Shown: piece by piece, positions 1-64,000 of the stretch
Position numbering within the stretch: position 1 is the stretch's first letter
Layout: each line of letters opens with the position of its first letter
NCBI RefSeq assembly: GCF_900187225.1
Contig: NZ_LT906436.1
Location: forward strand, 620,001-684,000
DNA length: 64,000 nucleotides
Reading direction: 5' to 3'
Source: Listeria monocytogenes
GTDB lineage: Bacteria; Bacillota; Bacilli; Lactobacillales; Listeriaceae
The notes under the pieces: model-generated
What the model was told of the DNA's origin: nothing
Databases searched by the model: none
The model's input: the letters and a program-made list of their open reading frames with translations, nothing else
Position numbers and translations under genes: made by a program

Positions 1-330
1 ATATTTACGTTCAAATTGATAAACACTCACTTCACTTATCGTTGTGTAATTTACTGGTGATTTTGCCCCGCCCAGAAGTGTAAGCGGCCCGATACATTCT
101 TGTTTACCCAAGAAGTTAATGATGCTATCTTCTTTACAAGTATTTTTACTCATAGAAACGACACCATCTTCAATGATGTAGAAATAATCAGTTTCCGCGC
201 CTTCAGCTAAAATCTGTTGGTTGCGCCTAAAGCGAATTCTTTTATATGGAAGAACTGCTTCACTAGAATCTTTTAATAAATTGAGTAAATCTACGTTGTA
301 AAAGCTATTTTCCTCATTCAGTAATGACAT
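1..330 (-). CDS. Crp/Fnr-family transcriptional regulator, N-terminal part (gene cut by window start)
   Basis: Reading the minus strand from an ATG at 330 gives 110 uninterrupted codons running off the window at base 1. The protein begins MSLLNEENSF and contains a cyclic-nucleotide-binding-like beta roll: FRRNQQILAEGAETDYFYII, then GVVSM and a GPLTLLGG segment. This is the sensor half of Crp/Fnr/PrfA-family regulators; the HTH half lies outside. An AAAGGGGA ribosome binding site precedes the ATG by about 10 bases. Listeria carries many Crp/Fnr paralogues, and the ligand here cannot be told. A Fur-like box lies just upstream (353-367). The family call is solid; the specific role is unknown. 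Confidence 0.8.
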   Translation of the reverse strand, partial: MSLLNEENSFYNVDLLNLLKDSSEAVLPYKRIRFRRNQQILAEGAETDYFYIIEDGVVSMSKNTCKEDSIINFLGKQECIGPLTLLGGAKSPVNYTTISEVSVYQFERKY

Positions 331-352
331 ATACCGAGTCCCCTTTTCTCAG

Positions 353-367
353 TGTTAATCATTATCA
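353..367. promoter_or_regulatory. Candidate Fur box upstream of the Crp/Fnr-type gene
   Basis: TGTTAATCATTATCA matches the 7-1-7 Fur consensus TGATAATCATTATCA at 14 of 15 positions. It lies 23 bp upstream of the start codon of the minus-strand regulator gene and downstream of bioY, so the regulator is the likely target. Binding is inferred from the motif only. Confidence 0.55.
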
Positions 368-405
368 TTATATAGGAGATGACTCGAAATGTGTATTAAT
401 GGGAC

Positions 406-954
406 TTATGATGCTCGGAGTAATTTGGCTTTAATCAAACGATCACGAATGATAATGCCTAATAGCGCCGCAAAAACCGCTTTGATAATACCTGGAATAA
501 TGAAAGGTACCATTCCAGTTAAAAAGGCAGTTGGCCAGTCGAGTCCTGTACTGACTTTAAGCCATAAAACGCCGAAAATCAGGGTGACAATAGCGCCTAA
601 TATGTTCGCCACAATCGCATAAGGGACAGTGAATTTTGTTTTTTCGAGTAACCAACCTGTAAGGAATGCATTAAAAATAAATCCGATAATAAATCCACCG
701 GTTGGCCCAAAAATAATCCCAATACCCGCTGTCATTCCTTGGAAAACAGGAATCCCCACAGCGCCAAGAACAATGTAAACTAAAACAGATATCGTACCAT
801 GACGAGCTCCGAGAATGGTGGCAGCTAACCCAATGGCAAATGTCTGTCCAGTAAGTGGAATAGGGCCGAGTGGTATAGCAACTTGCGCAAGTAAGGCAAT
901 AATGACTGCAAATAAAGCATCTACGACTAAAAATTTCAATTTCTGATCACGCAT
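406..954 (-). CDS. bioY: Biotin transporter substrate-binding S component BioY
   Basis: A 182-residue very hydrophobic protein with about six membrane segments and the BioY family pattern: PLGPIPLTGQTFAIGLAATI early, a GxxxGAVGIPVF segment, and GPTGGFIIGF in the middle. BioY is the S component that binds biotin in ECF-type uptake and can work with a shared EcfAA'T module, which is not encoded here. A longer reading from 1002 is possible, but the ATG at 954 has a GGAGAG site 7-10 bases upstream and gives the normal family length. A BirA-type operator (972-1002) sits in the leader, so biotin repression is expected. The gene appears monocistronic. Confidence 0.9.
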   Translation of the reverse strand: MRDQKLKFLVVDALFAVIIALLAQVAIPLGPIPLTGQTFAIGLAATILGARHGTISVLVYIVLGAVGIPVFQGMTAGIGIIFGPTGGFIIGFIFNAFLTGWLLEKTKFTVPYAIVANILGAIVTLIFGVLWLKVSTGLDWPTAFLTGMVPFIIPGIIKAVFAALLGIIIRDRLIKAKLLRAS

Positions 955-971
955 AAACTTATCTCTCCTTA

Positions 972-1002
972 ATGTAAACTTAATACTGTAATAGGTTAAC
1001 AT
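972..1002. promoter_or_regulatory. BirA (biotin repressor) operator upstream of bioY
   Basis: Two 9-bp arms, ATGTAAACT (972-980) and GGTTAACAT (994-1002), form an interrupted inverted repeat with a 13-bp spacer. This resembles the BirA operator of Firmicutes (GTTAACC-type half sites). It lies 18 bp upstream of the bioY start codon, fitting biotin-dependent repression. Identified by eye. Confidence 0.7.
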
Positions 1003-1044
1003 CTATCGAATGAAAAAACAATACTATTTTTTCTAGCCAGTACC

Positions 1045-1073
1045 TTGCAATGAACACTAGTGTATGTTAAACT
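1045..1073 (+). promoter_or_regulatory. Candidate promoter with embedded palindrome for the PadR operon
   Basis: TTGCAA (1045-1050) and TAAACT (1068-1073) are spaced by 17 bp. The spacer holds the perfect palindrome ACACTAGTGT (1054-1063); a related copy, ACTAGTGT, lies at 1113-1120. This placement suits autorepression by the PadR protein encoded next, but the PadR site is inferred only from position. Confidence 0.45.
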
Positions 1074-1147
1074 ATAGTGGTAGTGAACAATATATAGTAG
1101 TGGTTACTTATTACTAGTGTGCAATTTAACAGAATGGAGGAGTTAGC

Positions 1148-1480
1148 ATGGAGGTTAACCCGCAGTTCAAAAAAGGTGTGTTAGAACTTTGCTGTTTATT
1201 TTTAATTCAAAAGAAAGATTGTTACGGTTATGAATTAGCAAATCAAGTTTCTAAATATATTGAAGTAGCTGAAGGTGCTATTTATCCGGTACTTAGAAGA
1301 TTAGTAAAAGAAGAGTACTGTTCCACTTATTTAGTAGAATCAAATGAAGGTCCATCAAGAAAATATTATCAGCTGACAGTAAAAGGCGAAATTTACTTGA
1401 ATGAACTTATTTCTGAATGGAATAATTTTACAGACAGCGTCGCAAAACTATTAACAGAGGGGGAAGCAGTAAATGAATAA
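1148..1480 (+). CDS. PadR-family transcriptional regulator
   Basis: A 110-residue winged-helix protein of the short PadR type. The segment LELCCLFLIQKKDCYGYELANQV is the recognition region, followed by EGAIYPVLRRL and the wing SRKYYQLT; the C-terminal part is the short dimerisation helix. The start ATG at 1148 has GGAGG seven bases upstream. It is the first gene of a tightly coupled three-gene operon, its last 8 bases overlapping the DUF1700 gene. PadR/DUF1700/DUF4097 modules are widespread in Firmicutes and are linked to envelope stress. Here the inducer is unknown; autorepression through the palindromes at 1054-1120 is inferred. Confidence 0.88.
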   Translation: MEVNPQFKKGVLELCCLFLIQKKDCYGYELANQVSKYIEVAEGAIYPVLRRLVKEEYCSTYLVESNEGPSRKYYQLTVKGEIYLNELISEWNNFTDSVAKLLTEGEAVNE

Positions 1481-2063
1481 ACAAGATTTTCTCAATGAAT
1501 TAAATCAACGACTGGAATTGCTTGATCCGAAAGAGCGGAGAGAATTATTATCGGACTATCAAGAGCATTTCAGAAATGGAATTGAAGCCGGGAAAAGCGA
1601 AGAACAAATCGTTTTTGACCTTGGTAAGCCAGAAGAAATTGCCGCAGATATTATCAGTGAACGTGGTATTCGCGAAGAACCAACAGAAATGGATTACTAT
1701 TATGTCCCACGAAAAAACCAAAATGAAAATAGATCAGTGAGTAAACAAATTTTAATTGGCGTAGGCTTATTTTTATTAGATGTTTGTCTTATCATTCCAA
1801 TTATGGTTTCGCTTTGGTCCTTGGTTATCTCCCTTTGGGTGACAGTTGGTGCGTTTCTTCTATCTCCGGTTATACTCGGTGTAGGAATTTTATTTGGAGC
1901 TGATTTCGAATTTTATCAAATGTTTGTTTCTATTGGACTTGTAGGTTTGGGGCTAATGCTTTTATTTGTAGCAAACGCGCTAACTCAGCTTACAAGTAAA
2001 GTAACAATGGCGATTATCCAGTGGCATAAATATGCGGTAAAGGGAGGCGGGAAAAATGCGTAA
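1473..2063 (+). CDS. DUF1700 (HAAS-type) membrane protein
   Basis: A 196-residue protein with two parts. Residues 1-60 form the helical HAAS/DUF1700 head (NKQDFLNELNQRLELLD, then RRELLSDYQEHF and the DLGKPEEIAADI motif), which usually faces the cytosol. Residues about 90-185 hold three to four membrane segments. GAGGGGG precedes the ATG. Translation is probably coupled to padR upstream (8-bp overlap) and to the DUF4097 gene downstream (8-bp overlap). In related operons this protein partners the adhesin-like DUF4097 protein and the PadR repressor; a specific function cannot be given. Confidence 0.85.
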   Translation: MNKQDFLNELNQRLELLDPKERRELLSDYQEHFRNGIEAGKSEEQIVFDLGKPEEIAADIISERGIREEPTEMDYYYVPRKNQNENRSVSKQILIGVGLFLLDVCLIIPIMVSLWSLVISLWVTVGAFLLSPVILGVGILFGADFEFYQMFVSIGLVGLGLMLLFVANALTQLTSKVTMAIIQWHKYAVKGGGKNA

Positions 2064-3156
2064 ACATCACTTAAGCAAAAAACTATTTTTCGCTGGTTTG
2101 GTACTATTTATTATTGGTGCTATCGGTGTAGCATTCACAATGAATACAGGTAAAATGATTGAAAAAGGAGAACCACTTACAAAACAGTGGGACTTATCAA
2201 CTGAAAATATTAAAAAAATTGCTTTTTCTTCCGAGCGTGATGCATCAATTGAATGGAAAGAAAGTACAACTGGAAAAAATTATATCGAACTAAAAGGGAA
2301 TTACTCTGCCAATGATAAAAAGGCAATTCAACAATTAGAGCCAGTTTCTGAAGATGGGACATCCTTTGATATAACGGTGCCTGAAGAAGATGATTGGTAT
2401 AACGGCTTTGGCAAAATTTACGCTTATGGAAAACAAAAAGTAACAATTTATTTAACAAAAGATACTAAATTAGCTGATTTAGAAGTGAAATCTCATTCAG
2501 GAGATATTGATGTAGCTGATTTTAAAGTAAAGAAATTTGTTAGTTCTACTAATTCTGGGGAGTTAAAAGTGACTAATCTGGAAGCAAATACTGCTCAAAT
2601 GGCTACTTCTTCCGGGGATTTAACTTTATCGTATATCAAAGCAAATTCGTCAATTGAAACAGATTCTGGAAAAACAGAATTGACTAATTTAACTGGTGAT
2701 TTAGAAGTAAATGGTGGCTCGGGCGACGTTAATGTTGCTGGAGTTAAAGCAAAGAAACTTAAAATCGCTATTGATTCAGGAGACATTGAGCTGACTAGTG
2801 GTACTGTAACCGACTTAGCTGTTTTAACAACAAGTTCTGGGGATATTGATGCAAATACAAAAGGTAAAATCCAAGCTGAATCCGATTCAGGATCAATTGA
2901 ACTCGCGGGCGCAACAAATAATGTAACGGCGAAAACGAGCTCAGGTGATATCGATGTAGCATTTACCAAACAGGTGAAAAATATCGAAATCAATTCAGAT
3001 TCTGGTGAAGTTGAACTTGAGCTACCGGGTGATTTTAAAGCTATTTATGAAGCAAGTAGTAATTCAGGTAGCGTTAAAGCACCAACAAGTGATTCGAATA
3101 CCGATAACCGCGTAACGGTGAAAACAAGTTCCGGAGATATTAAAATCGAAAAATAA
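2056..3156 (+). CDS. DUF4097 beta-helix surface protein, membrane anchored
   Basis: A 366-residue protein with one N-terminal membrane segment (about residues 9-28) and a long extracytoplasmic region of short repeats. The recurrent unit is SSGDI or DSGD/E followed by about 15-20 residues (for example SHSGDIDVADF, TDSGKTELTNL, TSSGDIKIEK at the end). This is typical of DUF4097 right-handed beta-helix domains such as the YvlB/LiaX-like group. It closes the operon with PadR and DUF1700; a stem-loop terminator follows at 3165. The family is often tied to cell-envelope stress responses, which is only suggestive here. Confidence 0.85.
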   Translation: MRKHHLSKKLFFAGLVLFIIGAIGVAFTMNTGKMIEKGEPLTKQWDLSTENIKKIAFSSERDASIEWKESTTGKNYIELKGNYSANDKKAIQQLEPVSEDGTSFDITVPEEDDWYNGFGKIYAYGKQKVTIYLTKDTKLADLEVKSHSGDIDVADFKVKKFVSSTNSGELKVTNLEANTAQMATSSGDLTLSYIKANSSIETDSGKTELTNLTGDLEVNGGSGDVNVAGVKAKKLKIAIDSGDIELTSGTVTDLAVLTTSSGDIDANTKGKIQAESDSGSIELAGATNNVTAKTSSGDIDVAFTKQVKNIEINSDSGEVELELPGDFKAIYEASSNSGSVKAPTSDSNTDNRVTVKTSSGDIKIEK

Positions 3157-3164
3157 AAAATCAG

Positions 3165-3195
3165 TGCGCTAATTATTTAATTAGCGCATTCTTTT
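3165..3195 (+). terminator. Rho-independent terminator of the PadR operon
   Basis: TGCGCTAAT (3165-3173) pairs with ATTAGCGCA (3180-3188), followed by TTCTTTT. Confidence 0.85.
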
Positions 3196-3201
3196 GGTTA
3201 A

Positions 3202-3762
<561 letters not shown>

Positions 3763-3765
3763 AAA

Positions 3766-3812
3766 AATGTCTATTCTAGTTGAATGAATCAATTAGGATA
3801 GACATTTTTTTA
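3766..3812. terminator. Bidirectional terminator
   Basis: AATGTCTATtCTA and TAgGATAGACATT form a hairpin flanked by A-run and T-run, serving the plus-strand acetyltransferase and the minus-strand membrane protein. Confidence 0.8.
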
Positions 3813-4196
3813 TTTCGTAGCGGCTTTGCCACTAGTAGATTTTCCACCGCGCAAAAAGAAGAAGATAATGGCAAGTAGCGCCATGATAACTCCTGCAAGA
3901 ATGGATACGCCAACGGAAATGAGCATGCCGGAAACTTGGATAATGCTTAAGATGATGACTGCTGCAACAACCCCGTAAGCGAAGCCCCATATAGCAAATG
4001 TGAAGTAACTAGCCTTTTTACTAAATCCGTAAAATATTTCACCTAACGTAGAAGCAACTAAAATTACAGGAGCTGCAAAAAGTATCGCTGAAAACACAAG
4101 CTGTGGCGTAACATTGTCATAGAGGATTGTTTCGACTAAAAGCGCAGAAAAAATTCCTAAAACAAAAATCGATAAATAAGCAATAATAAAACGCAT
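3810..4196 (-). CDS. Small four-helix membrane protein, function unknown
   Basis: A 128-residue protein with four predicted membrane segments (about residues 5-23, 34-52, 65-85, 95-115) and a basic polar tail ending GKSTSGKAATK. The ATG at 4196 has a strong AGGAGG ten bases upstream; the TTG just before it is a less likely start. I do not recognise the family. The next minus-strand gene is also a small membrane protein about 50 bp upstream, so the two may be cotranscribed. Confidence 0.75.
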   Translation of the reverse strand: MRFIIAYLSIFVLGIFSALLVETILYDNVTPQLVFSAILFAAPVILVASTLGEIFYGFSKKASYFTFAIWGFAYGVVAAVIILSIIQVSGMLISVGVSILAGVIMALLAIIFFFLRGGKSTSGKAATK

Positions 4197-4247
4197 CAAA
4201 AAACCTCCTAAAGTACACTATATTATAGCATAAATTAGGAAGTTAGC

Positions 4248-4592
4248 TTAACATCTAGCCCAGTTATCGTCACTATGCTTTACGATACGTGTAATTCCTC
4301 GAATCAAGTTGAAAATGAGTATTGATACATTTAGAAAAACGATAAAAAATACAGTAGCTAAGGCAAGAAAGTTAATGGTATCTGCACTATTGGTACTAAA
4401 TGGTACATTATTGTAAAGTAAAATCATTACAACAATACCAGCGACAAATGTTGCCTGCGTGAGGAGTGCCCATTTTACATGATGCCGTATTTCTTTATCT
4501 TTTGTTGTGCACCAGATAATTGCGGGAGTAATGACCGGAGCAAAGAAAAGACTGAAATAACTAAGCGCACTAATAATTTTTTTATCTAACAT
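4248..4592 (-). CDS. DUF4870-like membrane protein
   Basis: A 114-residue protein starting MLDKKIISALSYFSLFFAPV with a HHVKWALLTQ segment between the second and third hydrophobic stretches. This is the recurrent layout of DUF4870/Tic20-like proteins (short helix, KDKEIRHHV-type amphipathic stretch, two more helices). Three to four membrane segments. The biochemical role of the family is not established. It ends about 50 bp before the next small membrane-protein gene on the same strand. Confidence 0.7.
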   Translation of the reverse strand: MLDKKIISALSYFSLFFAPVITPAIIWCTTKDKEIRHHVKWALLTQATFVAGIVVMILLYNNVPFSTNSADTINFLALATVFFIVFLNVSILIFNLIRGITRIVKHSDDNWARC

Positions 4593-4701
4593 TTCTCATC
4601 TATCCTCTCATTTGTTTATAAGTCTAGTATAGCGGGGAAAGAGAAATGGAACCATCGAATTAGGTGACGATATAGAGAGGAAGATGACAGTTTTGTCATG
4701 T

Positions 4702-4737
4702 AAAAACGCCCCTTCGAATAAATCAAAGAGACGTTTC
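4702..4737 (-). terminator. Terminator of the MATE exporter gene
   Basis: On the minus strand, AAACGTCTCTT pairs (with G:U pairs) with AAGGGGCGTTT and is followed by T residues. Confidence 0.65.
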
Positions 4738-4738
4738 T

Positions 4739-6079
4739 TTATATGACTGATTTTAAAGACCAAACTTTACTGCGCCATCTTCGGTACATTAGAACAGCTC
4801 GAACCCCTTCATCAATAATGTAGGCAAGCCAAACACCGACTAGCCCAAGCCCAGCAGAAATACCGAGTACATAGGAGAACGGCAAACTAACAATCCACAT
4901 GACGATAAGTCCACATATAAATGGAAAACGAACATCGCCCGTAGAGTTTAGACTACTAATGATGATAATATTCGTCGCACGTCCAAGCTCAAGGAAAATC
5001 GAAAGTAAGAACAATTCTTTCGTCATCGCAATGATTTCCGTATTCGTAGTAAACAGTCGCATAATTGGTTCCGCGAAAAGATAAATCGAAACGCTGACAA
5101 CAATTGCGACAACCAAACCAATTTTCCAACTACGTAGACCTTGCTTGTAAGCTTTATCAATTTCTTTTGCACCAACCGCACGACCGATAATGATTTGAGA
5201 GGCCTGACCGAGCGCGATAGCAAAGAGCGCGACAAACTGGCTAACCGTCGAAGCATATACTTTTGTCGTAAGTGCCTCTGTGCCGAGAATCGCAATAATT
5301 GCAGTAACAACTAGTTGTGAGCCGGCATAGGATAAATTTTCCCCAGCAGAGGGAAGGCCAAGTCGTAAAATTGAATAAAGTAATTTTTTGGAAACTTGCT
5401 CCAGTTTTTTGAAATGGAAAGTATAGCCGATATATTTTCGAAGCATCCAGATGGCTAGACCCATTCCGACAAAGTTTGCGACAGCAGTAGAAATTCCGAC
5501 ACCTGCCACGCCGTAATCTAAGTATGCAAGCGGGCCGTAAAGAAATAAGTAGTTACCGACAACATTGATAATACTAATCGTTACTGGAACAAGAATGGAT
5601 TGCCTTACATAACCGTGTGCCCGGAGAATTGGCAAAATTGAAGCATGAATCGCGATAACCACCGAACTCCCACCGATAATTTCTAAAAACGGCGCACCAA
5701 CTTGAACTAAATGAGGATCAATTCCCATCCAAGTCAGGAAGTTTTTCGACATAAAAATGAAAATAATACTCATCACAATTCCTATTAAGAAAGCTACCAC
5801 TAAGCCATTTGTAATTACATTCTCAATTTCTTTATGTTTTTTCGCACCAATCATTTGGGCAACGATAATCTGCACACCAACGCTGATGAAGCCGTAAATA
5901 ATAATAGAAATAACAAGAATCTGATTCGCAACCCCTGTCGCAGCTACCGCGTCATCTGAATAATGCCCCAACATAAAGACATCTATATAACTAATCATCA
6001 GACGTAAAAATTGCTCTAGAAAAATCGGCCAAGCAAGCGTGAAAAGGCTTATGCTGGCGACTTTATGTACTGAACTCAC
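4739..6079 (-). CDS. MATE-family multidrug/Na+ efflux transporter
   Basis: A 446-residue membrane protein with twelve predicted helices in two homologous halves, the usual MATE size. Typical elements: an N-terminal LAWPIFLEQFLRLMISYIDV helix, ATGVANQI, and in the second half LGQASQIIIGRAVGA. It probably exports cationic drugs or metabolites by H+ or Na+ antiport. The start is GTG at 6079 with GGGAGGG eight bases upstream. It diverges from the MarR/ABC exporter operon across a short intergenic region, though no shared operator can be proved. It is followed by its own terminator. Confidence 0.9.
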   Translation of the reverse strand: MSSVHKVASISLFTLAWPIFLEQFLRLMISYIDVFMLGHYSDDAVAATGVANQILVISIIIYGFISVGVQIIVAQMIGAKKHKEIENVITNGLVVAFLIGIVMSIIFIFMSKNFLTWMGIDPHLVQVGAPFLEIIGGSSVVIAIHASILPILRAHGYVRQSILVPVTISIINVVGNYLFLYGPLAYLDYGVAGVGISTAVANFVGMGLAIWMLRKYIGYTFHFKKLEQVSKKLLYSILRLGLPSAGENLSYAGSQLVVTAIIAILGTEALTTKVYASTVSQFVALFAIALGQASQIIIGRAVGAKEIDKAYKQGLRSWKIGLVVAIVVSVSIYLFAEPIMRLFTTNTEIIAMTKELFLLSIFLELGRATNIIIISSLNSTGDVRFPFICGLIVMWIVSLPFSYVLGISAGLGLVGVWLAYIIDEGVRAVLMYRRWRSKVWSLKSVI

Positions 6080-6175
6080 TTATTTCCCTCCCTTCGCATT
6101 AACACAATTAAAGCCATTATAAGGTAATTAAAGTTAAAAGTATAGATTAATTTCAAAAACGCTCCAAGATATTGC

Positions 6176-6220
6176 TTGACAAAAATCGAATATCTCATAT
6201 AATTAGTTAGGTAAACTAAT
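6176..6220 (+). promoter_or_regulatory. Sigma-A promoter with MarR-type operator
   Basis: TTGACA (6176-6181) and TATAAT (6198-6203) are 16 bp apart. Overlapping and following the -10 is the inverted repeat ATTAGTTaggtaAACTAAT (6202-6220), with perfect 7-bp arms. A repressor bound there would block RNA polymerase. The MarR protein encoded 25 bp downstream is the obvious candidate. Confidence 0.7.
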
Positions 6221-6244
6221 CAAATGATAGAAAGAAGTGGAGAA

Positions 6245-6706
6245 ATGTCTTCGAAAAATCAAGACTTGGGGCACTCAGTAATCAAGGCTTTCATGAATTT
6301 TAAGCATGCTGAAATAAAGAGTTTCCAAATTCCAGGTTACAGTAAATCTGAAACAAGATTTATTTTTATTTTATCTCGTGGGCTTAAAAGCAGAGGGCCA
6401 AAAATTCGTGTTTCCGATCTTGGTCATATGCTCAGAATTTCAAAACCAAGCGTCACGCAAATGATTCAATCTTTGGAAGGAAAAGGACTCATTAAACGAG
6501 TTCAAAACCCAGAAGATAAGCGCTCGATGTATGTAGAATTAACAGAAGTCGGAGCAGGCGTGTCAGAAAAAATGCTCGATGAATTTCAAGCTAGTTTTGA
6601 AGATATGCAGGAGTTTTTAGGCGAAGACGATATGAAAAAATTGATTACACTCCTAGAAAAACTGACAGATTACTTAAACACAAAATCCGAAAATAAGGAG
6701 GCATAA
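6245..6706 (+). CDS. MarR-family transcriptional regulator
   Basis: A 153-residue winged-helix regulator. The HTH is around KIRVSDLGHMLRISKPSVTQ, and the wing is VQNPEDKRSMYVELTEVG, the classical DxRS/xxxxLT MarR pattern. ATG 6245 follows an AGTGGAG site; an ATG at 6224 opens the frame but has no site. It lies directly upstream of two ABC half-transporter genes (7 bp gap) and its own promoter carries a palindromic operator. It is therefore likely a local repressor relieved by transporter substrates. Confidence 0.9.
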   Translation: MSSKNQDLGHSVIKAFMNFKHAEIKSFQIPGYSKSETRFIFILSRGLKSRGPKIRVSDLGHMLRISKPSVTQMIQSLEGKGLIKRVQNPEDKRSMYVELTEVGAGVSEKMLDEFQASFEDMQEFLGEDDMKKLITLLEKLTDYLNTKSENKEA

Positions 6707-6713
6707 ACCACAA

Positions 6714-8438
6714 ATGATGAAATTGATGAAAAGATTAAAACCTTATTGGCTGAGCATTACGGCCGTATTAGTCCTTACTTTCGGGCAAGTCATTGGACAG
6801 CTTTATTTGCCGACGCTTATGTCGAACATTATCGACAAAGGAGTCGTAACAGGCGATACAGACTACATTTGGAGCACTGGGATGAAGATGCTCTTAATCT
6901 CGTTTGCTTCTGTTATCTTGTCGGTTATCGTGGTTTATCTCGCATCCAGAATTTCCATGGGATTCGGGAAAGAATTACGAGATAAAATTTTTACGAAGGT
7001 AGAGGACTTTTCCTTACAAGAATTCGATAAAGTAGGAACTTCCTCGCTGATTACGAGAACAACAAATGACGTTGTTCAAATACAAAATGTACTTTATATG
7101 ATGATGCGATTAATGGTGATGGCGCCAATTATGTTGCTCGGCGGTATTATTATGGCAGTTGGCAGGGACGCGAAATTATCGCTTATTTTTGTCGTTGTTT
7201 TACCGCTACTACTTCTATTAGTAGTTATTCTCGGCGGAAAAGCAATGCCAATGTTTAAATCGCTCCAAAAGAAAATGGATAAATTAAACCGTGTTATTCG
7301 GGAAGGTTTAACAGGGATTCGTGTTGTTCGTTCTTTTAACCGCAATGAAGATGAACTCGAAAAATTTGAAGAAGCAAACGCTGACTATGCTACTACGGCG
7401 ATTAAAGTTAACCGACTGCTTTCTCTTATGAGTCCATTAATGATGCTACTGATGAACTTAACTTCCATTGCGATTGTCTGGATTGGTTCGATTTTTATTG
7501 GTAATGGTGATATGCAAGTAGGGGACTTGATGGCATTTATTCAGTACGCAATGCAAATTATGATGTCCTTCATGATGCTTTCTGCTGTATTTATTATGAT
7601 TCCACGTGCTGGAGCATCTGCTGAACGTATTAATGAAGTGTTAGATATGAATGCAGAAATACTTAATCCAGAAAATCCAAAAACAAGTACACCACCAGCG
7701 AAACTTTCTTTTGAACATGTGACTTTCCGCTATGAAGGCGCTGAAAAACCAGTGATTGAAGATATTACTTTTGAAGCTAATGCTGGCGAAACGATTGCTA
7801 TTATAGGAAGTACCGGTGCTGGTAAGTCTACTTTAATTAATATGATTCCACGTTTTTATGATGTCGAAAGTGGCGTTGTAAAAATTAACGGAATTGATGT
7901 GCGTGAAATGGATCAATCCAGTTTGCGCCAAAAAATTGGACTTGTTCCGCAAAAAGCGGTTTTATTCACTGGAACAATAGCTTCAAATATGCGCTACGGT
8001 AAAGAAGATGCAACCGACGAAGAAATTTGGGAAGCACTTCGAACAGCCCAAGCGGAAAATTTTGTATCTAAACTTGCAAACGGGCTTGGTAGCCGTGTAG
8101 AGCAAGGTGGTAACAACTTCTCTGGTGGACAAAAACAACGTCTTTCCATCGCACGTTCTTTAATTAGAAAACCAGAAATTTATATATTTGATGATAGTTT
8201 CTCGGCGCTCGATTTCAAAACAGACGCGAAACTGCGTGAGGCTTTGAAAGCTGAAACAACCGAAGCCGTGACACTTATTGTGGCACAGCGTATTACCTCC
8301 GTTGTCAATTCCGACCAAATCATCGTTATGAATGAAGGTAAAATTGCCGGAATGGGAACACATGAAGAATTAAAAGAATCAAATCAAATTTATCAAGAAA
8401 TTATGAGGTCACAGCTGTCAGAGGAGGAAATCGCATGA
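6714..8438 (+). CDS. ABC exporter half-transporter with degenerate ATP site
   Basis: A 574-residue fused TMD-NBD protein: six N-terminal membrane helices (residues to about 300) and a C-terminal nucleotide-binding domain. Walker A is GSTGAGKST, the signature FSGGQKQRLSIARSL, and Walker B reads IYIFDDSFSALD. The residue after Walker B is Asp instead of the catalytic Glu, and the H-loop is VAQRITS with Gln in place of His. This is the non-canonical subunit of BmrC/LmrC-type heterodimeric multidrug exporters. It overlaps the partner gene by 4 bp. AAGGAGG lies 12 bases before ATG 6714; ATG 6717 is an alternative start. Confidence 0.92.
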   Translation: MMKLMKRLKPYWLSITAVLVLTFGQVIGQLYLPTLMSNIIDKGVVTGDTDYIWSTGMKMLLISFASVILSVIVVYLASRISMGFGKELRDKIFTKVEDFSLQEFDKVGTSSLITRTTNDVVQIQNVLYMMMRLMVMAPIMLLGGIIMAVGRDAKLSLIFVVVLPLLLLLVVILGGKAMPMFKSLQKKMDKLNRVIREGLTGIRVVRSFNRNEDELEKFEEANADYATTAIKVNRLLSLMSPLMMLLMNLTSIAIVWIGSIFIGNGDMQVGDLMAFIQYAMQIMMSFMMLSAVFIMIPRAGASAERINEVLDMNAEILNPENPKTSTPPAKLSFEHVTFRYEGAEKPVIEDITFEANAGETIAIIGSTGAGKSTLINMIPRFYDVESGVVKINGIDVREMDQSSLRQKIGLVPQKAVLFTGTIASNMRYGKEDATDEEIWEALRTAQAENFVSKLANGLGSRVEQGGNNFSGGQKQRLSIARSLIRKPEIYIFDDSFSALDFKTDAKLREALKAETTEAVTLIVAQRITSVVNSDQIIVMNEGKIAGMGTHEELKESNQIYQEIMRSQLSEEEIA

Positions 8439-10252
8439 GTGGTCCAGGTCCAGGTGGTGGCATGAGAATGCAAACAGCCGCCAAACCAAAGAACTTTAAA
8501 CAAACACTATTCCGGCTTCTTGGCTATATGAAACCTCGTTCTGTCGCAATCATTGTTGTATTTATCTTTGCGATTTTATCTACGATTTTTAACATTTTCA
8601 GCCCGAAAGAACTCGGGAAAGCAACAACAGAAATTTTTAAAGGTGTTATGAGCCAAGATGGAATTAATAACGATAAGATTTTTAATATATTAATGATTGT
8701 TTTAGTCTTATACCTTGGTAGTTCCTTATTTAGTTTCATTCAGCAATACGTCATGTCGAGTGTTGCGCAACGTACTGTGTATGACATGCGGAAAGATTTA
8801 AAGGCAAAAATGGCTCGTCTGCCGCTGAAATATTATGATACACGCTCAAATGGCGATATTCTAAGTCGTTCTGTTAATGACATGGATAATATCGCGAACA
8901 CGCTGCAACAATCACTAACGCAAGCCATTACCGCGATTGTTCAAATGATTGGTGTCTTAATCATGATGTTAACAATCAGCTGGCAAATGACGCTAATCGT
9001 GCTTGTTACTGTTCCAATTAGTATTATTCTAGTAGCAATTATTGCCGGAAGATCACAACGCTATTTCGGCGCACAACAACGTAATCTTGGTATTTTAAAT
9101 GATACTGTAGAAGAAACTTACGGCGGCCAAACAATCATTAAAGCCTTTGGTCAAGAAAAGAAAACGTTAGTAAAATTTGATGAAGTAAATGAAGATTATT
9201 TTAAAGCAGCTAAAAAAGCGCAATTTATTTCCGGGATTATGATGCCGGTAATGCAATTCGTTGGTAACTTAGGTTATGTAGGTGTCTGTGTGGCCGGTGG
9301 TATTTTTGTTACTAACGGAACACTTCAAGTTGGGGATATTCAATCATTTACGCAATATGTCCAATTATTTACGCAACCAATTTCCAGCGTAGCAAACATC
9401 GCGAACATCATTCAATCCACTATTGCATCCGCAGAACGTGTATTTGAAATGATGGATGAAGAAGAAGAAAAAGACGAAATTCCAGCAAATGTTAATCAAG
9501 TTGCTGGCGAAGAACATAGCATTGTATTCGACCACGTGAAATTCGGTTACACTCCAGATAAACCGCTAATGACAGACCTGAATATTCATGTGGAAGAAGG
9601 TCAAATGGTGGCGATTGTTGGTCCAACTGGTGCTGGTAAAACGACTATTATCAACTTGCTGATGCGTTTTTATGACGTAGATGGTGGTCAGATCCGTATG
9701 AAAGGTATTGATACACGCGATATGACCAAAGATGCTGTCCGCGAAAAATTCGGCATGGTACTGCAAGATACTTGGTTGTTTAACGGAACAATTGCCGACA
9801 ATATCGCATACGGTCGTGAAGGCGCAACGAAAGATGAAGTTATCGGGGCAGCAAAAGCAGCTTATGCAGATGATTTCATTCGTAGACTTCCAAATGGCTA
9901 TGATACTATCTTGAATGAAGAAGGTTCTAATATTTCGCAAGGTCAAAAACAATTACTAACAATTGCTCGGGCGATTTTATCCGATCCATCTATTTTGATT
10001 TTAGATGAAGCGACTTCAAGCGTAGATACTCGTACAGAATTAAATATTCAACTTGCGATGGGTAATCTGATGGAAGGGCGCACAAGCTTTGTGATTGCGC
10101 ATAGACTTTCAACCATTCGTGATGCGGACTTAATTCTCGTTATGAATCACGGTAGTGTAATCGAACAAGGTACGCACCAAGAACTACTTGATGCAAAAGG
10201 CTTCTACGCTGACCTTTATAACAGTCAGTTCACCGGAGCTCAAGCAGTTTAA
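8435..10252 (+). CDS. ABC exporter half-transporter, catalytic partner
   Basis: A 605-residue TMD-NBD protein, translated from an ATG overlapping the preceding stop by 4 bp (ATGA). The short N-terminus MSGPGPGGGMRM precedes six membrane helices. The NBD has canonical motifs: Walker A GPTGAGKTT, signature ISQGQKQLLTIARAI, Walker B ILILDEATSSVD with the catalytic Glu, and H-loop IAHRLST. Its signature is LSQGQ-like rather than LSGGQ. Together with the preceding protein it should form a BmrCD/LmrCD-type drug exporter with one active and one degenerate site. Regulation is by the MarR gene at the head of the operon; a terminator follows. Confidence 0.92.
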   Translation: MSGPGPGGGMRMQTAAKPKNFKQTLFRLLGYMKPRSVAIIVVFIFAILSTIFNIFSPKELGKATTEIFKGVMSQDGINNDKIFNILMIVLVLYLGSSLFSFIQQYVMSSVAQRTVYDMRKDLKAKMARLPLKYYDTRSNGDILSRSVNDMDNIANTLQQSLTQAITAIVQMIGVLIMMLTISWQMTLIVLVTVPISIILVAIIAGRSQRYFGAQQRNLGILNDTVEETYGGQTIIKAFGQEKKTLVKFDEVNEDYFKAAKKAQFISGIMMPVMQFVGNLGYVGVCVAGGIFVTNGTLQVGDIQSFTQYVQLFTQPISSVANIANIIQSTIASAERVFEMMDEEEEKDEIPANVNQVAGEEHSIVFDHVKFGYTPDKPLMTDLNIHVEEGQMVAIVGPTGAGKTTIINLLMRFYDVDGGQIRMKGIDTRDMTKDAVREKFGMVLQDTWLFNGTIADNIAYGREGATKDEVIGAAKAAYADDFIRRLPNGYDTILNEEGSNISQGQKQLLTIARAILSDPSILILDEATSSVDTRTELNIQLAMGNLMEGRTSFVIAHRLSTIRDADLILVMNHGSVIEQGTHQELLDAKGFYADLYNSQFTGAQAV

Positions 10253-10257
10253 ATGTA

Positions 10258-10296
10258 AAAAGACAATGTGGCTTACCCGCTGCATTGTCTTTTTTT
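10258..10296 (+). terminator. Terminator of the MarR-ABC operon
   Basis: AAAGACAATG pairs with CATTGTCT (10283-10290), followed by seven T residues. Confidence 0.9.
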
Positions 10297-10368
10297 GAGC
10301 AGAAAATTTGTTTGATGGTGGATTAGGAGTTATGGTTAGTAAAGAAGAAATTGAAGAGGTGAGAATAG

Positions 10369-10668
10369 ATGTATCAATCCATTACGGCAAATGATTTAGA
10401 GCAAGACTTAAAAAAAGTGCCACATAATATTTTAGATGTCAGAGACGCAGATGCTTTTGTTGAAGGGCATATTCCAGATGCAATAAATATTCCAATTAAT
10501 GAACTACCAGAAAAATTAGCAACACTGGATAAAGAAAAAGCCTATACGATTATTTGTTACGCGGGTGGACGTTCTGAGCGCGCGAGTCAATTTTTAGCCG
10601 CAGAAGGTTTTGACGTAACGAATGTAATGGGCGGAATGGGAGCATTTCACGGTACAGTAACTAACTAA
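10369..10668 (+). CDS. Single-domain rhodanese-like sulfurtransferase
   Basis: A 99-residue single rhodanese domain: ILDVRDADAFVEGHIPDAIN in the first half, and the active-site loop CYAGGRSERA with the catalytic Cys at residue 63. The six-residue loop shape matches sulfur-transferring rhodaneses (PspE/GlpE-like) rather than Cdc25 phosphatases. It probably relays persulfide sulfur; the acceptor is unknown. GAGGTGAGA precedes the ATG. It is monocistronic between two terminators. Confidence 0.9.
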   Translation: MYQSITANDLEQDLKKVPHNILDVRDADAFVEGHIPDAINIPINELPEKLATLDKEKAYTIICYAGGRSERASQFLAAEGFDVTNVMGGMGAFHGTVTN

Positions 10669-10671
10669 ATA

Positions 10672-10710
10672 AAGAAGCCGCGACCTAAAATTAGGTTGCG
10701 GCTTCTTTTT
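10672..10710. terminator. Bidirectional terminator
   Basis: AAGAAGCCGCGACCT pairs with AGGTTGCGGCTTCTT and is followed by T-run; it lies between the convergent rhodanese and LPXTG genes. Confidence 0.9.
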
Positions 10711-10712
10711 AT

Positions 10713-12482
10713 TTAGCTATGTTTTCTTTTCCGGAAAAAGAGGATAGCTACTCCGGCGAGGATAATACCGATTAATACAGTCGTCGCTTGACTCGCGTCG
10801 CCAGTATTTGGTAAAGCGATATCTACTTCTGAGTTAGACGGATTTGATGCGATTTCAGAGTTCGCAGATTGTCCATTATCTGGGTTGGGATTGATATTTG
10901 GGTTATTAGGATTTGGCGTAGGATCTGGTGTGGGATCAGGGCCGGGACCAGGTGGCGTCGGAGGTTCATTTCCTTCTACCACATTTACTAAAATAATAAC
11001 TGGGTCTGCATTTAGCCCGTCGGCACTTACCGCATTTAAAGTTACTTTATACGTTCCAACTTTAGCTAAATCAACAACGCTATCAAAATCACTTGTTACT
11101 TTACTACCATCACTTGTTTTTGCTGCAATATCTTGTAAAAATTGTTGCTCTGTCTTGGTTGTATCTTTCGTGTAAGAAATGCTCTTATCTGCTGTGATGA
11201 CTGGTTTTGCAAGTATGGTCACCGTTACTTGTGTTGGCGTTGCTTTTAAACCAGCTGCATTTTCGGCATTTAATGTTACCGTATAGACACCAGGTTTGCT
11301 AAAGTCTACAATCGTATTAAAATCACTAGTAACAGGTGTTCCATCATCTGTTTCAGCATGAACATCTTTTAAAAATTGTTCTTCGGTAACAGTAGTTTGC
11401 TCTCCATAACTTATTGCAGAATCATTCGTAATCGTTAGTGAATGATCAATGTCAAAATAGTGATCATAAGTTCCGCTAGATACCGAATAACTATTGAAAT
11501 TTGGCGGAGAATTATAAGATCCAGCTGGATTATCATAAAAAGCATTGTATTCCATTTTAGTAATAGAATCAAAGAAATCTTTTGTAATCCCGCTTACGGT
11601 CACTCCTGTATCATCAATGCTCAGACGACTACCACTAATTTGCACACCATTTAAGGTGAAATAAGTGCTAGAAGATGCTGTATTTGTTGTGAAAGGGAAT
11701 AAATAACCGTCGAAGTTCATGCTTCGTTCTGTCATTAAAGTAAACGGTACAAAGATAGTTTGGTTGGCTTCGTTATAGTTCAAGGCAGAGCTTTTAATGG
11801 TACTGTTAATTAAAACGGCACTTCCTACATTTTGTCCAAAAGCTGCTAAATTGGTTAATTTTGGGAAAGAATCAATTCCACGGAAATCGTTAACTCCACA
11901 AAATTGGATAAATAAACTGGCTAAGTTAGGAAGGGATTTGAGTGGCATAAAATCAGTGATGGAAGGATTATTGTCTAAATTCAAAAAAGTTAAATTTGGA
12001 AGTTTATTAAATTTTGTCAAAGCACTATTATCTAGTTTACCGGAACTTAAGTTTAAGTTGGTTACATTCGTTAAACCATTTAAATCAGGTACGGAATTGG
12101 TTGTTAAATTGCTTCCAGAGATATTAAGATTAGTTAAACTAGGGATATTTGCAACCAAAGAGTAATCCGTCACACCTGTATTTGTTAAATGTAAAATAGT
12201 TAAGTTGTGCGCATAATCGAGTCCTGTTAAATCCGTCAAACTAGCATTACTAATGGTGACGTCTGTAATAGTGTCCATTTGTGCTTCAGTAATATCACTT
12301 GTGCTTGGTTGTCCTAAGAGCCCATTTAGATAACTTTTCAAAGCCGGGTCAGGAATGTTGACAACATCTTGAGCGGCTTTTATACTAATATTTTCTTCCG
12401 CTGAGACGTTCGCGGAAAATGATATAGTAAATGGCATTATTAAAAGGATGCACAAACCAATTTTGACTCCCATTTTTTTCAT
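10713..12482 (-). CDS. Internalin-like LPXTG surface protein with leucine-rich repeats
   Basis: A 589-residue cell-wall protein. Signal peptide at residues 1-28 (ending NVSAEE); a cap region NIPDPALKSYLNGLLG; about six LRRs, roughly residues 68-215, with NLTILHL and SLTNLNI type units. Two Ig-like repeats of about 75 residues follow (ITNDSAISYG... and ITADKSISYT...), then a Pro-rich spacer rich in PDPTPNPNNP. The sorting signal is LPNTG at about 557 with a hydrophobic helix and RKRKHS tail, so sortase A should anchor it. AAGGAGG lies ten bases before the ATG. It matches my recollection of Lmo0610, a SigB-dependent protein. The ligand is unknown. Confidence 0.9.
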   Translation of the reverse strand: MKKMGVKIGLCILLIMPFTISFSANVSAEENISIKAAQDVVNIPDPALKSYLNGLLGQPSTSDITEAQMDTITDVTISNASLTDLTGLDYAHNLTILHLTNTGVTDYSLVANIPSLTNLNISGSNLTTNSVPDLNGLTNVTNLNLSSGKLDNSALTKFNKLPNLTFLNLDNNPSITDFMPLKSLPNLASLFIQFCGVNDFRGIDSFPKLTNLAAFGQNVGSAVLINSTIKSSALNYNEANQTIFVPFTLMTERSMNFDGYLFPFTTNTASSSTYFTLNGVQISGSRLSIDDTGVTVSGITKDFFDSITKMEYNAFYDNPAGSYNSPPNFNSYSVSSGTYDHYFDIDHSLTITNDSAISYGEQTTVTEEQFLKDVHAETDDGTPVTSDFNTIVDFSKPGVYTVTLNAENAAGLKATPTQVTVTILAKPVITADKSISYTKDTTKTEQQFLQDIAAKTSDGSKVTSDFDSVVDLAKVGTYKVTLNAVSADGLNADPVIILVNVVEGNEPPTPPGPGPDPTPDPTPNPNNPNINPNPDNGQSANSEIASNPSNSEVDIALPNTGDASQATTVLIGIILAGVAILFFRKRKHS

Positions 12483-12540
12483 AAATTATATCCTCCTTTA
12501 ACAACTTTTGTTTGGTATAATCGTATGGATTCTTAAGACA

Positions 12541-12566
12541 ATTCCTCTTTTAGTAATATGTTAAAC
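12541..12566 (-). promoter_or_regulatory. Candidate SigB promoter for the LRR-LPXTG gene
   Basis: On the minus strand GTTTAA is followed after 14 bp by AGGAAT, close to the Listeria SigB consensus GTTTAA-N(12-17)-GGGWAW. It sits about 60 bp upstream of the start codon. It is consistent with recalled SigB control of this gene, but one -10 base deviates. Confidence 0.5.
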
Positions 12567-12606
12567 AAAATAGTGTCAAAAGTGTTGTTAAATTAAATCG
12601 CAAAAA

Positions 12607-12641
12607 AACCGTGAAAGAGGTTTTCTCTTTCACGGTTTTTT
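12607..12641 (-). terminator. Terminator of the azoreductase gene
   Basis: AACCGTGAAAGAG and CTCTTTCACGGTT form a hairpin with T-run on the minus strand. Confidence 0.9.
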
Positions 12642-12642
12642 A

Positions 12643-13269
12643 TTAAAAGATTTTAGCTAATTCTACTGCTTCTTTTGCTCCTGCAGAGATAATGTCTTTT
12701 GCTTGATCAGGTTTTGCGTTATGACCTTCTACGATAACCATTTCTGGCTCAGAGATACCGAAGTGAGCTAGCACATTTTTTACATAGTTCAAGGACATTT
12801 CAAAGCTTTGCATTGGTCCGTCAGAGTAAATGCCACCGCGAGCGTTAAGCAGGGCAATTTTTTTATCAGCAACTAAACCAACAGGGCCGTTTGCAGTATA
12901 TTTGAACGTTTTGCCAGCTTGATTTAAATAGAATAAGTAAGTTGAAAATTGTGCTGGAATGCTAAAATTCCAAAGTGGGAACGCCATAACGATTTTATCA
13001 GCCGCTAAAAATTGATCCAAATAGCTATTAGCAATATCAGCTAAACGTTTTTCTTCTGGGCTTAGTGTTTCTCCAGCTGCTTCTTTATGTAATCCACTCA
13101 TCATTGTTACATCATAATAAGGTAGATCCGCTTCAAATAAATCAAGTTCTGTTACATTATCATCCGGATGGGACTTTTTGTATTCAGTTAGAAAGATTTC
13201 GTATAGTGCCACGCTGACTGAGCGTTCGGCAGGTAAACCATTTGCTTTGATGAAAAGTACGTTTGTCAT
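12643..13269 (-). CDS. azoR: FMN-dependent NADH-azoreductase
   Basis: A 208-residue flavodoxin-fold enzyme of the AzoR/AcpD family. Start MTNVLFIKANGLPAERS, then FPLWNFSIPAQFSTYLF (FMN phosphate and substrate loop, PxWNF/SxPA pattern), and NARGGIYSDGP, the second flavin loop. The family reduces quinones and azo compounds with NADH and protects against electrophile stress. GGAGG lies nine bases before ATG 13269. It diverges from a MarR/zinc-less alcohol dehydrogenase-like pair, a layout fitting a quinone or electrophile response. A short palindrome, AAGCATATTGCTT (13334-13346), is in its upstream region. Confidence 0.9.
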   Translation of the reverse strand: MTNVLFIKANGLPAERSVSVALYEIFLTEYKKSHPDDNVTELDLFEADLPYYDVTMMSGLHKEAAGETLSPEEKRLADIANSYLDQFLAADKIVMAFPLWNFSIPAQFSTYLFYLNQAGKTFKYTANGPVGLVADKKIALLNARGGIYSDGPMQSFEMSLNYVKNVLAHFGISEPEMVIVEGHNAKPDQAKDIISAGAKEAVELAKIF

Positions 13270-13381
13270 TACATCTTGCCTCCATTTTTTTTGAATTATC
13301 CATTAAGTGTAGCTCATTTTCACGATAAACAGCAAGCATATTGCTTACAAAAAATTAGCCGCTAATGTTTGAGCAGATATT

Positions 13382-13439
13382 TTGTGCTTTTGAAAAGGAA
13401 GCGTATAATAGTTGATATATCATTTGACGTATCAACTAT
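13382..13439 (+). promoter_or_regulatory. Promoter and inverted-repeat operator of the second MarR operon
   Basis: TTGTGC (13382-13387) and TATAAT (13404-13409) are spaced by 16 bp. Directly downstream, ATAGTTGATA (13408-13417) and TATCAACTAT (13430-13439) are perfect 10-bp arms around a 12-bp spacer. The repeat covers the transcription start and ends 10 bp before the MarR start codon, so autorepression is likely. Confidence 0.65.
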
Positions 13440-13449
13440 GGAGGTGAAA

Positions 13450-13893
13450 ATGCTGAAACCATGTACAGAACGATCAGAATTACTTTACCGGATGCACTTG
13501 TTATCCAAGGAAATTAGTCATGTGTTTGAACAACAAACGAATATGAGTTTTACAAAAGTAGAGATTTTATTTCATATTCAACAAACACCGGGCCAAAGCC
13601 AAAATCGGCTAAGAGAGAAGCTTTACATTGATTCGGCGAGTATTACCCGTCATTTGAAGCGAATGGAAGAGCAAGGGCTGATTGTTCGGAAAAAGCAAGA
13701 TGAAAACAAACGCTATACGTATTTATTTTTAACATCAGCGGGTGAGGCGGAATTAGCCACTTTACTTTTGGAAAAAGAAAAATTTCAGAACGGGGCGCTA
13801 GAAGCTTTTTCAGAGGAAGAAGTTAGTGCATTACTTAAGTCAGTCACAAAAATGATGAATAATGTAGAGAAAATGGAGGAGAAGTTAAAATGA
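13450..13893 (+). CDS. MarR-family regulator with N-terminal cysteine
   Basis: A 147-residue MarR protein: HTH near QSQNRLREKLYIDSASITRH and wing KKQDENKRYTYLFLTSAG. GGAGG (13440-13444) supports ATG 13450. An upstream in-frame start at 13369 would place the promoter and operator inside the gene, so it is rejected. Cys5 (MLKPCTER) is near the position of redox Cys residues in OhrR/MhqR-type regulators, but a sensor role is only a guess. It overlaps the oxidoreductase gene by 4 bp (ATGA) and diverges from azoR. Confidence 0.85.
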   Translation: MLKPCTERSELLYRMHLLSKEISHVFEQQTNMSFTKVEILFHIQQTPGQSQNRLREKLYIDSASITRHLKRMEEQGLIVRKKQDENKRYTYLFLTSAGEAELATLLLEKEKFQNGALEAFSEEEVSALLKSVTKMMNNVEKMEEKLK

Positions 13894-14831
13894 AAGCAGT
13901 AGTAATCGAAAATTATGGTGGCAAAGAAGAATTAAAAGAAAAAGAAGTTGCAATGCCAAAAGCGGGAAAAAATCAAGTGATTGTAAAAGAAGCAGCAACA
14001 TCGATTAACCCGATTGATTGGAAACTTCGTGAAGGATATTTAAAACAAATGATGGACTGGGAATTCCCGATTATTTTAGGCTGGGACGTAGCGGGTGTTA
14101 TTTCAGAAGTTGGTGAAGGCGTTACAGATTGGAAAGTCGGGGATGAAGTATTTGCTCGCCCTGAAACAACGCGTTTTGGTACGTATGCTGAGTATACAGC
14201 GGTAGATGATCACTTACTTGTACCACTTCCAGAAGGTATTAGTTTTGATGAAGCAGCATCGATTCCACTTGCAGGCTTAACTGCATGGCAAGCTTTGTTC
14301 GATCACGCGAAACTACAAAAAGGTGAAAAAGTCTTGATTCATGCTGGTGCTGGTGGCGTTGGGACGTTGGCGATTCAGCTTGCCAAACATGCAGGAGCAG
14401 AAGTAATCACAACAGCTAGTGCGAAAAACCATGAATTACTAAAATCTCTTGGCGCAGACCAAGTCATTGATTATAAAGAAGTTAATTTTAAAGACGTCCT
14501 TTCAGACATTGATGTAGTTTTTGATACAATGGGTGGTCAAATCGAAACGGATAGCTATGATGTATTAAAAGAAGGAACAGGTCGTTTAGTAAGTATCGTT
14601 GGTATTTCAAATGAAGATCGTGCGAAAGAAAAAAATGTAACAGCGACTGGAATTTGGCTTCAACCAAACGGCGAACAGTTGAAAGAACTAGGCAAATTGC
14701 TGGCTAATAAAACAATTAAACCAATCGTCGGCGCAACTTTCCCATTCTCTGAAAAAGGTGTTTTCGATGCACATGCATTAAGCGAAACGCACCATGCGGT
14801 TGGAAAAATAGTCATTTCATTTAATAAATAA
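13890..14831 (+). CDS. Zinc-independent MDR oxidoreductase (quinone reductase-like)
   Basis: A 313-residue medium-chain dehydrogenase/reductase: GroES-like domain (residues 1-120, with TSINPIDWKLREG and GWDVAGVISEVG) and a Rossmann fold with HAGAGGVGTLAIQLAKHAGA (AxxGxxG NADPH loop). Catalytic and structural zinc Cys clusters are absent, which fits the quinone oxidoreductase/enoyl reductase-like branch. It is translationally coupled to the upstream MarR gene. The likely role is NADPH-dependent reduction of quinones or reactive carbonyls; the true substrate is unknown. Confidence 0.88.
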   Translation: MKAVVIENYGGKEELKEKEVAMPKAGKNQVIVKEAATSINPIDWKLREGYLKQMMDWEFPIILGWDVAGVISEVGEGVTDWKVGDEVFARPETTRFGTYAEYTAVDDHLLVPLPEGISFDEAASIPLAGLTAWQALFDHAKLQKGEKVLIHAGAGGVGTLAIQLAKHAGAEVITTASAKNHELLKSLGADQVIDYKEVNFKDVLSDIDVVFDTMGGQIETDSYDVLKEGTGRLVSIVGISNEDRAKEKNVTATGIWLQPNGEQLKELGKLLANKTIKPIVGATFPFSEKGVFDAHALSETHHAVGKIVISFNK

Positions 14832-14840
14832 GATTTTCGA

Positions 14841-14870
14841 AAAGCTAGATGCTATCATCTAGCTTTTTTT
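14841..14870 (+). terminator. Terminator after the MarR-oxidoreductase operon
   Basis: AAAGCTAGATG pairs with CATCTAGCTTT and is followed by T residues. Confidence 0.9.
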
Positions 14871-14926
14871 GCTGTTTGCTGGAATAATATAGATGGGCTA
14901 TAATAGCAAAAAAAGGTGGTGTCTAA

Positions 14927-15460
14927 ATGGAAACAAGAGAATTGAAGAATGGGCAAATAATGATGATTCGGAAAGCTACAAAAGAGGACTCTAGTAATAT
15001 TATTACTTATTTAAATGAAGTAGCTGGTGAGACAAATTATTTATCATTTGGTCAAGGTGAGTTTGCGTTTAGTATAGCTGAAGAAGCTGAATACATTGAA
15101 GAAAGCGATAAGAATCCAGGCTCTGTTATGTTGTTATGTTTTATTGATGATGAACTTGCGAGTATTTCTCAGCTTATTGGCCATATAAAAAAGCGAGAAT
15201 TACATACTTCTGAACTAGCTATTTCGATACGGAAGAAATATTGGGGCCTAGGTATTGGAACAATTTGCATGGAGGAATTAATAAAATACGCTAAAAGCAG
15301 TGAGTATTTAAAGCTTATCTATTTAGAAGTTGTAACAGAGAATAAACGCGCAATTAATTTGTACAAAAAATTTGGATTTATCGAAGCTGGTGAAATTCCA
15401 GCATTAATGCAAGTGGACAGACGATATTTAGATGTAACCATGATGTATTTGGTTATTTAG
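14927..15460 (+). CDS. GNAT-family N-acetyltransferase
   Basis: A 177-residue GNAT domain: MIRKATKEDSSNIITYLNEV start strand and helix, LAISIRKKYWGLGIGTICME as the acetyl-CoA binding loop, and ENKRAINLYKKFGFIEAG near the end. AAAGGTGG lies nine bases before the ATG. It resembles RimI/ribosomal-protein or small-molecule acetyltransferases of Bacilli, but the substrate cannot be named. Its stop overlaps the convergent small HTH gene by 4 bp. Confidence 0.85.
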   Translation: METRELKNGQIMMIRKATKEDSSNIITYLNEVAGETNYLSFGQGEFAFSIAEEAEYIEESDKNPGSVMLLCFIDDELASISQLIGHIKKRELHTSELAISIRKKYWGLGIGTICMEELIKYAKSSEYLKLIYLEVVTENKRAINLYKKFGFIEAGEIPALMQVDRRYLDVTMMYLVI

Positions 15461-15699
15461 TCTTCTATAAGAAAGGCTAGATCATTAGCTACTTCTATAT
15501 CACTAAGTTGTTTCGCGATAATATCGGCCCCAGTGTTAAGAAAAATAGCAATTTGACTAAGAACACGAAGGCTAATGTCAGAAGTACGAATGTCTTTATC
15601 AATAATTTTCTGTAAAGATCCTTCTTTTAAGCGAGTATTGGATTCAATATCAGTGGCAGTAGTGTTATTATTTGCTAACAATTGTTCAATCGGATGCAT
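15457..15699 (-). CDS. Small HTH-like protein
   Basis: An 80-residue acidic protein, MHPIEQLLANNNTTATDIES followed by RLKEGSLQKIID and a helical C-terminus. The spacing of helices resembles a minimal Cro/XRE-type HTH (LLANN...TATDIE...LKEGSLQKII...LRVLSQIAIFL). GAGGTG precedes two consecutive ATGs (15702 and 15699); the second is better spaced. No membrane segment or metal motif. Function unknown; DNA binding is an inference from pattern only. Confidence 0.65.
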   Translation of the reverse strand: MHPIEQLLANNNTTATDIESNTRLKEGSLQKIIDKDIRTSDISLRVLSQIAIFLNTGADIIAKQLSDIEVANDLAFLIED

Positions 15700-15805
15700 C
15701 ATTTCACCTCGTTTTAATAGTTAACTTTATGAATTAATTATAACTAAATTTGCTTCTTGGATAAACTATAAAGCCTTGAAAATTAAACAAAAAAGGGAGA
15801 AGCAA

Positions 15806-17557
15806 ATGAAAGATTTAAAAGACAGTTTTAAAGTATTGTATCAGTTTAAGACAGATTATCTCAAAGTAACTTTATTATTAACAATCTTGCAGGCATTTGT
15901 GATTGGACCATTTATCTATTATTTCTTTTTCTTTATTCTCCGAGTTATCGGAGTGCCAGGGATTACAGACGCCAATCTGGGAGAAGTTTTTTCGAGTCCT
16001 GTTGCCATTATTATGCTGCTGATTTTAGCTTTACTCATTTTATTATTTGTATATTATGAACTGGGTTTCTTTATAATGATGGCAATTTATCAATTGCGGG
16101 GAGAAAGCTATACCTTTTTCAAAATCATACAAAGGCTCAATGTAAAAGCAAAATACTTTCTTAGTTATCAAGCAATTTATTTTCTGCTATATTTCTTTTT
16201 ACTTTTGCCAATTGCAGGATTATCTTTACCAATTACGATAACAGAAAACCTCTATTTACCGCATTTTATTACAGATGAACTAATGAAAACGACGACGGGA
16301 ACGTGGCTGTATGTTATTGCAATTGCGATTATTTTCTATATTAGCGCTAGACTTGTGTTTGCTTTGCCATATTTCATTGAAGACAAATCACTAAAAATAA
16401 GTGGAGCTATCCGAAAAAGTTGGAAATACCCGCAAAAGCACTTATTTTTCATGTTACTAAAATGGGTTTTAATAATTGTTGCGATTGGCTTTTTAGTATC
16501 GATTATCGCGACGATTATTATGTTGCCACTTCTCTTGGTAGAAAAAATAACTCCAGGAATTGCGGTGGTTATAGCTGGTATTACTTTAACCATACTGCAA
16601 GTGATAGGTTTCTTTTCCGCTGGAATTTTTCAAGGAATCATTGCGCAATTATTAGTGAAGAATGCCTTTGCTATAAAAGAACAACCAGCTCTTGTGACGC
16701 GCAGCCAGTTCCCGCATAAAAAGAGATTTATTATTGTAGCAATAATCATTTTCATTATTTTTAGTAGTTTTAATATTTATACCGTGAATGCAACTTTATA
16801 TGAACCTAATACGAAAATAATTGCCCATCGAGGTGATACAATGAATGCTGTTGAAAATACAGTGGAAGCCATTGAATCAGCTGCAGAGGCCGGGGCAGAT
16901 TACAGCGAAATTGACATTCAAGAAACCAAAGATCATCAGTTTGTTGTTTTCCATGATATGACGCTGAGAAGACTTGCTGGCAGTTCTAAGAGAGTAGCAG
17001 ATATGACTTTAAAAGAGTTGCAGCAAACTAAAGTAAGGAGTGGCGACTATTCATCTCATATAGCTTCTTTCGATGAAATTATCAAGATAGCGAAAAAGAA
17101 TAAGATAGATTTACTCGTGGAAGTGAAGTTACACGGCGGGGAATCGAGCGATATGGTAGAACGACTTGTCACATTGTTAAAGAAAGAAAAAGTAACTGAT
17201 AAATATTTAGTCCAATCGTTGGACCAACCAGTTATCGAAAAAATAGAACAAGCCGACCCTACACTTGAAACGGGCATCATATTAGCGCTTAATATTGGAA
17301 ACTTACCAAAAACATCTGCTGATTTTATTGTTTTAGAAGATTTTTCCATCAATAAACGATTACTTACACAAGCCAAACAAAATAATAAAATGGTGTTTGT
17401 TTGGACGGTAAATAAAGAAAAACTAATGCAAATGTATTTGCGGAAGAATATAGATGGAATCATTACCAATTATCCTAAAAAGGCGATAGAACTTAGGGAA
17501 TCTTTTAATGAAAATGATTCTTTGCGAAGTCGTATTGAGAATAGGTTAGGATTTTAA
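15806..17557 (+). CDS. Membrane-anchored glycerophosphodiester phosphodiesterase
   Basis: A 583-residue two-part protein. Residues 1-320 hold about eight membrane segments (the membrane domain found ahead of GDPD domains). Residues about 335-580 form the GDPD TIM barrel: IIAHRGDTMNAVENTVEAI with catalytic His-Arg, the metal ligands EIDIQ, and FHDMTLRRLAG with the second His. It probably hydrolyses glycerophosphodiesters or lipoteichoic-acid-like glycerophosphate at the cell surface. AAGGGAG supports ATG 15806 over a TTG at 15776. Monocistronic, with a terminator following. Confidence 0.9.
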   Translation: MKDLKDSFKVLYQFKTDYLKVTLLLTILQAFVIGPFIYYFFFFILRVIGVPGITDANLGEVFSSPVAIIMLLILALLILLFVYYELGFFIMMAIYQLRGESYTFFKIIQRLNVKAKYFLSYQAIYFLLYFFLLLPIAGLSLPITITENLYLPHFITDELMKTTTGTWLYVIAIAIIFYISARLVFALPYFIEDKSLKISGAIRKSWKYPQKHLFFMLLKWVLIIVAIGFLVSIIATIIMLPLLLVEKITPGIAVVIAGITLTILQVIGFFSAGIFQGIIAQLLVKNAFAIKEQPALVTRSQFPHKKRFIIVAIIIFIIFSSFNIYTVNATLYEPNTKIIAHRGDTMNAVENTVEAIESAAEAGADYSEIDIQETKDHQFVVFHDMTLRRLAGSSKRVADMTLKELQQTKVRSGDYSSHIASFDEIIKIAKKNKIDLLVEVKLHGGESSDMVERLVTLLKKEKVTDKYLVQSLDQPVIEKIEQADPTLETGIILALNIGNLPKTSADFIVLEDFSINKRLLTQAKQNNKMVFVWTVNKEKLMQMYLRKNIDGIITNYPKKAIELRESFNENDSLRSRIENRLGF

Positions 17558-17562
17558 ATAAA

Positions 17563-17592
17563 AAAAGCCGCAAACAATCATTGTTTGCGGCT
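17563..17592. terminator. Bidirectional terminator
   Basis: GCCGCAAACA and TGTTTGCGGC around ATCAT, with flanking A- and T-runs, between convergent GDPD and lipoprotein genes. Confidence 0.9.
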
Positions 17593-17597
17593 GATTA

Positions 17598-18092
17598 TTA
17601 TTTTAGTTCAAATGATTTTTTAACAGAGTTTTTGCTAAAGCTAATTAATTCTGTTGCTTCTATATCGACTGTGTTTTGTGTATCTTGTAGTTTATAAAGC
17701 TCAGTCACTTCTAAAGTTCCACCAGGTTGTACGTCTTTTTCAGAGCCGCCCATACTAGCATCAGCTGATACTGTTGTTTCTAACTGAGTGCCATTTTGAA
17801 AAGCTTGTTGATCAATAGCTACCATAAAAGAAATGTTTTCTTTGCTGTTATTTGTGAATTTAGTTTTAATTGCGATGGCATTGTTACCTTCAAAATCCTT
17901 AACTACTTCTGAACTAAGAATTTCTACTTTATAATCTCCAAGTTCATTTGGATTTGATTTCTTTTTCGTCTCCGCTTTAGCTGTTTCTGTTTTTTCTGTA
18001 CTTGCTTTATCTTCTGTCCCACCACATGCAGTTAATGCTAGGGCAAAAGTAATAATCCCCATTAATAATAAAATGCTTTTCAATTTTTTCAT
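17598..18092 (-). CDS. Lipoprotein with DUF4352/DUF5067-like domain
   Basis: A 164-residue secreted protein. Signal MKKLKSILLLMGIITFALA and lipobox LTAC with the acylated Cys at about 23, then a charged KTETAKAETKKK linker. The C-terminal beta-sandwich has the pattern AIAIKTKFTNNSKENISF and VQPGGTLEVTELYKL, typical of DUF4352/DUF5067 immunoglobulin-like domains. It is encoded next to, and on the same strand as, the kinase gene upstream, from which it is separated by a terminator. A structural or signalling partner role is possible but not shown. Confidence 0.8.
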   Translation of the reverse strand: MKKLKSILLLMGIITFALALTACGGTEDKASTEKTETAKAETKKKSNPNELGDYKVEILSSEVVKDFEGNNAIAIKTKFTNNSKENISFMVAIDQQAFQNGTQLETTVSADASMGGSEKDVQPGGTLEVTELYKLQDTQNTVDIEATELISFSKNSVKKSFELK

Positions 18093-18144
18093 TTTCTTCT
18101 CTCCTTCATCTTTTATCTGTTTCTATTAGACCATGTGGAGATAA

Positions 18145-18173
18145 TAAAAGTCCTATGCAGCAGGCATAGGACT
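18145..18173 (-). terminator. Terminator overlapping the kinase stop codon
   Basis: AGTCCTATGC and GCATAGGACT form a 10-bp stem with T-rich tail on the minus strand; the stem begins inside the kinase stop codon. Confidence 0.8.
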
Positions 18174-19314
18174 AGGAAAAGATTTCATTATAAATACCAT
18201 AAATAGATACACAGACAATAATATAAATGACAATACCCGCTTTTCTTGTACCAGGAGAGGGTGATTTAAGTAAAGGTAATTTGGACCAAATACCACAGAG
18301 GTTAGTAAAAATAACAAAAGCAGGAACGATTAAGAAAAAGTTACTGAAAAAATTTACGGTATGAGACATTTTAACGCCCTCTGTTGGTGGGCTGAATAAA
18401 CCAAATATCAAGAACATGTAACCAAATACAGCGACAATCATTTTCCAAGGTGTCCCTGTTCTAAAGCCGGGAATATGTTTATACCATGGAATAAAGTCAT
18501 TTTCGTATTCGTCAGCTGGGGTTTTCCAGGCCGATTCGGTGGGGGAATCATCTAACTCAGTGAAATCGGACAATTCAGAGACATAGCTTGGGCCAAGTGA
18601 GTCGTTTTTGACCGCTGTCCTGAAATCTTGAATGGATTGATAACGCTGTTCAGGATCAAAGGCACCTGCTTGCATCGCAATTTTTTCAAGCGAAGTGGCG
18701 TGTTCTTTATCTGGTAAAGTATTTTTTCCTAATAGAAGTTCGAGCATAAGAACACCAATACTGTATATGTCCGATCGCGCGTCTGTTTGTGAATAACCGT
18801 ATTGTTCAGGGGCAGCATAACCGATCGTGCCGAGGTTGACAGTGTCTTGATTTTTGCCCACTTCAAACATACGGGAAGCATCAAAATCAATTAATTTCAA
18901 TACGCCATCGCTAGAAATCATAATGTTAGAAGGCTTAATATCACGGTGAATAATCGCATTTGCATGTAATTCTGTAAGTGCATCAGACAACATCAGCATT
19001 AGTCGCGTAACTTCATCCGTATCAAAGGGAGCATTTGTTTTCATCAAGTCGGCTAAATTTTTCCCATTTATGTATTCTTCATAAACAATTAATTGATTGC
19101 CTTTTGGAATCATCACTTCGATTTTTGGCAAATATTTACTAGATAAATTTTTAAGTTGTTCAATCACAGGGGCAAAACTGCTTGGAATTATTTTACGGAC
19201 AAATAATTCTCCTGTAGATGTATTTCTCGTTAGCACAGCAGGGTTTTCTTTATTATTGAGATTATCTAATTCTTTATATTGTTCTTCTATAAAAGCAAGT
19301 GTCATTTCTCCCAT
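18172..19314 (-). CDS. Ser/Thr protein kinase with C-terminal membrane segments, DFD variant
   Basis: A 380-residue protein. Kinase domain residues about 5-230: candidate Lys41 (FVRKII), catalytic loop HRDIKPSNIM at 123-132, LIDFDASR at 142-148 in place of DFG, then GTIGYAAPEQYG (activation segment/APE) and SDIYSIGVLMLELL. A glycine-rich loop is not obvious. The C-terminus has about three membrane segments and no PASTA repeats, so this is not the PrkC/StkP type. GAAGGGA lies ten bases before ATG 19314. It diverges from an HTH protein gene; kinase/HTH pairing recurs in Firmicutes. Active-site residues suggest catalysis is retained, and DFD still keeps the metal-binding Asp. Confidence 0.85.
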   Translation of the reverse strand: MGEMTLAFIEEQYKELDNLNNKENPAVLTRNTSTGELFVRKIIPSSFAPVIEQLKNLSSKYLPKIEVMIPKGNQLIVYEEYINGKNLADLMKTNAPFDTDEVTRLMLMLSDALTELHANAIIHRDIKPSNIMISSDGVLKLIDFDASRMFEVGKNQDTVNLGTIGYAAPEQYGYSQTDARSDIYSIGVLMLELLLGKNTLPDKEHATSLEKIAMQAGAFDPEQRYQSIQDFRTAVKNDSLGPSYVSELSDFTELDDSPTESAWKTPADEYENDFIPWYKHIPGFRTGTPWKMIVAVFGYMFLIFGLFSPPTEGVKMSHTVNFFSNFFLIVPAFVIFTNLCGIWSKLPLLKSPSPGTRKAGIVIYIIVCVSIYGIYNEIFS

Positions 19315-19420
19315 TTATCTAAAATCCCTTCTACACTTTATAGTGAAATTATAGCATGAAGCATAGTAGTCGGGTACTTATTTCGTGCTATAATGAAAAA
19401 AACAGTCGGGGGTGCGCCTT

Positions 19421-19876
19421 ATGGATGGGGAAAAAGAGACAAGTAAATTACTTCATGAATTAAAAAAAGCGACCAATTTACGCCAAGTATTAGATGAAAA
19501 CGAGGCGGAATTTAAATCAAGCGAAATGGTTACCTATTTAAAAGAATTATTAGCAGAGAAAAAATTAACAAAAGCAAGCGTCATTCGCGCGGCAAGACTC
19601 CATGAAACATATGGATACCAAATTTTCAGTGGGGTTAGAAGGCCGTCACGCGACCGGACAATCGCTCTTTCTTTTGGATTTAAATTATCTGGTTTAGAAG
19701 CAAGTAGATTATTAAAATATACAGAATACCCACCTCTGTATGCAAAAAATCGACGGGATGCGATTATTATTTTTGCGTTAGATCATGGTTATACGCTAGA
19801 CCAAACGAATGATTCGCTCTATGATCTAGAAGAAGCATTAATCGAAACATATAAAGAAGAGAAACCACTTATTTAG
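19421..19876 (+). CDS. HTH-like protein paired with the kinase
   Basis: A 151-residue protein. The middle region LAEKKLTKASVIRAARLHET followed by YGYQIFSGVRRPSRDRTIAL resembles an XRE-like HTH, and SGLEASRLLKYTEYPPLYAKNRRD is a conserved-looking helical tail. GGGGGTG lies just upstream of ATG 19421; a GTG at 19412 is a poor start. A TATAAT at 19389-19394 can serve as -10. It diverges from the Ser/Thr kinase gene with about 105 bp between starts. Family memory: small XRE-like proteins beside such kinases are common. A kinase substrate or regulator role is inferred. Confidence 0.65.
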   Translation: MDGEKETSKLLHELKKATNLRQVLDENEAEFKSSEMVTYLKELLAEKKLTKASVIRAARLHETYGYQIFSGVRRPSRDRTIALSFGFKLSGLEASRLLKYTEYPPLYAKNRRDAIIIFALDHGYTLDQTNDSLYDLEEALIETYKEEKPLI

Positions 19877-19931
19877 ATTTAACTAGAAATCGTGTATAAT
19901 TTAGGGAGACCTAAATGATTGGAGACTAGTT

Positions 19932-20324
19932 ATGTTAAATGAGCAAACGATTTTACAAGCAGCAACAAGTGAAAAAAACGCCGGTGATTTTCCTAAAGTA
20001 GTTCAAAGTTTTAAAGAATTAGGCGTAACTAAATATCAGTTTTTAGTCGAAAAAGGCGTTTATTTATTTTGGGATGAAATGGATAATCAAGTAGAATCCA
20101 AGTTGAATGGTGTTTCTATGCCAATCTCCGAAGAAATTTCACGCGACAAACTGAAAGATGCAATTAAACAAGCACAAGCGGGGAAAATAGATTTTGAAAT
20201 ATTTATTAAACTAGCTGGGCTAGCAGGTGTCAGACTGTGGGAAGCTGATTTATCTGCAATGAAAGTAACCTATATAGATAATACGGGGAATGATTTGGTC
20301 ATTGAACCGATTCCGAGTATTTAA
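19932..20324 (+). CDS. DUF1398 family protein
   Basis: A 130-residue soluble protein with the DUF1398 pattern: GDFPKVVQSFKELGVTKYQF near the start, GVYLFWD, then DKLKDAIKQAQAGKIDFEIF and a C-terminal GVRLWEADLSAMKVTYID strand. Proteins of this family occur in many Firmicutes and enterobacteria without a known reaction. TGGAGAC precedes the ATG. It follows the HTH gene by 55 bp and ends at its own terminator. Confidence 0.75.
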   Translation: MLNEQTILQAATSEKNAGDFPKVVQSFKELGVTKYQFLVEKGVYLFWDEMDNQVESKLNGVSMPISEEISRDKLKDAIKQAQAGKIDFEIFIKLAGLAGVRLWEADLSAMKVTYIDNTGNDLVIEPIPSI

Positions 20325-20330
20325 AATGAA

Positions 20331-20357
20331 AAAGACAATATATTATTGTCTTTTTTT
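20331..20357 (+). terminator. Terminator after the DUF1398 gene
   Basis: AAAGACAA and TTGTCTTT form the stem around a short loop, followed by T residues. Confidence 0.85.
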
Positions 20358-20420
20358 AGTACTTTTAAATTTTGAAAATATGTTATGCTGAAACAGTTGA
20401 AAGAAGAGAGGTAAAGTATA

Positions 20421-21161
20421 ATGGATATAATTACGTACTTTCTAATTGCACTAAGTACAAGTGTTGTAGGAAGTTTTTTAGGAATAGGTGGAGGAGTTAT
20501 CCTTTTGCCAATTCTACTCTTGATGGGTGTTTCACAAGGAACAGCAGCATTTAGTTCGGCTCTAACTGTGTTCACGATGGCGATTTTTACGTGTAGTATT
20601 TATTATAAGAGAAAGCAAGGGAATGTAGGCTTGGCACTGAAAATTGCCGTAACTAGTATTCCAACAACTTTTATTGGCGCAATGGTGAATCAAATGTTGC
20701 CTGAAGCAGTCTATCGTTTTCTGTACGGAGCATTAATTGTTGTTTTACTAGGGATAATGATTTGGAAAAAGAAACGGAACAATGAAAAACCACATTTTTT
20801 AAGTGAATATCGCATAATACCATATGTATTCGGTGTAATTATTGGATTTTTAGCGGGCTTATTTGGCATCGGTGGCGGGCCAATTGTCATACCAATTTTG
20901 CTATTAATTTTCATGTTGAACCAAAAAACAGCATCCGCGACATCAAGTTATGTGACATTACTAACATCACTTGCAAGTATCGGCTCCTATGCAATCATTG
21001 GTGGAAGTGATTTTTCGATTGGGATTTACATGATACCAGGGGCAATCATCGGAGCGCTCATTGGCACAAGATTAAATAAACTCCTAGATGAAAAATGGAT
21101 TGCAATATTATTTAATGTTTTACTTATTGCCCTTTTTGCTTTAAATTTAATTAAGATTTAA
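20421..21161 (+). CDS. TauE/SafE-family anion permease
   Basis: A 246-residue protein with eight predicted membrane segments and two family repeats marked FLGIGGGVILLPILLLMGVS and LFGIGGGPIVIPILLLIFML. The duplicated GIGGG-P motifs define the TauE/SafE/UPF0721 group, which moves sulfite, sulfonates or other organic anions. The substrate is not evident, and no sulfur genes are near. GAGAGG precedes ATG 20421; a hairpin terminator follows. Confidence 0.88.
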   Translation: MDIITYFLIALSTSVVGSFLGIGGGVILLPILLLMGVSQGTAAFSSALTVFTMAIFTCSIYYKRKQGNVGLALKIAVTSIPTTFIGAMVNQMLPEAVYRFLYGALIVVLLGIMIWKKKRNNEKPHFLSEYRIIPYVFGVIIGFLAGLFGIGGGPIVIPILLLIFMLNQKTASATSSYVTLLTSLASIGSYAIIGGSDFSIGIYMIPGAIIGALIGTRLNKLLDEKWIAILFNVLLIALFALNLIKI

Positions 21162-21167
21162 CCTCAG

Positions 21168-21195
21168 ACAAGCTATGAATGTAGCTTGTTTTTTT
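21168..21195 (+). terminator. Terminator after the TauE gene
   Basis: ACAAGCTA and TAGCTTGT form the stem, followed by a run of T. Confidence 0.85.
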
Positions 21196-21246
21196 GTTGT
21201 CCGCCCTTGTTTTATGTTAAGCTTAGAGAGAGTAGGAGGGGTTAAG

Positions 21247-21525
21247 ATGAAAAGAAGTTGGCCAGATTTTGCTGCATTTTTACTAACAATCCTAACTGTA
21301 ACTTGGATAATTTTAACATGGGGATTACATATTTCTGACATTGTACCAGGTGGAGAAAAAGGCATATGGTATAAATTAATTCCATTATTTTTAGGAATAA
21401 TTTCAACAATAAGTGTCTTTTTTGTGAAAGAAAAACTGGTAAAATGGATTCTGCTAGGATTTAACATATTATTACTAATTTTAATTTATTTTGTGTACCA
21501 TATTGGGGAAATTGGGATGTTTTAA
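21247..21525 (+). CDS. Small three-helix membrane protein
   Basis: A 92-residue protein starting MKRSWPDFAAFLLTILTVTW with three hydrophobic helices (about 8-28, 42-60, 66-86). AGGAGGGG at eight bases before ATG 21247 fixes the start; longer readings would run through the upstream terminator. The next gene starts 15 bp downstream, so they are likely cotranscribed. No family recognised. Confidence 0.7.
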   Translation: MKRSWPDFAAFLLTILTVTWIILTWGLHISDIVPGGEKGIWYKLIPLFLGIISTISVFFVKEKLVKWILLGFNILLLILIYFVYHIGEIGMF

Positions 21526-21540
21526 TAGGGGGTTGATAGA

Positions 21541-21807
21541 ATGGACGAACCAACCAAAGCGGTGATCTATCAAATTTTATCTAAAACAGAAGAACAAAAT
21601 GCGACGATGGATCATCTGGTTTTCGAAATGATGCAATTCCCTGGTGCCGCAGCGTTCACTAAAAATGAATTGCTGTTTGGCATATACTGGCTAGAAACGT
21701 ATCATTATATTTTTCGAATGAGTGAAAATCAAACGACAAGATATTACCGAACGGAAAAAGGGCATGAAAAATTGGCGGAGTTAGAGCTTTTGAAAAACAA
21801 AAGTTAA
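21541..21807 (+). CDS. Small winged-helix-like protein
   Basis: An 88-residue protein, MDEPTKAVIYQILSKTEEQN, with a helical core and a C-terminal TRYYRTEKGHEKLAELELL that resembles the wing and last helix of PadR/MarR-like winged-helix proteins. A GGGGGTTG site precedes the ATG. It is cotranscribed with the small membrane protein upstream. DNA binding is possible but not proved; the family is not recognised. Confidence 0.6.
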   Translation: MDEPTKAVIYQILSKTEEQNATMDHLVFEMMQFPGAAAFTKNELLFGIYWLETYHYIFRMSENQTTRYYRTEKGHEKLAELELLKNKS

Positions 21808-21846
21808 AAAACGACTTGATTTCTCAGGAAATCAAGTCGTTTTTTT
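21806..21846. terminator. Bidirectional terminator
   Basis: AAAACGACTTGATTT pairs with AAATCAAGTCGTTTT, with A- and T-runs on both sides, between convergent genes. Confidence 0.9.
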
Positions 21847-22288
21847 ATAAATATTTAGCCATTGTAATATCAGTGTTTTGAAAACCAACTTTATTATATA
21901 AGCCAATAGCTGTTTGATTATGTGCAAATACATGTAGCCCGATTTTAGTAATCTGCATTTCTTTCGCAAGTACATCTAATGCTGCTAATGTTTTTGTTCC
22001 AAATCCTTTACCTCGGAATGCTTCGAAAATCACAAAATCATAAATGAAAGCGTGTTTGCCGGAGCGGGTTTCGTCCACATGGAACCAGATATAACCGATT
22101 TTTTCACCTGAGATGATACTGTAGAGATATTCGTTTGGTGTAGTAATTCCGTCATATAGCAATTTGTTGAAGGAATCTTGGGATTTTGCTAAAGATTCTT
22201 CTTCGTCCCATGTACCAGCCTCTACTTTTTCTTTGGCGTAATCTGTAATGGCGGTAGTTAAAAAATCTTCTAAATCAAAAGCAGTCAT
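21845..22288 (-). CDS. GNAT-family N-acetyltransferase
   Basis: A GNAT protein of 147 residues from ATG 22288: IGYIWFHVDETRSGKHAFIY (strand beta4), FEAFRGKGFGTKTLAALD (acetyl-CoA loop R/G-x-G-x-G/T) and QTAIGLYNKVGFQNTDI at the C-terminal end. The ATG has no close ribosome site: AGGAGG (22314-22319) is about 25 bases away. That site is instead perfectly placed for an in-frame ATT codon at 22306-22304, which would add six residues. The gene lies directly downstream of the SGNH hydrolase gene on the same strand, so they form an operon. Substrate unknown. Confidence 0.8.
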   Translation of the reverse strand: MTAFDLEDFLTTAITDYAKEKVEAGTWDEEESLAKSQDSFNKLLYDGITTPNEYLYSIISGEKIGYIWFHVDETRSGKHAFIYDFVIFEAFRGKGFGTKTLAALDVLAKEMQITKIGLHVFAHNQTAIGLYNKVGFQNTDITMAKYL

Positions 22289-22318
22289 TGTTTGTAAATG
22301 TAAAATAAAAATTCCTCC

Positions 22319-23020
22319 TCATGCTTTATGGAAACTTGCGTACTGAATGAATCTGCGCGACATGGCAATATGACCAGCCTCGTTTGGATGAATACCATCA
22401 GCACAGAGCAAATTTTCATAATGAAATTCAGCGAGAAAACTATCACGGACATCAATAATTTGGCTACTAGTTTCGGCTGCAATGCGCGAAATAGTATTGC
22501 TATATCGTTCCTGCCAGCGATAAATCATCTCTACATCACCGCCCAAAAATTGCAAAATATTATCTTTATTCAGTCCATCTCGCGTAATGAAATCAAAATA
22601 ACGTTTTGCGTGAAGGGGAGGTAGTGTCATTAAAATAGGTTTAATATCTAGTTTTTTCAGTCGTGCAATCATTTCGAGAAGTTGTGTTTCAAAAATGTTA
22701 ATTGGTGTGCGAGGAATGTGTTCAGCTGCCGGATTTTCAGCTACTTCCGCCCAGTTGAAATCACAATCATTTCCGCCAAATTCAATAATGGCGATATCGT
22801 TTGTCGCATCTTTTGCTAAGTCTTTTGTTAGAATTTCATGGCCTTTAGTTATCGTACGACCCATTGTGGAATGATTTTGAAAAGTCAGGCCAAGTTTTTC
22901 AGATGCTCGTTTAATGCAGTTGTTTTTAAGCAACGTATAGCGATTTTTTTCAGGATTGAAAAGAACGCCTTTCATAATACTATCGCCCCAAACTCCAACT
23001 GACTGAATGGTTTTCTTCAT
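22319..23020 (-). CDS. SGNH/GDSL-type esterase
   Basis: A 233-residue cytosolic GDSL hydrolase. Block I is VWGDSIMKG with the nucleophile Ser, block III is IIEFGGNDCDF (GxND oxyanion Asn), and block V is CADGIHPNEAGH with the Asp-x-x-His pair. No signal peptide. AAAGGAG is 8 bases from ATG 23020, better than upstream starts at 23038. These enzymes are lipases/acylhydrolases with broad esterase activity; the natural substrate is unknown. It is followed at once by the GNAT gene, whose ribosome site overlaps its stop codon. Confidence 0.88.
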   Translation of the reverse strand: MKKTIQSVGVWGDSIMKGVLFNPEKNRYTLLKNNCIKRASEKLGLTFQNHSTMGRTITKGHEILTKDLAKDATNDIAIIEFGGNDCDFNWAEVAENPAAEHIPRTPINIFETQLLEMIARLKKLDIKPILMTLPPLHAKRYFDFITRDGLNKDNILQFLGGDVEMIYRWQERYSNTISRIAAETSSQIIDVRDSFLAEFHYENLLCADGIHPNEAGHIAMSRRFIQYASFHKA

Positions 23021-23045
23021 AATCATCACTCCTTTCATTAATCAT

Positions 23046-23105
23046 ACCACAAAAAAAGCAAAAGACGCGATTTGTTCCTTAAGAAAAAATCGTGCCTCGC
23101 GCTTT
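23046..23105 (-). terminator. Imperfect terminator of the DUF6044 gene
   Basis: On the minus strand AAAGCGCGAGGCACGATTT pairs imperfectly with AAATCGCGTC and TTTTGCTTT, ending in T residues. Confidence 0.5.
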
Positions 23106-24785
23106 TTAATTAGTTGCTTTGTATAAATAGATTTTCCAATAAGATTCTTTATTATCGAATGCTTTTTCGAACTGGAGCCCGACTTCTGAAGCATTATCAA
23201 TCGGAACGGCTGACAAAACATACTCGCCACCAACCTTTTTAAAGGCCTCTGTATTAAAATCTAATTGTTTAATGTGTTTTTTCGAATCCTTGCCGAAATC
23301 GTAGTTTTTACCTAATTCGGCAGAAAATATATAACAACGATTACCCCAATTATCATAATAATCTTCTAAAACAGGACTCTTGTCTAGCTCACCAGCAATA
23401 ATTTTTCGGAAAGCCCTTTTATAAGCAAGTGGATAGGAGTTCACATAACCATCTACAGTATAAAAGCCACTTTCTTGGGAAACAGACGGGTGCAGACCAA
23501 TACTTCCGACACGGTAACTTGACTGCGGTTTACCAATATAATCTTTAATTTCTTCCATTTGCTCCGTGGCGTAAAATTGATTAATGCTTGGCGAGCCATT
23601 TCCAGTGCGGTAGTAAATCTCAGAGTTATTAGCGAAAACAACAATAAGTTGCAACACAATTGCCACATAAGCTAACTTTCGCCACCAATTTCCTTTTTTA
23701 ATTAAATAAACAATCGCAAGTGCAAACAGTCCATAAAATAAAAAAGGTTGTAAAAAATGGAAGCGCGAAAAGTTAAACGTCCGCATGATTTCCACGTGTT
23801 CTTTGATTACATTCCAACCACGATACCACCAAAACCCATACCAAAAAGATAAGAATAAATTAAAGCCAAATAGCCATAAAAATAGTTTTTCTTTAACCCA
23901 TTCTCGTTTGATAATGATTAACACAAGAACGAGAAGCAATATCGGCAAAATAACATATCCAGCCAGTGCTTGATCGTGCGTATGCCCAAAAATGAAATTT
24001 TTAAAACTTAGACGAATCGAACTTAAAAATGACAAATTGGGTAAACTAAATTCACTCCTCGAATCTGGCTCAGGGTGCAAGAACATCGCATAAATAAAAC
24101 GATAATTCACTATGACATAAATCAAACCCATGTAAAGCATGCTGAGTAAAAATCGAATATTCACTTGTTTTTTCTTGAAAACATCATACAACCAAATACA
24201 TCCAACCATTACTAAAAAGAAACAAAATCCTAATATTAAACTGGAATAAAATGGAAGTAGCGTCAGTATAATCACATTCCAAATTCGCCGCTTATTATTC
24301 CTAATGTTTAAGAATGCCCATAGAGCAAGTGGCATTCCAAGCGTACTCAGCATGCCTGATGGCCAAAAGGGTGTCAGTGCAAAAGCTAAGGAAACAAAAT
24401 AAATTGGCACGAGATATTTTTTGTCTTTAATAAGGTAATCTCTTGCCCACAAAAATAATCCTAAAAATGCAAATACACGGGTAATTAACTGGCTCATCGC
24501 AAAGGCGATTGGTGTACTGAAAATCATATAAAGCCAATCAATTCCAACAAACTCTGAATCAAATGAATCTCTTGGGACACTATCATCCATTATTTGGTCA
24601 ATATTGGCTGTCCCAACTTTCGCAGTGTAATCTCCGCTATCCAAAACCATTTTGTACCAAGTCGCATTAGAATCCAAGTTATCATGAATCCTTACATGAC
24701 TATTCCCGCCAAGAATAAATAATGGAGCGACATAAATTACCAATAATAATACTGCAATAATTAGCCACTTATGCTTTTTCCACAT
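23106..24785 (-). CDS. DUF6044 (YkoS-like) polytopic membrane protein
   Basis: A 559-residue membrane protein with about twelve helices and a C-terminal extracytoplasmic domain of roughly 160 residues. After helix 1 comes HVRIHDNLDSNATWYKMVL, a polar acidic loop reminiscent of GT-C glycosyltransferases, then further helices with FALTPFWPSGMLSTLG. This layout matches the DUF6044 family typified by B. subtilis YkoS. A sugar-transfer role is only suggested by the fold. AGGAGGAG precedes the ATG. It is encoded divergently from the large LPXTG adhesin. Confidence 0.78.
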   Translation of the reverse strand: MWKKHKWLIIAVLLLVIYVAPLFILGGNSHVRIHDNLDSNATWYKMVLDSGDYTAKVGTANIDQIMDDSVPRDSFDSEFVGIDWLYMIFSTPIAFAMSQLITRVFAFLGLFLWARDYLIKDKKYLVPIYFVSLAFALTPFWPSGMLSTLGMPLALWAFLNIRNNKRRIWNVIILTLLPFYSSLILGFCFFLVMVGCIWLYDVFKKKQVNIRFLLSMLYMGLIYVIVNYRFIYAMFLHPEPDSRSEFSLPNLSFLSSIRLSFKNFIFGHTHDQALAGYVILPILLLVLVLIIIKREWVKEKLFLWLFGFNLFLSFWYGFWWYRGWNVIKEHVEIMRTFNFSRFHFLQPFLFYGLFALAIVYLIKKGNWWRKLAYVAIVLQLIVVFANNSEIYYRTGNGSPSINQFYATEQMEEIKDYIGKPQSSYRVGSIGLHPSVSQESGFYTVDGYVNSYPLAYKRAFRKIIAGELDKSPVLEDYYDNWGNRCYIFSAELGKNYDFGKDSKKHIKQLDFNTEAFKKVGGEYVLSAVPIDNASEVGLQFEKAFDNKESYWKIYLYKATN

Positions 24786-25088
24786 AGTTCTCCTCCTTCA
24801 TTATCTCTACTATATATGTACCCGAGAAAACTATTTTCAATTATATCAAAGGAAACCAGGTTTGTTCATTAAAAAGGGTATAATTTTAACACTTGTTTAC
24901 ACGTAATCGGACTTTAAATATGGCGGAAACGTCACAATTCTCTCTTTTATATAGGCAGTTTTGTCTGATTGGCTTGTTCCAGAAAGCCATTCTAGCTAGT
25001 ATGATACGTTTAAGAAAACTATTCAATGTAGAGCGGAAAAAGTCTACTATGAGTAATTTCAATAATTAGTAGCAAAAGGAGAATTATC
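24786..25088 (+). promoter_or_regulatory. 303-bp intergenic region ahead of the large LPXTG gene
   Basis: This AT-rich divergent region contains no open frame with a ribosome site. A possible sigma-A pair is TTGTTC (24974-24979) and TAGTAT (24997-25002), spaced by 17 bp. A second start region around GTTTAAG at 25008 could be a poor SigB -35. No PrfA box (TTAACA-N2-TGTTAA) was found. Confidence 0.4.
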
Positions 25089-28000
25089 ATGCTAAAACAC
25101 AACTGGCAAAAAGTATTCGTTGTAATGGTTGCGGTTGCGCTTATTTTTCAACTGGTTCCGTGGTCTAATATCTTCGCCGGAGCAGAAGAAAACCAAACAA
25201 AAACAACTCAACAAATAGCACAACCAGATGATCAAAAAGTAGCGGATGAAAACAAAACAACCGTAACACCTGATAATAAAGAGACAACTAAAAATCTAGT
25301 AAATGGAAAGCAATTACTAAAAGGTTCCGTTGACTGGAATTTTACAAATAAAGTAACAGACGCAAACGGGAATACAAAAGAAACTTATGCACCAGGAGAC
25401 TCACTCAAGTTTTCAGTAAGTTTGGCAATCCCATCCTATTCAGAAGCGGTCTTGGATGAAACTTATACATTTTGGATACAAAAAGACTTCTTCCAAGGAG
25501 ACAAAGTAACATTTGTTAATCCAGCAATTGATGGATTAACACCGAGGCAAAATGTTTTTACAGACGACTCAATGAAAAACTCGATTGGAACAAAAACAAT
25601 AAATGGTGTCGAGTATATTGGTTACACGCTCAAATTTAATCAGAGTCCGGAAGCTTTAGCAAAATATGAAGATGAGCCGCTTACTAATGCTAAATTTGAT
25701 ATGTTTGCAACAATAAGTACTACAATTACAACAAAAGAAGACTATAAAGCTATTGTAATTGAAGATGATAAAGACGTAGATATTAGTAATATTGAAGTCC
25801 CCGTGACACCACCAACTCCCGATACAGATAATGGTGTACTAACTGCATCTAAAGTAATTGACTCGGCTTGGCGTTTAGACAAAGATACTGGGAAATATGT
25901 TAAAGTAGCTACTTCATCTACAAACTATACACCTGAAAAAGATGATTTAGTTTTCTATTATGTTTATGCAATGAACAATTCAGGAGAAAATGCCGTTTTA
26001 GAAAAAATGATAGATGAATTACCAGCAGGCTTTTCCATTATTACGGAAGGTTCACCGGAATGGCAGGCTTTATCAACTGCATCTGGCTCTTCGCTTCAAC
26101 GCGGATGGGTTGCCTCAGCAGACCAAACAAATCTTGCACCAGGTGCAACTAGATACGAATTACCGTTTTCCCCAGCTCAGACTATCTCCAAAAATGGTGG
26201 CGGTATTTATAGAACGATTGCAGCAAAAGTAACTGATCCTACAAAAGATTTGACTAACGTTACTAAAAGCCCGACTAAAGGTGGCGAAGGTAAATCTGGT
26301 TCTATAACGCCAAGTGGGAAAGATGTTTATGACATGGCAATTACAACAAAAATCAGCTCAACCTATGATAAAAATAATAAATATATTGGGGCTGTTAGTA
26401 GCACAACTACGCCCGTTTCTATTTCAGAAGGAAGCACAGTTGGCGTTACTTATACCGCAATTAATCAAGGGAATTATACAAAAGATGTTGTCGTGTATGC
26501 GTATGTACCAGCAGGTTATGAACTTAATAATGATACATCCGATTTCAAAACTGCTAATGATAAATGGAAATATGAAACAACTGTGCCTAGTGGCGGTGGT
26601 GTTTGGAGTGATATAAAAGTATACTCAATTACACTTTCTGGAGGTATGGCATCAGGTGCAACAAAAACTGCAACAATGTACATGAAAGCTATGGGCATAC
26701 CTGAAGATGGGACTTATAGTGCTGTAGATTTTTACATGGCTGGAGAAATTGGCTCATTTTCAAACTTTAACGGAGAATCTACTTTAGACGGAGCAATTAC
26801 CGATGTGGACTCGACGCCAGACATGAATCCAGGAAACGATTTGATTAGTAATGTCGATGGTTCCACGATAAAACCAATTGACGGATTCCAAAAAGAAAAA
26901 CCACATGTTGTAAAAGAAAATGCTAAATCAACAGCGACTTTACAAGATGAAGATGATTTCGATTTTGATTATGTCACTTTCATTAAAACACCAGAAGTAA
27001 TTCCATCAGAAGGAAAAGTGTTTGAAAAAACACGTTTATCGGCAGCTGATGCAGAAAAAACAGCACGCAATATGATTGGTAACGACATCATGGGTTCTGC
27101 ACTCAAAGACTATACGCCTCTTGCAGACGATGGTAGAATTACTTCACCAAAAACATACATGGTTTATGAAATGAATATTAACCCATCAGGGGTAGAAGAC
27201 ACACTAAATTCTTCTTTCACAGATACACTGCCAAAAGGGTTGAAAATGCTTGAATATGATATTGCTGGTTTAAATTCTAGCAATAAACACATTTATGGTT
27301 TTACAACGAACAAATTTGAAGGTACACCGAAATTCACAAATGCAGACGGACAAGATGTTATTGTTTATCAAAAAGGCTTATATTCCGAGAAACAAGTTTG
27401 TATTGCCAACCCTACTTTAAATGACGTTGGAGTAAGGTATTTCGGAAATAACGCGGATAAAATGGGTGTAACTGGTTCCGTAACAAAAGATGCGCGTACC
27501 CTAACGCTTAATTTTGGTCAACCAGCCGCAGATCCAATGTATAGTGAAACAAAAGCAGCATACAAAGTGTACATGATTGTAGTTATCGATTCAGACGAAA
27601 TTGACTACAGTAGCATCATGCAAAATAAAGCAACATACACTTACAACGATAAAGTTATTACTTCTTATGAAAATAGCGAAATGTACTGGGATGCTGGCGG
27701 CGGTACTGCTTATGCAAAAAAATATGTTTTAGACAATAAAACAAATGCATATCTTAGTGGTAGCCAATATAATGTAGCTACTCCTGATGCAGACGGTAAT
27801 TTATCAGTTGGCTATAAAATTCGAGTAAGAAGTGCCTATGAATTTGATAAATCTTCGATAAACATTGGAGATGTTATTGCTGCAGATAATTTTAAATCTA
27901 TCTCTAATGTGGAAGTAAATGGTTATGAGGCAAGTCCAAACACGGGCTTCCAAATTGACGGGGAACTTGAAAACCCTGTGCCACTTACTGTGGATAAATA

Positions 28001-29837
28001 TGCAGTAGAAGCTAAAGCAACTGCGAACACATTAGATATCACAAACCCAGTTGACATTCCGCAAATGCAACTATATAACGTTCTTTTCAAAGTGAATTAT
28101 CAAAAAGTTAAATATGGCGCAAAACTAGTTAACCAAGCAGCAGGGTCAGAAGTTGCTACTGTTGTTCCATTAAACTTAAATCTTCTAAAACAAGATGATA
28201 TAAGCAAAACAGTATTGACAGGCTATGAATTCAAAGCTTATTATGCAGATGAAAATGGAAAAGCAGATTTAACGAAACCGGTCAAAGATACAAATAGTAA
28301 TGAAATTGTTATGACAGACTCTTCTGGCGCGGCAAATTTCATCCCGAATGGCTATAAAACAACTTCTAAAAATCAAGAATGGAAAGTAGTTCTAGTTGAA
28401 ACGAAGACACCAACTGGTTATGAATCAAATGAAAATAAAGAGTATCCAGTGACAGTGAAGAGCGATGCGAATGGTAACTTATCCATTCCAACTAGCACAG
28501 AAACAGGGCTTGAAATCACCAATGATGATCACGGCGCAGCGACAGCTACTATTGATAACCACGCAGATGTAAAAATGATTGATGTGAATGGAGCAAAAAC
28601 TTGGACAGGTGACACAGCAGCAGATCGTCCAGATTCCATCGAAGTACAACTTTTACAAGATGGTGTAGCTTATGGTAGCCCGATTACTGTTACAAAAGCA
28701 GATGACTGGAAATATGAATTCAAAAATGTTCCAGAAACAAATGCAGATGGAAATAAATACACGTATACAGTTTTAGAAAATACAGTTACTAACTATACAA
28801 GTGCTGTCACAGGTCTTGATATTAATAACACATTGATTAAACCAGATATAAAAATGATTAATCTTGACGGCCAAAAAACGTGGAAAAACGATACAGAAAA
28901 CGATCGTCCAGCATCTATTGAAATTCAATTGCAACAAAATGGTCAAGATTACGGTTTCCCAGTAACGGTTACAAAAGCTAATAACTGGAAATACGAATTT
29001 AAAAACTTACCAGAAACAACCAATGATGGAGCGGCATATAACTACACAATTGTAGAAAAAGCAGTCCCAGGCTATGAAACAAAAGTCGACGGAATGGATG
29101 TTATCAACACGAAAATAGATGCACCAAAAACCGCTGTCTCCGGTGAAAAAACATGGAAAAATGACACTGCCAAAGATCGTCCAGACTTTATCGAAGTCCA
29201 GCTTTTACAAAATGGACAAACTTATGGCGATCCAGTAAAAGTAACGAAAGAAAACGATTGGAAATACAGCTTTAAAGATTTGCCTAAAGCTGATGCTAAT
29301 AACCAAGATTATCGTTACTCCGTTGCTGAAATAGCAGTTCCAGGCTACAAAACAACGACAGATGGAATGAACTTAACCAACACAAAAGTAACCGATGAGA
29401 AAAATGTAACTTCAGCGAGCGGCACAAAAACTTGGGTGGGAGACAATGAAAAAACACGTCCAGACTCCATCGAAGTACAACTTTTACAAAATGGGAAAGC
29501 ATACGGAACACCAATCAAAGTAACAGCAAAATCGAATTGGAAATACAGCTTTACCAACCTTCCAGAGAAAGACAAAACAGGTGAAAAATACAGCTATACC
29601 GTATCTGAAAAACAAGTATCTGGCTATAGTGTAAAAGTAAAAGGCATGGACTTAACGAATACAAAAGTAACAAAAACGACACCAAAAGATACACCAAAAG
29701 ATACACATTCTACCATTAAACCAAGTAAAACGAAGAAATTACCTGGAACTGGTGATACGAATGGTATGTTGCTATTTGCTGGTGGATTAGCACTGTTATT
29801 CTTAGGGTTACATCTTAGAAGAAAAAGTGCCAAATAA
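25089..29837 (+). CDS. Large LPXTG adhesin with CnaB-type repeats
   Basis: A 1582-residue cell-wall protein. Signal peptide at residues 1-31 (ending NIFAGAEE). A long A region to about residue 1010 with DUF11-like blocks such as VFYYVYAMNNSGENAVLEKM and VSISEGSTVGVTYTAINQGN. A SpaA-like domain (about 1025-1150) follows, then four CnaB-type repeats of about 90 residues starting GAKTWTGDT, GQKTWKNDT, GEKTWKNDT and GTKTWVGDN. The sorting signal is LPGTG at about 1551, a hydrophobic helix, then RRKSAK. CnaB domains commonly carry Lys-Asn isopeptide bonds. It matches recalled Lmo0627; the ligand is unknown. AAAGGAG lies 8-9 bases before the ATG. Confidence 0.9.
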   Translation: MLKHNWQKVFVVMVAVALIFQLVPWSNIFAGAEENQTKTTQQIAQPDDQKVADENKTTVTPDNKETTKNLVNGKQLLKGSVDWNFTNKVTDANGNTKETYAPGDSLKFSVSLAIPSYSEAVLDETYTFWIQKDFFQGDKVTFVNPAIDGLTPRQNVFTDDSMKNSIGTKTINGVEYIGYTLKFNQSPEALAKYEDEPLTNAKFDMFATISTTITTKEDYKAIVIEDDKDVDISNIEVPVTPPTPDTDNGVLTASKVIDSAWRLDKDTGKYVKVATSSTNYTPEKDDLVFYYVYAMNNSGENAVLEKMIDELPAGFSIITEGSPEWQALSTASGSSLQRGWVASADQTNLAPGATRYELPFSPAQTISKNGGGIYRTIAAKVTDPTKDLTNVTKSPTKGGEGKSGSITPSGKDVYDMAITTKISSTYDKNNKYIGAVSSTTTPVSISEGSTVGVTYTAINQGNYTKDVVVYAYVPAGYELNNDTSDFKTANDKWKYETTVPSGGGVWSDIKVYSITLSGGMASGATKTATMYMKAMGIPEDGTYSAVDFYMAGEIGSFSNFNGESTLDGAITDVDSTPDMNPGNDLISNVDGSTIKPIDGFQKEKPHVVKENAKSTATLQDEDDFDFDYVTFIKTPEVIPSEGKVFEKTRLSAADAEKTARNMIGNDIMGSALKDYTPLADDGRITSPKTYMVYEMNINPSGVEDTLNSSFTDTLPKGLKMLEYDIAGLNSSNKHIYGFTTNKFEGTPKFTNADGQDVIVYQKGLYSEKQVCIANPTLNDVGVRYFGNNADKMGVTGSVTKDARTLTLNFGQPAADPMYSETKAAYKVYMIVVIDSDEIDYSSIMQNKATYTYNDKVITSYENSEMYWDAGGGTAYAKKYVLDNKTNAYLSGSQYNVATPDADGNLSVGYKIRVRSAYEFDKSSINIGDVIAADNFKSISNVEVNGYEASPNTGFQIDGELENPVPLTVDKYAVEAKATANTLDITNPVDIPQMQLYNVLFKVNYQKVKYGAKLVNQAAGSEVATVVPLNLNLLKQDDISKTVLTGYEFKAYYADENGKADLTKPVKDTNSNEIVMTDSSGAANFIPNGYKTTSKNQEWKVVLVETKTPTGYESNENKEYPVTVKSDANGNLSIPTSTETGLEITNDDHGAATATIDNHADVKMIDVNGAKTWTGDTAADRPDSIEVQLLQDGVAYGSPITVTKADDWKYEFKNVPETNADGNKYTYTVLENTVTNYTSAVTGLDINNTLIKPDIKMINLDGQKTWKNDTENDRPASIEIQLQQNGQDYGFPVTVTKANNWKYEFKNLPETTNDGAAYNYTIVEKAVPGYETKVDGMDVINTKIDAPKTAVSGEKTWKNDTAKDRPDFIEVQLLQNGQTYGDPVKVTKENDWKYSFKDLPKADANNQDYRYSVAEIAVPGYKTTTDGMNLTNTKVTDEKNVTSASGTKTWVGDNEKTRPDSIEVQLLQNGKAYGTPIKVTAKSNWKYSFTNLPEKDKTGEKYSYTVSEKQVSGYSVKVKGMDLTNTKVTKTTPKDTPKDTHSTIKPSKTKKLPGTGDTNGMLLFAGGLALLFLGLHLRRKSAK
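28575..29673 (+). repeat. Four tandem CnaB-encoding repeats
   Basis: Four in-frame units of about 270-280 bp start near 28575, 28854, 29127 and 29400. Each encodes a KTW, RP-S/F-IEVQLLQ-G, W-KY-F, YTV/YSV ladder. DNA similarity between units is high enough to allow recombinational change in copy number. Confidence 0.8.
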
Positions 29838-29879
29838 AGAAAACAACCGATCCAAGTAAGCTTGGGTCGGTTTTCTTTT
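29838..29879 (+). terminator. Terminator of the LPXTG adhesin gene
   Basis: AAAACAACCGATCCAAG pairs with CTTGGGTCGGTTTTC and is followed by TTTT. Confidence 0.9.
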
Positions 29880-29932
29880 GAATAAAGTTAAAATCGGGTA
29901 TACAGATAGAAATGAAATAAGGGGGCTTCATG

Positions 29933-30208
29933 ATGAAGGAAGAGCTACTGCAAGCAATCGAAGTCGGCAAGCCAGTTTTACTTGTAACAGCAATCGGGTA
30001 TATTGTAGGAATTGTGGAAGCAAAAGGAGAGCTTATTCGCTTAAACGATGTGTATATCAATTGTGTTTCAGCTAGCAGAGTAAATCGTTTCAGCCGAGGC
30101 TTAGCTGTGAATATCAATCAAGTCATCGGGATGCAACTATTAAGTAAGTCGGAGAAAGACGAAATGATTGGCGGCTGGAAGGCATACGTTGCACCTACAG
30201 CTGGATGA
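29933..30208 (+). CDS. Small conserved hypothetical protein
   Basis: A 91-residue beta-rich protein, MKEELLQAIEVGKPVLLVTA, with GYIVGIVEAKGELIRLNDVYI in the middle. The alternating short strands look like a small Sm-like or SH3-like barrel, but I do not recognise the family. GGGGG at 29921-29925 suits the ATG at 29933 (29930 is an alternative). It stands alone between the LPXTG terminator and an isochorismatase-family gene. Confidence 0.65.
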   Translation: MKEELLQAIEVGKPVLLVTAIGYIVGIVEAKGELIRLNDVYINCVSASRVNRFSRGLAVNINQVIGMQLLSKSEKDEMIGGWKAYVAPTAG

Positions 30209-30269
30209 AGCGAAAACCTATGATATAATGGGGAAATAATAGAAACAGCAGTTACGGAGGTCTGGAAGA

Positions 30270-30797
30270 ATGATATTATTAGTTATAGATACACAAAAAT
30301 TAATTATGACAAATAATCTGTATAATTTCGATTCACTTGTACCCAATATAGAACAATTAATCGCCACTGCTCGGAAAAATAAAATAGAAATAGTTTATAT
30401 ACGACATGACGACGGACCTAATACAGAACTTACAGAAGGAAAAGAAGGCTTCGATATTTACAAAAAATTCCAACCAACTACACACGAAAGAATTTTTGAT
30501 AAAACCGTAAATAGCGCTTTTAAAGGAACAGGCTTAGTTGAATACTTAAAAGAAAAAGGTACGAAGAAAATTGTAGTAGCAGGGTTGCAAACTGATTTTT
30601 GCATCGACGCCACGGTGAAATGTGGCTTTGAACATGGTTTTCACATGATCGTTCCCGCCCATGCTAATTCGACGGAAGATAACCACTTTATGTCAGGGGA
30701 GAATAGTTATAAGTACTATAATGAATGGATGTGGCCTGGCCGTTACGCGACCTGCATATCTATGGAAGAAACGATTAAAGAAATGGAACATAACTGA
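30270..30797 (+). CDS. Isochorismatase-family cysteine hydrolase
   Basis: A 175-residue alpha/beta hydrolase of the nicotinamidase/isochorismatase family. The triad is visible: Asp7 in LLVIDTQ, Lys in DKTVNSAF, and Cys in VAGLQTDFCIDATVKCGFEH, with the preceding cis-peptide GLQ-T motif. The usual amide substrates of the family are nicotinamide, N-carbamoyl compounds or isochorismate; which is used here is unknown. GGAGG precedes the ATG. Monocistronic; a terminator lies further down at 30882. Confidence 0.87.
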   Translation: MILLVIDTQKLIMTNNLYNFDSLVPNIEQLIATARKNKIEIVYIRHDDGPNTELTEGKEGFDIYKKFQPTTHERIFDKTVNSAFKGTGLVEYLKEKGTKKIVVAGLQTDFCIDATVKCGFEHGFHMIVPAHANSTEDNHFMSGENSYKYYNEWMWPGRYATCISMEETIKEMEHN

Positions 30798-31155
30798 TAA
30801 ATTAGAAAGAAATTGTATAAATCTACCACTTCTTTCTTTTTTTGGAAACAGCAGCATTTAAAAAAATAGTAAGTAATATATAAAACCGATTCAAGAATTC
30901 CTTGAATCGGTTTTTCTTTAGCCAAATTGCATAAAAGTCGTCTAGTTGGTAAATCTAGCAACCGTTATAATAAAACAGTGAACTAGTTAACGTTTTAGAT
31001 TGAATTTTAGAAAAGGAGGTAGCTAGACTTGTAGTTTTTGTAAAAAATTATTTCGTATTATGTAAATTGTGGAAGTGCTTACAGGGCGTTAACATGGAAT
31101 TAGGAGCAAGCCTTCTAAATCATTTTATCGCAACTAGTATAAAGAGGTGATAGAG
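30798..31155 (+). promoter_or_regulatory. Intergenic region ahead of the PTS operon, with candidate cre site
   Basis: The region holds the upstream terminator (30882-30917) and then an AT-rich leader. TGGAAGTGCTTACA at 31070-31083 matches the cre consensus TGWAARCGYTTWCA at 12 of 14 positions, so CcpA control of the sugar operon is plausible. TATTAT at 31056-31061 may be the -10. A strong ribosome-like AAAGGAGGT at 31012-31020 has no proper reading frame after it: only TTG then TAG at the right spacing. Confidence 0.5.
30882..30917 (+). terminator. Terminator after the isochorismatase-family gene
   Basis: AAACCGATTCAAG pairs with CTTGAATCGGTTT and is followed by TTC-TTT. Confidence 0.9.
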
Positions 31156-33186
31156 ATGTTAAGTGGCAGAATGGTACTAATCATAAAGTATTTAGAAGGC
31201 AAAAGTGAGTCGAGTATTCGTGGTATCAGTAAAAAGCTTGAAATATCTGAGCGGAAAGTTAGATATGATATCGACAATATAAATGACGCACTTACGCTTA
31301 ATCAATTAAAACCAATTTTGAAGGAGGGGAAAGGGAGGTTAGTTATACCAGCTGATTTGGCCAAATTAGCACTTGAGGAAAAAGAAACTTATATTTTTGC
31401 TCCGCAGGAAAGAATCAACATTTTACAGTATTTGCTATTTTTTAATGTTAAAAAGGTGAACTTGGAACATTTAAGTAAATGGATGAATGTATCGCGAACA
31501 ACGATTAAAAAAGATTTATTGTTAATTGAAGAACAGTTGCAAAAGTTGAATCTTCAATTGGTTTATAAACAAGGCTATAGATTAATTGGCAATGAAAACG
31601 CTCTCTTGAATGAACGTGTCCGGATTTTGCGAGATTACATTGATTTTATCCCAAGTGAAGATATAGAAACAAACTTTTATAGAAAATGTATGTTAGGCGA
31701 GATGAAAGTATCACTTAAAAACATTGATATAAATGGCGTGAATAAGTGGTCTAAGCAACTTTTGAAACAAATGGGTTGGATTTTAAATGATGAATCGTAT
31801 TACTGGTATTTAGCGAATATTTTAGTCTTTTGCTGGTATATAAAAAATGATGTCACTAATCCACTTAAAGATGCAAAGCTGGTACTTCCAATTTTTAATT
31901 CCCAATTAATTCAAGGGATGGAAGTGATTTTAGATTACGAGCTTAGTCAGGAGCAGTTAAATATTCTAGTCGGCTTTGTTTTTTTCACGAACAAGTATGC
32001 AAGCTTGAATGAAGAAATGGACTTAATTACAACAGAAACGATAGTAAATTCGCTAATCACATCCATGAGTGAAGAACTTAATTTGCCTTTTTTAGAAGAT
32101 GCGATTTTGTATAAAGGATTACTAAATCATGTAGCTCCACTGATTGAAAGAGTGAGAGGGAATGTGCAAATTTACGAAGATACTTTTGATGTTATTCCAA
32201 CTGAATTTCTCTATATTTTACAAGCAACAAGCAAGGTGGTTAAAACTATACCGTTACTTGAGAGCGTCGAAAATGAGAGTGAAATATCTTTGTTGGCGAT
32301 TCATTTTTTAGCGAGTATTCAGCGTAATCAGCGTGAGGAGAAGTTGCATGTATTACTTGTTTGTGGTCTTGGCTACGGAGCAATTGCAATGATGAAAGAT
32401 ACACTAAATAGCGAGTATCAAATCGCTTTTGTCGCAACCATTCCTGAATATATGTTAAAAGATTTTACTGCTTGGGAAGATGTGGATTTAGTCATTACAA
32501 CAGCAAAAGTGACAACCCCACTACCAAAATCGACTGTCAAAGTAAGCCCAGTTTTAAAAGAGTGTGATTTAGTGGAGTTAGAGAAGCAAGGCTTAAAAAA
32601 GAAGAATATTTTGACTAGTTACTTTGCAATTAATAAGCGGCTTAGCTTCCTTGATAGCACTGTGAAGCAGCAAGTTATTAGCGTCATTAAGGAAGAACTA
32701 GGATATGGGCATGTTAGTATTCCGAATCGAAAGTTAGGATTAAGTGATTTGATTGGAATAGATGCGATTCAGATTACATCAGAGAGTTTAACATGGCAAA
32801 CTGCTATTCAGCGAGCTACAAAGCTACTATCTGATAATCATTTCGTACTTCCAGCTTATGCGGAGAATATCAAACAAATTCAAGAAGAACTGGGTTTTTA
32901 TTCCGTTAAAGACGAGGAATTTGCTTTGTTTCACGGGAATGACAGCCAGTTAGTTCAGATGAATAGTATGGCTCTTTTGATTAATGAACAGCCGGTTATG
33001 TTTGGGGAGAAGCAAGCCAAAGTCATTTTTATTCTCGCCAGTAAAGATAAAAAAGAGCAAATTCCAGCAATTATTACACTCACTAAAATGACCTATCAAA
33101 CAGATTTTATTTCTAAATTAGAACAAGCAAAAAATCCAATTGATGCGGATAGAATTATAAAAAAATATGAAGAGGAGGTTAGATAA
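31156..33186 (+). CDS. PRD-containing transcriptional activator (BglG/MtlR-type) of the PTS operon
   Basis: A 676-residue modular regulator. Two N-terminal winged HTHs (SIRGISKKLEISERKVRYDI and LSKWMNVSRTTIKKDL), PRD region(s) in residues about 175-390, a EIIB-like domain with LLVCGLGYGAIAMM (phospho-Cys position), and a C-terminal EIIA(Mtl/Fru)-like domain with FALFHGND-type His. This is the DNA-binding MtlR/LicR class, not an RNA antiterminator. Phosphorylation by the PTS should tune it. GAGGTG favours ATG 31156. It heads an operon with IIA, IIC, IIB and an aldolase-family gene, with one base separating it from the IIA start. Confidence 0.88.
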   Translation: MLSGRMVLIIKYLEGKSESSIRGISKKLEISERKVRYDIDNINDALTLNQLKPILKEGKGRLVIPADLAKLALEEKETYIFAPQERINILQYLLFFNVKKVNLEHLSKWMNVSRTTIKKDLLLIEEQLQKLNLQLVYKQGYRLIGNENALLNERVRILRDYIDFIPSEDIETNFYRKCMLGEMKVSLKNIDINGVNKWSKQLLKQMGWILNDESYYWYLANILVFCWYIKNDVTNPLKDAKLVLPIFNSQLIQGMEVILDYELSQEQLNILVGFVFFTNKYASLNEEMDLITTETIVNSLITSMSEELNLPFLEDAILYKGLLNHVAPLIERVRGNVQIYEDTFDVIPTEFLYILQATSKVVKTIPLLESVENESEISLLAIHFLASIQRNQREEKLHVLLVCGLGYGAIAMMKDTLNSEYQIAFVATIPEYMLKDFTAWEDVDLVITTAKVTTPLPKSTVKVSPVLKECDLVELEKQGLKKKNILTSYFAINKRLSFLDSTVKQQVISVIKEELGYGHVSIPNRKLGLSDLIGIDAIQITSESLTWQTAIQRATKLLSDNHFVLPAYAENIKQIQEELGFYSVKDEEFALFHGNDSQLVQMNSMALLINEQPVMFGEKQAKVIFILASKDKKEQIPAIITLTKMTYQTDFISKLEQAKNPIDADRIIKKYEEEVR

Positions 33187-33187
33187 T

Positions 33188-33640
33188 ATGGGTGTGAAAA
33201 TCGACTTCTTGTCTATTTCAAACATCAATGTAAATACTAAAGAAGATGCGATTCTACAATTAGTGAATGTTTTAGAAAAAGCTGATTATTTGGCAGATAA
33301 ATCACTTTTTGAACAAGATATTTTAGAACGCGAACGAACATTATCGACATATATTGGACACGAAATCGGCTTGCCTCATGCCCAAAGTAGTGGCGTAAAA
33401 GAGCCTTGCGTCGTTGTTGGGAAATTAAGTAAGCCTGTGAAGTGGACTGAAGAGGAAGAATTTGTCCAAATTGTATTTTTGATCGCGGTTCCTAGAGATA
33501 ACCAAAATAATTTACATTTAAAAGTACTATCCAATCTAGCAAGACTATTAATGCATGAAGATTTTCGAACAAAATTAAGTAAGTTAGACGACATCGCAAC
33601 AGTGGCACTATTAAACAAAAGTGTGAAGGAGGATAACTAA
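33188..33640 (+). CDS. PTS EIIA component, fructose/mannitol family
   Basis: A 150-residue EIIA domain. The phosphorylated His lies in TYIGHEIGLPHAQSSGVKEP, the standard GxxxPH motif of EIIA(Fru/Mtl), with LLERERTLST-type sequence upstream (ILERERTLSTYIG). It transfers phosphate from HPr to EIIB. GAGGAGG sits before ATG 33188, and the gene follows the regulator almost without gap and abuts the IIC gene. An earlier in-frame start at 33167 lacks a site. Confidence 0.9.
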   Translation: MGVKIDFLSISNINVNTKEDAILQLVNVLEKADYLADKSLFEQDILERERTLSTYIGHEIGLPHAQSSGVKEPCVVVGKLSKPVKWTEEEEFVQIVFLIAVPRDNQNNLHLKVLSNLARLLMHEDFRTKLSKLDDIATVALLNKSVKEDN

Positions 33641-34702
33641 ATGAGAACTCTTAAATTTTTGCAAAAGCATTTGATGACAGCAACTTCTTATATGATTCCA
33701 TTTGTCGTAGCTGGGGGGATATTGTTTGCGCTATCCGTTATGTTGAGCGGACAAGCTGCCGTTCCTGATGCGGGCTGGTTAGCAAAACTCAACCAAATTG
33801 GTGCAGCAGGCCTGGCTCTATTTATTCCGATTCTTGGTGGTTACATAGCATTTAGTATGGCAGATAAGCCTGGGCTTGCACCTGGGATGATTGGCGCCTA
33901 CTTAGCAAACGAAATTGGTGCAGGATTTATCGGAGGTATTATCGCTGGTTTCTTAGCTGGTTTTGTCGTAATTCAATTAAAGAAAATTAAATTAGCACCT
34001 TCGATGAGAACGTTAGGATCCATTTTCATTTATCCATTACTTGGGACTTTGATTACGGGTGGAATTATCGTCTTCCTCATTGGAGAGCCAATATCAGGTT
34101 TTATGGATTGGATGACAAATGCGCTAAATAGCTTATCAGGCGCAGCAAAAGTTCCGCTAGGCGCACTTCTTGGTGCGATGATTTCCTTTGATATGGGAGG
34201 GCCTGTAAATAAAGTAGCAGCAACATTTGCACAAACCCAAGTGGATACACTCCCTTATTTAATGGGTGGAGTTGGTGTAGCAATTTGTGTACCGCCAATT
34301 GGTTTAGGCGTAGCAACACTTCTGTTTCCGAAGAAATTTACTCGTGTAGAAAAAGATTCGGGAATTGCAGCACTTTTGATGGGAAGCGTTGGTATAACAG
34401 AAGGAGCAATTCCTTTTGCAACAGCAGATCCATTACGGGTCATCCCTTCAATTATGGTTGGTTCGATTGTAGGTAACGTTTCGGCTTTCTTATTTGGTTG
34501 TTTAAATCATGCGCCTTGGGGTGGTTTAATCGTGTTACCTGTAGTTGATAATCGGATTGGTTACATTGCTTCTATTGCGCTTGGGGCAGTTGTGACGGCA
34601 ATTATGCTCCGAATTTTGAAGAAAGATGCTACAGAGCTTGACGAGGCACTGGAGGAAGGGCAAGACATAGATGACTTAGATATTAATTTTGAAGACATTT
34701 AG
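33641..34702 (+). CDS. PTS EIIC component, fructose family
   Basis: A 353-residue membrane permease with about nine helices. It begins LKFLQKHLMTATSYMIPFVV, the common EIIC(Fru) start, and has FIGGIIAGFLAGFVVIQL, SFDMGGPVNKVA and GSVGITEGAIPFATADP, the substrate-site GITEGAIPF motif typical of fructose-family IIC. GGAGG lies before ATG 33641, one base after the IIA stop. It forms the membrane channel of the transporter with the separate IIA and IIB. The exact sugar is not settled by sequence. Confidence 0.92.
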   Translation: MRTLKFLQKHLMTATSYMIPFVVAGGILFALSVMLSGQAAVPDAGWLAKLNQIGAAGLALFIPILGGYIAFSMADKPGLAPGMIGAYLANEIGAGFIGGIIAGFLAGFVVIQLKKIKLAPSMRTLGSIFIYPLLGTLITGGIIVFLIGEPISGFMDWMTNALNSLSGAAKVPLGALLGAMISFDMGGPVNKVAATFAQTQVDTLPYLMGGVGVAICVPPIGLGVATLLFPKKFTRVEKDSGIAALLMGSVGITEGAIPFATADPLRVIPSIMVGSIVGNVSAFLFGCLNHAPWGGLIVLPVVDNRIGYIASIALGAVVTAIMLRILKKDATELDEALEEGQDIDDLDINFEDI

Positions 34703-34716
34703 AAAGGATGATAACA

Positions 34717-35025
34717 ATGAAAATAGTAGCAGTAACTTCATGTCCAAGCGGTGTGGCACATACGTATATGTCAGCAGAATCACTCGAACTCTCCGCAAAA
34801 AAAATGGGCGTCACTATTAAAGTAGAAACACAAGGCTCCTCTGGTATCGAAAATAAATTAACTGCAAAAGAAATTGAGGAAGCAGATTGTGTCATTATTA
34901 CAAATGATGTCGAAATAAGGGAAAGCCAACGATTCAAAGGGAAAAAAGTGGTCAAAATGAGCGTTTCAGAAATCATAAAAAAATCGGACGCGCTAATTAA
35001 AAAGTTACAAACCATGTTCGAATGA
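34717..35025 (+). CDS. PTS EIIB component, fructose family
   Basis: A 102-residue EIIB(Fru) domain: MKIVAVTSCPSGVAHTYMSA, where Cys9 in TSCPSGVAHT is the phosphorylated residue, followed by VKVETQGSSG-like IKVETQGSSGIENKL. It carries phosphate from EIIA to the sugar. AAAGGATG supports ATG 34717 (an ATG at 34708 overlaps the site). It lies between IIC and the GatZ/KbaZ-type gene in one operon. Confidence 0.92.
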   Translation: MKIVAVTSCPSGVAHTYMSAESLELSAKKMGVTIKVETQGSSGIENKLTAKEIEEADCVIITNDVEIRESQRFKGKKVVKMSVSEIIKKSDALIKKLQTMFE

Positions 35026-35051
35026 AATCAGATTTTAGGAGGAAAAATTAA

Positions 35052-36320
35052 TTGAAATTACCAATAAAAAAAGCAGTAGAAGCACTTTTGAAATTACAAA
35101 CAACAGGGGATAGCGCTACACTTATCGGCGTTGGACCAATGTCTCGCAATCTTTTACAAGCAAGTTTCGAATTAGCGAAGGAAGATGATTATCCGCTTAT
35201 GTTTATCGCTAGTCGTAATCAAGTAGATGCAGACGAACTTGGTGGCGGATATGTTAATGGCTGGAACCAATTTAGTTTCATTGATGCAATTAAAGAAGTT
35301 GCTAAAGAAGTGGATTTTGATGGGCTATATTATGTTTGTCGCGATCACGGGGGACCTTGGCAACGGGATCAAGAGAGAAATGATCACTTACCAACAGAAA
35401 AGGCGATGGAGTTAGGAAAAAAATCTTATATAGCGGATATTGAAGCTGGCTTTGACTTATTAATGATTGACCCAACCAAAGACCCTTTTGAAGTAGGAAA
35501 AGTTATTCCACTGGAAACTGTACTGGAAAGAACGGTTGATTTAATTGCATTTTGTGAGGAGGAACGAAAAAAACGTGGGCTGCCAGAAGTCGGTTATGAA
35601 GTTGGAACGGAAGAAACAAACGGCGGGCTAACTTCAACAGAAACGTATGAAAAGTTCATTACGCAATTAAAAGTGGAATTAGAAAAACGCGATTTACCAT
35701 TACCGACTTTCATCGTTGGGCAAACAGGGACATTAACTCGTAAAACCGAGCAAGTAGGTCACTTTAATTTCAAAAACGCCTATGATTTAGCGCAAATGGC
35801 AAAAAAATATGGTGTCGGTTTGAAAGAGCATAATGGCGATTATCTTGATGATGTAACGCTTTTAGAACATATTCCATCAGAAATAACAGCAACCAATGTA
35901 GCACCACAATACGGAACAGAAGAGACTCGCGCGTACTTGAAACTAGTTGAGTTAGAGCAAAAATTAGTAGAGAATGGTTTAATCAAAACTCCTTCTAACG
36001 CACGGGAAGTTTTACTCATTCAATCGATTAAAAGTGAACGCTGGCGCAAATGGATGTTAGATGGTCAAAAAGATATCACTATCAATGAAATCATGCAAGA
36101 TGATGATTTATCACTTGAAATCCTAGATATAGCAGGTCATTACACATTCAATGATGCAATGGTTAAGAAAGAAATCAACACATTATATGCCAATTTAGCT
36201 GCGAATAATATTGATGGAAAACGCTTTGTTATTGATCACATCAAACGCCCTATCCGCAATTACTCCGAATGTTACAATTTAAAAGGAGCCACAACTCGAA
36301 TTAAACAATTAGCTAAATAA
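35052..36320 (+). CDS. GatZ/KbaZ-family protein (tagatose-bisphosphate aldolase non-catalytic subunit or tagatose-6-phosphate epimerase)
   Basis: A 422-residue protein of the GatZ/KbaZ superfamily. Marks: LIGVGPMSRNLLQASFELAK, FIASRNQVD, YVCRDHGGPWQRDQERND and the C-terminal HYTFNDAMVKKEINTLYANL. In enterobacteria this is the non-catalytic partner of the class II aldolases GatY/KbaY, but none of those is in this window. Some homologues act alone as D-tagatose 6-phosphate 4-epimerases. Start is TTG 35052 with TAGGAGG 8 bases upstream. It terminates the PTS operon, so its substrate is probably the phosphosugar imported by these EII proteins. Confidence 0.85.
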   Translation: MKLPIKKAVEALLKLQTTGDSATLIGVGPMSRNLLQASFELAKEDDYPLMFIASRNQVDADELGGGYVNGWNQFSFIDAIKEVAKEVDFDGLYYVCRDHGGPWQRDQERNDHLPTEKAMELGKKSYIADIEAGFDLLMIDPTKDPFEVGKVIPLETVLERTVDLIAFCEEERKKRGLPEVGYEVGTEETNGGLTSTETYEKFITQLKVELEKRDLPLPTFIVGQTGTLTRKTEQVGHFNFKNAYDLAQMAKKYGVGLKEHNGDYLDDVTLLEHIPSEITATNVAPQYGTEETRAYLKLVELEQKLVENGLIKTPSNAREVLLIQSIKSERWRKWMLDGQKDITINEIMQDDDLSLEILDIAGHYTFNDAMVKKEINTLYANLAANNIDGKRFVIDHIKRPIRNYSECYNLKGATTRIKQLAK

Positions 36321-36324
36321 TATA

Positions 36325-36353
36325 GAGAGTCTAAGCGTTTTGCTTAGACTCTT
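36325..36353 (+). terminator. Terminator of the PTS operon
   Basis: GAGTCTAAGC (36327-36336) pairs with GCTTAGACTC (36342-36351), followed by a T-rich stretch. Confidence 0.85.
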
Positions 36354-36409
36354 CCTACTTTTTCGATTTAATGGTAGAGTAAAAGGAGTGAATTTTGCAG
36401 GAGGAAATG

Positions 36410-37114
36410 ATGATTAATTTAATTTTTGATATTGATGATACAGTTTATGACCAACTAAAACCATTTGAAAACGCATTTAAAACTGTTTTTGGAAAAGCAG
36501 ACCACCTGAAAATCGAAAATTTATATATTAAAAGTCGATTTTATAGTGATGAAGTTTATCACCGCGTTGTCCGAGGAGAAATGCCGAAAGCAGAAATGCA
36601 CGTTTATCGGATTACGCAGGCACTAAGCGATTTTGATTACCAAATTACGAAAAAAGAAGCAGAAACATTTCAACACGCCTACGAACAAAACCAACGTAAA
36701 ATTGAACTTTCACCGGGGATTAAAGAAATTCTCGCATGGGCTAAAAAGAACGAAATGACGATGGGGATTATTACAAACGGACCAAAAGAACATCAACAAC
36801 ATAAAATAAATGATTTACAAATCAATGATTGGATTCCAGCCGAGCACACTTTTATTTCTGGTAAAGTCGGTATCGAAAAACCAGACAAGAAAATATTTAA
36901 GCTAGTAGAAGAACAAATAGGTATTAACAGCGCGGAAACATATTATATTGGTGATTCTTTTGAAAATGATGTAATTGGTTCAAAAAGCGCGGGATGGAAA
37001 TCTATTTGGTTGAATAGACGAGGACATTTGAGACCAACAGAGGCAGCATTTCAGCCAGATTATTGTGTTGAAAATGAGCAACAATTATTCGCAATTTTAC
37101 AGGAGATATTTTAA
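36410..37114 (+). CDS. HAD-superfamily hydrolase (pyrimidine nucleotidase YjjG-like)
   Basis: A 234-residue HAD phosphatase: motif I FDIDDTVYD with nucleophile Asp, motif II IITNGP, a cap domain of about 80 residues, motif III KVGIEKPDKKIF, and motif IV YYIGDSFENDVIGSKSAGWK. The cap and the KxxIEKPD pattern resemble YjjG/YfnB-type phosphatases. CAGGAGG supports ATG 36410; a TTG at 36395 would precede the ribosome site. It may act on a phosphosugar or nucleotide, but it is separated from the PTS operon by a terminator. Confidence 0.85.
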   Translation: MINLIFDIDDTVYDQLKPFENAFKTVFGKADHLKIENLYIKSRFYSDEVYHRVVRGEMPKAEMHVYRITQALSDFDYQITKKEAETFQHAYEQNQRKIELSPGIKEILAWAKKNEMTMGIITNGPKEHQQHKINDLQINDWIPAEHTFISGKVGIEKPDKKIFKLVEEQIGINSAETYYIGDSFENDVIGSKSAGWKSIWLNRRGHLRPTEAAFQPDYCVENEQQLFAILQEIF

Positions 37115-37147
37115 GACCTTTTTCCATTTTGGGAAAAGGTTTTTTAG
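37113..37147 (+). terminator. Terminator of the HAD gene
   Basis: ACCTTTTTCC pairs with GGGAAAAGGT, followed by T residues. Confidence 0.85.
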
Positions 37148-37154
37148 TTATGAA

Positions 37155-37185
37155 TTGACACTTTTGACTATAAGAGATATTATAG
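37155..37185 (+). promoter_or_regulatory. Sigma-A promoter with overlapping palindrome for the Rrf2 operon
   Basis: TTGACA (37155-37160) and TATTAT (37178-37183) are 17 bp apart. CTATAAgagataTTATAG (37168-37185) is a perfect 6-bp-arm palindrome overlapping the -10. It is a likely autoregulatory site for the Rrf2 protein encoded next. Confidence 0.6.
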
Positions 37186-37218
37186 AGTGGTTAAGTCTTT
37201 AATTAAGAAGGTGAAAAT

Positions 37219-37635
37219 ATGAAATTTTCCAAAGCAACCAATTATGCGCTACATACGATGGTTTATTTAGCTAATTTGTCACCAGAAAAGTCTGTCGGTG
37301 TGAAAGAACTTGCGACCAAGCAAAATGTGTCGCCAACTTATCTATCTAAAGTTTTGACGATGCTAGTAAAAGCTAGTTTCATTGAGTCAGTAACGGGCGT
37401 CAATGGTGGGTATAAGTTAGCGGAACCAGCGAGTAGTATTAGTTTTCTTGATGTCATTCAAGCGATTGAAGGGAAGGGCGCCTTTTTCCATTGTGACCCT
37501 AAAAACCACAGCGAAAGCCAGCCGCACTGCTTGATTGGCGAAGTGATGAATAAGGCAGAGCAACAAATGGAAGATTATTTAAGCAAACAAACAGTAGGTA
37601 GTATTGTCGTAGAAATTGAAAAACATCAACATTAA
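37219..37635 (+). CDS. Rrf2-family transcriptional regulator
   Basis: A 138-residue Rrf2 protein: MKFSKATNYALHTMVYLANL, HTH in VGVKELATKQNVSPTYLSKV, wing GVNGGYKLAEPASSI, and a C-terminal loop with FHCDPKNHSESQPHCLIG. Two Cys residues are present in the region where NsrR/IscR carry three Fe-S ligands, so cluster binding is doubtful. GAAGGTG precedes the ATG. The methyltransferase gene begins 13 bp downstream and is surely in the same operon. The signal is unknown. Confidence 0.88.
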   Translation: MKFSKATNYALHTMVYLANLSPEKSVGVKELATKQNVSPTYLSKVLTMLVKASFIESVTGVNGGYKLAEPASSISFLDVIQAIEGKGAFFHCDPKNHSESQPHCLIGEVMNKAEQQMEDYLSKQTVGSIVVEIEKHQH

Positions 37636-37648
37636 AGGAGTGCTAAAA

Positions 37649-38242
37649 ATGAAACATCATCATAATCATCACGGGGAAGCTGGATTTAAACGGAAAGTAG
37701 ATTATTTAGATCGGCCAGAGCGGAGTGAAGTGCTGTCGCCAGAGGATTTTTTGCAGGCAATGCCAATCGGAAAAACAGCAAGTATTTTAGATTTAGGAGC
37801 GGGAACAGGATTTTTAACAATTCCAGCTGCAAAATTGGTTGATAATACAGTTTTTGCATTAGATTTAGATGCGAAAATGTTGGAATTAATTGAGTCGAAA
37901 GCGAAGGAAGCGGGTTTAGCTAATGTAGAAACGTTAGAAGCCAGCATGGATGATATTCCACTTGAGGCAAATTCCGTGGATGTTGTGCTCGCATCGCTCG
38001 TGTTACATGAAGCAGATTCGCTCGCGGATGTTCTGCGTGAAGTGAGTAGAGTTGTGAAAACTGGCGGCTACTTTGCTAGTTTGGAGTTTGATACGAAAGG
38101 GACTGATTTGAAAGGTCCGCCAATGGAAATTCAGATTTCTGCGGAGAAATTGAAGGAAGAACTTGCGGGATTTGGGTTTGAAGTGGTGAAAAATTGGCAG
38201 TTGGACGAGGGAATGTATGTGAGTATTGCGGTGAAGAAGTAA
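37649..38242 (+). CDS. Class I SAM-dependent methyltransferase
   Basis: A 197-residue methyltransferase. The N-terminus MKHHHNHHGEAGFKRK is His-rich. Motif I is ILDLGAGTGFLTIPAA, motif II LDLDAKMLEL, and ASLVLHEADSLADVL lies near motif IV. It belongs to the Methyltransf_11/25 group together with Rrf2-linked methyltransferases of Firmicutes. AAAGGAG supports ATG 37649 over a TTG at 37616. Linkage to Rrf2 suggests a stress or metal-related role (the His-rich head could bind metal), but no substrate can be assigned. Confidence 0.87.
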   Translation: MKHHHNHHGEAGFKRKVDYLDRPERSEVLSPEDFLQAMPIGKTASILDLGAGTGFLTIPAAKLVDNTVFALDLDAKMLELIESKAKEAGLANVETLEASMDDIPLEANSVDVVLASLVLHEADSLADVLREVSRVVKTGGYFASLEFDTKGTDLKGPPMEIQISAEKLKEELAGFGFEVVKNWQLDEGMYVSIAVKK

Positions 38243-38248
38243 CAGCAA

Positions 38249-38303
38249 AAAGGTTCACGTCTAAAAATAGCAATCAAAGCTATTTTTAAGCGTGAACCTT
38301 TTT
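38249..38303. terminator. Long bidirectional terminator between methyltransferase and tRNA-Ser
   Basis: AGGTTCACG (from 38251) through CTAAAAATAGC pairs with GCTATTTTTAAG and CGTGAACCT (to 38299). A-run and T-run flank the hairpin, serving both directions. Confidence 0.88.
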
Positions 38304-38310
38304 ATTTCTA

Positions 38311-38400
38311 CGGAGAAACGGGGATTCGAACCCCGGCGCGGCATACACCACCTAACAGATTTCGAGTCTGTCCCCTTCAGCCGGACTTGGGTATTTCTCC
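38311..38400 (-). tRNA. tRNA-Ser (anticodon CGA)
   Basis: The minus strand folds as a 90-nt class II tRNA. Acceptor stem GGAGAAA (5' at 38400) pairs with TTTCTCC, discriminator G at 38311. The anticodon stem ACAGA/TCTGT encloses loop CTCGAAA, giving anticodon CGA (reads UCG). A long variable arm and the T-arm GGTTCGAATCC follow. CCA is not encoded. Its 5' part (38374-38397) is duplicated exactly at 41171-41194, marking it as an integration site. Confidence 0.97.
38374..38397. repeat. Attachment-site-like direct repeat, tRNA copy
   Basis: A 24-bp segment inside the tRNA-Ser 5' part, starting CCTTCAGCCGG and ending GGGTATTTC, recurs identically and in the same orientation at 41171-41194. The two copies bracket 2.8 kb of AT-rich accessory DNA with an integrase remnant. 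Confidence 0.8.
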
Positions 38401-38466
38401 ATGTTGATATCCAATGTTTCGAGGATGTTTGAATTTATTTGACTATCAAATCAATTTCAACAGATT

Positions 38467-39126
38467 TTATTTTAGCATAAAATTAGGAAAAAGAGAAGCA
38501 GTGGAATCTTTCTTTTTCTGCGTGACATGGGTATAAATATTAAACATTATTTGTATATCGGTGTGCCCTAATCGTTCTTGTTTTTTAAGTGATGTATTTG
38601 CTTCAAACTGTAGAGAATCCGTGAGTGTGGCGGAAATCCGTGACAAGTTATTTTTTCAGAGTCACTACGATATTTAAAACAGTTATCTAACCATGCGTAT
38701 ATTGAACTAGGAAAATAATAATTTTCTTCATTATTGAATAAGATTTGAACTTCATCCGATCTCAAAATAGGATGATTCTCATGTTGATAGTTTTTCCATT
38801 TCTTAAAAGCATCGATTGTAGAATAATCTATACTAATATATCGCTTAACAGCTTTTGTTTAAGTTGTGTTTACTAAAATGTGAGCATATTTCACCGTGTG
38901 ACAAAGTTTTGTTGACATATAAGCATTTATTATTTAAATCTACATCCTTCCACGTGAATGCTAAGGCTTCGTATTTTCTTGAGTTAATGAAAGCTAAATG
39001 ATTGAAAAAGTATACTTGGAATGTTGGTATGGCAAAAACGATTGGTATTACACAGCAAACTACTTCTTGAAATGAACGAAAACTATTTAAGTGAAAATTA
39101 TTACATATAAAATTGATGAGAGTCAA
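38467..39126 (-). pseudogene. Decayed tyrosine recombinase (phage-type integrase)
   Basis: Fragments in different frames on the minus strand together rebuild an integrase C-terminal domain. In order: KYEALAFTWKDVDLNNK near 38930-38990, then TKAVKRYISID and DAFKKWKNYQ around 38770-38850, YAWLDNCFKY and TCHGF near 38620-38690, and finally RLGHTDIQIMFNIYTHVTQ at 38515-38580. The box II His and the catalytic Tyr (IYTH) can be seen, but the HGFRHTH-like segment is shifted (HGFPPHSR). A stop or frameshift separates the first two blocks. The N-terminal half is missing or unrecognisable. The gene ends near 38467, next to tRNA-Ser, the usual place for an integrase. It is surely inactive. Confidence 0.85.
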
Positions 39127-39484
39127 TAATCTTAAAATTTGATGAATAATTATACCGATTTATTCATTTGATAGTTATTGATTATGATAAATAATTAAAT
39201 AAACAAGGAATTTTTATAAGGTAAATAACGCATATTTTGAATAAATTTGAATTTTTTGTGACGACTAGAAACAGGGATGTATAAATTGTGAATAGTTACT
39301 CATTCTGAATATTATTTCGTGAACAAAAAACATAATGGTACACAAAATGTGTAAGAATGAATCTAAATAAGACGCATTTTTGACCGTTCACGACAAGAAT
39401 CGGACATTTCATTACATTTTTGGTTATACATAGCCTTTTCATGCTAATATTTTTTTGTTACTAAAATAAAAGGAGATGGACATA
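39127..39484. other. AT-rich spacer inside the element
   Basis: About 360 bp with no credible gene. It is very AT-rich and lies between the integrase remnant and the protease gene. A loose promoter-like pair, TTGGTT (39420-39425) and TAATAT (39445-39450), precedes the protease ribosome site. No known operator was recognised. Confidence 0.5.
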
Positions 39485-39739
39485 TTGAAAAAAATTGCAG
39501 CTATTTTTATTTTTAGTTTAGCAGTTTTGCTAATACCTTTAAGCGGCAAAGCAACTGTTGAAAAAAGTTTGGATTTAAGCGGAACAACATGTGTCACGAA
39601 TGAGGAGCAACTTGAAATACAAGATTTTGTTGACTCATCTAAAGAAGCTAGAGAGAAGTTTGTTGAGGAGTATAATGAGGCACATCCTGAGGATCAGGTG
39701 GAAAATACGGAGCCAATAATTAATCCTATAGAAAAATAG
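39485..39739 (+). CDS. Signal peptide and propeptide portion of a V8-like protease, ended by an in-frame amber codon
   Basis: AAGGAG at 39470-39475 is correctly spaced (9 bases) from TTG 39485; the ATG at 39476 overlaps the site and is not used. The 84 codons encode a signal peptide (MKKIAAIFIFSLAVLLIPLS, then GKA) and a charged propeptide-like segment ending NPIEK. A TAG at 39737-39739 stops translation. The same frame continues at once into the protease domain (39740 onward, APRLLKKVVGADNR), so this is the prepro part of a single ancestral gene. The peptide alone would be a secreted fragment with no known activity. Confidence 0.75.
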   Translation: MKKIAAIFIFSLAVLLIPLSGKATVEKSLDLSGTTCVTNEEQLEIQDFVDSSKEAREKFVEEYNEAHPEDQVENTEPIINPIEK

Positions 39740-39751
39740 GCACCTAGACTT

Positions 39752-40390
39752 TTGAAAAAAGTGGTTGGAGCAGACAATAGAGTAAAAGCAAATGTAAATA
39801 ATTCTCCATATAAACAAATAGGCTATATGGAAATGTCATTTAAGAAAGGCAATAAAATGGTTTGGTATGTTGGGACAGGAACAATTATCGGAAGCAATAA
39901 AGTCTTGACTGCAGGACACAATTTGTATGATAAGAGTACTAGATCGTGGGCAAATGGAGTTATTTTTCAGCCTAAAATGAATAATTGGGTATCCCCAACA
40001 TATGTTACTAGTTCTAAATTACATGTACCTGTAAATTGGTCGTCAAAAGGAGATAGCAATTATGACATAGGTGTAGTTACTTTATCTAAATCGGTTAGTA
40101 GTTATGGTTCTTTAAAATACAGAGTGCCAACGGCTAACACTACTTTATTTTCAACTATATCTGGATATCCAGGGCAGAGTCCTAAAGCTGGCTCACAATG
40201 GTATGGAAATGGTAATGCACTTATTACCAACCAAAAAATTTCTTACTCCATAGATACAACAGGGGGACAAAGTGGTTCTCCGATAATTAACGATGGATCA
40301 ATTATTGGTGTTCATACATTAGGGAGTTCAGCAAATTCAGGAGTTAGAATAACTCCTGCTTTAAAATCTTTTATTGATGGAGCAAAATAA
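39752..40390 (+). CDS. V8-like glutamyl endopeptidase, mature domain
   Basis: A 212-residue S1B-family serine protease domain starting near the maturation point VVGADNR. The triad is present: His56 in VLTAGHN, Asp105 in NYDIGVV, Ser174 in GGQSGSP. His188 in IIGVHTLG matches the residue that confers Glu specificity in V8/BL-GSE proteases. It lacks its own signal peptide: that is upstream of the TAG at 39737. TTG 39752 is only a nominal start with a poor site. Function therefore depends on readthrough or is lost. The stop overlaps the next start (TAATG). AT-rich, in the tRNA-flanked element. Confidence 0.8.
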   Translation: MKKVVGADNRVKANVNNSPYKQIGYMEMSFKKGNKMVWYVGTGTIIGSNKVLTAGHNLYDKSTRSWANGVIFQPKMNNWVSPTYVTSSKLHVPVNWSSKGDSNYDIGVVTLSKSVSSYGSLKYRVPTANTTLFSTISGYPGQSPKAGSQWYGNGNALITNQKISYSIDTTGGQSGSPIINDGSIIGVHTLGSSANSGVRITPALKSFIDGAK

Positions 40391-40749
40391 TGAAAAAAAT
40401 TATCAGCTTAATACTGTTATTATTAATTTTAACGGCTTGTTCAAATGATCCCCAAAAAGAGTCTAGTGTCGAAGCTAACGGGATAGTAGAAAGTGTCGAT
40501 GGTTACTCAATAGTAGTTAATAGCTTTAAAGAAAATTCAAAAAAAGTTACCGCGGATAAAGGTGAGAAAATTTATTTTGATATAGAAGATAAATATTATA
40601 ATGAGGAAGGCAAGAAAATAAAACTCTCCGAAATTAAAAGAAATGATAAAGTACTTATTGAGTTATCAGACGATTATAAAATACAAGAAACTTATCCAGG
40701 GAAAATAGACTCAATGGATGTAATAAAGATTATTAAATTGAATAGTTAA
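40390..40749 (+). CDS. Small lipoprotein with OB-like DUF3221-type domain
   Basis: A 119-residue lipoprotein. Signal MKKIISLILLLLILTAC with Cys17 as lipid site, then a mature part of about 100 residues with EANGIVESVDGYSIVVNS and KLSEIKRNDKVLIEL, a beta-barrel pattern like DUF3221/YobA proteins. The ATG overlaps the protease stop by one base, so the two genes are one transcription unit. A link with protease folding, inhibition or immunity is conceivable but unsupported by motifs. Confidence 0.75.
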   Translation: MKKIISLILLLLILTACSNDPQKESSVEANGIVESVDGYSIVVNSFKENSKKVTADKGEKIYFDIEDKYYNEEGKKIKLSEIKRNDKVLIELSDDYKIQETYPGKIDSMDVIKIIKLNS

Positions 40750-40832
40750 ATTTATATTAAGCAAATGATAATATAATAAAAAATAAGTGTGTTACATTAA
40801 CCTGTTTTGGTGAAGTAATATGCTTGTTTTTT

Positions 40833-40868
40833 AATTCCTTTTATTCTTGATTCAAGGAATTTTTGTTC
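40833..40868 (+). terminator. Terminator after the protease-lipoprotein pair
   Basis: AATTCCTT (40833-40840) pairs with AAGGAATT (40854-40861), followed by a T-rich tail. Confidence 0.6.
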
Positions 40869-41170
40869 GTTTTTTAGTGATAGGAGAAAAAATTTATGAT
40901 TTATTAGATGCTTTCAAAAGCAATTGGGCAATAGAAATACTTTGTTTAAAGAACGATTACCATATGTGATACAAGTATGTATTTCCTGTGCATTTGGATC
41001 ATGAAAGAAACATGGTTCAATTACAGCGATTTGACGAACGTATAATTGACTTTAATTATAGAAAAGTTTGTTTTCTGCGATGTTATGTTGTAAAATCCTA
41101 TAGCTTTAAATAGCCATTTCAAAGGCTTGTAAAAATTTATAGAAACCGACAAAAGAAAAACTTTTTACCT

Positions 41171-41194
41171 CCTTCAGCCGGACTTGGGTATTTC
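41171..41194. repeat. Attachment-site-like direct repeat, distal copy
   Basis: This is the identical 24-bp copy of the tRNA-Ser 5' part. The rest of a tRNA does not follow on either side, so it is not a second tRNA gene. It marks the probable right end of the inserted element. Confidence 0.8.
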
Positions 41195-41280
41195 CCCACT
41201 ATGACATAGAATGCTGACAAGAAGTATTGTATAATTGTAATAACGAAAATATCAGCGTTTTTATAAAAGGAGCGGTCTGG

Positions 41281-41814
41281 ATGGAAAGAAAATTGATTCA
41301 GGAAATTAATTTACTAGAAAATAAAAAGTTGGTTATGAATTTAAATATTGTGGCGATTGCTATTGTACTCATATTAACTGTTTTAGGAATTGTCTTTTCA
41401 GGTGGTTTTGCAATTACGAATGGTTTTATGGGGATTATTTGGATGTTTGGTGGTTATGCAGTAGCTATTGTTCTTCATGAAGCCGTACACGGGATTTTCT
41501 TTAAAGCATTTCGTCCAGAAGCAAAAGTGAAGTTTGGTTTTAAAAATGGGATGGCTTATGCGGGAAGCCCGGGAGCATTTTATACGAGAGCACAATTCTT
41601 TATTATATCGATTGCGCCATTTATTGTTCTTACGGGTTTATTTATTTTTCTACGCTTTCTCGGGGTGAATGAAGCGGTTCTATATTTGATTTTTGCGCTA
41701 CATACGTCTGGTTGTGTCGGGGATTTCTATTACTGTATTCTCTTGATTAATCAGCCGGCTGGAATCGTTGTGGAGGATACGGATAAAGGCATTAATTTTT
41801 ATTCAGAAGGTTAA
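41281..41814 (+). CDS. DUF3267 putative membrane zinc metalloprotease
   Basis: A 177-residue protein with about four helices. The motif HEAVHGIFFKAF is an HExxH zinc site inside the second hydrophobic region, which is the hallmark of DUF3267 (membrane peptidase-like). C-terminal helices follow (LHTSGCVGDFYYCILL), ending in an acidic tail. AAGGAG is 8 bases from ATG 41281; an upstream ATG at 41227 would include sequence without a site. It is the first core gene after the element. A natural substrate is not known. Confidence 0.85.
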   Translation: MERKLIQEINLLENKKLVMNLNIVAIAIVLILTVLGIVFSGGFAITNGFMGIIWMFGGYAVAIVLHEAVHGIFFKAFRPEAKVKFGFKNGMAYAGSPGAFYTRAQFFIISIAPFIVLTGLFIFLRFLGVNEAVLYLIFALHTSGCVGDFYYCILLINQPAGIVVEDTDKGINFYSEG

Positions 41815-41877
41815 GCTTGGTAACGATTACAACAAAGTGTTAGAATAAGGATATACTTTTAGAAAGAGGTGCTTGGT

Positions 41878-42795
41878 TTGAAACGAATAACAATTGGAAA
41901 TAGCGCTTTAACAGCTTCAGAAATTTCGCTAGGATGTATGAGAATGGCGGATCTTAGTAAAGAGGATGCAAACAAAGTAATTAATACAGCACTTGAAAAT
42001 GGTATTGATTTTTTTGATCACGCGGATATTTATGGCGGCGGTAAATCAGAGGAAGTCTTTGCTGATGCGATTGATATGAATGCAACAATTCGTGAAAAAA
42101 TGATTCTTCAATCAAAATGCGGAATTCGTCAAGGATTCTTTGATTTTTCAAAAGAGCACATTATTGCTTCTGTGGAAGGTAGCTTGAAACGCCTGAAAAC
42201 AGATTATTTAGATACACTTTTACTTCATCGTCCGGATACACTTTTCGAACCAGAAGAAGTAGCTGCGGCTTTCACAGAACTGGAAAAAAGTGGAAAAGTA
42301 CGTCATTTCGGCGTAAGCAATCAAAACCCAGGTCAAATTGAACTACTGAAAAAATACGTAGACCAAGAATTAATCGCCAACCAACTGCAATTTAGTATTA
42401 TGCATACGGGCATGATTGATACTGGTTTTAATGTGAATATGACAATTGATCCTTCGCTTGACCGTGATGGCGGCATTTTGGAGTATAGTCGTTTAAACAA
42501 CATGACTATCCAAGCGTGGTCCCCGTTCCAATATGGTTTCTTTGAAGGAGTTTTCTTAGATAATGACAAATTCCCTGAATTAAACAAAACAATCGACAAA
42601 ATCGCTGCTGATAAAGGTGTAACCAATTCAGCAATCGCCGTTGCGTGGATTCAGCGTCACCCAGCAAGCTTCCAAACAGTGGTTGGTACAATGAATCCAG
42701 GAAGAATTGCTGATATTGCAAAAGCTTCTGACGTAACACTTAGTCGCGAAGAATGGTACGAAATTTACCGTGCGGCTGGAAACCAATTACCTTAA
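41878..42795 (+). CDS. Aldo/keto reductase
   Basis: A 305-residue AKR TIM barrel. Catalytic Asp-Tyr-Lys-His pattern: DHADIYGGGKSEE (Tyr), LQSKCG (Lys), DTLLLHRPD (His), and the NADPH-binding IQAWSPF and HPASFQTVVGTMN near the end. It belongs to the YdhF/AKR11-like group that reduces aldehydes and ketones; the substrate is unknown. Start is TTG 41878, 8-9 bases after AAAGAGG; a GTG at 41869 overlaps that site. A strong terminator follows. Confidence 0.88.
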   Translation: MKRITIGNSALTASEISLGCMRMADLSKEDANKVINTALENGIDFFDHADIYGGGKSEEVFADAIDMNATIREKMILQSKCGIRQGFFDFSKEHIIASVEGSLKRLKTDYLDTLLLHRPDTLFEPEEVAAAFTELEKSGKVRHFGVSNQNPGQIELLKKYVDQELIANQLQFSIMHTGMIDTGFNVNMTIDPSLDRDGGILEYSRLNNMTIQAWSPFQYGFFEGVFLDNDKFPELNKTIDKIAADKGVTNSAIAVAWIQRHPASFQTVVGTMNPGRIADIAKASDVTLSREEWYEIYRAAGNQLP

Positions 42796-42804
42796 TGAAA
42801 ACAG

Positions 42805-42836
42805 ACACTTGAGCATTTTGCTCAAGTGTTTTTTTG
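42805..42836 (+). terminator. Terminator of the aldo/keto reductase gene
   Basis: ACACTTGAGC pairs with GCTCAAGTGT around ATTTT, followed by a T-run. Confidence 0.92.
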
Positions 42837-42893
42837 TGTATTAGACTGATAGTGAATTTCATTCTCAATTAGAATATAATTTTATCAATTAGT

Positions 42894-42922
42894 TTGATAT
42901 GCCATTAGAAAAGTGCTATAAT
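42894..42922 (+). promoter_or_regulatory. Sigma-A promoter upstream of the heavy-metal ATPase gene
   Basis: TTGATA (42894-42899) and TATAAT (42917-42922) are spaced by 17 bp. Transcription would start near 42929, about 130 bp before the coding region, and meets a terminator-like hairpin at 42977. Confidence 0.7.
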
Positions 42923-42928
42923 GACAAG

Positions 42929-43017
42929 TGAGTTAAGGATGTATATCTTTATAGTTATTTATAATAATTATTGTTTAATCTGTTTTTCGCGGTTGCGAAA
43001 GCAGATTTTTGTGTTTT
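42929..43017 (+). ncRNA. Candidate small RNA (about 88 nt) upstream of frvA
   Basis: The promoter at 42894-42922 is followed after some 50 bp by a hairpin, AATCTGtTTTTCGC with GCGAAAgCAGATT (42977-43007), then TTTTTGTGTTTTTT. A discrete RNA of about 85-90 nt is expected. No reading frame with a ribosome site lies within. The position between the aldo/keto reductase gene and frvA agrees with my memory of a Listeria sRNA mapped there (Rli32), but strand and ends cannot be confirmed. Confidence 0.6.
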
Positions 43018-43026
43018 TTAGGGTAA

Positions 43027-43041
43027 TGGGAATCATTATCA
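43027..43041. promoter_or_regulatory. Fur box at the frvA start
   Basis: TGGGAATCATTATCA matches the 7-1-7 Fur consensus at 13 of 15 positions. It is directly upstream of the frvA ribosome site (GGAGAGG at 43045). Fur control of FrvA is established knowledge in L. monocytogenes. Confidence 0.75.
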
Positions 43042-43060
43042 TTTGGAGAGGATGAGCATA

Positions 43061-44941
43061 ATGAAAGATTGGATGAAGCAGAATTGGCAATTTATTACGA
43101 CAGGTATTAGCGGAATTTTGATTGTGATTGGCTGTTTGGTCGGTAGTGATGTTGGTGACTTTTGGACAGCGGTTATTTTCCTAAGTGCTTTTGTTATTGG
43201 TGGTTTTGAGCAAGCTAAAGAAGGTATTCAAGCAACTATTAAAACAAAGAAGTTAAACGTGGAGCTTTTGATGATTTTAGCGGCTACCGGTGCATCGATT
43301 ATTGGTTATTGGTTTGAAGGGGCCATACTTATTTTTATTTTCTCGGTTAGTGGGGCATTAGAAACGTATACGACGAATAAAAGTAAGCGCGAAATCACGA
43401 AATTAATGGCATTTCAACCAGAACGAGCTTTTCGTTTACTTTCTAATGGGGATTTAGAGGAAGTTGCTGCAAAAGAGCTACAACTGGATGATATGGTCTT
43501 CGTTCGGCCGGGAGAAAGTGTTCCAATCGATGGAGTGATTGTTCGCGGCTCAACCACATTAAATGAAGCAGCCATTAATGGGGAATCTGTTCCAGCAACG
43601 AAAACTGTTGGTGCGGATGTGTTTGGTGGAACGGTCAATGTAAGTAGCGCTATTACGGTTAAAGTAACACAAACATTTGAAAATACGATTTTCAGTAAAA
43701 TTATTCGTTTAGTAGAAACTGCTCAAAGCGAACCGTCTAAAACCGCGCGTTTTATTGAACGATTTGAGGATGTTTATGTAAAAGCAGTTCTATTATTTGT
43801 GTTAGTAATGATGTTCTTACCTCATTTTGCACTAGGGTGGTCGTGGAATGAAACCTTTTATCGCGCGATGGTTTTATTAACAGTTGCATCACCTTGTGCG
43901 CTAGTAGCTTCTGTAACGCCTGCGACTTTAGCGGCAATTTCTAACGGTGCGCGTCACGGTATTTTATTTAAAGGCGGCGTACACTTGGAAAATTTGCGCG
44001 GTGTAAAAGCCATTGCATTTGATAAAACGGGAACTTTGACAAATGGAACGCCCGCACTAACCGATCGACTATTCGCCGAAAATGTTGATAAACAGTTAGT
44101 AATCAATGTGGTTGGAGCGATGGAACGACAATCTTTACATCCGTTAGCTGCGGCAATAACACAAGACTTAGAACCGGAAATCACCGAAAAGTTAACGGAA
44201 ATAGAAGTGACGGATGTACCTGGTTGGGGAGTTCAAGCGATTTATCGAGAAGGGAATTGGCAAGTTGGAAAGGCTGGGTTTGTTGGGAAAGAAGCAGCGG
44301 CAGCATTTTCAAATGGCGCATTTGAACGACTTGCAAGTGAAGGGAAAACGATTGTTTATGTAGCTAAAGACGGCGTAATTCAAGCCATGTTTGCTCTTAA
44401 AGATACATGTCGTCCTGAAGCTATTCGTACGATCAAAGCCCTTCAAGCAAAAGGGATTAAGACTATTATGGTGACGGGCGATAATGAGCAGACAGGTGCG
44501 GCAATTCAAGCCGAACTAGGGATGGACTATGTCGTTTCCGGTTGTTTACCTGAGAAAAAAGTGGATGTGTTAAGAGAATTGTCGGTTACTTATGGCAGTG
44601 TGGCAATGGTTGGCGATGGAATTAATGATGCCCCGGCACTTGCACATGCGGCTGTTGGAATTGCAATGGGCGAAGGTACAGATATCGCAATGGAAACAGC
44701 CGATGTTGTCTTAATGAAAAATGATTTAGAAAAAATCCCCTACGCTTACACGCTTTCGGAACGACTTCACTGGATCACCTGGCAAAATATTTGTTTTGCG
44801 ATTGCTGTAATTCTTGTTTTAATAACGGCTAATGTTTTCCAACTAATCAATTTACCATTCGGGGTTGTGGGACATGAGGGAAGTACTATTTTAGTTATTT
44901 TAAATGGTCTTAGATTGCTTAGATCTAACCGGAAAAAGTGA
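43061..44941 (+). CDS. frvA: P1B-type heavy-metal transporting ATPase FrvA
   Basis: A 626-residue P1B ATPase without an N-terminal metal-binding domain. Landmarks: NGESVPATK (actuator TGE-like loop), the SPC metal site in VASPCALVASVTP, phosphorylation motif DKTGTLTNG, HP in MERQSLHPLAAA, TGDN and GDGINDAPALA. The SPC motif and GEST-type tail suit P1B-4-like pumps; published work on FrvA shows Fe(II)/haem-linked export and virulence effects. GGAGAGG supports ATG 43061. The Fur box and a candidate sRNA lie upstream. Confidence 0.92.
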   Translation: MKDWMKQNWQFITTGISGILIVIGCLVGSDVGDFWTAVIFLSAFVIGGFEQAKEGIQATIKTKKLNVELLMILAATGASIIGYWFEGAILIFIFSVSGALETYTTNKSKREITKLMAFQPERAFRLLSNGDLEEVAAKELQLDDMVFVRPGESVPIDGVIVRGSTTLNEAAINGESVPATKTVGADVFGGTVNVSSAITVKVTQTFENTIFSKIIRLVETAQSEPSKTARFIERFEDVYVKAVLLFVLVMMFLPHFALGWSWNETFYRAMVLLTVASPCALVASVTPATLAAISNGARHGILFKGGVHLENLRGVKAIAFDKTGTLTNGTPALTDRLFAENVDKQLVINVVGAMERQSLHPLAAAITQDLEPEITEKLTEIEVTDVPGWGVQAIYREGNWQVGKAGFVGKEAAAAFSNGAFERLASEGKTIVYVAKDGVIQAMFALKDTCRPEAIRTIKALQAKGIKTIMVTGDNEQTGAAIQAELGMDYVVSGCLPEKKVDVLRELSVTYGSVAMVGDGINDAPALAHAAVGIAMGEGTDIAMETADVVLMKNDLEKIPYAYTLSERLHWITWQNICFAIAVILVLITANVFQLINLPFGVVGHEGSTILVILNGLRLLRSNRKK

Positions 44942-44949
44942 TAAATTTG

Positions 44950-44996
44950 ACTGCTTGTCTATTCCTAGTCTAAGATAGATGAGCAGTTTCTTTTTG
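44950..44996 (+). terminator. Terminator of frvA
   Basis: ACTGCTtgTCTAT pairs with ATAGAtgAGCAGT, followed by TTCTTTTTG. Confidence 0.75.
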
Positions 44997-45036
44997 TGAA
45001 AAAAGGGGTATTACATGTTAGATTGGAGATGAGTGC

Positions 45037-45765
45037 ATGAAAAAAATCAACTGGACACAATGGATCGCACTATTTGTTTTTGCGTCAATGGGGATTTCTG
45101 TCGTTTTTACTATTTATGAAATTTTTACAGCACCAGTAAAGCAGCCGGCAACCGGACCGCATGTGACGTTACGAGGGGATTATATATTTTTACTATTTGA
45201 AATTATATTAGGAATTTTTATTTTGTTGCTCCCTTCGATTATTGCACGACGCTTCAAATTTGAAATACCTGGTCTTGTGTATATTTTGTTTATTGTTTTT
45301 CTTTACGGCTCGATTTACCTTGGTACTGTTCAAAAATTCTACTCAACCGTGCCACATTGGGATAAAATTTTACATACTTTTAGTGGGGCGATGCTCGGAG
45401 CGATTGGCTTTTCGTTCGTCAGCTTACTAAATTCTAATGACAAAGTGGTCATGAAACTTAAACCGGGCTTTATAGCTGTATTCGCGTTTTGTTTCGCTGT
45501 GACAATGGGGGCTTTCTGGGAAGTGTATGAGTATACTTTTGATGGGATAATGAACTTAAATATGCAACGTTATAACCTATCAAACGGAACACCACTCACT
45601 GGCCGCGCCGCACTGGAAGATACGATGACAGATATTATTGTGGATATTATTGGCGCACTGTTTATCGTTATCGTTGGCTACTTTGCACTTAAAAAAGGCC
45701 GACCTTGGATGGAACGCTTTGAATTTAAACGTAAAAATTGGAAAAAAGAACCAAAGAAAAAATAA
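45037..45765 (+). CDS. DUF2238-like membrane protein
   Basis: A 242-residue protein with about six helices. HWDKILHTFSGAMLGAIGFSFV and GAFWEVYEYTFDGIM, then DTMTDIIVDIIGALFIVIVG, carry the conserved His/Glu/Asp residues typical of DUF2238/YjdF family proteins. They are scattered in the membrane, with a lipid or metal role often proposed but not proved. GGAGATGAG precedes the ATG. The C-terminus is basic. It lies alone between two terminators. Confidence 0.75.
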   Translation: MKKINWTQWIALFVFASMGISVVFTIYEIFTAPVKQPATGPHVTLRGDYIFLLFEIILGIFILLLPSIIARRFKFEIPGLVYILFIVFLYGSIYLGTVQKFYSTVPHWDKILHTFSGAMLGAIGFSFVSLLNSNDKVVMKLKPGFIAVFAFCFAVTMGAFWEVYEYTFDGIMNLNMQRYNLSNGTPLTGRAALEDTMTDIIVDIIGALFIVIVGYFALKKGRPWMERFEFKRKNWKKEPKKK

Positions 45766-45770
45766 GAGCA

Positions 45771-45802
45771 AAAAGCATCTCCGCACGTGGAGGTGCTTTT
45801 TT
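45771..45802 (+). terminator. Terminator after the DUF2238-like gene
   Basis: AAAAGCATCTCC pairs with GGAGGTGCTTTT around GCACGT. Confidence 0.9.
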
Positions 45803-45907
45803 AGTTGCACAAATACGCCAACAAATTTGGGTCTCTGAAACAATTGACTGGCTCGTGGAACTTTTCTACACTTAAAATGAGAAGAAAACTTTTGAAGGAG
45901 TGAGGAA

Positions 45908-46558
45908 ATGTTTTTAGATACGGGGAATTTAGAGGAAATAAAGAAAGCGCTTCAATTTCCGTTTTTTGAAGGTGTAACCACTAATCCGACCATTTTGTTA
46001 AAGGAGAATAGACCGAGAAAAACGCATATTGGGAGCATTCAAGCAAAAGTTGTTTTTGTTCAAGCTGCTGGGTTAACGGAAGAGGAAATTTGGGAAGATG
46101 TACTTCGAATTCAAGCAATTGAACCAGCTGAAGGTACGGTAATTGGGTTAAAAATTCCAGCCCATGAAGCGGGGATCAAAGTCATCGCAAAAGTTCGCGC
46201 TAATTTTCCCAATGAAATCATTTTAGCAACAGCAATTTTCTCATCGGAACAAGGTTATATTGCGGCGCTCTCTGGGGCAGATTATTTAGCGCCATATTAT
46301 AATCGCATGGAAGTAAGTGGATTAGACGCAGCAAAAACAATAGAAGAACTACGATACGTGTTAGATTTGCAAGGACTAGAAGATGTGAAAATTATGGGAG
46401 CAAGTTTTAAAAATAGTCGTCAAATTATGCAAGCATTAGCTAGTGGAGCAGATACGGTTACCATCGGTTACGACTTGTTTTTACAAATGATGAATAAACC
46501 TTTAGCGCTTGAAAGTATTGAAAAATTTAATGAGCATCATGCAGCTTTACCAAAATAA
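45908..46558 (+). CDS. Transaldolase-family aldolase (fructose-6-phosphate aldolase-like)
   Basis: A 216-residue short transaldolase. MFLDTGNLEEIKKALQ, then FEGVTTNPTILLKEN, the Schiff-base Lys82 in GLKIPAHEAG, TAIFSSEQGYIAALSGADYL, and MGASFKNSRQIMQAL near the end. The short length and N-terminal FLDT match the TalC/FSA branch, not long TalB. Reaction: transfer or aldol cleavage on ketose phosphates. Listeria carries several such paralogues. GAAGGAG precedes the ATG. Monocistronic, ending in a bidirectional terminator. Confidence 0.88.
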   Translation: MFLDTGNLEEIKKALQFPFFEGVTTNPTILLKENRPRKTHIGSIQAKVVFVQAAGLTEEEIWEDVLRIQAIEPAEGTVIGLKIPAHEAGIKVIAKVRANFPNEIILATAIFSSEQGYIAALSGADYLAPYYNRMEVSGLDAAKTIEELRYVLDLQGLEDVKIMGASFKNSRQIMQALASGADTVTIGYDLFLQMMNKPLALESIEKFNEHHAALPK

Positions 46559-46600
46559 ACAAAAGAAGTATCCAGCAAATCTGGATACTTCTTTTGTTTA
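46558..46600. terminator. Bidirectional terminator
   Basis: AAAAGAAGTATCCAG pairs with CTGGATACTTCTTTT, between the transaldolase gene and the convergent ltaP gene. Confidence 0.92.
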
Positions 46601-48418
46601 TTTATCTTCGTCTCGTAATGGTAAATTGTTTACGTAGCTATCGGAATACTGTAATAGTTTTCGGCTAGCGTCAAAGCGTTTTTTCACATCACTCGAAAGT
46701 TCTTTATTTGTTCCATCATAATTCGTTGCTGCACCAGTTTCGAAACTTTCATCTGGTTGGTACATGTAAGAATTGGTGAAATAGCTTCCTTCTGGCATTG
46801 TGTAGCGCTCAGGTACGTAATTATTAGATGAATTGAGGATATCGGTTCCAAACATAATTTGGTCGCCAGTTTTAATACCAAGTAAATTCATAACAGTTGG
46901 CATAATATCAATTTCGCCACCAACATTTTTAATTTCACCTGGGTTTTCCATTCCTGGGTAATGTAAGAAGAAAGGAATACGGTAATCATCAGCTGGTTCT
47001 GCTTTCAACTGAGTGGAACGATTAACGTATTTCTTTTGTTCCTCAGGTAGTTGGTCGGTTTTGATAATGTGATGATCGCCGTAGAAAACCACGACAGAAT
47101 CATCCCAAATGCCGCTATCTTTTAATTTTTGAATGAATTCACCAAGTTGTTTATCCGCATAATGAACCGCTTCAAAATAGTTACCAAGTTCTGTATCTTT
47201 TAAATCGCTCGGTAAGTCAATTTCTTGCTTATCTTTCGGAATATCAAATGGCATATGACTGCTCACGCTAATTAATTGCGCATAGAATTTTTGGTTGTTT
47301 TTGTACTGCTCTTCTAAAATCGGAAAAGCTTTGTTGTAAAGCACTTCATCACTAGGAGAGAAGCCGATAACGTCCTCATCGCCAAAGAATTTACGATCAT
47401 AAAACTTATCAAATCCTACTGCAGGATAAAATTCATCGCGATTGTAAAAACTAGCGTCATTTGTATGGAAGGTTGCTGTTTTATAATCATTTTTGCCAAG
47501 TAAACGAGGCATAGACGGGATTACCCGGTCACCGTATGTTTGTGTATTCGTATAATAACCACTTGGGAAAGTCGATGTATAAACGGACCATTCCGCGTCA
47601 GCCGTATTTGACTTAGAGACAGTTTGGAAAAATTGGTTGGAATACATGGTTTCGTTTTGTAAGCCATCTAATGTTGGCGTAATTGACTGACCGTTAATTT
47701 TGACGTTCGTTAAATTACGCTGGAATGACTCGAGTTGAACGATGATAAGATTTTTACCTTTGGCAGCACCGAAATAATCGGGATTCGATTTAACCGACAC
47801 ACCTTTAATATCATTCACGTTTTTGGCAGTAATATCTGCGGCTTTAACATGATCAGCACCAGTAAGCGCGGTACTAATATTAAATGTAAAAATTCCCATT
47901 CGTTTTGCGCGCTTGGAGTCACTGATAATGTTTTGTTGCATCATAAAATAGGTAAAACCACTTAAAATGAGTAGTGTACTAATAAATGATACACCGTAAA
48001 CACGGCTAGTTAGGCGGAATGATGGGAACTCGTGTCCTTTTTTGATGTTGAAATAAAGGATAAATGGTAGCAAAATAATATCTAAGATGTATAACCAGTC
48101 TGTCCCGCTAAGTAGGCTTGTGGCACTGTTTTTAACTACGCCAACCTCACCGATAAGAGAGAAGCTGTGGTATGTTGGAACTTCATTATAAAACCGAGCG
48201 TAAAGAACGCAAACGAGCATAAGAATTCCGATAAACAAAGACATTCCTGCATACCAATAAATGTGCGAGCGAACCGGTGCAAATAAATGAATCAGTCCAA
48301 GAAGTAAGACGATAAACAGCAGGTCCATTCCAAGTGCCAAGAAGTTAGGATCTTTAAAAATCTGGAAATAGGCGAAAGTGAACTTACCAATAATTAGTAA
48401 AAAATAAAATAAAATCAA
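46598..48418 (-). CDS. ltaP: Lipoteichoic acid primase LtaP (LtaS-family sulfatase)
   Basis: About 606 residues: five N-terminal membrane helices and a large extracellular sulfatase-fold domain. Visible motifs: LIIVQLESFQ (metal Glu), SNTADAEWSVYTSTFPSG with the nucleophile Thr, NDASFYNRDEFYPAVGFD, VVFYGDHH (metal Asp-His), and IDIMPTVMNLLGI. LtaP adds the first glycerophosphate to the LTA glycolipid anchor; LtaS then extends the chain. ATG 48439 has no good site; TTG 48418 follows AAAGAGGA by 6 bases, so I prefer it. It diverges from an amino-acid permease. Confidence 0.88.
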   Translation of the reverse strand: MILFYFLLIIGKFTFAYFQIFKDPNFLALGMDLLFIVLLLGLIHLFAPVRSHIYWYAGMSLFIGILMLVCVLYARFYNEVPTYHSFSLIGEVGVVKNSATSLLSGTDWLYILDIILLPFILYFNIKKGHEFPSFRLTSRVYGVSFISTLLILSGFTYFMMQQNIISDSKRAKRMGIFTFNISTALTGADHVKAADITAKNVNDIKGVSVKSNPDYFGAAKGKNLIIVQLESFQRNLTNVKINGQSITPTLDGLQNETMYSNQFFQTVSKSNTADAEWSVYTSTFPSGYYTNTQTYGDRVIPSMPRLLGKNDYKTATFHTNDASFYNRDEFYPAVGFDKFYDRKFFGDEDVIGFSPSDEVLYNKAFPILEEQYKNNQKFYAQLISVSSHMPFDIPKDKQEIDLPSDLKDTELGNYFEAVHYADKQLGEFIQKLKDSGIWDDSVVVFYGDHHIIKTDQLPEEQKKYVNRSTQLKAEPADDYRIPFFLHYPGMENPGEIKNVGGEIDIMPTVMNLLGIKTGDQIMFGTDILNSSNNYVPERYTMPEGSYFTNSYMYQPDESFETGAATNYDGTNKELSSDVKKRFDASRKLLQYSDSYVNNLPLRDEDK

Positions 48419-48592
48419 CTGAATTCCTCTTTCTAGCATGCTTTGTGCTAAACACGCACAAATCCATTCCTTCTAATTTTAGCTTAATCGCGCGTACAGT
48501 GCAAATCATGAAAGATGATTCTGATATATTTGGGTAATAGGTTCTACTTTAGGAAAGAATGATTAGTTTTTGTATTTTTTCTCACAATCCTA

Positions 48593-48621
48593 TTGACCTT
48601 TAAAGTGTAAAAGGATATTCT
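48593..48621 (+). promoter_or_regulatory. Candidate promoter of the amino-acid permease gene
   Basis: TTGACC (48593-48598) and TATTCT (48616-48621) are separated by 17 bp, about 30 bp before the start codon. Confidence 0.55.
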
Positions 48622-48652
48622 TTTAGAAGAATGTAAAAAGGTAGGAGACAAA

Positions 48653-50044
48653 ATGAATTCATTATTTAGAAGAAAACCGATAGAAGATTTAATGCATAAT
48701 AAAAGTGGTAGCACGCATTTAAAGCAAACTCTCGGACCACTTGATTTAACTTTACTTGGGGTCGGGGCGATTGTCGGAACGGGGATTTTTATTTTACCTG
48801 GAACAGTGGCTGCGAAAAATGCGGGACCAGCGATTATTTTCTCTTTTGTGATTGCGGCGATTGTTTGTGCGATTGCAGCAATGTGTTACTCGGAGTTTGC
48901 ATCTAGTGTTCCTGTTGCAGGGAGCGCCTATACGTATGGTTATGTGGTTTTTGGTGAGTTAATTGGATGGTTGCTTGGTTGGGCACTTATTTTGGAATAC
49001 GGGCTTGCAGTGGCTTCTGTGGCAAGTGGATGGTCTTCTTATTTAAATGCGTTACTTTCAGGTTTTCATATTTCCATCCCGGAAGCAATCTCTGGGCCTT
49101 TTAATCCAGAAGTAGGTACATTTATTAATTTACCGGCGATTATTATTGTTCTTGTGATTGCCTTTTTATTAACGCTTGGGATAAAAGAATCAACACGCGT
49201 GAATACCATTATGGTAGTTATTAAAGTCGGTGTTATTTTACTTTTCTTAGTAGTTGGCGTATTTTATGTCAAACCGGATAATTGGCAACCGTTTATGCCG
49301 TTTGGAATTAGTGGAGTTATGAATGGAGCGGCGCTAGTTTTCTTTGCTTATTTAGGTTTTGATGCCGTTTCCTCCGCGGCGGAAGAAGTGAAAGATCCGC
49401 AACGGACGATGCCGATTGGAATTATTGGGTCGCTACTTATTTGTACGGTGTTATATGTTGCTGTATCCGCTGTTTTAACTGGAATGGTGCCGTACACAGA
49501 TTTAAACGTAACTGATCCTGTGGCTTATGCCTTGCAAGTGATTAACCAAGATTGGGTAGCTGGCATTGTATCACTTGGCGCAGTTGTTGGGATGATTACG
49601 GTTATTTTAGTGATGAGCTACGGGGCTACTAGACTGATTTTTGCAATGGGACGTGATGGTTTATTGCCGAAAGTACTTGCGGAAATCAATCAAAAATACC
49701 AAACACCTGTTAAAAATACTTGGATTTTCGCAGTGATTGTTGCAATTATTAGTGGGCTTGTGCCATTGGATCGATTGGCTGAGTTGGTTAATATTGGAAC
49801 ACTCTTGGCGTTTATGATGGTGTCTATCGGGATTATCTTTTTACGTAAAAATAAAGATATTCAAGCGAGAGGATTTAAAGTACCACTTTACCCAGTACTT
49901 CCTATTGTTTCGTTCCTATTATGTGCGTTTTTAATTAGCCGTTTGTCTGTTCATACGTGGATTCTTTGCGGAATTTGGTTTGTTATTGGTTTAATTGTTT
50001 ACTTTGCTTATGGTAGAAAACATAGTGAATTACTTAAAAAATAA
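48653..50044 (+). CDS. APC-family amino acid permease
   Basis: A 463-residue permease with twelve helices. Start MNSLFRRKPIEDLM then LTLLGVGAIVGTGIFILPG, the APC helix-1 substrate-binding GxG(I/V)-GTGIF motif; FAYLGFDAVSSAAEEVKDPQ in helix 6 and the loop; LIFAMGRDGLLPKVL in the middle. It is nearest to the cationic amino-acid transporter (CAT/YfnA) branch, but the substrate is not certain. AGGAG precedes the ATG, and a weak hairpin follows. Confidence 0.88.
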   Translation: MNSLFRRKPIEDLMHNKSGSTHLKQTLGPLDLTLLGVGAIVGTGIFILPGTVAAKNAGPAIIFSFVIAAIVCAIAAMCYSEFASSVPVAGSAYTYGYVVFGELIGWLLGWALILEYGLAVASVASGWSSYLNALLSGFHISIPEAISGPFNPEVGTFINLPAIIIVLVIAFLLTLGIKESTRVNTIMVVIKVGVILLFLVVGVFYVKPDNWQPFMPFGISGVMNGAALVFFAYLGFDAVSSAAEEVKDPQRTMPIGIIGSLLICTVLYVAVSAVLTGMVPYTDLNVTDPVAYALQVINQDWVAGIVSLGAVVGMITVILVMSYGATRLIFAMGRDGLLPKVLAEINQKYQTPVKNTWIFAVIVAIISGLVPLDRLAELVNIGTLLAFMMVSIGIIFLRKNKDIQARGFKVPLYPVLPIVSFLLCAFLISRLSVHTWILCGIWFVIGLIVYFAYGRKHSELLKK

Positions 50045-50046
50045 TT

Positions 50047-50072
50047 AACTTACTTTTTGTAAGTCGTTTTAT
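50047..50072 (+). terminator. Weak terminator of the permease gene
   Basis: ACTTAC and GTAAGT form a short stem around TTTTT, followed by CGTTTT. Confidence 0.45.
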
Positions 50073-50094
50073 TGGAATTTGAACGCTCCTTATG

Positions 50095-50114
50095 TTGTAA
50101 TGAATGTATTACAA
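50095..50114. promoter_or_regulatory. Palindromic operator candidate upstream of the VOC dioxygenase gene
   Basis: TTGTAATgaatgtATTACAA is an inverted repeat with perfect 7-bp arms, 20 bp upstream of the start codon. Its shape is like operators of DUF24/MarR-type regulators that control catechol dioxygenases (YodB/CatR). The regulator is not in this window's neighbourhood. Confidence 0.55.
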
Positions 50115-50133
50115 TAAAAGGAGCGTTTTTTAC

Positions 50134-50973
50134 ATGGCAGAAATTAGTGAAGAGTTACGACTTGGCGAAGTTGTATTGAATGTTGGACATTTAAAAGAGA
50201 TGGCAGGCTTTTATCAAGAAGTAATTGGTTTGAAGTTATTAGAGGAAAATGAGCGAATGGTTCGGCTCGGCGTGAGTGGGTCTGATGAAGCTTTACTTGT
50301 TCTTAAAAAGATAGATAATGCGGTCGTTCCAGAAGTGCCGCGGATTGGCTTGTTTCATACCGCCTTTCTTCTACCAACGCGAGAAAGTTTAGCGGATGTG
50401 TTACTTCATTTAGCTAAGTCAGGTTATCCGATTGATGGCGCGGGAGATCATGCTTATAGTGAGGCGCTTTATTTACATGATATTGAAGGTAATGGCATTG
50501 AAATTTATGCGGACCGTCCAAAAGCGGAATGGATGCGTGATGGCGATGGTAATTTACCAATGGTCACAGAACAAGTAGATGTGGATTCGTTGCTTCAAAT
50601 TGCGACAGACGAACCGTTTACAGGAATGCCAAACGGAACGATTATTGGTCATGTGCATTTACAAGTGGCAGATGCTGATAAAGCGGAACAATTTTATAAA
50701 GAGGCGCTTGGAATGAAGTTAACGCCCGCTATTCCCTCAGCAAGGTTTTTTGCGGCTGGTGATTATCACCATCACATCGGTTCAAACGTCTGGGCAGGTC
50801 GCAACTTGGAACTTCTGCAAGAAAATGAAACAGGACTAGCTTGGTTTACAATTATTACCCCTGATAAAGATGCAATAATAACCACCTTAGAAGAACAAGG
50901 ATATGATGTGAAACGATTTGAAAGTACCATTTCAGTGACAGATTCTAACGGAATTAAGATTCACTTTAAATAA
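50134..50973 (+). CDS. VOC-family extradiol dioxygenase (CatE/MhqE-like)
   Basis: A 280-residue protein with two VOC modules, each with metal-site residues. First: GEVVLNVGHLKEMAGFYQEV and RIGLFHTAFLLPTRE. Second: IIGHVHLQVADADKAEQFYK (His), with GSNVWAGRNLE and a terminal metal-site Glu near GLAWFTI. The layout matches catechol-2,3-dioxygenase CatE of B. subtilis and glyoxalase-like MhqE proteins, which detoxify quinones/catechols. AAAGGAG supports ATG 50134 over 50104. It has a palindromic operator upstream and a strong terminator after. Confidence 0.87.
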   Translation: MAEISEELRLGEVVLNVGHLKEMAGFYQEVIGLKLLEENERMVRLGVSGSDEALLVLKKIDNAVVPEVPRIGLFHTAFLLPTRESLADVLLHLAKSGYPIDGAGDHAYSEALYLHDIEGNGIEIYADRPKAEWMRDGDGNLPMVTEQVDVDSLLQIATDEPFTGMPNGTIIGHVHLQVADADKAEQFYKEALGMKLTPAIPSARFFAAGDYHHHIGSNVWAGRNLELLQENETGLAWFTIITPDKDAIITTLEEQGYDVKRFESTISVTDSNGIKIHFK

Positions 50974-50977
50974 AAAA

Positions 50978-51015
50978 AGAACTGTTTAAGCGAAAAATGA
51001 GCTTAAACAGTTTTT
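50978..51015 (+). terminator. Terminator after the VOC dioxygenase gene
   Basis: AACTGTTTAAGC pairs with GCTTAAACAGTT, followed by T residues. Confidence 0.92.
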
Positions 51016-51055
51016 TGATGCGATAATAAGGGAAAGGTAGATTAGACTAATTATT

Positions 51056-51340
51056 TTAATGTTTACGTTGCATTGTTTTCTTGAAAAGCCAATTGCTAGA
51101 TTGGAAAAGCGTTAAAGCAATTAAAACTACGCCAATTCCAAGATTTAAATACGAAAGGGCTACGGCTGCGTTATCTGGAAATGAATTTTGCACAGTGATG
51201 AAAATAATAAAGAAACCGCTGTTTGCACAAAACGCAATCCAAAACCAAGATAATCCACTAAGTTTACCAACTACAAAAGAAAGTCCTGAGATTATTGCTG
51301 CTAAAACAATTCCTGTAACTATCATAGACATAAATTCCAT
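51056..51340 (-). CDS. Small membrane protein with three helices
   Basis: A 94-residue hydrophobic protein, MEFMSMIVTGIVLAAIISGL, with about three membrane segments and a basic tail KKTMQRKH. AAAGGAG is placed for ATG 51340 rather than 51346. It lies alone, convergent with the VOC dioxygenase gene and diverging from corA. No family recognised. Confidence 0.7.
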   Translation of the reverse strand: MEFMSMIVTGIVLAAIISGLSFVVGKLSGLSWFWIAFCANSGFFIIFITVQNSFPDNAAVALSYLNLGIGVVLIALTLFQSSNWLFKKTMQRKH

Positions 51341-51437
51341 TTTCATCGCTCCTTTGTCATAAATGAATTATTATTAATAATAATGTAACATAAATGAAAT
51401 ATTTTGTAAAGAAGATACGAAGAAGGGAGATATCTAG

Positions 51438-52388
51438 ATGATTGAATTTTTTAAGACAACAAATGAAAAAATGGAGCAACTTTCTGCTTTGGAAGATGGT
51501 TGTTGGGTAAAAGTAACTGCTCCAACAGACGATGAAATAGAAATGTTAAGTAAGGAAATGGATGTGCCCAAACCGTATATTTTGGATGCACTAGATTCTG
51601 AGGAGCGTTCTAGGATAGAATTGAAACGAGCAGAGCAAGATGTGAGACATTCACTAGTCATTGTTGATTATCCATACGAATCGGAGGATGAACTAGGCTA
51701 CGCAATGTATGAAACACTTCCGATTGGAATTGTTTTGACTAGAAAACATCTTGTGACAATAACATTGCGAGACTTGCCAATTTTAAAAGATGTGCAATCG
51801 ATGAAGTTAGAAGAATATGATACAACTAATCATAAGCAATTTTTGTTAAAATTATTGTATGCTGTATCTTATTATTACCTCAAATACTTAAATCAAATCA
51901 TCAAACAAACAAATAATTTAGAAATACAGATTAAACAATCGATGAAAAACGAGCAACTGTATGCTTTTATGGCGGTTCAGAAAAGTTTAGTATTTTTTGC
52001 AACAGCACTTCAATCGAACAAAGCCATTCTTGATAAAATGGAAGATGTAGAACATTTTATGCAGCAAGAGGATAATCATGATTTGCTCAGAGATGTTATT
52101 ATTGAAAATAAGCAAGCAATTGCCATGACGGATACATATACCCAAATAATTAGCGGGATGTCGGATGTATTTTCTTCGGTTATTTCGAACAATTTAAATA
52201 TCGTGATGAAGTTTTTAACATCATTTACCATTATTTTGTCATTACCAACGATTGTGGCGAGTATTTATGGGATGAATATTAAGCTACCGTTTATGCATAA
52301 TGAGCACGCGTTTGCATTAATTCTTTTATTTACGCTATTAATTACAACGGGAGTAACCGTGATTTTTTGGCGTAGAAAATACTTTTAA
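51438..52388 (+). CDS. corA: CorA-family divalent cation channel
   Basis: A 316-residue CorA protein. Large cytosolic N-terminal domain and long helix, then two C-terminal membrane helices; the GMN selectivity motif is in IVASIYGMNIKLPFMHNEHA. It transports Mg2+ (or Co2+/Ni2+). GAAGGGAG precedes ATG 51438. The gene precedes a GntR gene by 24 bp, so they may be cotranscribed; whether it is regulated with it is unknown. Other CorA paralogues are expected elsewhere in Listeria. Confidence 0.9.
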   Translation: MIEFFKTTNEKMEQLSALEDGCWVKVTAPTDDEIEMLSKEMDVPKPYILDALDSEERSRIELKRAEQDVRHSLVIVDYPYESEDELGYAMYETLPIGIVLTRKHLVTITLRDLPILKDVQSMKLEEYDTTNHKQFLLKLLYAVSYYYLKYLNQIIKQTNNLEIQIKQSMKNEQLYAFMAVQKSLVFFATALQSNKAILDKMEDVEHFMQQEDNHDLLRDVIIENKQAIAMTDTYTQIISGMSDVFSSVISNNLNIVMKFLTSFTIILSLPTIVASIYGMNIKLPFMHNEHAFALILLFTLLITTGVTVIFWRRKYF

Positions 52389-52411
52389 TATATAGAAAAC
52401 GAGGGATGAGC

Positions 52412-53053
52412 ATGGAAAAACAAACATACGAAAAATTAGCATATTATACAATCAAAGAAAAAATTCTCAGTGGAAAGCTTCATGTAGGGCAACATATTTC
52501 AGAAGCTGGTATTGCAAAAGAATTATCTATTAGTCGAACGCCAGTCAGAAAAGCAATTGCGGTTTTAGTATCCGAAGAGTTAATCGAATACGAGCTAAAC
52601 CGGGGGGCAATTGTGATTGAAAGCAGCATGAGTGCTGGGCGTTTTATTGAATTATTAGAAATGGCCGAAATCCTTGTCGTACAAACGATTGAAAAATGTA
52701 AAAATAAAAATTTAACTTATAAACCAGAGCAAGGTAATGCGCTATTAGAGGAAATGCGCGAAATTCAAAAAGAAGAAGATGTAGAGGCTTATTTGTCCTT
52801 ACTTAGCAAATGGTTGTTACAATTTGTGGCGCAGTTGGCTAATAGTTATGCCGAGGATATTGTCAGGAAAATGAAGCGTGATTTTTTTAATAAAGCGCAA
52901 AAAGATATTAAAATAATTCCTGTGCTCTTGGAAGAAGAAACGATGGAAACGTTAGAACAATTAACTTACTACATGGTAGAAAAGAAACATGATTTAGCAA
53001 AAGAGGTAATACAAAAATTAGTGAATTTGTATATTATCCGTACATTTAGATAG
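52412..53053 (+). CDS. GntR-family transcriptional regulator
   Basis: A 213-residue FadR-subfamily regulator. wHTH: YTIKEKILSGKLHVGQHISE followed by AGIAKELSISRTPVRKAIAV and the wing LNRGAIVIES. The C-terminal all-helical FCD-like domain carries no obvious metal-binding His triad. GAGGGATGAG supports ATG 52412 (52406 overlaps the site). It is followed 43 bp later by a YhgE/Pip gene, after which a paralogous GntR gene is found; control of the YhgE gene is a reasonable inference. Confidence 0.87.
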   Translation: MEKQTYEKLAYYTIKEKILSGKLHVGQHISEAGIAKELSISRTPVRKAIAVLVSEELIEYELNRGAIVIESSMSAGRFIELLEMAEILVVQTIEKCKNKNLTYKPEQGNALLEEMREIQKEEDVEAYLSLLSKWLLQFVAQLANSYAEDIVRKMKRDFFNKAQKDIKIIPVLLEEETMETLEQLTYYMVEKKHDLAKEVIQKLVNLYIIRTFR

Positions 53054-53095
53054 TATTTCTAAAGATGAATTGCTTAAAAACAGGAGGTGCTTTTG

Positions 53096-55786
53096 ATGCG
53101 GAAAGTATACGAAATATTTATTTTAGACTGGCGCCGTCTCTTTAAAGCGCCTTTAGCTTTATTATTAGTAATTGCATTAATTATTTTGCCATCACTATAT
53201 GCTTGGTTTAATATTGAAGCACTTTGGGATCCGTACTCCAACACTTCGGGGATCAAAGTGGCAGTTTCGATTGATGATGAAGGCGCGGAAATAGACGTAC
53301 CAGGGAAAAAGCCCCAACAAGTGAACGTCGGGAACCAGCTCAAGAAAACGCTAGAAAAAAATAAAAAACTTGGTTGGACTTTTGTAAGTGAGGATGAAGC
53401 GAAAAAAGGCGTGAAAAGTGGAAAATACTATGCGTCTATTCATATTCCAAAAGATTTTTCAGAAGATATGGTTTCGGTCGTCAATGATAATGTTACCAAA
53501 CCGACAATCGATTATTCCGTCAATGAAAAAATCAATGCTATCGCCCCAAAAATGACGGAGAGCGGTGCAACGACGATTGTTAATCAAATTAGCTCTGAGT
53601 TTGTTGGTACAGTTAGTAAAGCCGTTTTGGAAGAGTTTAATAAAGCAGGGATTGATCTTGAAAATGAATTGCCAACAATTCGTCGATTAAAAACCAAGGT
53701 ATTCCAAGTGCAAGACGCTTTACCAGAACTGAAAAAAATGGGAGCAGAAGCGGTCAAAATAGAAGCCAAACTGCCTGAACTGAAAGCGAAAGCAAACCAA
53801 GTTGTCGAGCTAAACGAAAAAATTCCTGAACTAAATAAAGCGACAGAAAACGTCTTATTAGTGGAACAACAACTACCAAAAATTGACCAACTCGGGCAAG
53901 ACATTTTAGTGCTACAAAAGAAAATTCCTGAAATCAAACAAATCGCCGAATCGGTAAAAGAAGTAGATGAAAACTTCGGAACGATTAAGAAAACGGTCAA
54001 TGACGCAGTGAATGAATCGGGCAAAGCGCTTGATGTGATTGATACTGCGATGGCGGCAATTCCCACAGTAGAAAAAATTGCTCAAAATGGCAGTGGCTAT
54101 GTAGATAAAGTGTCTGATTTCGCAGATGAAATTAATAAGTCCTTCGATACGTTAGCGCCTGCAATTAAACAAAACTTAACGCTAATGAAGCAAATGGCAG
54201 ACAATATTTATCAAGTCACAGAAGCAATTAAAAATGGCTCAATCACTCCAGAACAAGCCATTACGGAATTGAAGAAAATGGAGCAAGATATTGATTCCTT
54301 GCAGCAAATGATTACAAAACAAACCGCGACATTAGAAAGTTTAAATGAAACATTGCCGAATAAGCCATTTACCGATTTAATTGCGAATTTAAAAACGATT
54401 AATAGCCAGCTAGGCGCGCAAAAAGAAACAATTACAAAAGTACGCACAGAACTTGAAAATGGCGCGCAACCGTCCGAGGAACTTTTAAATCAACTGAATG
54501 AACAAGCGAAAAATGTTAGCGAGAAATTGGACCAAATTTTAGCCAACTATGATTCGGAAATCGTCCCAGCAATCAAAGTCGGCTTAAATCAAATTCAAGG
54601 AGATTTGAAAGATAGTCAAAAACTACTGGAAACGTTACAAGCAAAAATCCCAGAAATTACGCAGGTTTTAAAAGATTCCAGAGAAACACTACAGACAGGG
54701 CAAACCTACTTAGAAGAATTCCAAGAACGGCTACCAGAAATTCAAAAAACGTTAGATGAAGCAACGAAAGTAATCAACACTAAACTGGACACGATTATCG
54801 CGGGTATTAACGAAGCGGCAAACTTTTACCAAAACGATTATCCTAATGTAAAAGCCAATATTAAAAAAGCGGCCAACTTCATTCGCGATGATTTGCCAGG
54901 GCTCGAAAAAGAAATAAACCAAGCTTCGGGCCTCATCCAAGAAAAAATGCCAGAATTCGAAAAAGCGATTAAAATTGCGGCCGATCTTTCGCGGGAAGAA
55001 TTGCCAGAATTTGAAAAGGCCATTAATAATGCAGCGAATAAAATTACCGACTTCGATAAAAATTACGATTTGCAAAGTATTATTAAAATGCTTAGAAACG
55101 ACGCAGATAAAGATAGTTCGTTTATTGCTAGTCCAGTTAAGTTAAAAGAAACAAGCTACTATCCAATTCCAAATTACGGTTCGGCAAGTTCACCATTTTA
55201 TACGGCTCTTTGTTTATGGGTGGGTGCGCTCTTGTTGATTTCCTTATTACGTGTGGATGTAGAAGTGCCAGCTGGGATTTTCAGTCATTACCATCGTTAT
55301 TTTGGACGATTACTGACATTCTTATCTATCGGATTAATGCAGGCGCTTATAGTGACGCTCGGGAATATTTTCTTGCTCGGGGTATCCATCGCAGAACCAT
55401 TACTACATGTACTATTCAGCATGTTTATCAGCGTCGTATTTATGACCATCGTCTACACGCTCGTATCACTATTTAATAATGTCGGAAAAGGGATTGCGAT
55501 TATCCTGTTAGTTTTACAAATTTCAGGAGCAGGCGGGAACTTTCCAATTCAAGTTTCGCCGCCATTTTTCCAAGCGATTTATCCATTCTTGCCATTCACT
55601 TATGCCGTGAGTTTAATTCGGGAAAGTGTTGGCGGACTTTATATGCCAACTGTTTGGATTGATATGAGTGTTCTTGCCGGATTTGCCATTCTCTTTATCA
55701 CGCTAGGCATTTTACTCAAAAAACCACTAGATAAAGTAGTACCCAAGCTATCAGAAAAAGCAAAACGAAGCAAGCTCATCCATTAA
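53096..55786 (+). CDS. YhgE/Pip-family membrane protein (phage-infection-protein/ESX-linked type)
   Basis: An 896-residue protein. One N-terminal helix (LALLLVIALIILPSLYAWFN) starts the YhgE domain with NIEALWDPYSNTSGIKVAVS. A long heptad-rich coiled coil (about 200-680) contains recurrent motifs such as LPELKAKANQVVEL and NLTLMKQMADNI. At the C-terminus there are five to six membrane helices (ABC-2-like), ending in a basic tail. YhgE/Pip proteins are phage receptors in lactococci and relate to type VII secretion EsaA, so an export or envelope role is plausible. AGGAGGTG precedes ATG 53096. It sits between two GntR genes. Confidence 0.87.
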   Translation: MRKVYEIFILDWRRLFKAPLALLLVIALIILPSLYAWFNIEALWDPYSNTSGIKVAVSIDDEGAEIDVPGKKPQQVNVGNQLKKTLEKNKKLGWTFVSEDEAKKGVKSGKYYASIHIPKDFSEDMVSVVNDNVTKPTIDYSVNEKINAIAPKMTESGATTIVNQISSEFVGTVSKAVLEEFNKAGIDLENELPTIRRLKTKVFQVQDALPELKKMGAEAVKIEAKLPELKAKANQVVELNEKIPELNKATENVLLVEQQLPKIDQLGQDILVLQKKIPEIKQIAESVKEVDENFGTIKKTVNDAVNESGKALDVIDTAMAAIPTVEKIAQNGSGYVDKVSDFADEINKSFDTLAPAIKQNLTLMKQMADNIYQVTEAIKNGSITPEQAITELKKMEQDIDSLQQMITKQTATLESLNETLPNKPFTDLIANLKTINSQLGAQKETITKVRTELENGAQPSEELLNQLNEQAKNVSEKLDQILANYDSEIVPAIKVGLNQIQGDLKDSQKLLETLQAKIPEITQVLKDSRETLQTGQTYLEEFQERLPEIQKTLDEATKVINTKLDTIIAGINEAANFYQNDYPNVKANIKKAANFIRDDLPGLEKEINQASGLIQEKMPEFEKAIKIAADLSREELPEFEKAINNAANKITDFDKNYDLQSIIKMLRNDADKDSSFIASPVKLKETSYYPIPNYGSASSPFYTALCLWVGALLLISLLRVDVEVPAGIFSHYHRYFGRLLTFLSIGLMQALIVTLGNIFLLGVSIAEPLLHVLFSMFISVVFMTIVYTLVSLFNNVGKGIAIILLVLQISGAGGNFPIQVSPPFFQAIYPFLPFTYAVSLIRESVGGLYMPTVWIDMSVLAGFAILFITLGILLKKPLDKVVPKLSEKAKRSKLIH

Positions 55787-55831
55787 TATTTTTTCTGTGA
55801 TATAATTACGAGCATAGAGGGGGCAGACTTT

Positions 55832-56479
55832 GTGGCAAACAAATTTAAAACATTAGATAAAATGGTTTATAACTTACTTCTTGAAAAAATTAAAAACGGT
55901 GAGTTAGTGCCGAATGAGCATTTAGCAGAAGAAAAGTTGGCTAGAGAATTCGGTGTTAGCCGCTCACCACTCAGAAAAGCCATTGCAACGCTTACTGCTC
56001 AAGGCATTGTCAGTTATCACGAAAATAGCGGTGCTGTTTTAAATGATTGTATTGTTGATGCGGATCGTTATGTGCAATTGATGGAAACCATTGAAATTTT
56101 TGTTGATGCAGCGATTGCGAAAGCAGCCCATTTTGGTTATGAAATGGATTTAGAGAAATTGTATGCTCGCATGCAAGAGATGGAGCGCTTTTCGTATCTA
56201 ACTGATTTAGAAAATTATTTCGATGCGCATCATCGTTTTATTCTTTGCTTAATTAGTTTTGCCGAAAATCCCTATCAAGTGCGTATCGTCAAGCAAATTT
56301 TCTTTCAAATGGTTCATTTTTCAGATGGAATTAATATGTTTAAATCCGTTGAAATTAGAGAATGGACTAACAAAAAGAGCAATCAAATTTATGAGTTGCT
56401 TGCAGAAGGAAAAATAGAATTGGCCAGGAAAACGATTAAGTCCATGTTTGCAGAACTAACGATTCAAGCATACAGATAA
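55832..56479 (+). CDS. GntR-family transcriptional regulator (paralogue)
   Basis: A 215-residue GntR/FadR-type regulator similar in length to the GntR gene at 52412. wHTH KFKTLDKMVYNLLLEKIKNG, then EEKLAREFGVSRSPLRKAIATL and NSGAVLNDC wing. C-terminal helical domain with HHRFILCLISF. The start is GTG 55832 with GAGGGGG about 10 bases upstream. It lies 45 bp after the YhgE/Pip gene; the pair of flanking regulators suggests local control of that gene. The ligand is unknown. Confidence 0.87.
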   Translation: MANKFKTLDKMVYNLLLEKIKNGELVPNEHLAEEKLAREFGVSRSPLRKAIATLTAQGIVSYHENSGAVLNDCIVDADRYVQLMETIEIFVDAAIAKAAHFGYEMDLEKLYARMQEMERFSYLTDLENYFDAHHRFILCLISFAENPYQVRIVKQIFFQMVHFSDGINMFKSVEIREWTNKKSNQIYELLAEGKIELARKTIKSMFAELTIQAYR

Positions 56480-56511
56480 AAAAGCTGTCACTTTTGTGGC
56501 AGCTTTTTTTG
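56479..56511. terminator. Bidirectional terminator
   Basis: AAAGCTGTCAC and GTGGCAGCTTT form the stem (with a G:U pair), overlapping the 3' end of the convergent GNAT gene. Confidence 0.85.
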
Positions 56512-57024
56512 ATATAAATGAAACCCGTTTTTCGTGCCCAAAAACTGAAAACCATAACGGAGATACATTTGATTGAGCGTTTTATTACTTTCAATGCAAT
56601 CTAACCGAATGAACGGCACGGACATTTCAATCCCTAGTTTTTCCGCAAAATAAATCATTTGCTTACTTAATGAAATTCCGGAAAACTCTCGAGAAACCAT
56701 AATACGGTGCAAATAATAGGCTTTATCAATTGCCAAATTATCCCACAAATCTGTATCCCAATCACTAGGCGTTTTCCGAATTATCATTGTCCCAGCAAGT
56801 TTACCCGCTTCCGTTTCAAAAAGGGCAACTTCACCAAGTTCAATACGTTGTTCGATATTATGGACATCAAAACCATGCAAAATGTCGCTCCACTGGGTTG
56901 AACCCGATTCTTTTAACCAGCGAGCTGTATCCATCATTAAGCCATTTATTTTGAGGCGATCCGTTGGCAAAGCAAAGCGGACTAGAAATTCCAGTCCGCC
57001 AGCCGTGATTTTATTTTGGTTCAT
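56488..57024 (-). CDS. GNAT-family N-acetyltransferase
   Basis: A 178-residue GNAT domain: LEFLVRFALPTDRLKINGLM start, LHRIMVSREFSGISLSKQMI (acetyl-CoA loop variant, SGxSLxxQ), and SNKTLNQMYLRYGFQFLGTK near the end. The pattern resembles Listeria/Bacillus GNATs of unknown substrate. It overlaps the upstream DUF975 gene by 14 bp, so the two are translationally coupled. Ends inside a terminator. Confidence 0.85.
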   Translation of the reverse strand: MNQNKITAGGLEFLVRFALPTDRLKINGLMMDTARWLKESGSTQWSDILHGFDVHNIEQRIELGEVALFETEAGKLAGTMIIRKTPSDWDTDLWDNLAIDKAYYLHRIMVSREFSGISLSKQMIYFAEKLGIEMSVPFIRLDCIESNKTLNQMYLRYGFQFLGTKNGFHLYQKKLPQK

Positions 57025-57934
57025 TGTTATCTTTTGGAGCTTCTGGTGTTTCAGGAGCTTCCGGTACTACTGGAGTTTCGGGTTCTTTTGCTGCATCTGG
57101 TCCAAAGCCTTCTGGATGTGTATCCTCTGCAAATGGATCAGCTTCTGTTGCTCCAAATGGATTTACTTCTTCTTCCACGATTACCGTTTCTTCTGTAAAA
57201 GTACCTTCTGTTGCTGCGTATAAATCATCGTAGAACACAGCGATAGAAGTGATTAGATAAGGATAAACATAAAGTGAAATACCAAGTGTGATTAACCAGG
57301 AAGCTAGAATTAAAACGAGTCCGCCAAAAGTAGCGCCAGCAGCAAGAGCTGAAATTACTTCAGCAGGATCAGCTGTATAAGATGTAGTAGCCATTCCCCC
57401 AGCAACGATAACCGTACCTGCAATCGCTACAGCAAGAGGAATTAAATACCATAGAAGGAATGTAAGAGATAGTCCAAAAAGTCTACCTTTATGTCCATTC
57501 ATCATGTGGCGGCTTTCTGTAATAGCATCTAGCGCGGAAATGTTAGGATTATCTCTTAAGATAAAGAATGTTTGTGAATAAGAGTAAGTTTTAATAATTC
57601 CTGGTACGATTAAGAGTAAGCTCCATAAGAATGTGAAAATGGAAATAAGCAAGTAAGCTAAAAATGTACGTCCAAATTGTTTAAAACCACTAAACATATA
57701 AGCAACATCTGGTTGTTCACGGCGACTGATTGCCAGGTACACCCAAGCAACTCCAGTATAAAGTGGTCCAGTTAGCAGGAATAGTGCAATCCACCCAACG
57801 ACTGGAATCCAACCAAGTACTCCTCCGCCAACAGTTTCGATTAACCAAGCAAGCACAAATATTCCAATGGCAATTCCCCAGTTGCCACGAAGCGACTCTT
57901 TTGCTGTCTGTTTTACTTGTGAAATAGTCATCAT
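57011..57934 (-). CDS. DUF975-family membrane protein
   Basis: A 307-residue protein: MMTISQVKQTAKESLRGNWG, typical of DUF975, then about six membrane helices (to residue 230), with PDVAYMFSGFKQFGRTFLAYLL and SYSQTFFILRDNPNISALDA loops. The acidic Pro-rich tail (PVVPEAPETPEAP-like) is unusual. AAAGGAG places the start at 57934 rather than 57976. It is followed by an overlapping GNAT gene. The family's role is unknown. Confidence 0.87.
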   Translation of the reverse strand: MMTISQVKQTAKESLRGNWGIAIGIFVLAWLIETVGGGVLGWIPVVGWIALFLLTGPLYTGVAWVYLAISRREQPDVAYMFSGFKQFGRTFLAYLLISIFTFLWSLLLIVPGIIKTYSYSQTFFILRDNPNISALDAITESRHMMNGHKGRLFGLSLTFLLWYLIPLAVAIAGTVIVAGGMATTSYTADPAEVISALAAGATFGGLVLILASWLITLGISLYVYPYLITSIAVFYDDLYAATEGTFTEETVIVEEEVNPFGATEADPFAEDTHPEGFGPDAAKEPETPVVPEAPETPEAPKDNNEPK

Positions 57935-58121
57935 AGTAAAAACTCCTTTTTCATTTATTTTTAAGTATAATAGCAAAAATACCTACCTTTAAAATAGCAC
58001 ATTTTCAAGGACTAATACAGTAATAAGAGGTGTTACAAAAAAATGCTGAAAAAAGGATTACATTTCTATTTATTGGGGAAAAGTAGAATTATGTAGTATG
58101 ATTAATTTGGAGGTGGCGCGT

Positions 58122-58331
58122 ATGGCCCATGAGAATTTAAGAGAACTAGAAGATCAATTGATTGAGTTGCGACAAACATATCAAGAGGTAATCAGCGAAA
58201 CAAGAGAGTTTGAAGACCCACAACTCCAAAATGGACCAATTAATGCAGCGGAAGTTAGATTAAGTGCATTACGTCACGAAATTGCCGAAGTAGAGAAGAA
58301 AATCAAAAAAGCAGAAAGCAAAACCGAATAA
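58122..58331 (+). CDS. Small coiled-coil protein
   Basis: A 69-residue charged protein, MAHENLRELEDQLIELRQTY, with heptad-type leucines across most of its length, ending IAEVEKKIKKAESKTE. A coiled-coil homodimer is expected. GGAGGTG supports ATG 58122. The phosphatase gene follows by 67 bp after a terminator-like hairpin. No family recognised. Confidence 0.7.
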   Translation: MAHENLRELEDQLIELRQTYQEVISETREFEDPQLQNGPINAAEVRLSALRHEIAEVEKKIKKAESKTE

Positions 58332-58332
58332 G

Positions 58333-58376
58333 AAAAAAGCGTCCATTTGTTCATTTTGCAGAGGGACGTTTCTTTT
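58333..58376 (+). terminator. Terminator-like hairpin between coiled-coil and phosphatase genes
   Basis: AAAGCGTCC pairs with GGGACGTTT (with G:U), long loop, then CTTTT. Confidence 0.5.
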
Positions 58377-58398
58377 ACGTAGATTTGGAGGTATAAGC

Positions 58399-59106
58399 AT
58401 GAAGCCAATTTTTGCTGTAGGAGATGTACACGGAGAGATTACGCTTTTAGACGAATTACTCGAAAACTGGGATAAAGAGCGAGAACGGCTTTTGTTTGTA
58501 GGAGATTTGATTGACCGCGGCGAAAACCCAGCTGCAGTACTTAGAAGAGTGAAAGCATTAGCTGACGAAACAGGAGCCATTGTCTTAAAAGGAAACCACG
58601 AACAAATGCTACTAGATTTTCTCGAAAATCCTTCTGGGAAAATGCATTATTATTTAAGTCAAGGTGGAATGGAAACGATTCAATCTTTAATCGCAGACTC
58701 TTTAGATAAAAAAATGACGCCGGAGGGATTAGCAAAGCGGGTAAAAGAAGAAGCTTCTGAACTCATTGATTTCATTCGGAAATTGCCGCTCTATTATGAA
58801 GAAGGCAAATATGTATTTGTGCATGCAGGTGTAGATTTGACGAAAAAAGATTGGCATGATACTGAGGAGCGTGATTTTTTCTGGATTCGCGAACCTTTCT
58901 TATTTGGACAGAATAAAACGGGGAAAGTCTTTATTTTCGGACATACCCCGGTACAAAATTTACATATTGATGAAAGTTCTGGTATTTGGGTTTCGGAAGA
59001 TAAAACGAGACTTGATATTGATGGTGGTGCGGTTTTTGGCGGAGAACTTCACGGAGTAGTCGTTGAAGAAAAAGTCATCACAAAAAGTTTTTCTGTAAAA
59101 AAATAA
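58399..59106 (+). CDS. PPP-family metallophosphatase (PrpE/ApaH-like)
   Basis: A 235-residue calcineurin-like phosphoesterase of the PPP type. Metal and catalytic motifs: VGDVHGEITLL, VGDLIDRGENPAAVL, LKGNHEQMLL, FVHAGVDL and FIFGHTPVQNL. The family includes bis(5'-nucleosyl) tetraphosphatases and Ser/Thr phosphatases; the substrate cannot be told from sequence. GGAGG precedes ATG 58399. It ends at a bidirectional terminator. A link with the Ser/Thr kinase at 18172 cannot be inferred. Confidence 0.88.
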   Translation: MKPIFAVGDVHGEITLLDELLENWDKERERLLFVGDLIDRGENPAAVLRRVKALADETGAIVLKGNHEQMLLDFLENPSGKMHYYLSQGGMETIQSLIADSLDKKMTPEGLAKRVKEEASELIDFIRKLPLYYEEGKYVFVHAGVDLTKKDWHDTEERDFFWIREPFLFGQNKTGKVFIFGHTPVQNLHIDESSGIWVSEDKTRLDIDGGAVFGGELHGVVVEEKVITKSFSVKK

Positions 59107-59152
59107 GCATCGAATGAGCTCTTAATAAGCGCTCATTTGATGCTTTTTTTTA
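59105..59152. terminator. Bidirectional terminator
   Basis: AAGCATCGAATGAGC pairs with GCTCATTTGATGCTT, T-run following. Confidence 0.9.
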
Positions 59153-59713
59153 ATAATACGGTGCCATAAATAAGTATACTAGTACGCCAGTTAAACTGAC
59201 ATATAGCCAAATCGGCATGGTCCAGCGAACGATTTTTTTGTGTTTCTCAATTTGCATCGTCCAGCCCCAAACAAGTGCAAATAGCGCGAGTGGAACGACG
59301 ATTGCCGCTAAGAAACTATGTGTAATTAAGATGAAAAAGTAGATTGGGCGGATAATTCCAGTTCCGCCAAATGTAGAAGTTTCTGCTGAAAGGTAATGGA
59401 AAGTTAAGTAAGATACTAAGAAGAAAAGCGTTGATGTAAATGCTGCTAAAATGAAACCACGGTGCATTTTAATGTTTTTCTTTTTTATAATTGCCCAAAG
59501 TGCAATAACTAAAAATACAAAGGTAAAACTATTAAAGATGGCGTTCATACGCGGGAAAATAGTAATGTCGAAATGCACTGCCCCTTGATATCCAATGGGT
59601 GAGAAGAAGAGTAGCAAAATCACCACAACCGCGACAAATGATATAATCATTATCGGCCAAAAATAGTTTTTTTCTGATGTCGGCTTTGTGAGTTTTTCTT
59701 TATTTTGTTCCAT
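59150..59713 (-). CDS. DUF420 (YozB-like) membrane protein
   Basis: A 187-residue membrane protein with about five helices: MNAIFNSFTFVFLVIALWAI, MHRGFILAAFTSTLFFLVSY and the C-terminal IVRWTMPIWLYVSLTGVLVY. The conserved His residues (KKNIKMHRG, LTFHYLS, ILITHSFLA) place it in DUF420, a heme/copper-linked or oxidase-assembly-related family near CtaG/YozB. GGGGG precedes the ATG by about 11 bases. It is monocistronic. Confidence 0.8.
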   Translation of the reverse strand: MEQNKEKLTKPTSEKNYFWPIMIISFVAVVVILLLFFSPIGYQGAVHFDITIFPRMNAIFNSFTFVFLVIALWAIIKKKNIKMHRGFILAAFTSTLFFLVSYLTFHYLSAETSTFGGTGIIRPIYFFILITHSFLAAIVVPLALFALVWGWTMQIEKHKKIVRWTMPIWLYVSLTGVLVYLFMAPYY

Positions 59714-59832
59714 GAAAAAAATAGCCCCCTAAATATAAAAATTGCTGTACTTCTTTCATTATACATGACGAACATAACGGATGCGAAAGATTGAGCTTTT
59801 AAGGTATAATGGTTGGGGAAAGGGTGTTTCTT

Positions 59833-60249
59833 ATGTCGATTATTGCAAGAGAACTAACGAAAGCGGAAGAAGCTGAAATTATCCGTTTAAAAGAAGAAGG
59901 CGAAGTAATGCTCCAAACGGACGGAACTCCAGAAGAGCGCATCGAGAAAATTACTGAGTACTTAAAAAATACCTCGCCAGACCCTGATTTAGCAGAAGAA
60001 CTAGGTTATATTTTAGGATCTTTGTACGGGGAGGCAGTACGTGAAAAGTATGGATGGCGCTGGCTGTTTGTCTCTGAAAATGATTTAGAAGGGTACGCGA
60101 TTACGTCGAAAGAGCATGGCTATACATTTATGGTGCATGATTATTTTATGCAAGTAATCGTTCAGAATAAGCCAGATAATAGTAAAATGCTATTTGAATT
60201 GATGGTTGATATGACTGGGAATCGAAATGATTTTCGGATGATTGGGTAA
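59833..60249 (+). CDS. DUF3806 family protein
   Basis: A 138-residue soluble acidic protein, MSIIARELTKAEEAEIIRLK, with the DUF3806-like pattern LGYILGSLYGEAVREKYGWRW followed by GYTFMVHDYFMQVIV. AAAGGGTG lies 8-9 bases before ATG 59833, and a TTG-type earlier start at 59809 is less likely. A DNA glycosylase gene starts 51 bp downstream and may be cotranscribed. Function unknown. Confidence 0.72.
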   Translation: MSIIARELTKAEEAEIIRLKEEGEVMLQTDGTPEERIEKITEYLKNTSPDPDLAEELGYILGSLYGEAVREKYGWRWLFVSENDLEGYAITSKEHGYTFMVHDYFMQVIVQNKPDNSKMLFELMVDMTGNRNDFRMIG

Positions 60250-60300
60250 GGAGAATAACTAGGAATAACTGTTTTTGATTCCTTTTCGAGGTGATGCAAG

Positions 60301-60936
60301 GTGAATGTAGACGAACAAAAAGTCCGGGTTTTAAATAATTTAGTGGAGCATTATGGTTATCAAGATTGGTGGGAAGCGGATAATCGTCTTGCTGATTGGC
60401 TCTCGATGATATTAATCCAGCGTACGACAGAGAAAAATGCCAAACAAGCATTAGCGAACCTTGGACCGCATTTAGATTTAGAAAGTTTAATTGAAATGGA
60501 TATGGCGACATTAGAAGAATACATCTATCCGGCTGGCTTTTATAAACAAAAAAGTATCTATATTAAAGCTCTTATCAAGTGGTTCCATGGCCACGGAGCT
60601 AGTTTAGATAAGTTCCAGACTTATTCAACAGAAGATTTACGAAAAGAGTTATTAGGCATAAAAGGTGTCGGGGAAGAAACGGCGGATGCGATGTTGCTGT
60701 ATATTTTTGAGCGGAATGTGTTTATTGCTGATTTATATGCCAGACGACTATTTTCGCGATTAGGTTTTGGCGAATATAAAACCTATGAACAAATGCGTGA
60801 AGAGTTTATGCCGATTACAGAGAATATCCCGCATAAATTATGCAAAGAATGGCATTCGGTCATTGATGTTCACGGGAAGCATTTCGGTAAAGATAAAGCG
60901 ATGGATGAATCGTGGTTGCTCGAATTTAGTAATTAA
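60301..60936 (+). CDS. HhH-GPD DNA glycosylase, MagIII-like (no Fe-S cluster)
   Basis: A 211-residue endonuclease III-fold glycosylase: LADWLSMILIQRTTEKNAKQ, HhH motif LLGIKGVGEETADAMLLYIF, and the catalytic Asp in VFIADLYARRL. The Lys of EndoIII (GVGRKTA) is Glu (GVGEETA), and the C-terminal 4Fe-4S Cys cluster is absent. That profile fits monofunctional glycosylases like H. pylori MagIII (3-methyladenine) rather than AP-lyase Nth. Start GTG 60301 with GAGGTG 7 bases upstream. It overlaps the convergent Rgg-like gene by 11 bp. Confidence 0.85.
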   Translation: MNVDEQKVRVLNNLVEHYGYQDWWEADNRLADWLSMILIQRTTEKNAKQALANLGPHLDLESLIEMDMATLEEYIYPAGFYKQKSIYIKALIKWFHGHGASLDKFQTYSTEDLRKELLGIKGVGEETADAMLLYIFERNVFIADLYARRLFSRLGFGEYKTYEQMREEFMPITENIPHKLCKEWHSVIDVHGKHFGKDKAMDESWLLEFSN

Positions 60937-61822
60937 GTATATCTATACCTTCTAATTGAATAAACTGGTCCAACAAGATTTCATACAAATAAGCAATTTC
61001 TTCAAAATGAAGGTCATTCATCAATTGAATGGCTTTTTTTGCTTGTGCGTACCCTTCTTTAATTTGATTGCTTTGCATTTTAAGTAAACCTTTTAAAAAA
61101 TTCGAGATGTTTCGGTAGAAAGCACTCTCATTATAGATACATAAGGAATCTAACAGGATGAGGAGTTTACTTGCAGAGGATAGTTGACCGCGGGAAATAA
61201 ATACTTCAATCGTATTAATTAAAAGGGTACATAAAACGCGCCTTGCTCGGTCATAATTTTTATAAGGTTGAATCGCTTTAATTACTTGATTCAAAAATTG
61301 AATTTGTAGATCTTCTTCAAAAAAATAAATAGAGTTAGCGCAAATCTTAAGTTCTTCTAGCGTCCACGTATCAATCGAAAATAAATATTTTTGAATGGTA
61401 CATTTATCTTTTGCAGTAATGACATCCACTGTGAATTCATGATATTTAAGCAAATGTTCAACCATTTTTATTCTCGAGCGGACAAATGCTTTCCATACTT
61501 CAACTAATTCTCCATCATGTTTAGAAAGTTCGCTGTATAATAGCTCCAAACTCTCTAAATCATAAATATTTCCTCGTTCTTGGTTCATGCACAAATAATT
61601 TTTTTCCGCGGATTTAGAAAGTTCTCGATGGATATAAAAAAATTCATCTAAATCCATATTCATTCGTTTTAATATTTTTTCAAACAAACTTAATGTGATA
61701 TCGTGTTTTCCTTTTTCAAATTCGATGGCGAAGGATTTGGAAATGATATTATCGTATAAATCTTTTTGATGTATTCCTTTTGAAGTACGTATATCTCTCA
61801 CTGTTTTACCATACCCAATCAT
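60926..61822 (-). CDS. Rgg/GadR/MutR-type regulator
   Basis: A 298-residue protein with an N-terminal XRE HTH (IGYGKTVRDIRTSKGIHQKD, then SFAIEFEKGKHDITLSLFEK) and an all-helical C-terminal domain of about 230 residues with repeated helices. The size and layout match the Rgg/PlcR-like (MutR-C) class, which respond to short peptides in streptococci. No short hydrophobic peptide gene was clearly seen. It diverges from an orphan OrfA-like gene across a perfect 20-bp palindrome (61936-61955). Confidence 0.82.
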   Translation of the reverse strand: MIGYGKTVRDIRTSKGIHQKDLYDNIISKSFAIEFEKGKHDITLSLFEKILKRMNMDLDEFFYIHRELSKSAEKNYLCMNQERGNIYDLESLELLYSELSKHDGELVEVWKAFVRSRIKMVEHLLKYHEFTVDVITAKDKCTIQKYLFSIDTWTLEELKICANSIYFFEEDLQIQFLNQVIKAIQPYKNYDRARRVLCTLLINTIEVFISRGQLSSASKLLILLDSLCIYNESAFYRNISNFLKGLLKMQSNQIKEGYAQAKKAIQLMNDLHFEEIAYLYEILLDQFIQLEGIDILNY

Positions 61823-61935
61823 TCAAGTTACTCCTTTTGATTCATAATTTAAATGAGGGCTGCATCTAAGGGGTTTGCAAGGAGTGTAACAGCCATTTTT
61901 CCTTTTAAATCGTAGCATAGAAAATTTGGCGGAAG

Positions 61936-61955
61936 AAGTCCTATTTTTAGGACTT
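61936..61955. promoter_or_regulatory. Perfect palindrome between the Rgg-like and OrfA-like genes
   Basis: AAGTCCTATTTTTAGGACTT has perfect 8-bp arms around four T residues. Too short of a U-tract to be a terminator in either direction, it looks like an operator in the divergent promoter region. The Rgg-like protein is the natural candidate binder; this is inferred. Confidence 0.55.
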
Positions 61956-62052
61956 TATGAAAAAATGATGGAAAAGCTTGGTATATTAGGAGTGGAGAAC
62001 AGATTCGTTTACATCTTTTTAGGATATTTAACTATAGAAAGAAGGAAGTTTT

Positions 62053-62337
62053 ATGGCTAAAGCAAAATATGAGGAAAATTTCAAAAAAAGTTTAGTTGCT
62101 TTATATCGCAGAGGAAAAACGAAGCATAGCATCTGCCAGGAATTTAACGTCCCTCACTCCACTTTTGGGAAATGGATTAAAAAGTTCAACAATGAGGAAA
62201 ATATTGAGTCGAACGAGATTTTGAATATATTGCAAGCGCAAGAACTAAAAAAGCAACGTGTGTTATTAGAAGAAGAATTGTCTATTTTAACGGAAGCGAT
62301 TGCTGTTTTTGAGAATCCGTTGCCTAAAAATAAATAA
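62053..62337 (+). CDS. Orphan IS3 OrfA-like HTH protein
   Basis: A 94-residue protein, MAKAKYEENFKKSLVALYRR, with the transposase_8 HTH (TKHSICQEFNVPHSTFGKWI) and a leucine-zipper tail (LKKQRVLLEEELSILTEAIA). OrfA of IS3/IS150 elements looks like this, but no OrfB, no DDE domain and no terminal repeats are nearby. It is therefore a domesticated or remnant gene. AAGGAAG precedes the ATG; it has its own terminator, and the frame is intact. Confidence 0.82.
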   Translation: MAKAKYEENFKKSLVALYRRGKTKHSICQEFNVPHSTFGKWIKKFNNEENIESNEILNILQAQELKKQRVLLEEELSILTEAIAVFENPLPKNK

Positions 62338-62356
62338 TTTAGTGAGTAATAGAGAA

Positions 62357-62388
62357 AAAACCTTAAGCACTAGCTTAAGGTTTTTTGC
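62357..62388 (+). terminator. Terminator after the OrfA-like gene
   Basis: AAAACCTTAAGC pairs with GCTTAAGGTTTT, then T residues; it may also serve the convergent gene. Confidence 0.9.
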
Positions 62389-62391
62389 AAA

Positions 62392-62700
62392 TTATTCTTC
62401 ATCAAAGGCATCTAAGGCAATAGGTAAAGCGCTTATTACCGTGTTCCCAACAGCAGGTAAGCCGACGAGAATGGCGCTAATGATTTCATCGCGAGTTGCA
62501 CCGTTTGATTTTGCCATTTTCACATGGAAAGGGAGTCCGCTTTCTAGGCGAGTGGCGGCCATGACAGCAATGTATGCTAGTTCTTCTGTTTTTTTATCGA
62601 GTTTACTTGCGGCATCTAGTTTATGTACGGTTTCCATCCAGGCAGATTGTACTTCGGGAGCTTCTTTCGCGAATACTTCAAATGATTTGCTTACTTTCAT
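62392..62700 (-). CDS. Carboxymuconolactone decarboxylase-like protein without CxxC
   Basis: A 102-residue CMD/AhpD-fold protein: MKVSKSFEVFAKEAPEVQSA, then ELAYIAVMAATRLESGLPFH and ATRDEIISAILVGLPAVGNT. The CxxC redox pair of AhpD, normally preceding the conserved His, is replaced (LESGLPFHVKMAK), so peroxidase activity is unlikely. AGGAG is better placed for ATG 62700 than for 62709. Convergent with the OrfA-like gene. Function unknown. Confidence 0.8.
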   Translation of the reverse strand: MKVSKSFEVFAKEAPEVQSAWMETVHKLDAASKLDKKTEELAYIAVMAATRLESGLPFHVKMAKSNGATRDEIISAILVGLPAVGNTVISALPIALDAFDEE

Positions 62701-62730
62701 TGAGGTCATCTCCTATTAGATTTTTATAAT

Positions 62731-62760
62731 AAAAAACCACCCAAACACTGGGCGGTTTTC
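62731..62760 (-). terminator. Terminator after the ThiD/PdxK gene
   Basis: On the minus strand ACCGCCCA pairs with TGGGTGGT, followed by T residues. Confidence 0.82.
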
Positions 62761-62763
62761 GTA

Positions 62764-63579
62764 TTATCTATTTTCTGCTTTATTATGAGCGCCATGCCAA
62801 ACAGGACCGATGAATTCGTTTAGTGCAAATCCACCTTTGATAGCTGCTGTGACAAAGTCTTTTGCTTTTGCGACAGCTTCTTCAACAGTTAAACCTTTTG
62901 CAAGTCCAGCTGTGATTGCTGCTGCGAAAGTACAACCAGCGCCGTGATTGTGGCTTGGAGAGATCTTTTCCACTTCATAGATAGTGAATTCTTTGCCATC
63001 ATAAAGTAGGTCGATTGCTTTATCGCTTTCTAGGGCTTTTCCGCCTTTGATAACAACGTATTTAGCGCCTAGTTCGATGATTTTTTTCGCTGCTGCTTTC
63101 ATATCATCTAAAGTAGTTAATTTGCCAAGGCCGGACAATTGGCCTGCTTCGAATAAGTTTGGTGTTGTGATTGTTGCTTTTGGTAATAGTAAGTCGCGGA
63201 TAGCTTCCGCGTTTTCTGGTTGGATTAATTCGTCTTCGCCTTTACAAACCATAACTGGGTCGATTACGACATTTTTTAAATCGTATTTGTCGATGGCTTC
63301 GCGTGTTGCTTTAATGATTTCAATTGAACCAAGCATACCTGTTTTCATTGCGTCAACTGGGCCGCCAGAAAGAATTGTTTTTAGTTGTTCACGAACAAGT
63401 TGCGCATCAATTGGAGTAACACCGTGCGCCCAGTTGTTGTCTGGGTCCATTGTTACAATTGTTGTGATCGCGCTAAAACCGTATGTGCCATATTCTTCAA
63501 ACGTTTTTAAGTCTGCTTGTAAACCAGCACCACCACTTGAATCAGAACCTGCAATAGTTAATGTTTTTTTGATTGTCAT
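62764..63579 (-). CDS. thiD: ThiD/PdxK-type hydroxymethylpyrimidine or pyridoxal kinase
   Basis: A 271-residue ribokinase-like enzyme: TIAGSDSSGGAGLQADLKTF at the N-terminus (substrate site), KTGMLGS, VIDPVMVCKGEDEL, and the ATP/anion hole GAGCTFAAAITAGLAKGL with catalytic Asp/Cys-type end. ThiD phosphorylates HMP and HMP-P for thiamine; some Firmicute homologues are pyridoxal kinases. GGAGG lies 9 bases before ATG 63579. It follows a HAD gene by 25 bp on the same strand. The two-function ambiguity is not resolved by sequence alone. Confidence 0.88.
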   Translation of the reverse strand: MTIKKTLTIAGSDSSGGAGLQADLKTFEEYGTYGFSAITTIVTMDPDNNWAHGVTPIDAQLVREQLKTILSGGPVDAMKTGMLGSIEIIKATREAIDKYDLKNVVIDPVMVCKGEDELIQPENAEAIRDLLLPKATITTPNLFEAGQLSGLGKLTTLDDMKAAAKKIIELGAKYVVIKGGKALESDKAIDLLYDGKEFTIYEVEKISPSHNHGAGCTFAAAITAGLAKGLTVEEAVAKAKDFVTAAIKGGFALNEFIGPVWHGAHNKAENR

Positions 63580-63604
63580 TCGTGTTTCCTCCTATAAATA
63601 AACT

Positions 63605-64000
63605 TTAGTCATTTGTTTCTAACATTTTATAGATGGCTGCTGCAACGCCGTGCTCATCATTCGAAAGAGTTACGTGTTCTGCAAGGTCTTTGACTTCTTC
63701 TTCGCCGTTACCCATAGCTACACTATAACCAGCCATTTTTAACATCGAAATATCATTCATATTATCTCCAATTGCAAAAGTTTCATCAAGTGTTACGCCT
63801 AATTTTTCTACGTAATATTGTAAAGAAATACCTTTTTGTGCTTCGCGGTGGGTGATTTCAATATTATCGGAGAAAGAAGATGTTACGGATAGTTCCGAAT
63901 CTTTTTCTAGTTTTTGTTTGGCTTTTGCAAGAATGTCTTTATCAGAAGAGAAGGAAATGAATTTTAGAATGGTTAAATCTTTATTGCCTAAAATACGCTC
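63605..64000 (-). CDS. Cof-type HAD hydrolase, C-terminal part (gene cut by window end)
   Basis: The minus strand gives 131 codons from the window edge to a TAA at 63605. The visible part includes ITHREAQKGISLQYYVEKLG (cap/HAD connection) and the motif IV loop IGDNMNDISMLKMAGYSVAM, followed by NDEHGVAAAIYKML at the end. This is the Cof/YwpJ (Hydrolase_3) group of sugar-phosphate or flavin/PLP phosphatases. It precedes the ThiD/PdxK gene by 25 bp in one operon; a vitamin-phosphate role is tempting but unproved. The N-terminal catalytic Asp lies outside. Confidence 0.88.
   Translation of the reverse strand, partial: ERILGNKDLTILKFISFSSDKDILAKAKQKLEKDSELSVTSSFSDNIEITHREAQKGISLQYYVEKLGVTLDETFAIGDNMNDISMLKMAGYSVAMGNGEEEVKDLAEHVTLSNDEHGVAAAIYKMLETND

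What the first reader, a model, noticed from the sequence alone, without database searches (positions are those of the whole stretch)
38374..41194. Small decayed integrative element at tRNA-Ser(CGA) carrying a protease-lipoprotein cargo
The sequence shows an exact 24-bp direct repeat of the tRNA-Ser 5' part on each side of 2.8 kb of AT-rich DNA. Inside are a broken tyrosine integrase next to the tRNA, a V8-like protease gene, a small lipoprotein gene and an unidentified remnant. Tyrosine integrases use tRNA genes as attachment sites, though mostly the 3' half; here the 5' part is duplicated and the tRNA promoter must lie inside the element. Flanking genes are core Listeria. This makes it a strain-variable, probably fixed mini-island.
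Basis: partly seen in the sequence, partly recalled or inferred. Interest (0 to 1): 0.72.

Follow-up and report, generated by a model that had tools for sequence, protein, structure and literature searches.

The report
Prophage stump keeping quorum-linked protease genes
A phage that once inserted beside a serine tRNA gene in Listeria has lost nearly all of its genes but kept a small pair of secreted-protein genes behind a copy of the bacterium's own cell-to-cell signalling promoter, which suggests that decaying phages can leave the host with genes wired to its communication system.

Summary
A 24-bp exact repeat of the 5' part of tRNA-Ser(CGA) flanks 2.8 kb of AT-rich DNA. Of 25 Listeria-genus genomes, 6 are occupied at this site, 11 are empty (tRNA joined straight to the DUF3267 gene), and 8 hold a single repeat beside other neighbours. 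It is not a small element by origin but a prophage with its middle deleted: the C-terminal half of a tyrosine integrase is fused to the last ~23 codons of a phage endolysin. Then come the phage's accessory-gene slot, a decayed 77-aa phage gene and the right att copy. Another species has an intact integrase and endolysin between att copies ~36 kb apart at the same site. The cargo is a V8/glutamyl-endopeptidase-like protease (stop after codon 87 here; open elsewhere) overlapping by one base with a lipoprotein gene. It stands behind a copy of the agr P2 promoter with one substitution in 41 bp. The same box precedes agrB and lmo0477, both strongly Agr-dependent in print. An agr-like promoter on the phage metzincin-lipoprotein pair mtz-tim was published in 2021; this is an unrelated serine-protease pair in the same slot. 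Agr control of this copy is inferred, not measured.

The parts
38310..38401 (-). tRNA-Ser(CGA); its 5' part is the attachment site
   Evidence: ARAGORN; Rfam RF00005
38374..38397 (.). attL: left copy of the 24-bp repeat, within the tRNA 5' part
   Evidence: occupied and empty sites compared
38476..39003 (-). tyrosine integrase remnant, about codons 200-379 of a 381-aa relative, broken across frames
   Evidence: intact relative at L042:8499-9644
39004..39075 (+). last ~23 codons and stop of a phage endolysin (...WYYTANYFLK); marks the right edge of the internal deletion
   Evidence: tblastn to endolysins of A500, vB_LmoS_293, LP019 and G015, 70-74%; same junction in G018 and FDAARGOS_57
39387..39395 (+). 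box repeat 1 (TTCACGACA)
39408..39416 (+). box repeat 2 (TTCATTACA), 12 bp after repeat 1
39442..39450 (+). extended -10 (TG-N-TANNNT) at the spacing conserved in 70 non-redundant boxes
39476..40390 (+). V8/glutamyl-endopeptidase-like protease gene, broken by an in-frame stop after codon 87; the part after the stop holds the catalytic domain but no signal peptide
40390..40749 (+). lipoprotein gene, 119 aa, start overlaps the protease stop by 1 base; OB-type fold in the model
40901..41074 (+). remnant of the 77-aa phage gene that stands between accessory genes and attP
   Evidence: 66% over residues 15-72; 44 phage records; place in A500
41171..41194 (.). attR: right copy of the 24-bp repeat
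41227..41814 (+). DUF3267 gene, right flank
   Evidence: next to the tRNA in 11 empty sites

Best explanation
A temperate phage of the A500/PSA kind (shown by gene order and by homology of the endolysin tail and the att-side gene) integrated by a tyrosine integrase into the 5' side of tRNA-Ser(CGA). A deletion between the middle of the integrase and the end of the endolysin removed the rest of the phage (junction shown). It left both att copies and the accessory-gene slot that lies between endolysin and attP in these phages. That slot holds a two-gene unit, a secreted V8-like protease and a lipoprotein with an OB-type fold, behind a copy of the agr P2 promoter (sequence shown). The likely working: AgrA binds the two 9-bp repeats when the Agr peptide accumulates and switches the unit on (inferred from the same box at agrB and lmo0477). 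By analogy with the phage pair Mtz-Tim, protease and lipoprotein then act together outside the cell on the envelope or at phage release (inference). In this strain the protease gene is broken, so at most the lipoprotein can still be made.
For: Of 25 genus genomes, 11 empty, 8 with a single repeat and other neighbours, 6 occupied. Integrase-endolysin fusion with the same junction in three genomes. Intact integrase and endolysin between att copies ~36 kb apart at the same tRNA in G015. Published prophages upstream of tRNA Ser-CGA in L. monocytogenes 4423 and 3253 (PMC4412001, passages). Box: 7 copies in this genome, 18 of 25 genus genomes, 0 hits for the backward-read control in all 25. 70 non-redundant boxes share an extended -10 that lies outside the search pattern. 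The box stands before agrB in 23 of 25 genomes with 0-12 mismatches. Published qPCR primers for agrB and lmo0477 map just downstream of two boxes. lmo0477 falls 36-fold without agrD (PMC11297923, passages) and 21.4-fold without agrA (PMC3443086, passages). Purified AgrA binds P2 (PMC10269664, passages). LytTR sites are 9-bp repeats mostly 12 bp apart (PMC6193735, passages). 73 of 80 non-agrB downstream ORFs begin with a signal- or TM-like segment, against 31 (40 with internal starts) of 126 background ORFs. Protease catalytic part window vs G011 dN/dS 0.08, with dS about 1.2, near saturation.
Against: No expression or binding data for this copy. Boxes were collected by similarity, so conservation inside the pattern is partly by selection; the ORF picker favoured ATG starts with a ribosome-binding site near the box; boxes and genes come from related genomes and are not independent. 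G016 and G009 showed no agrB box within 14 mismatches. Only 9 of the 44 phage records with the 77-aa gene are among the 18 with the box, so the box is not a constant part of the phage slot. The main text of the agrA transcriptome paper names no gene of the lmo063x region (its supplements were not seen). The lipoprotein's dN/dS among close copies is 0.12-0.56 on few changes. tRNA transcription in the occupied state is not settled: promoter-like matches are at chance level.
Confidence: 0.8

Rival explanations
1. The segment was always a small integrative or mobilizable island carrying only an integrase and the cargo, and it merely shares genes with phages.
For: Small size; att copies and integrase are all such an element needs; other cargo sits in similarly short segments in G017 and G019.
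Against: An endolysin tail is fused to the integrase remnant; the 77-aa att-side phage gene is present; gene order equals the integrated ends of A500-type phages; att copies ~36 kb apart with integrase and endolysin use the same tRNA in G015.
Confidence: 0.07
2. The box is a conserved promoter piece carried along by recombination and is bound by another regulator or by none; the cargo is not under Agr control.
For: No measurement on this copy; similarity to A500 and to L002 extends 200-240 bp upstream of the box, so a whole block may have been copied.
Against: Across 70 boxes the two repeats, the stretch to the -35 and the extended -10 stay nearly fixed; the same box is the agrB promoter region in 23 of 25 genomes; box-linked lmo0477 is among the genes most lowered without agrA; a paper drew the same inference for phage mtz-tim promoters (PMC8235301).
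Confidence: 0.12
3. The repeat is a stray duplication of tRNA sequence (for example by unequal recombination), not an attachment site.
For: tRNA fragments can be duplicated without integration.
Against: Unoccupied sites have one copy; G000, G017 and G019 have two with integrase remains beside the tRNA copy, and G015 has two with an intact integrase. In G018 the right copy has decayed.
Confidence: 0.01

Closest known systems
mtz-tim phage accessory pair of Listeria (metzincin protease plus TIMP-like lipoprotein; PMC8235301: abstract, passages and sections 4.1 and 5 read)
   Same: Secreted protease gene followed at once by a lipoprotein gene with an LTAC lipobox; slot downstream of holin-lysin and upstream of a conserved gene pair; promoter sequence shared with agrBDCA; found in prophages and as a domesticated pair.
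   Different: Here the protease is a V8-like serine protease, not a zinc metzincin; sequence relation of the lipoprotein to Tim was not tested, and that TIMPs are OB folds is recalled; the remnant is at tRNA-Ser(CGA), not near tig/clpX; this strain's protease is broken.
Listeria phage A500 (DQ003637) and relatives HS5, vB_Lmo_3274, vB_Lmo_W16
   Same: In A500: endolysin, agr-type box, secreted gene (gp27), 77-aa gene, attP, integrase on the opposite strand. The box is in all four.
   Different: Different integrase (42% over 33 residues); cargo is another secreted protein with no Pfam family at E 0.01.
Prophages upstream of tRNA Ser-CGA in L. monocytogenes 4423 and 3253 (PMC4412001, passages)
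   Same: Same tRNA and side as described there.
   Different: Described as prophages; their sequence was not compared here.
agr P2 promoter of Listeria (EMSA in PMC10269664, passages)
   Same: One substitution over the 41-bp box between this copy and this genome's agrB box, same repeat spacing.
   Different: Drives protease-lipoprotein cargo, not agrBDCA; AgrA binding of this copy untested.

Membership tests
Remnant of an A500/PSA-type Listeria prophage | att duplication flanking the insert and empty sites elsewhere | tested here: met
Remnant of an A500/PSA-type Listeria prophage | phage genes of both ends in prophage order (int toward attL; endolysin tail, accessory genes, 77-aa gene, attR) | tested here: met
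Remnant of an A500/PSA-type Listeria prophage | structural, replication and packaging genes | tested here: not met
   none among the six pieces scanned, and 2.8 kb leaves no room; so it is a stump, not a functional prophage
agr P2-type (AgrA/LytTR) promoter | two 9-bp direct repeats with a 12-bp spacer upstream of -35 and -10 | tested here: met
   architecture per PMC6193735
agr P2-type (AgrA/LytTR) promoter | bound by AgrA and AgrA-dependent transcription | not testable with these tools
   in print for P2 (binding) and for lmo0477 (transcription); not for this copy
V8 / glutamyl endopeptidase family (S1B) | chymotrypsin-like fold with His-Asp-Ser triad | tested here: met
   Pfam Trypsin 1.7e-8, 1p3c E 3.2e-18; TAGH, DIGV and GQSGSP motifs read by eye, family motifs recalled
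V8 / glutamyl endopeptidase family (S1B) | intact secreted product | tested here: not met
   in-frame stop after codon 87; 301-aa open frames in G018 and FDAARGOS_57
mtz-tim pair | zinc metzincin protease (HEXXHXXGXXH/D) | tested here: not met
   serine protease instead
mtz-tim pair | protease-lipoprotein pair in the phage accessory slot behind an agr-like promoter | tested here: met
   description from PMC8235301
YobA/DUF3221 lipoproteins | Pfam DUF3221 match | tested here: not met
   not among the 13 families matched by 8 relatives at E 10; two relatives are named DUF3221 by a source
YobA/DUF3221 lipoproteins | OB-type fold like YobA | tested here: inconclusive
   YobA 4qy7 ranks first by Foldseek at E 0.022 with no match at E 0.001, and 9th by Z (6.8, rmsd 3.4, 75 aligned), tied with many OB folds
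Phage-inducible chromosomal island (PICI) or IME | intact integrase plus own regulators or mobilization genes | tested here: not met
   integrase broken; no regulator or relaxase among the six pieces scanned

The most novel reading that the evidence does not exclude
The secreted part of the Listeria Agr regulon is largely built and spread by temperate phages. Phages carry a slot (endolysin, agr-type promoter, exchangeable secreted cargo, 77-aa gene, attP). When prophages decay at attachment sites, the slot survives and becomes a host quorum-sensing gene. At least two unrelated protease families have independently been paired with a small lipoprotein in this slot.
Probability: 0.35. Interest if true: 0.75.

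Novelty: new variant of a known kind. Interest (0 to 1): 0.48.

Why it matters
It turns an AT-rich scrap into a readable record: the phage is gone but its quorum-linked cargo slot is kept. It extends a one-paragraph published remark on mtz-tim promoters to an unrelated protease-lipoprotein pair and to a box found at several sites in most of the 18 (of 25) Listeria genomes that have it. How Agr acquires strain-specific targets becomes directly testable with reporters and an agrA deletion in laboratory strains.

Tried and rejected
Rejected: a small integrative element by origin (endolysin tail); chance repeat (empty and occupied sites); PICI or IME (no such genes among the pieces scanned). A tRNA promoter inside the element: a conserved stretch follows the integrase stop, but the promoter scan of 38200-41300 found 18 sites against 16.5 expected in shuffles, so this stays open. 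Rfam at gathering thresholds found only the tRNA in 36000-44000. The single-sequence fold of the lipoprotein was poor (pLDDT 38.6); with 8 sequences it was better (mean 79.8), but fold matches are generic OB folds and TIMP structures were not looked for by name. The viral-contig scan with the intact integrase found 3 loci, 93% identical; among phage records the best row listed was 52.5% over 99%, and 2 records of 2,161 fell in the 60-80% band but were not listed. My first reading that phage remains lie between two boxes beside tsf did not hold up (see noticed items). Paper searches whose listings showed no report of this element or of the box sequence: (listings, with passages of some papers). 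One search listed PMC8235301, which holds the agr-promoter remark. The library lacks most subscription papers, and no supplements were seen.
Full report
What is there. The window lies in a 2.86-Mb single-contig genome. The insert is identical over 2,769 bases to L. monocytogenes NCTC7974. tRNA-Ser(CGA) is at 38310-38401 on the minus strand, and the 24-bp exact repeat is at 38374-38397 and 41171-41194. Because the tRNA reads leftward, the repeat is its 5' part, and the DNA upstream of the tRNA is now the insert. GC inside is 0.25-0.35.

Empty and occupied sites. In 25 genus genomes (sites read), 11 have a single repeat with the DUF3267 frame starting 33-41 bp after it (G002, G003, G004, G005, G010, G012, G013, G016, G020, G022, G024; in G004 and G010 that protein is only 45-46% identical). 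Eight have a single repeat but no DUF3267 match at E 1e-10 in the stretch held (G001, G006, G007, G008, G009, G014, G021, G023). Six are occupied (G000, G011, G015, G017, G018, G019); in G011 the two ends lie on different contigs, so occupation is inferred from integrase on one side and att remains on the other. Exact core lengths are 24 bp here, 28 in G017, 31 in G015, 24 in G019 and 21 in FDAARGOS_57 and the OR846727 contig; in G018 the right copy has decayed. The longest core runs from the tRNA 5' end to just before the anticodon stem. That prophages sit upstream of tRNA Ser-CGA in L. monocytogenes is in print (PMC4412001, passages).

A phage with its middle gone. The minus-strand remnant matches codons 185-379 of the 381-aa integrase of G015 in pieces; the first of those codons overlap the endolysin tail and are probably a chance extension, since the matches begin at codon 202 in G018 and 198 in FDAARGOS_57. 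Directly after it, on the plus strand, 39004-39072 encodes the last ~23 residues of a phage endolysin, 70-74% identical to four endolysins. The same junction is present in G018 and FDAARGOS_57, so it is inherited. G017 and G019 keep less integrase, show no endolysin match and carry other cargo. At 40901-41074 lies a piece of a 77-aa phage gene (66%) that occurs in 44 phage records, 42 of them named Listeria. In A500 the order is endolysin, accessory genes, 77-aa gene, attP, integrase, which on integration gives the two ends seen here. G015 has an intact integrase, an endolysin about 31 kb beyond it and a second att copy about 36 kb from the first at the same tRNA; the DNA between was fetched but annotated only in part. 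A second stump with the same cargo sits elsewhere in G011 next to a different integrase remnant.

The promoter. A search of the locus against its own genome hit other places around 39385-39446. One lies upstream of agrB (Pfam AgrB 3.4e-39). With up to 3 mismatches over 36 bp the box occurs 7 times in this genome and in 18 of 25 genus genomes; the pattern read backwards has 0 hits in all 25. Across 70 non-redundant instances (98 before collapse at 90%; genome, phage and viral loci together) the frame is TTCAYGACA-N12-TTCATTACA, then TTGGTT (read by me as -35), then TG-N-TANNNT at positions 56-64. The -10 lies outside the search pattern and is therefore independent support. The box stands before agrB in 23 of 25 genomes with 0-12 mismatches; in G016 and G009 none was found within 14. 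Published primers for agrB and lmo0477 match the genes next to two boxes, three of the four without mismatch and one with 1 (PMC11297923). Those genes fall about 38- and 36-fold without agrD (passages). lmo0477, lmo0478 and lmo0479 fall 21.4-, 12.3- and 4.9-fold without agrA (PMC3443086, passages); that paper's main text names no lmo063x gene. AgrA binds P2 in vitro (PMC10269664, passages). LytTR regulators use 9-bp repeats mostly 12 bp apart just upstream of -35 (PMC6193735, passages). Of 92 boxes with a downstream ORF (93 distinct boxes), 12 precede agrB. Of the other 80, 73 encode a signal- or TM-like start, against 31 of 126 background ORFs of 100 aa or more (40 if internal starts are allowed); the 7 misses are ORFs of 35-85 aa. 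These counts include related genomes, and the ORF picker favoured ATG with a ribosome-binding site, so they are a rough contrast.

Phage side. 18 of 50,697 phage records hold the box, all Listeria. The named isolates are A500 (two records), HS5, vB_Lmo_3274 and vB_Lmo_W16. The other 13 are 'LM 4-11-1' and 'LM 4-14-1' contigs, at least one of which looks like bacterial chromosome (L062). Only 9 of the 44 records with the 77-aa gene are among these 18, so the box is a minority feature of the phage slot. Among 10 IMG/VR stretches, 7 show box, then cargo, then 77-aa gene (L094, L095, L097, L098, L100, L101, L102). Of 111 loci with a box (some overlap), 35 show a hit to the phage right-end proteins; many of the rest hold only ~1.5 kb of flank.

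Prior art. PMC8235301 (abstract, passages, sections 4.1 and 5 read) states that the phage mtz-tim pairs lie frequently downstream of holin-lysin and that their promoter regions contain a long sequence identical to that upstream of agrBDCA, so that they are most likely Agr-regulated. It reports that Mtz cleaves the lipoprotein Tim and that the pair sensitizes cells to lysis. The present pair is a different protease class in the same slot. I therefore call it a new variant of a known kind. Agr control and joint action of protease and lipoprotein are inferences here; insertion, deletion junction, cargo identity and box are shown.

Noticed in passing
window 38243-38309; same place in L049, L051, L052, L053, L054, L055, L039: The 3' side of tRNA-Ser(CGA) is a second variable site: 0.99-4.84 kb lies between the methyltransferase gene and the tRNA in 7 of 13 loci examined, with unrelated ORFs; one of 510 aa in G020 looks like an LXG-type toxin gene from recall.
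   Followed up: partly
L044:4639-6803: G015 has a second small element after the prophage's right att copy: an integrase remnant, a lipoprotein-like ORF and a repressor-like ORF.
   Followed up: partly
L002, L130, L125:1541-3524, L099:763-3378: A box lies just downstream of tsf in L002 and L130. In L125 a piece of the 77-aa phage gene lies between two boxes; in L099 pieces of it and of the next phage gene lie upstream of two boxes. tsf is not in the L125 and L099 stretches, so whether these are one place is not shown. That tsf is an attB of phage B054 is recalled.
   Followed up: partly
L045:10261-12400 (G011:C19): The same protease, lipoprotein and 77-aa remnant at another chromosomal site next to a different integrase remnant, with the protease also interrupted.
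   Followed up: yes
records NZ_LR134399.1, NZ_CP030101.1, OR846727.1: Two 'plasmid' records (394 kb and 2.9 Mb) and one 'Listeria phage LM 4-11-1' record carry this locus with its core flanking genes, so they are probably chromosome under wrong labels.
   Followed up: no
L040:3955-4584, L098:7658-8563, L010:449-1117, L011:341-949: These four secreted cargo proteins behind phage or remnant boxes have no Pfam match at E 0.01; A500 gp27 gave only a far sub-threshold NCBIfam hit (21 bits, cut-off 428) to a staphylococcal superantigen-like model over its N-terminal 80 residues.
   Followed up: no
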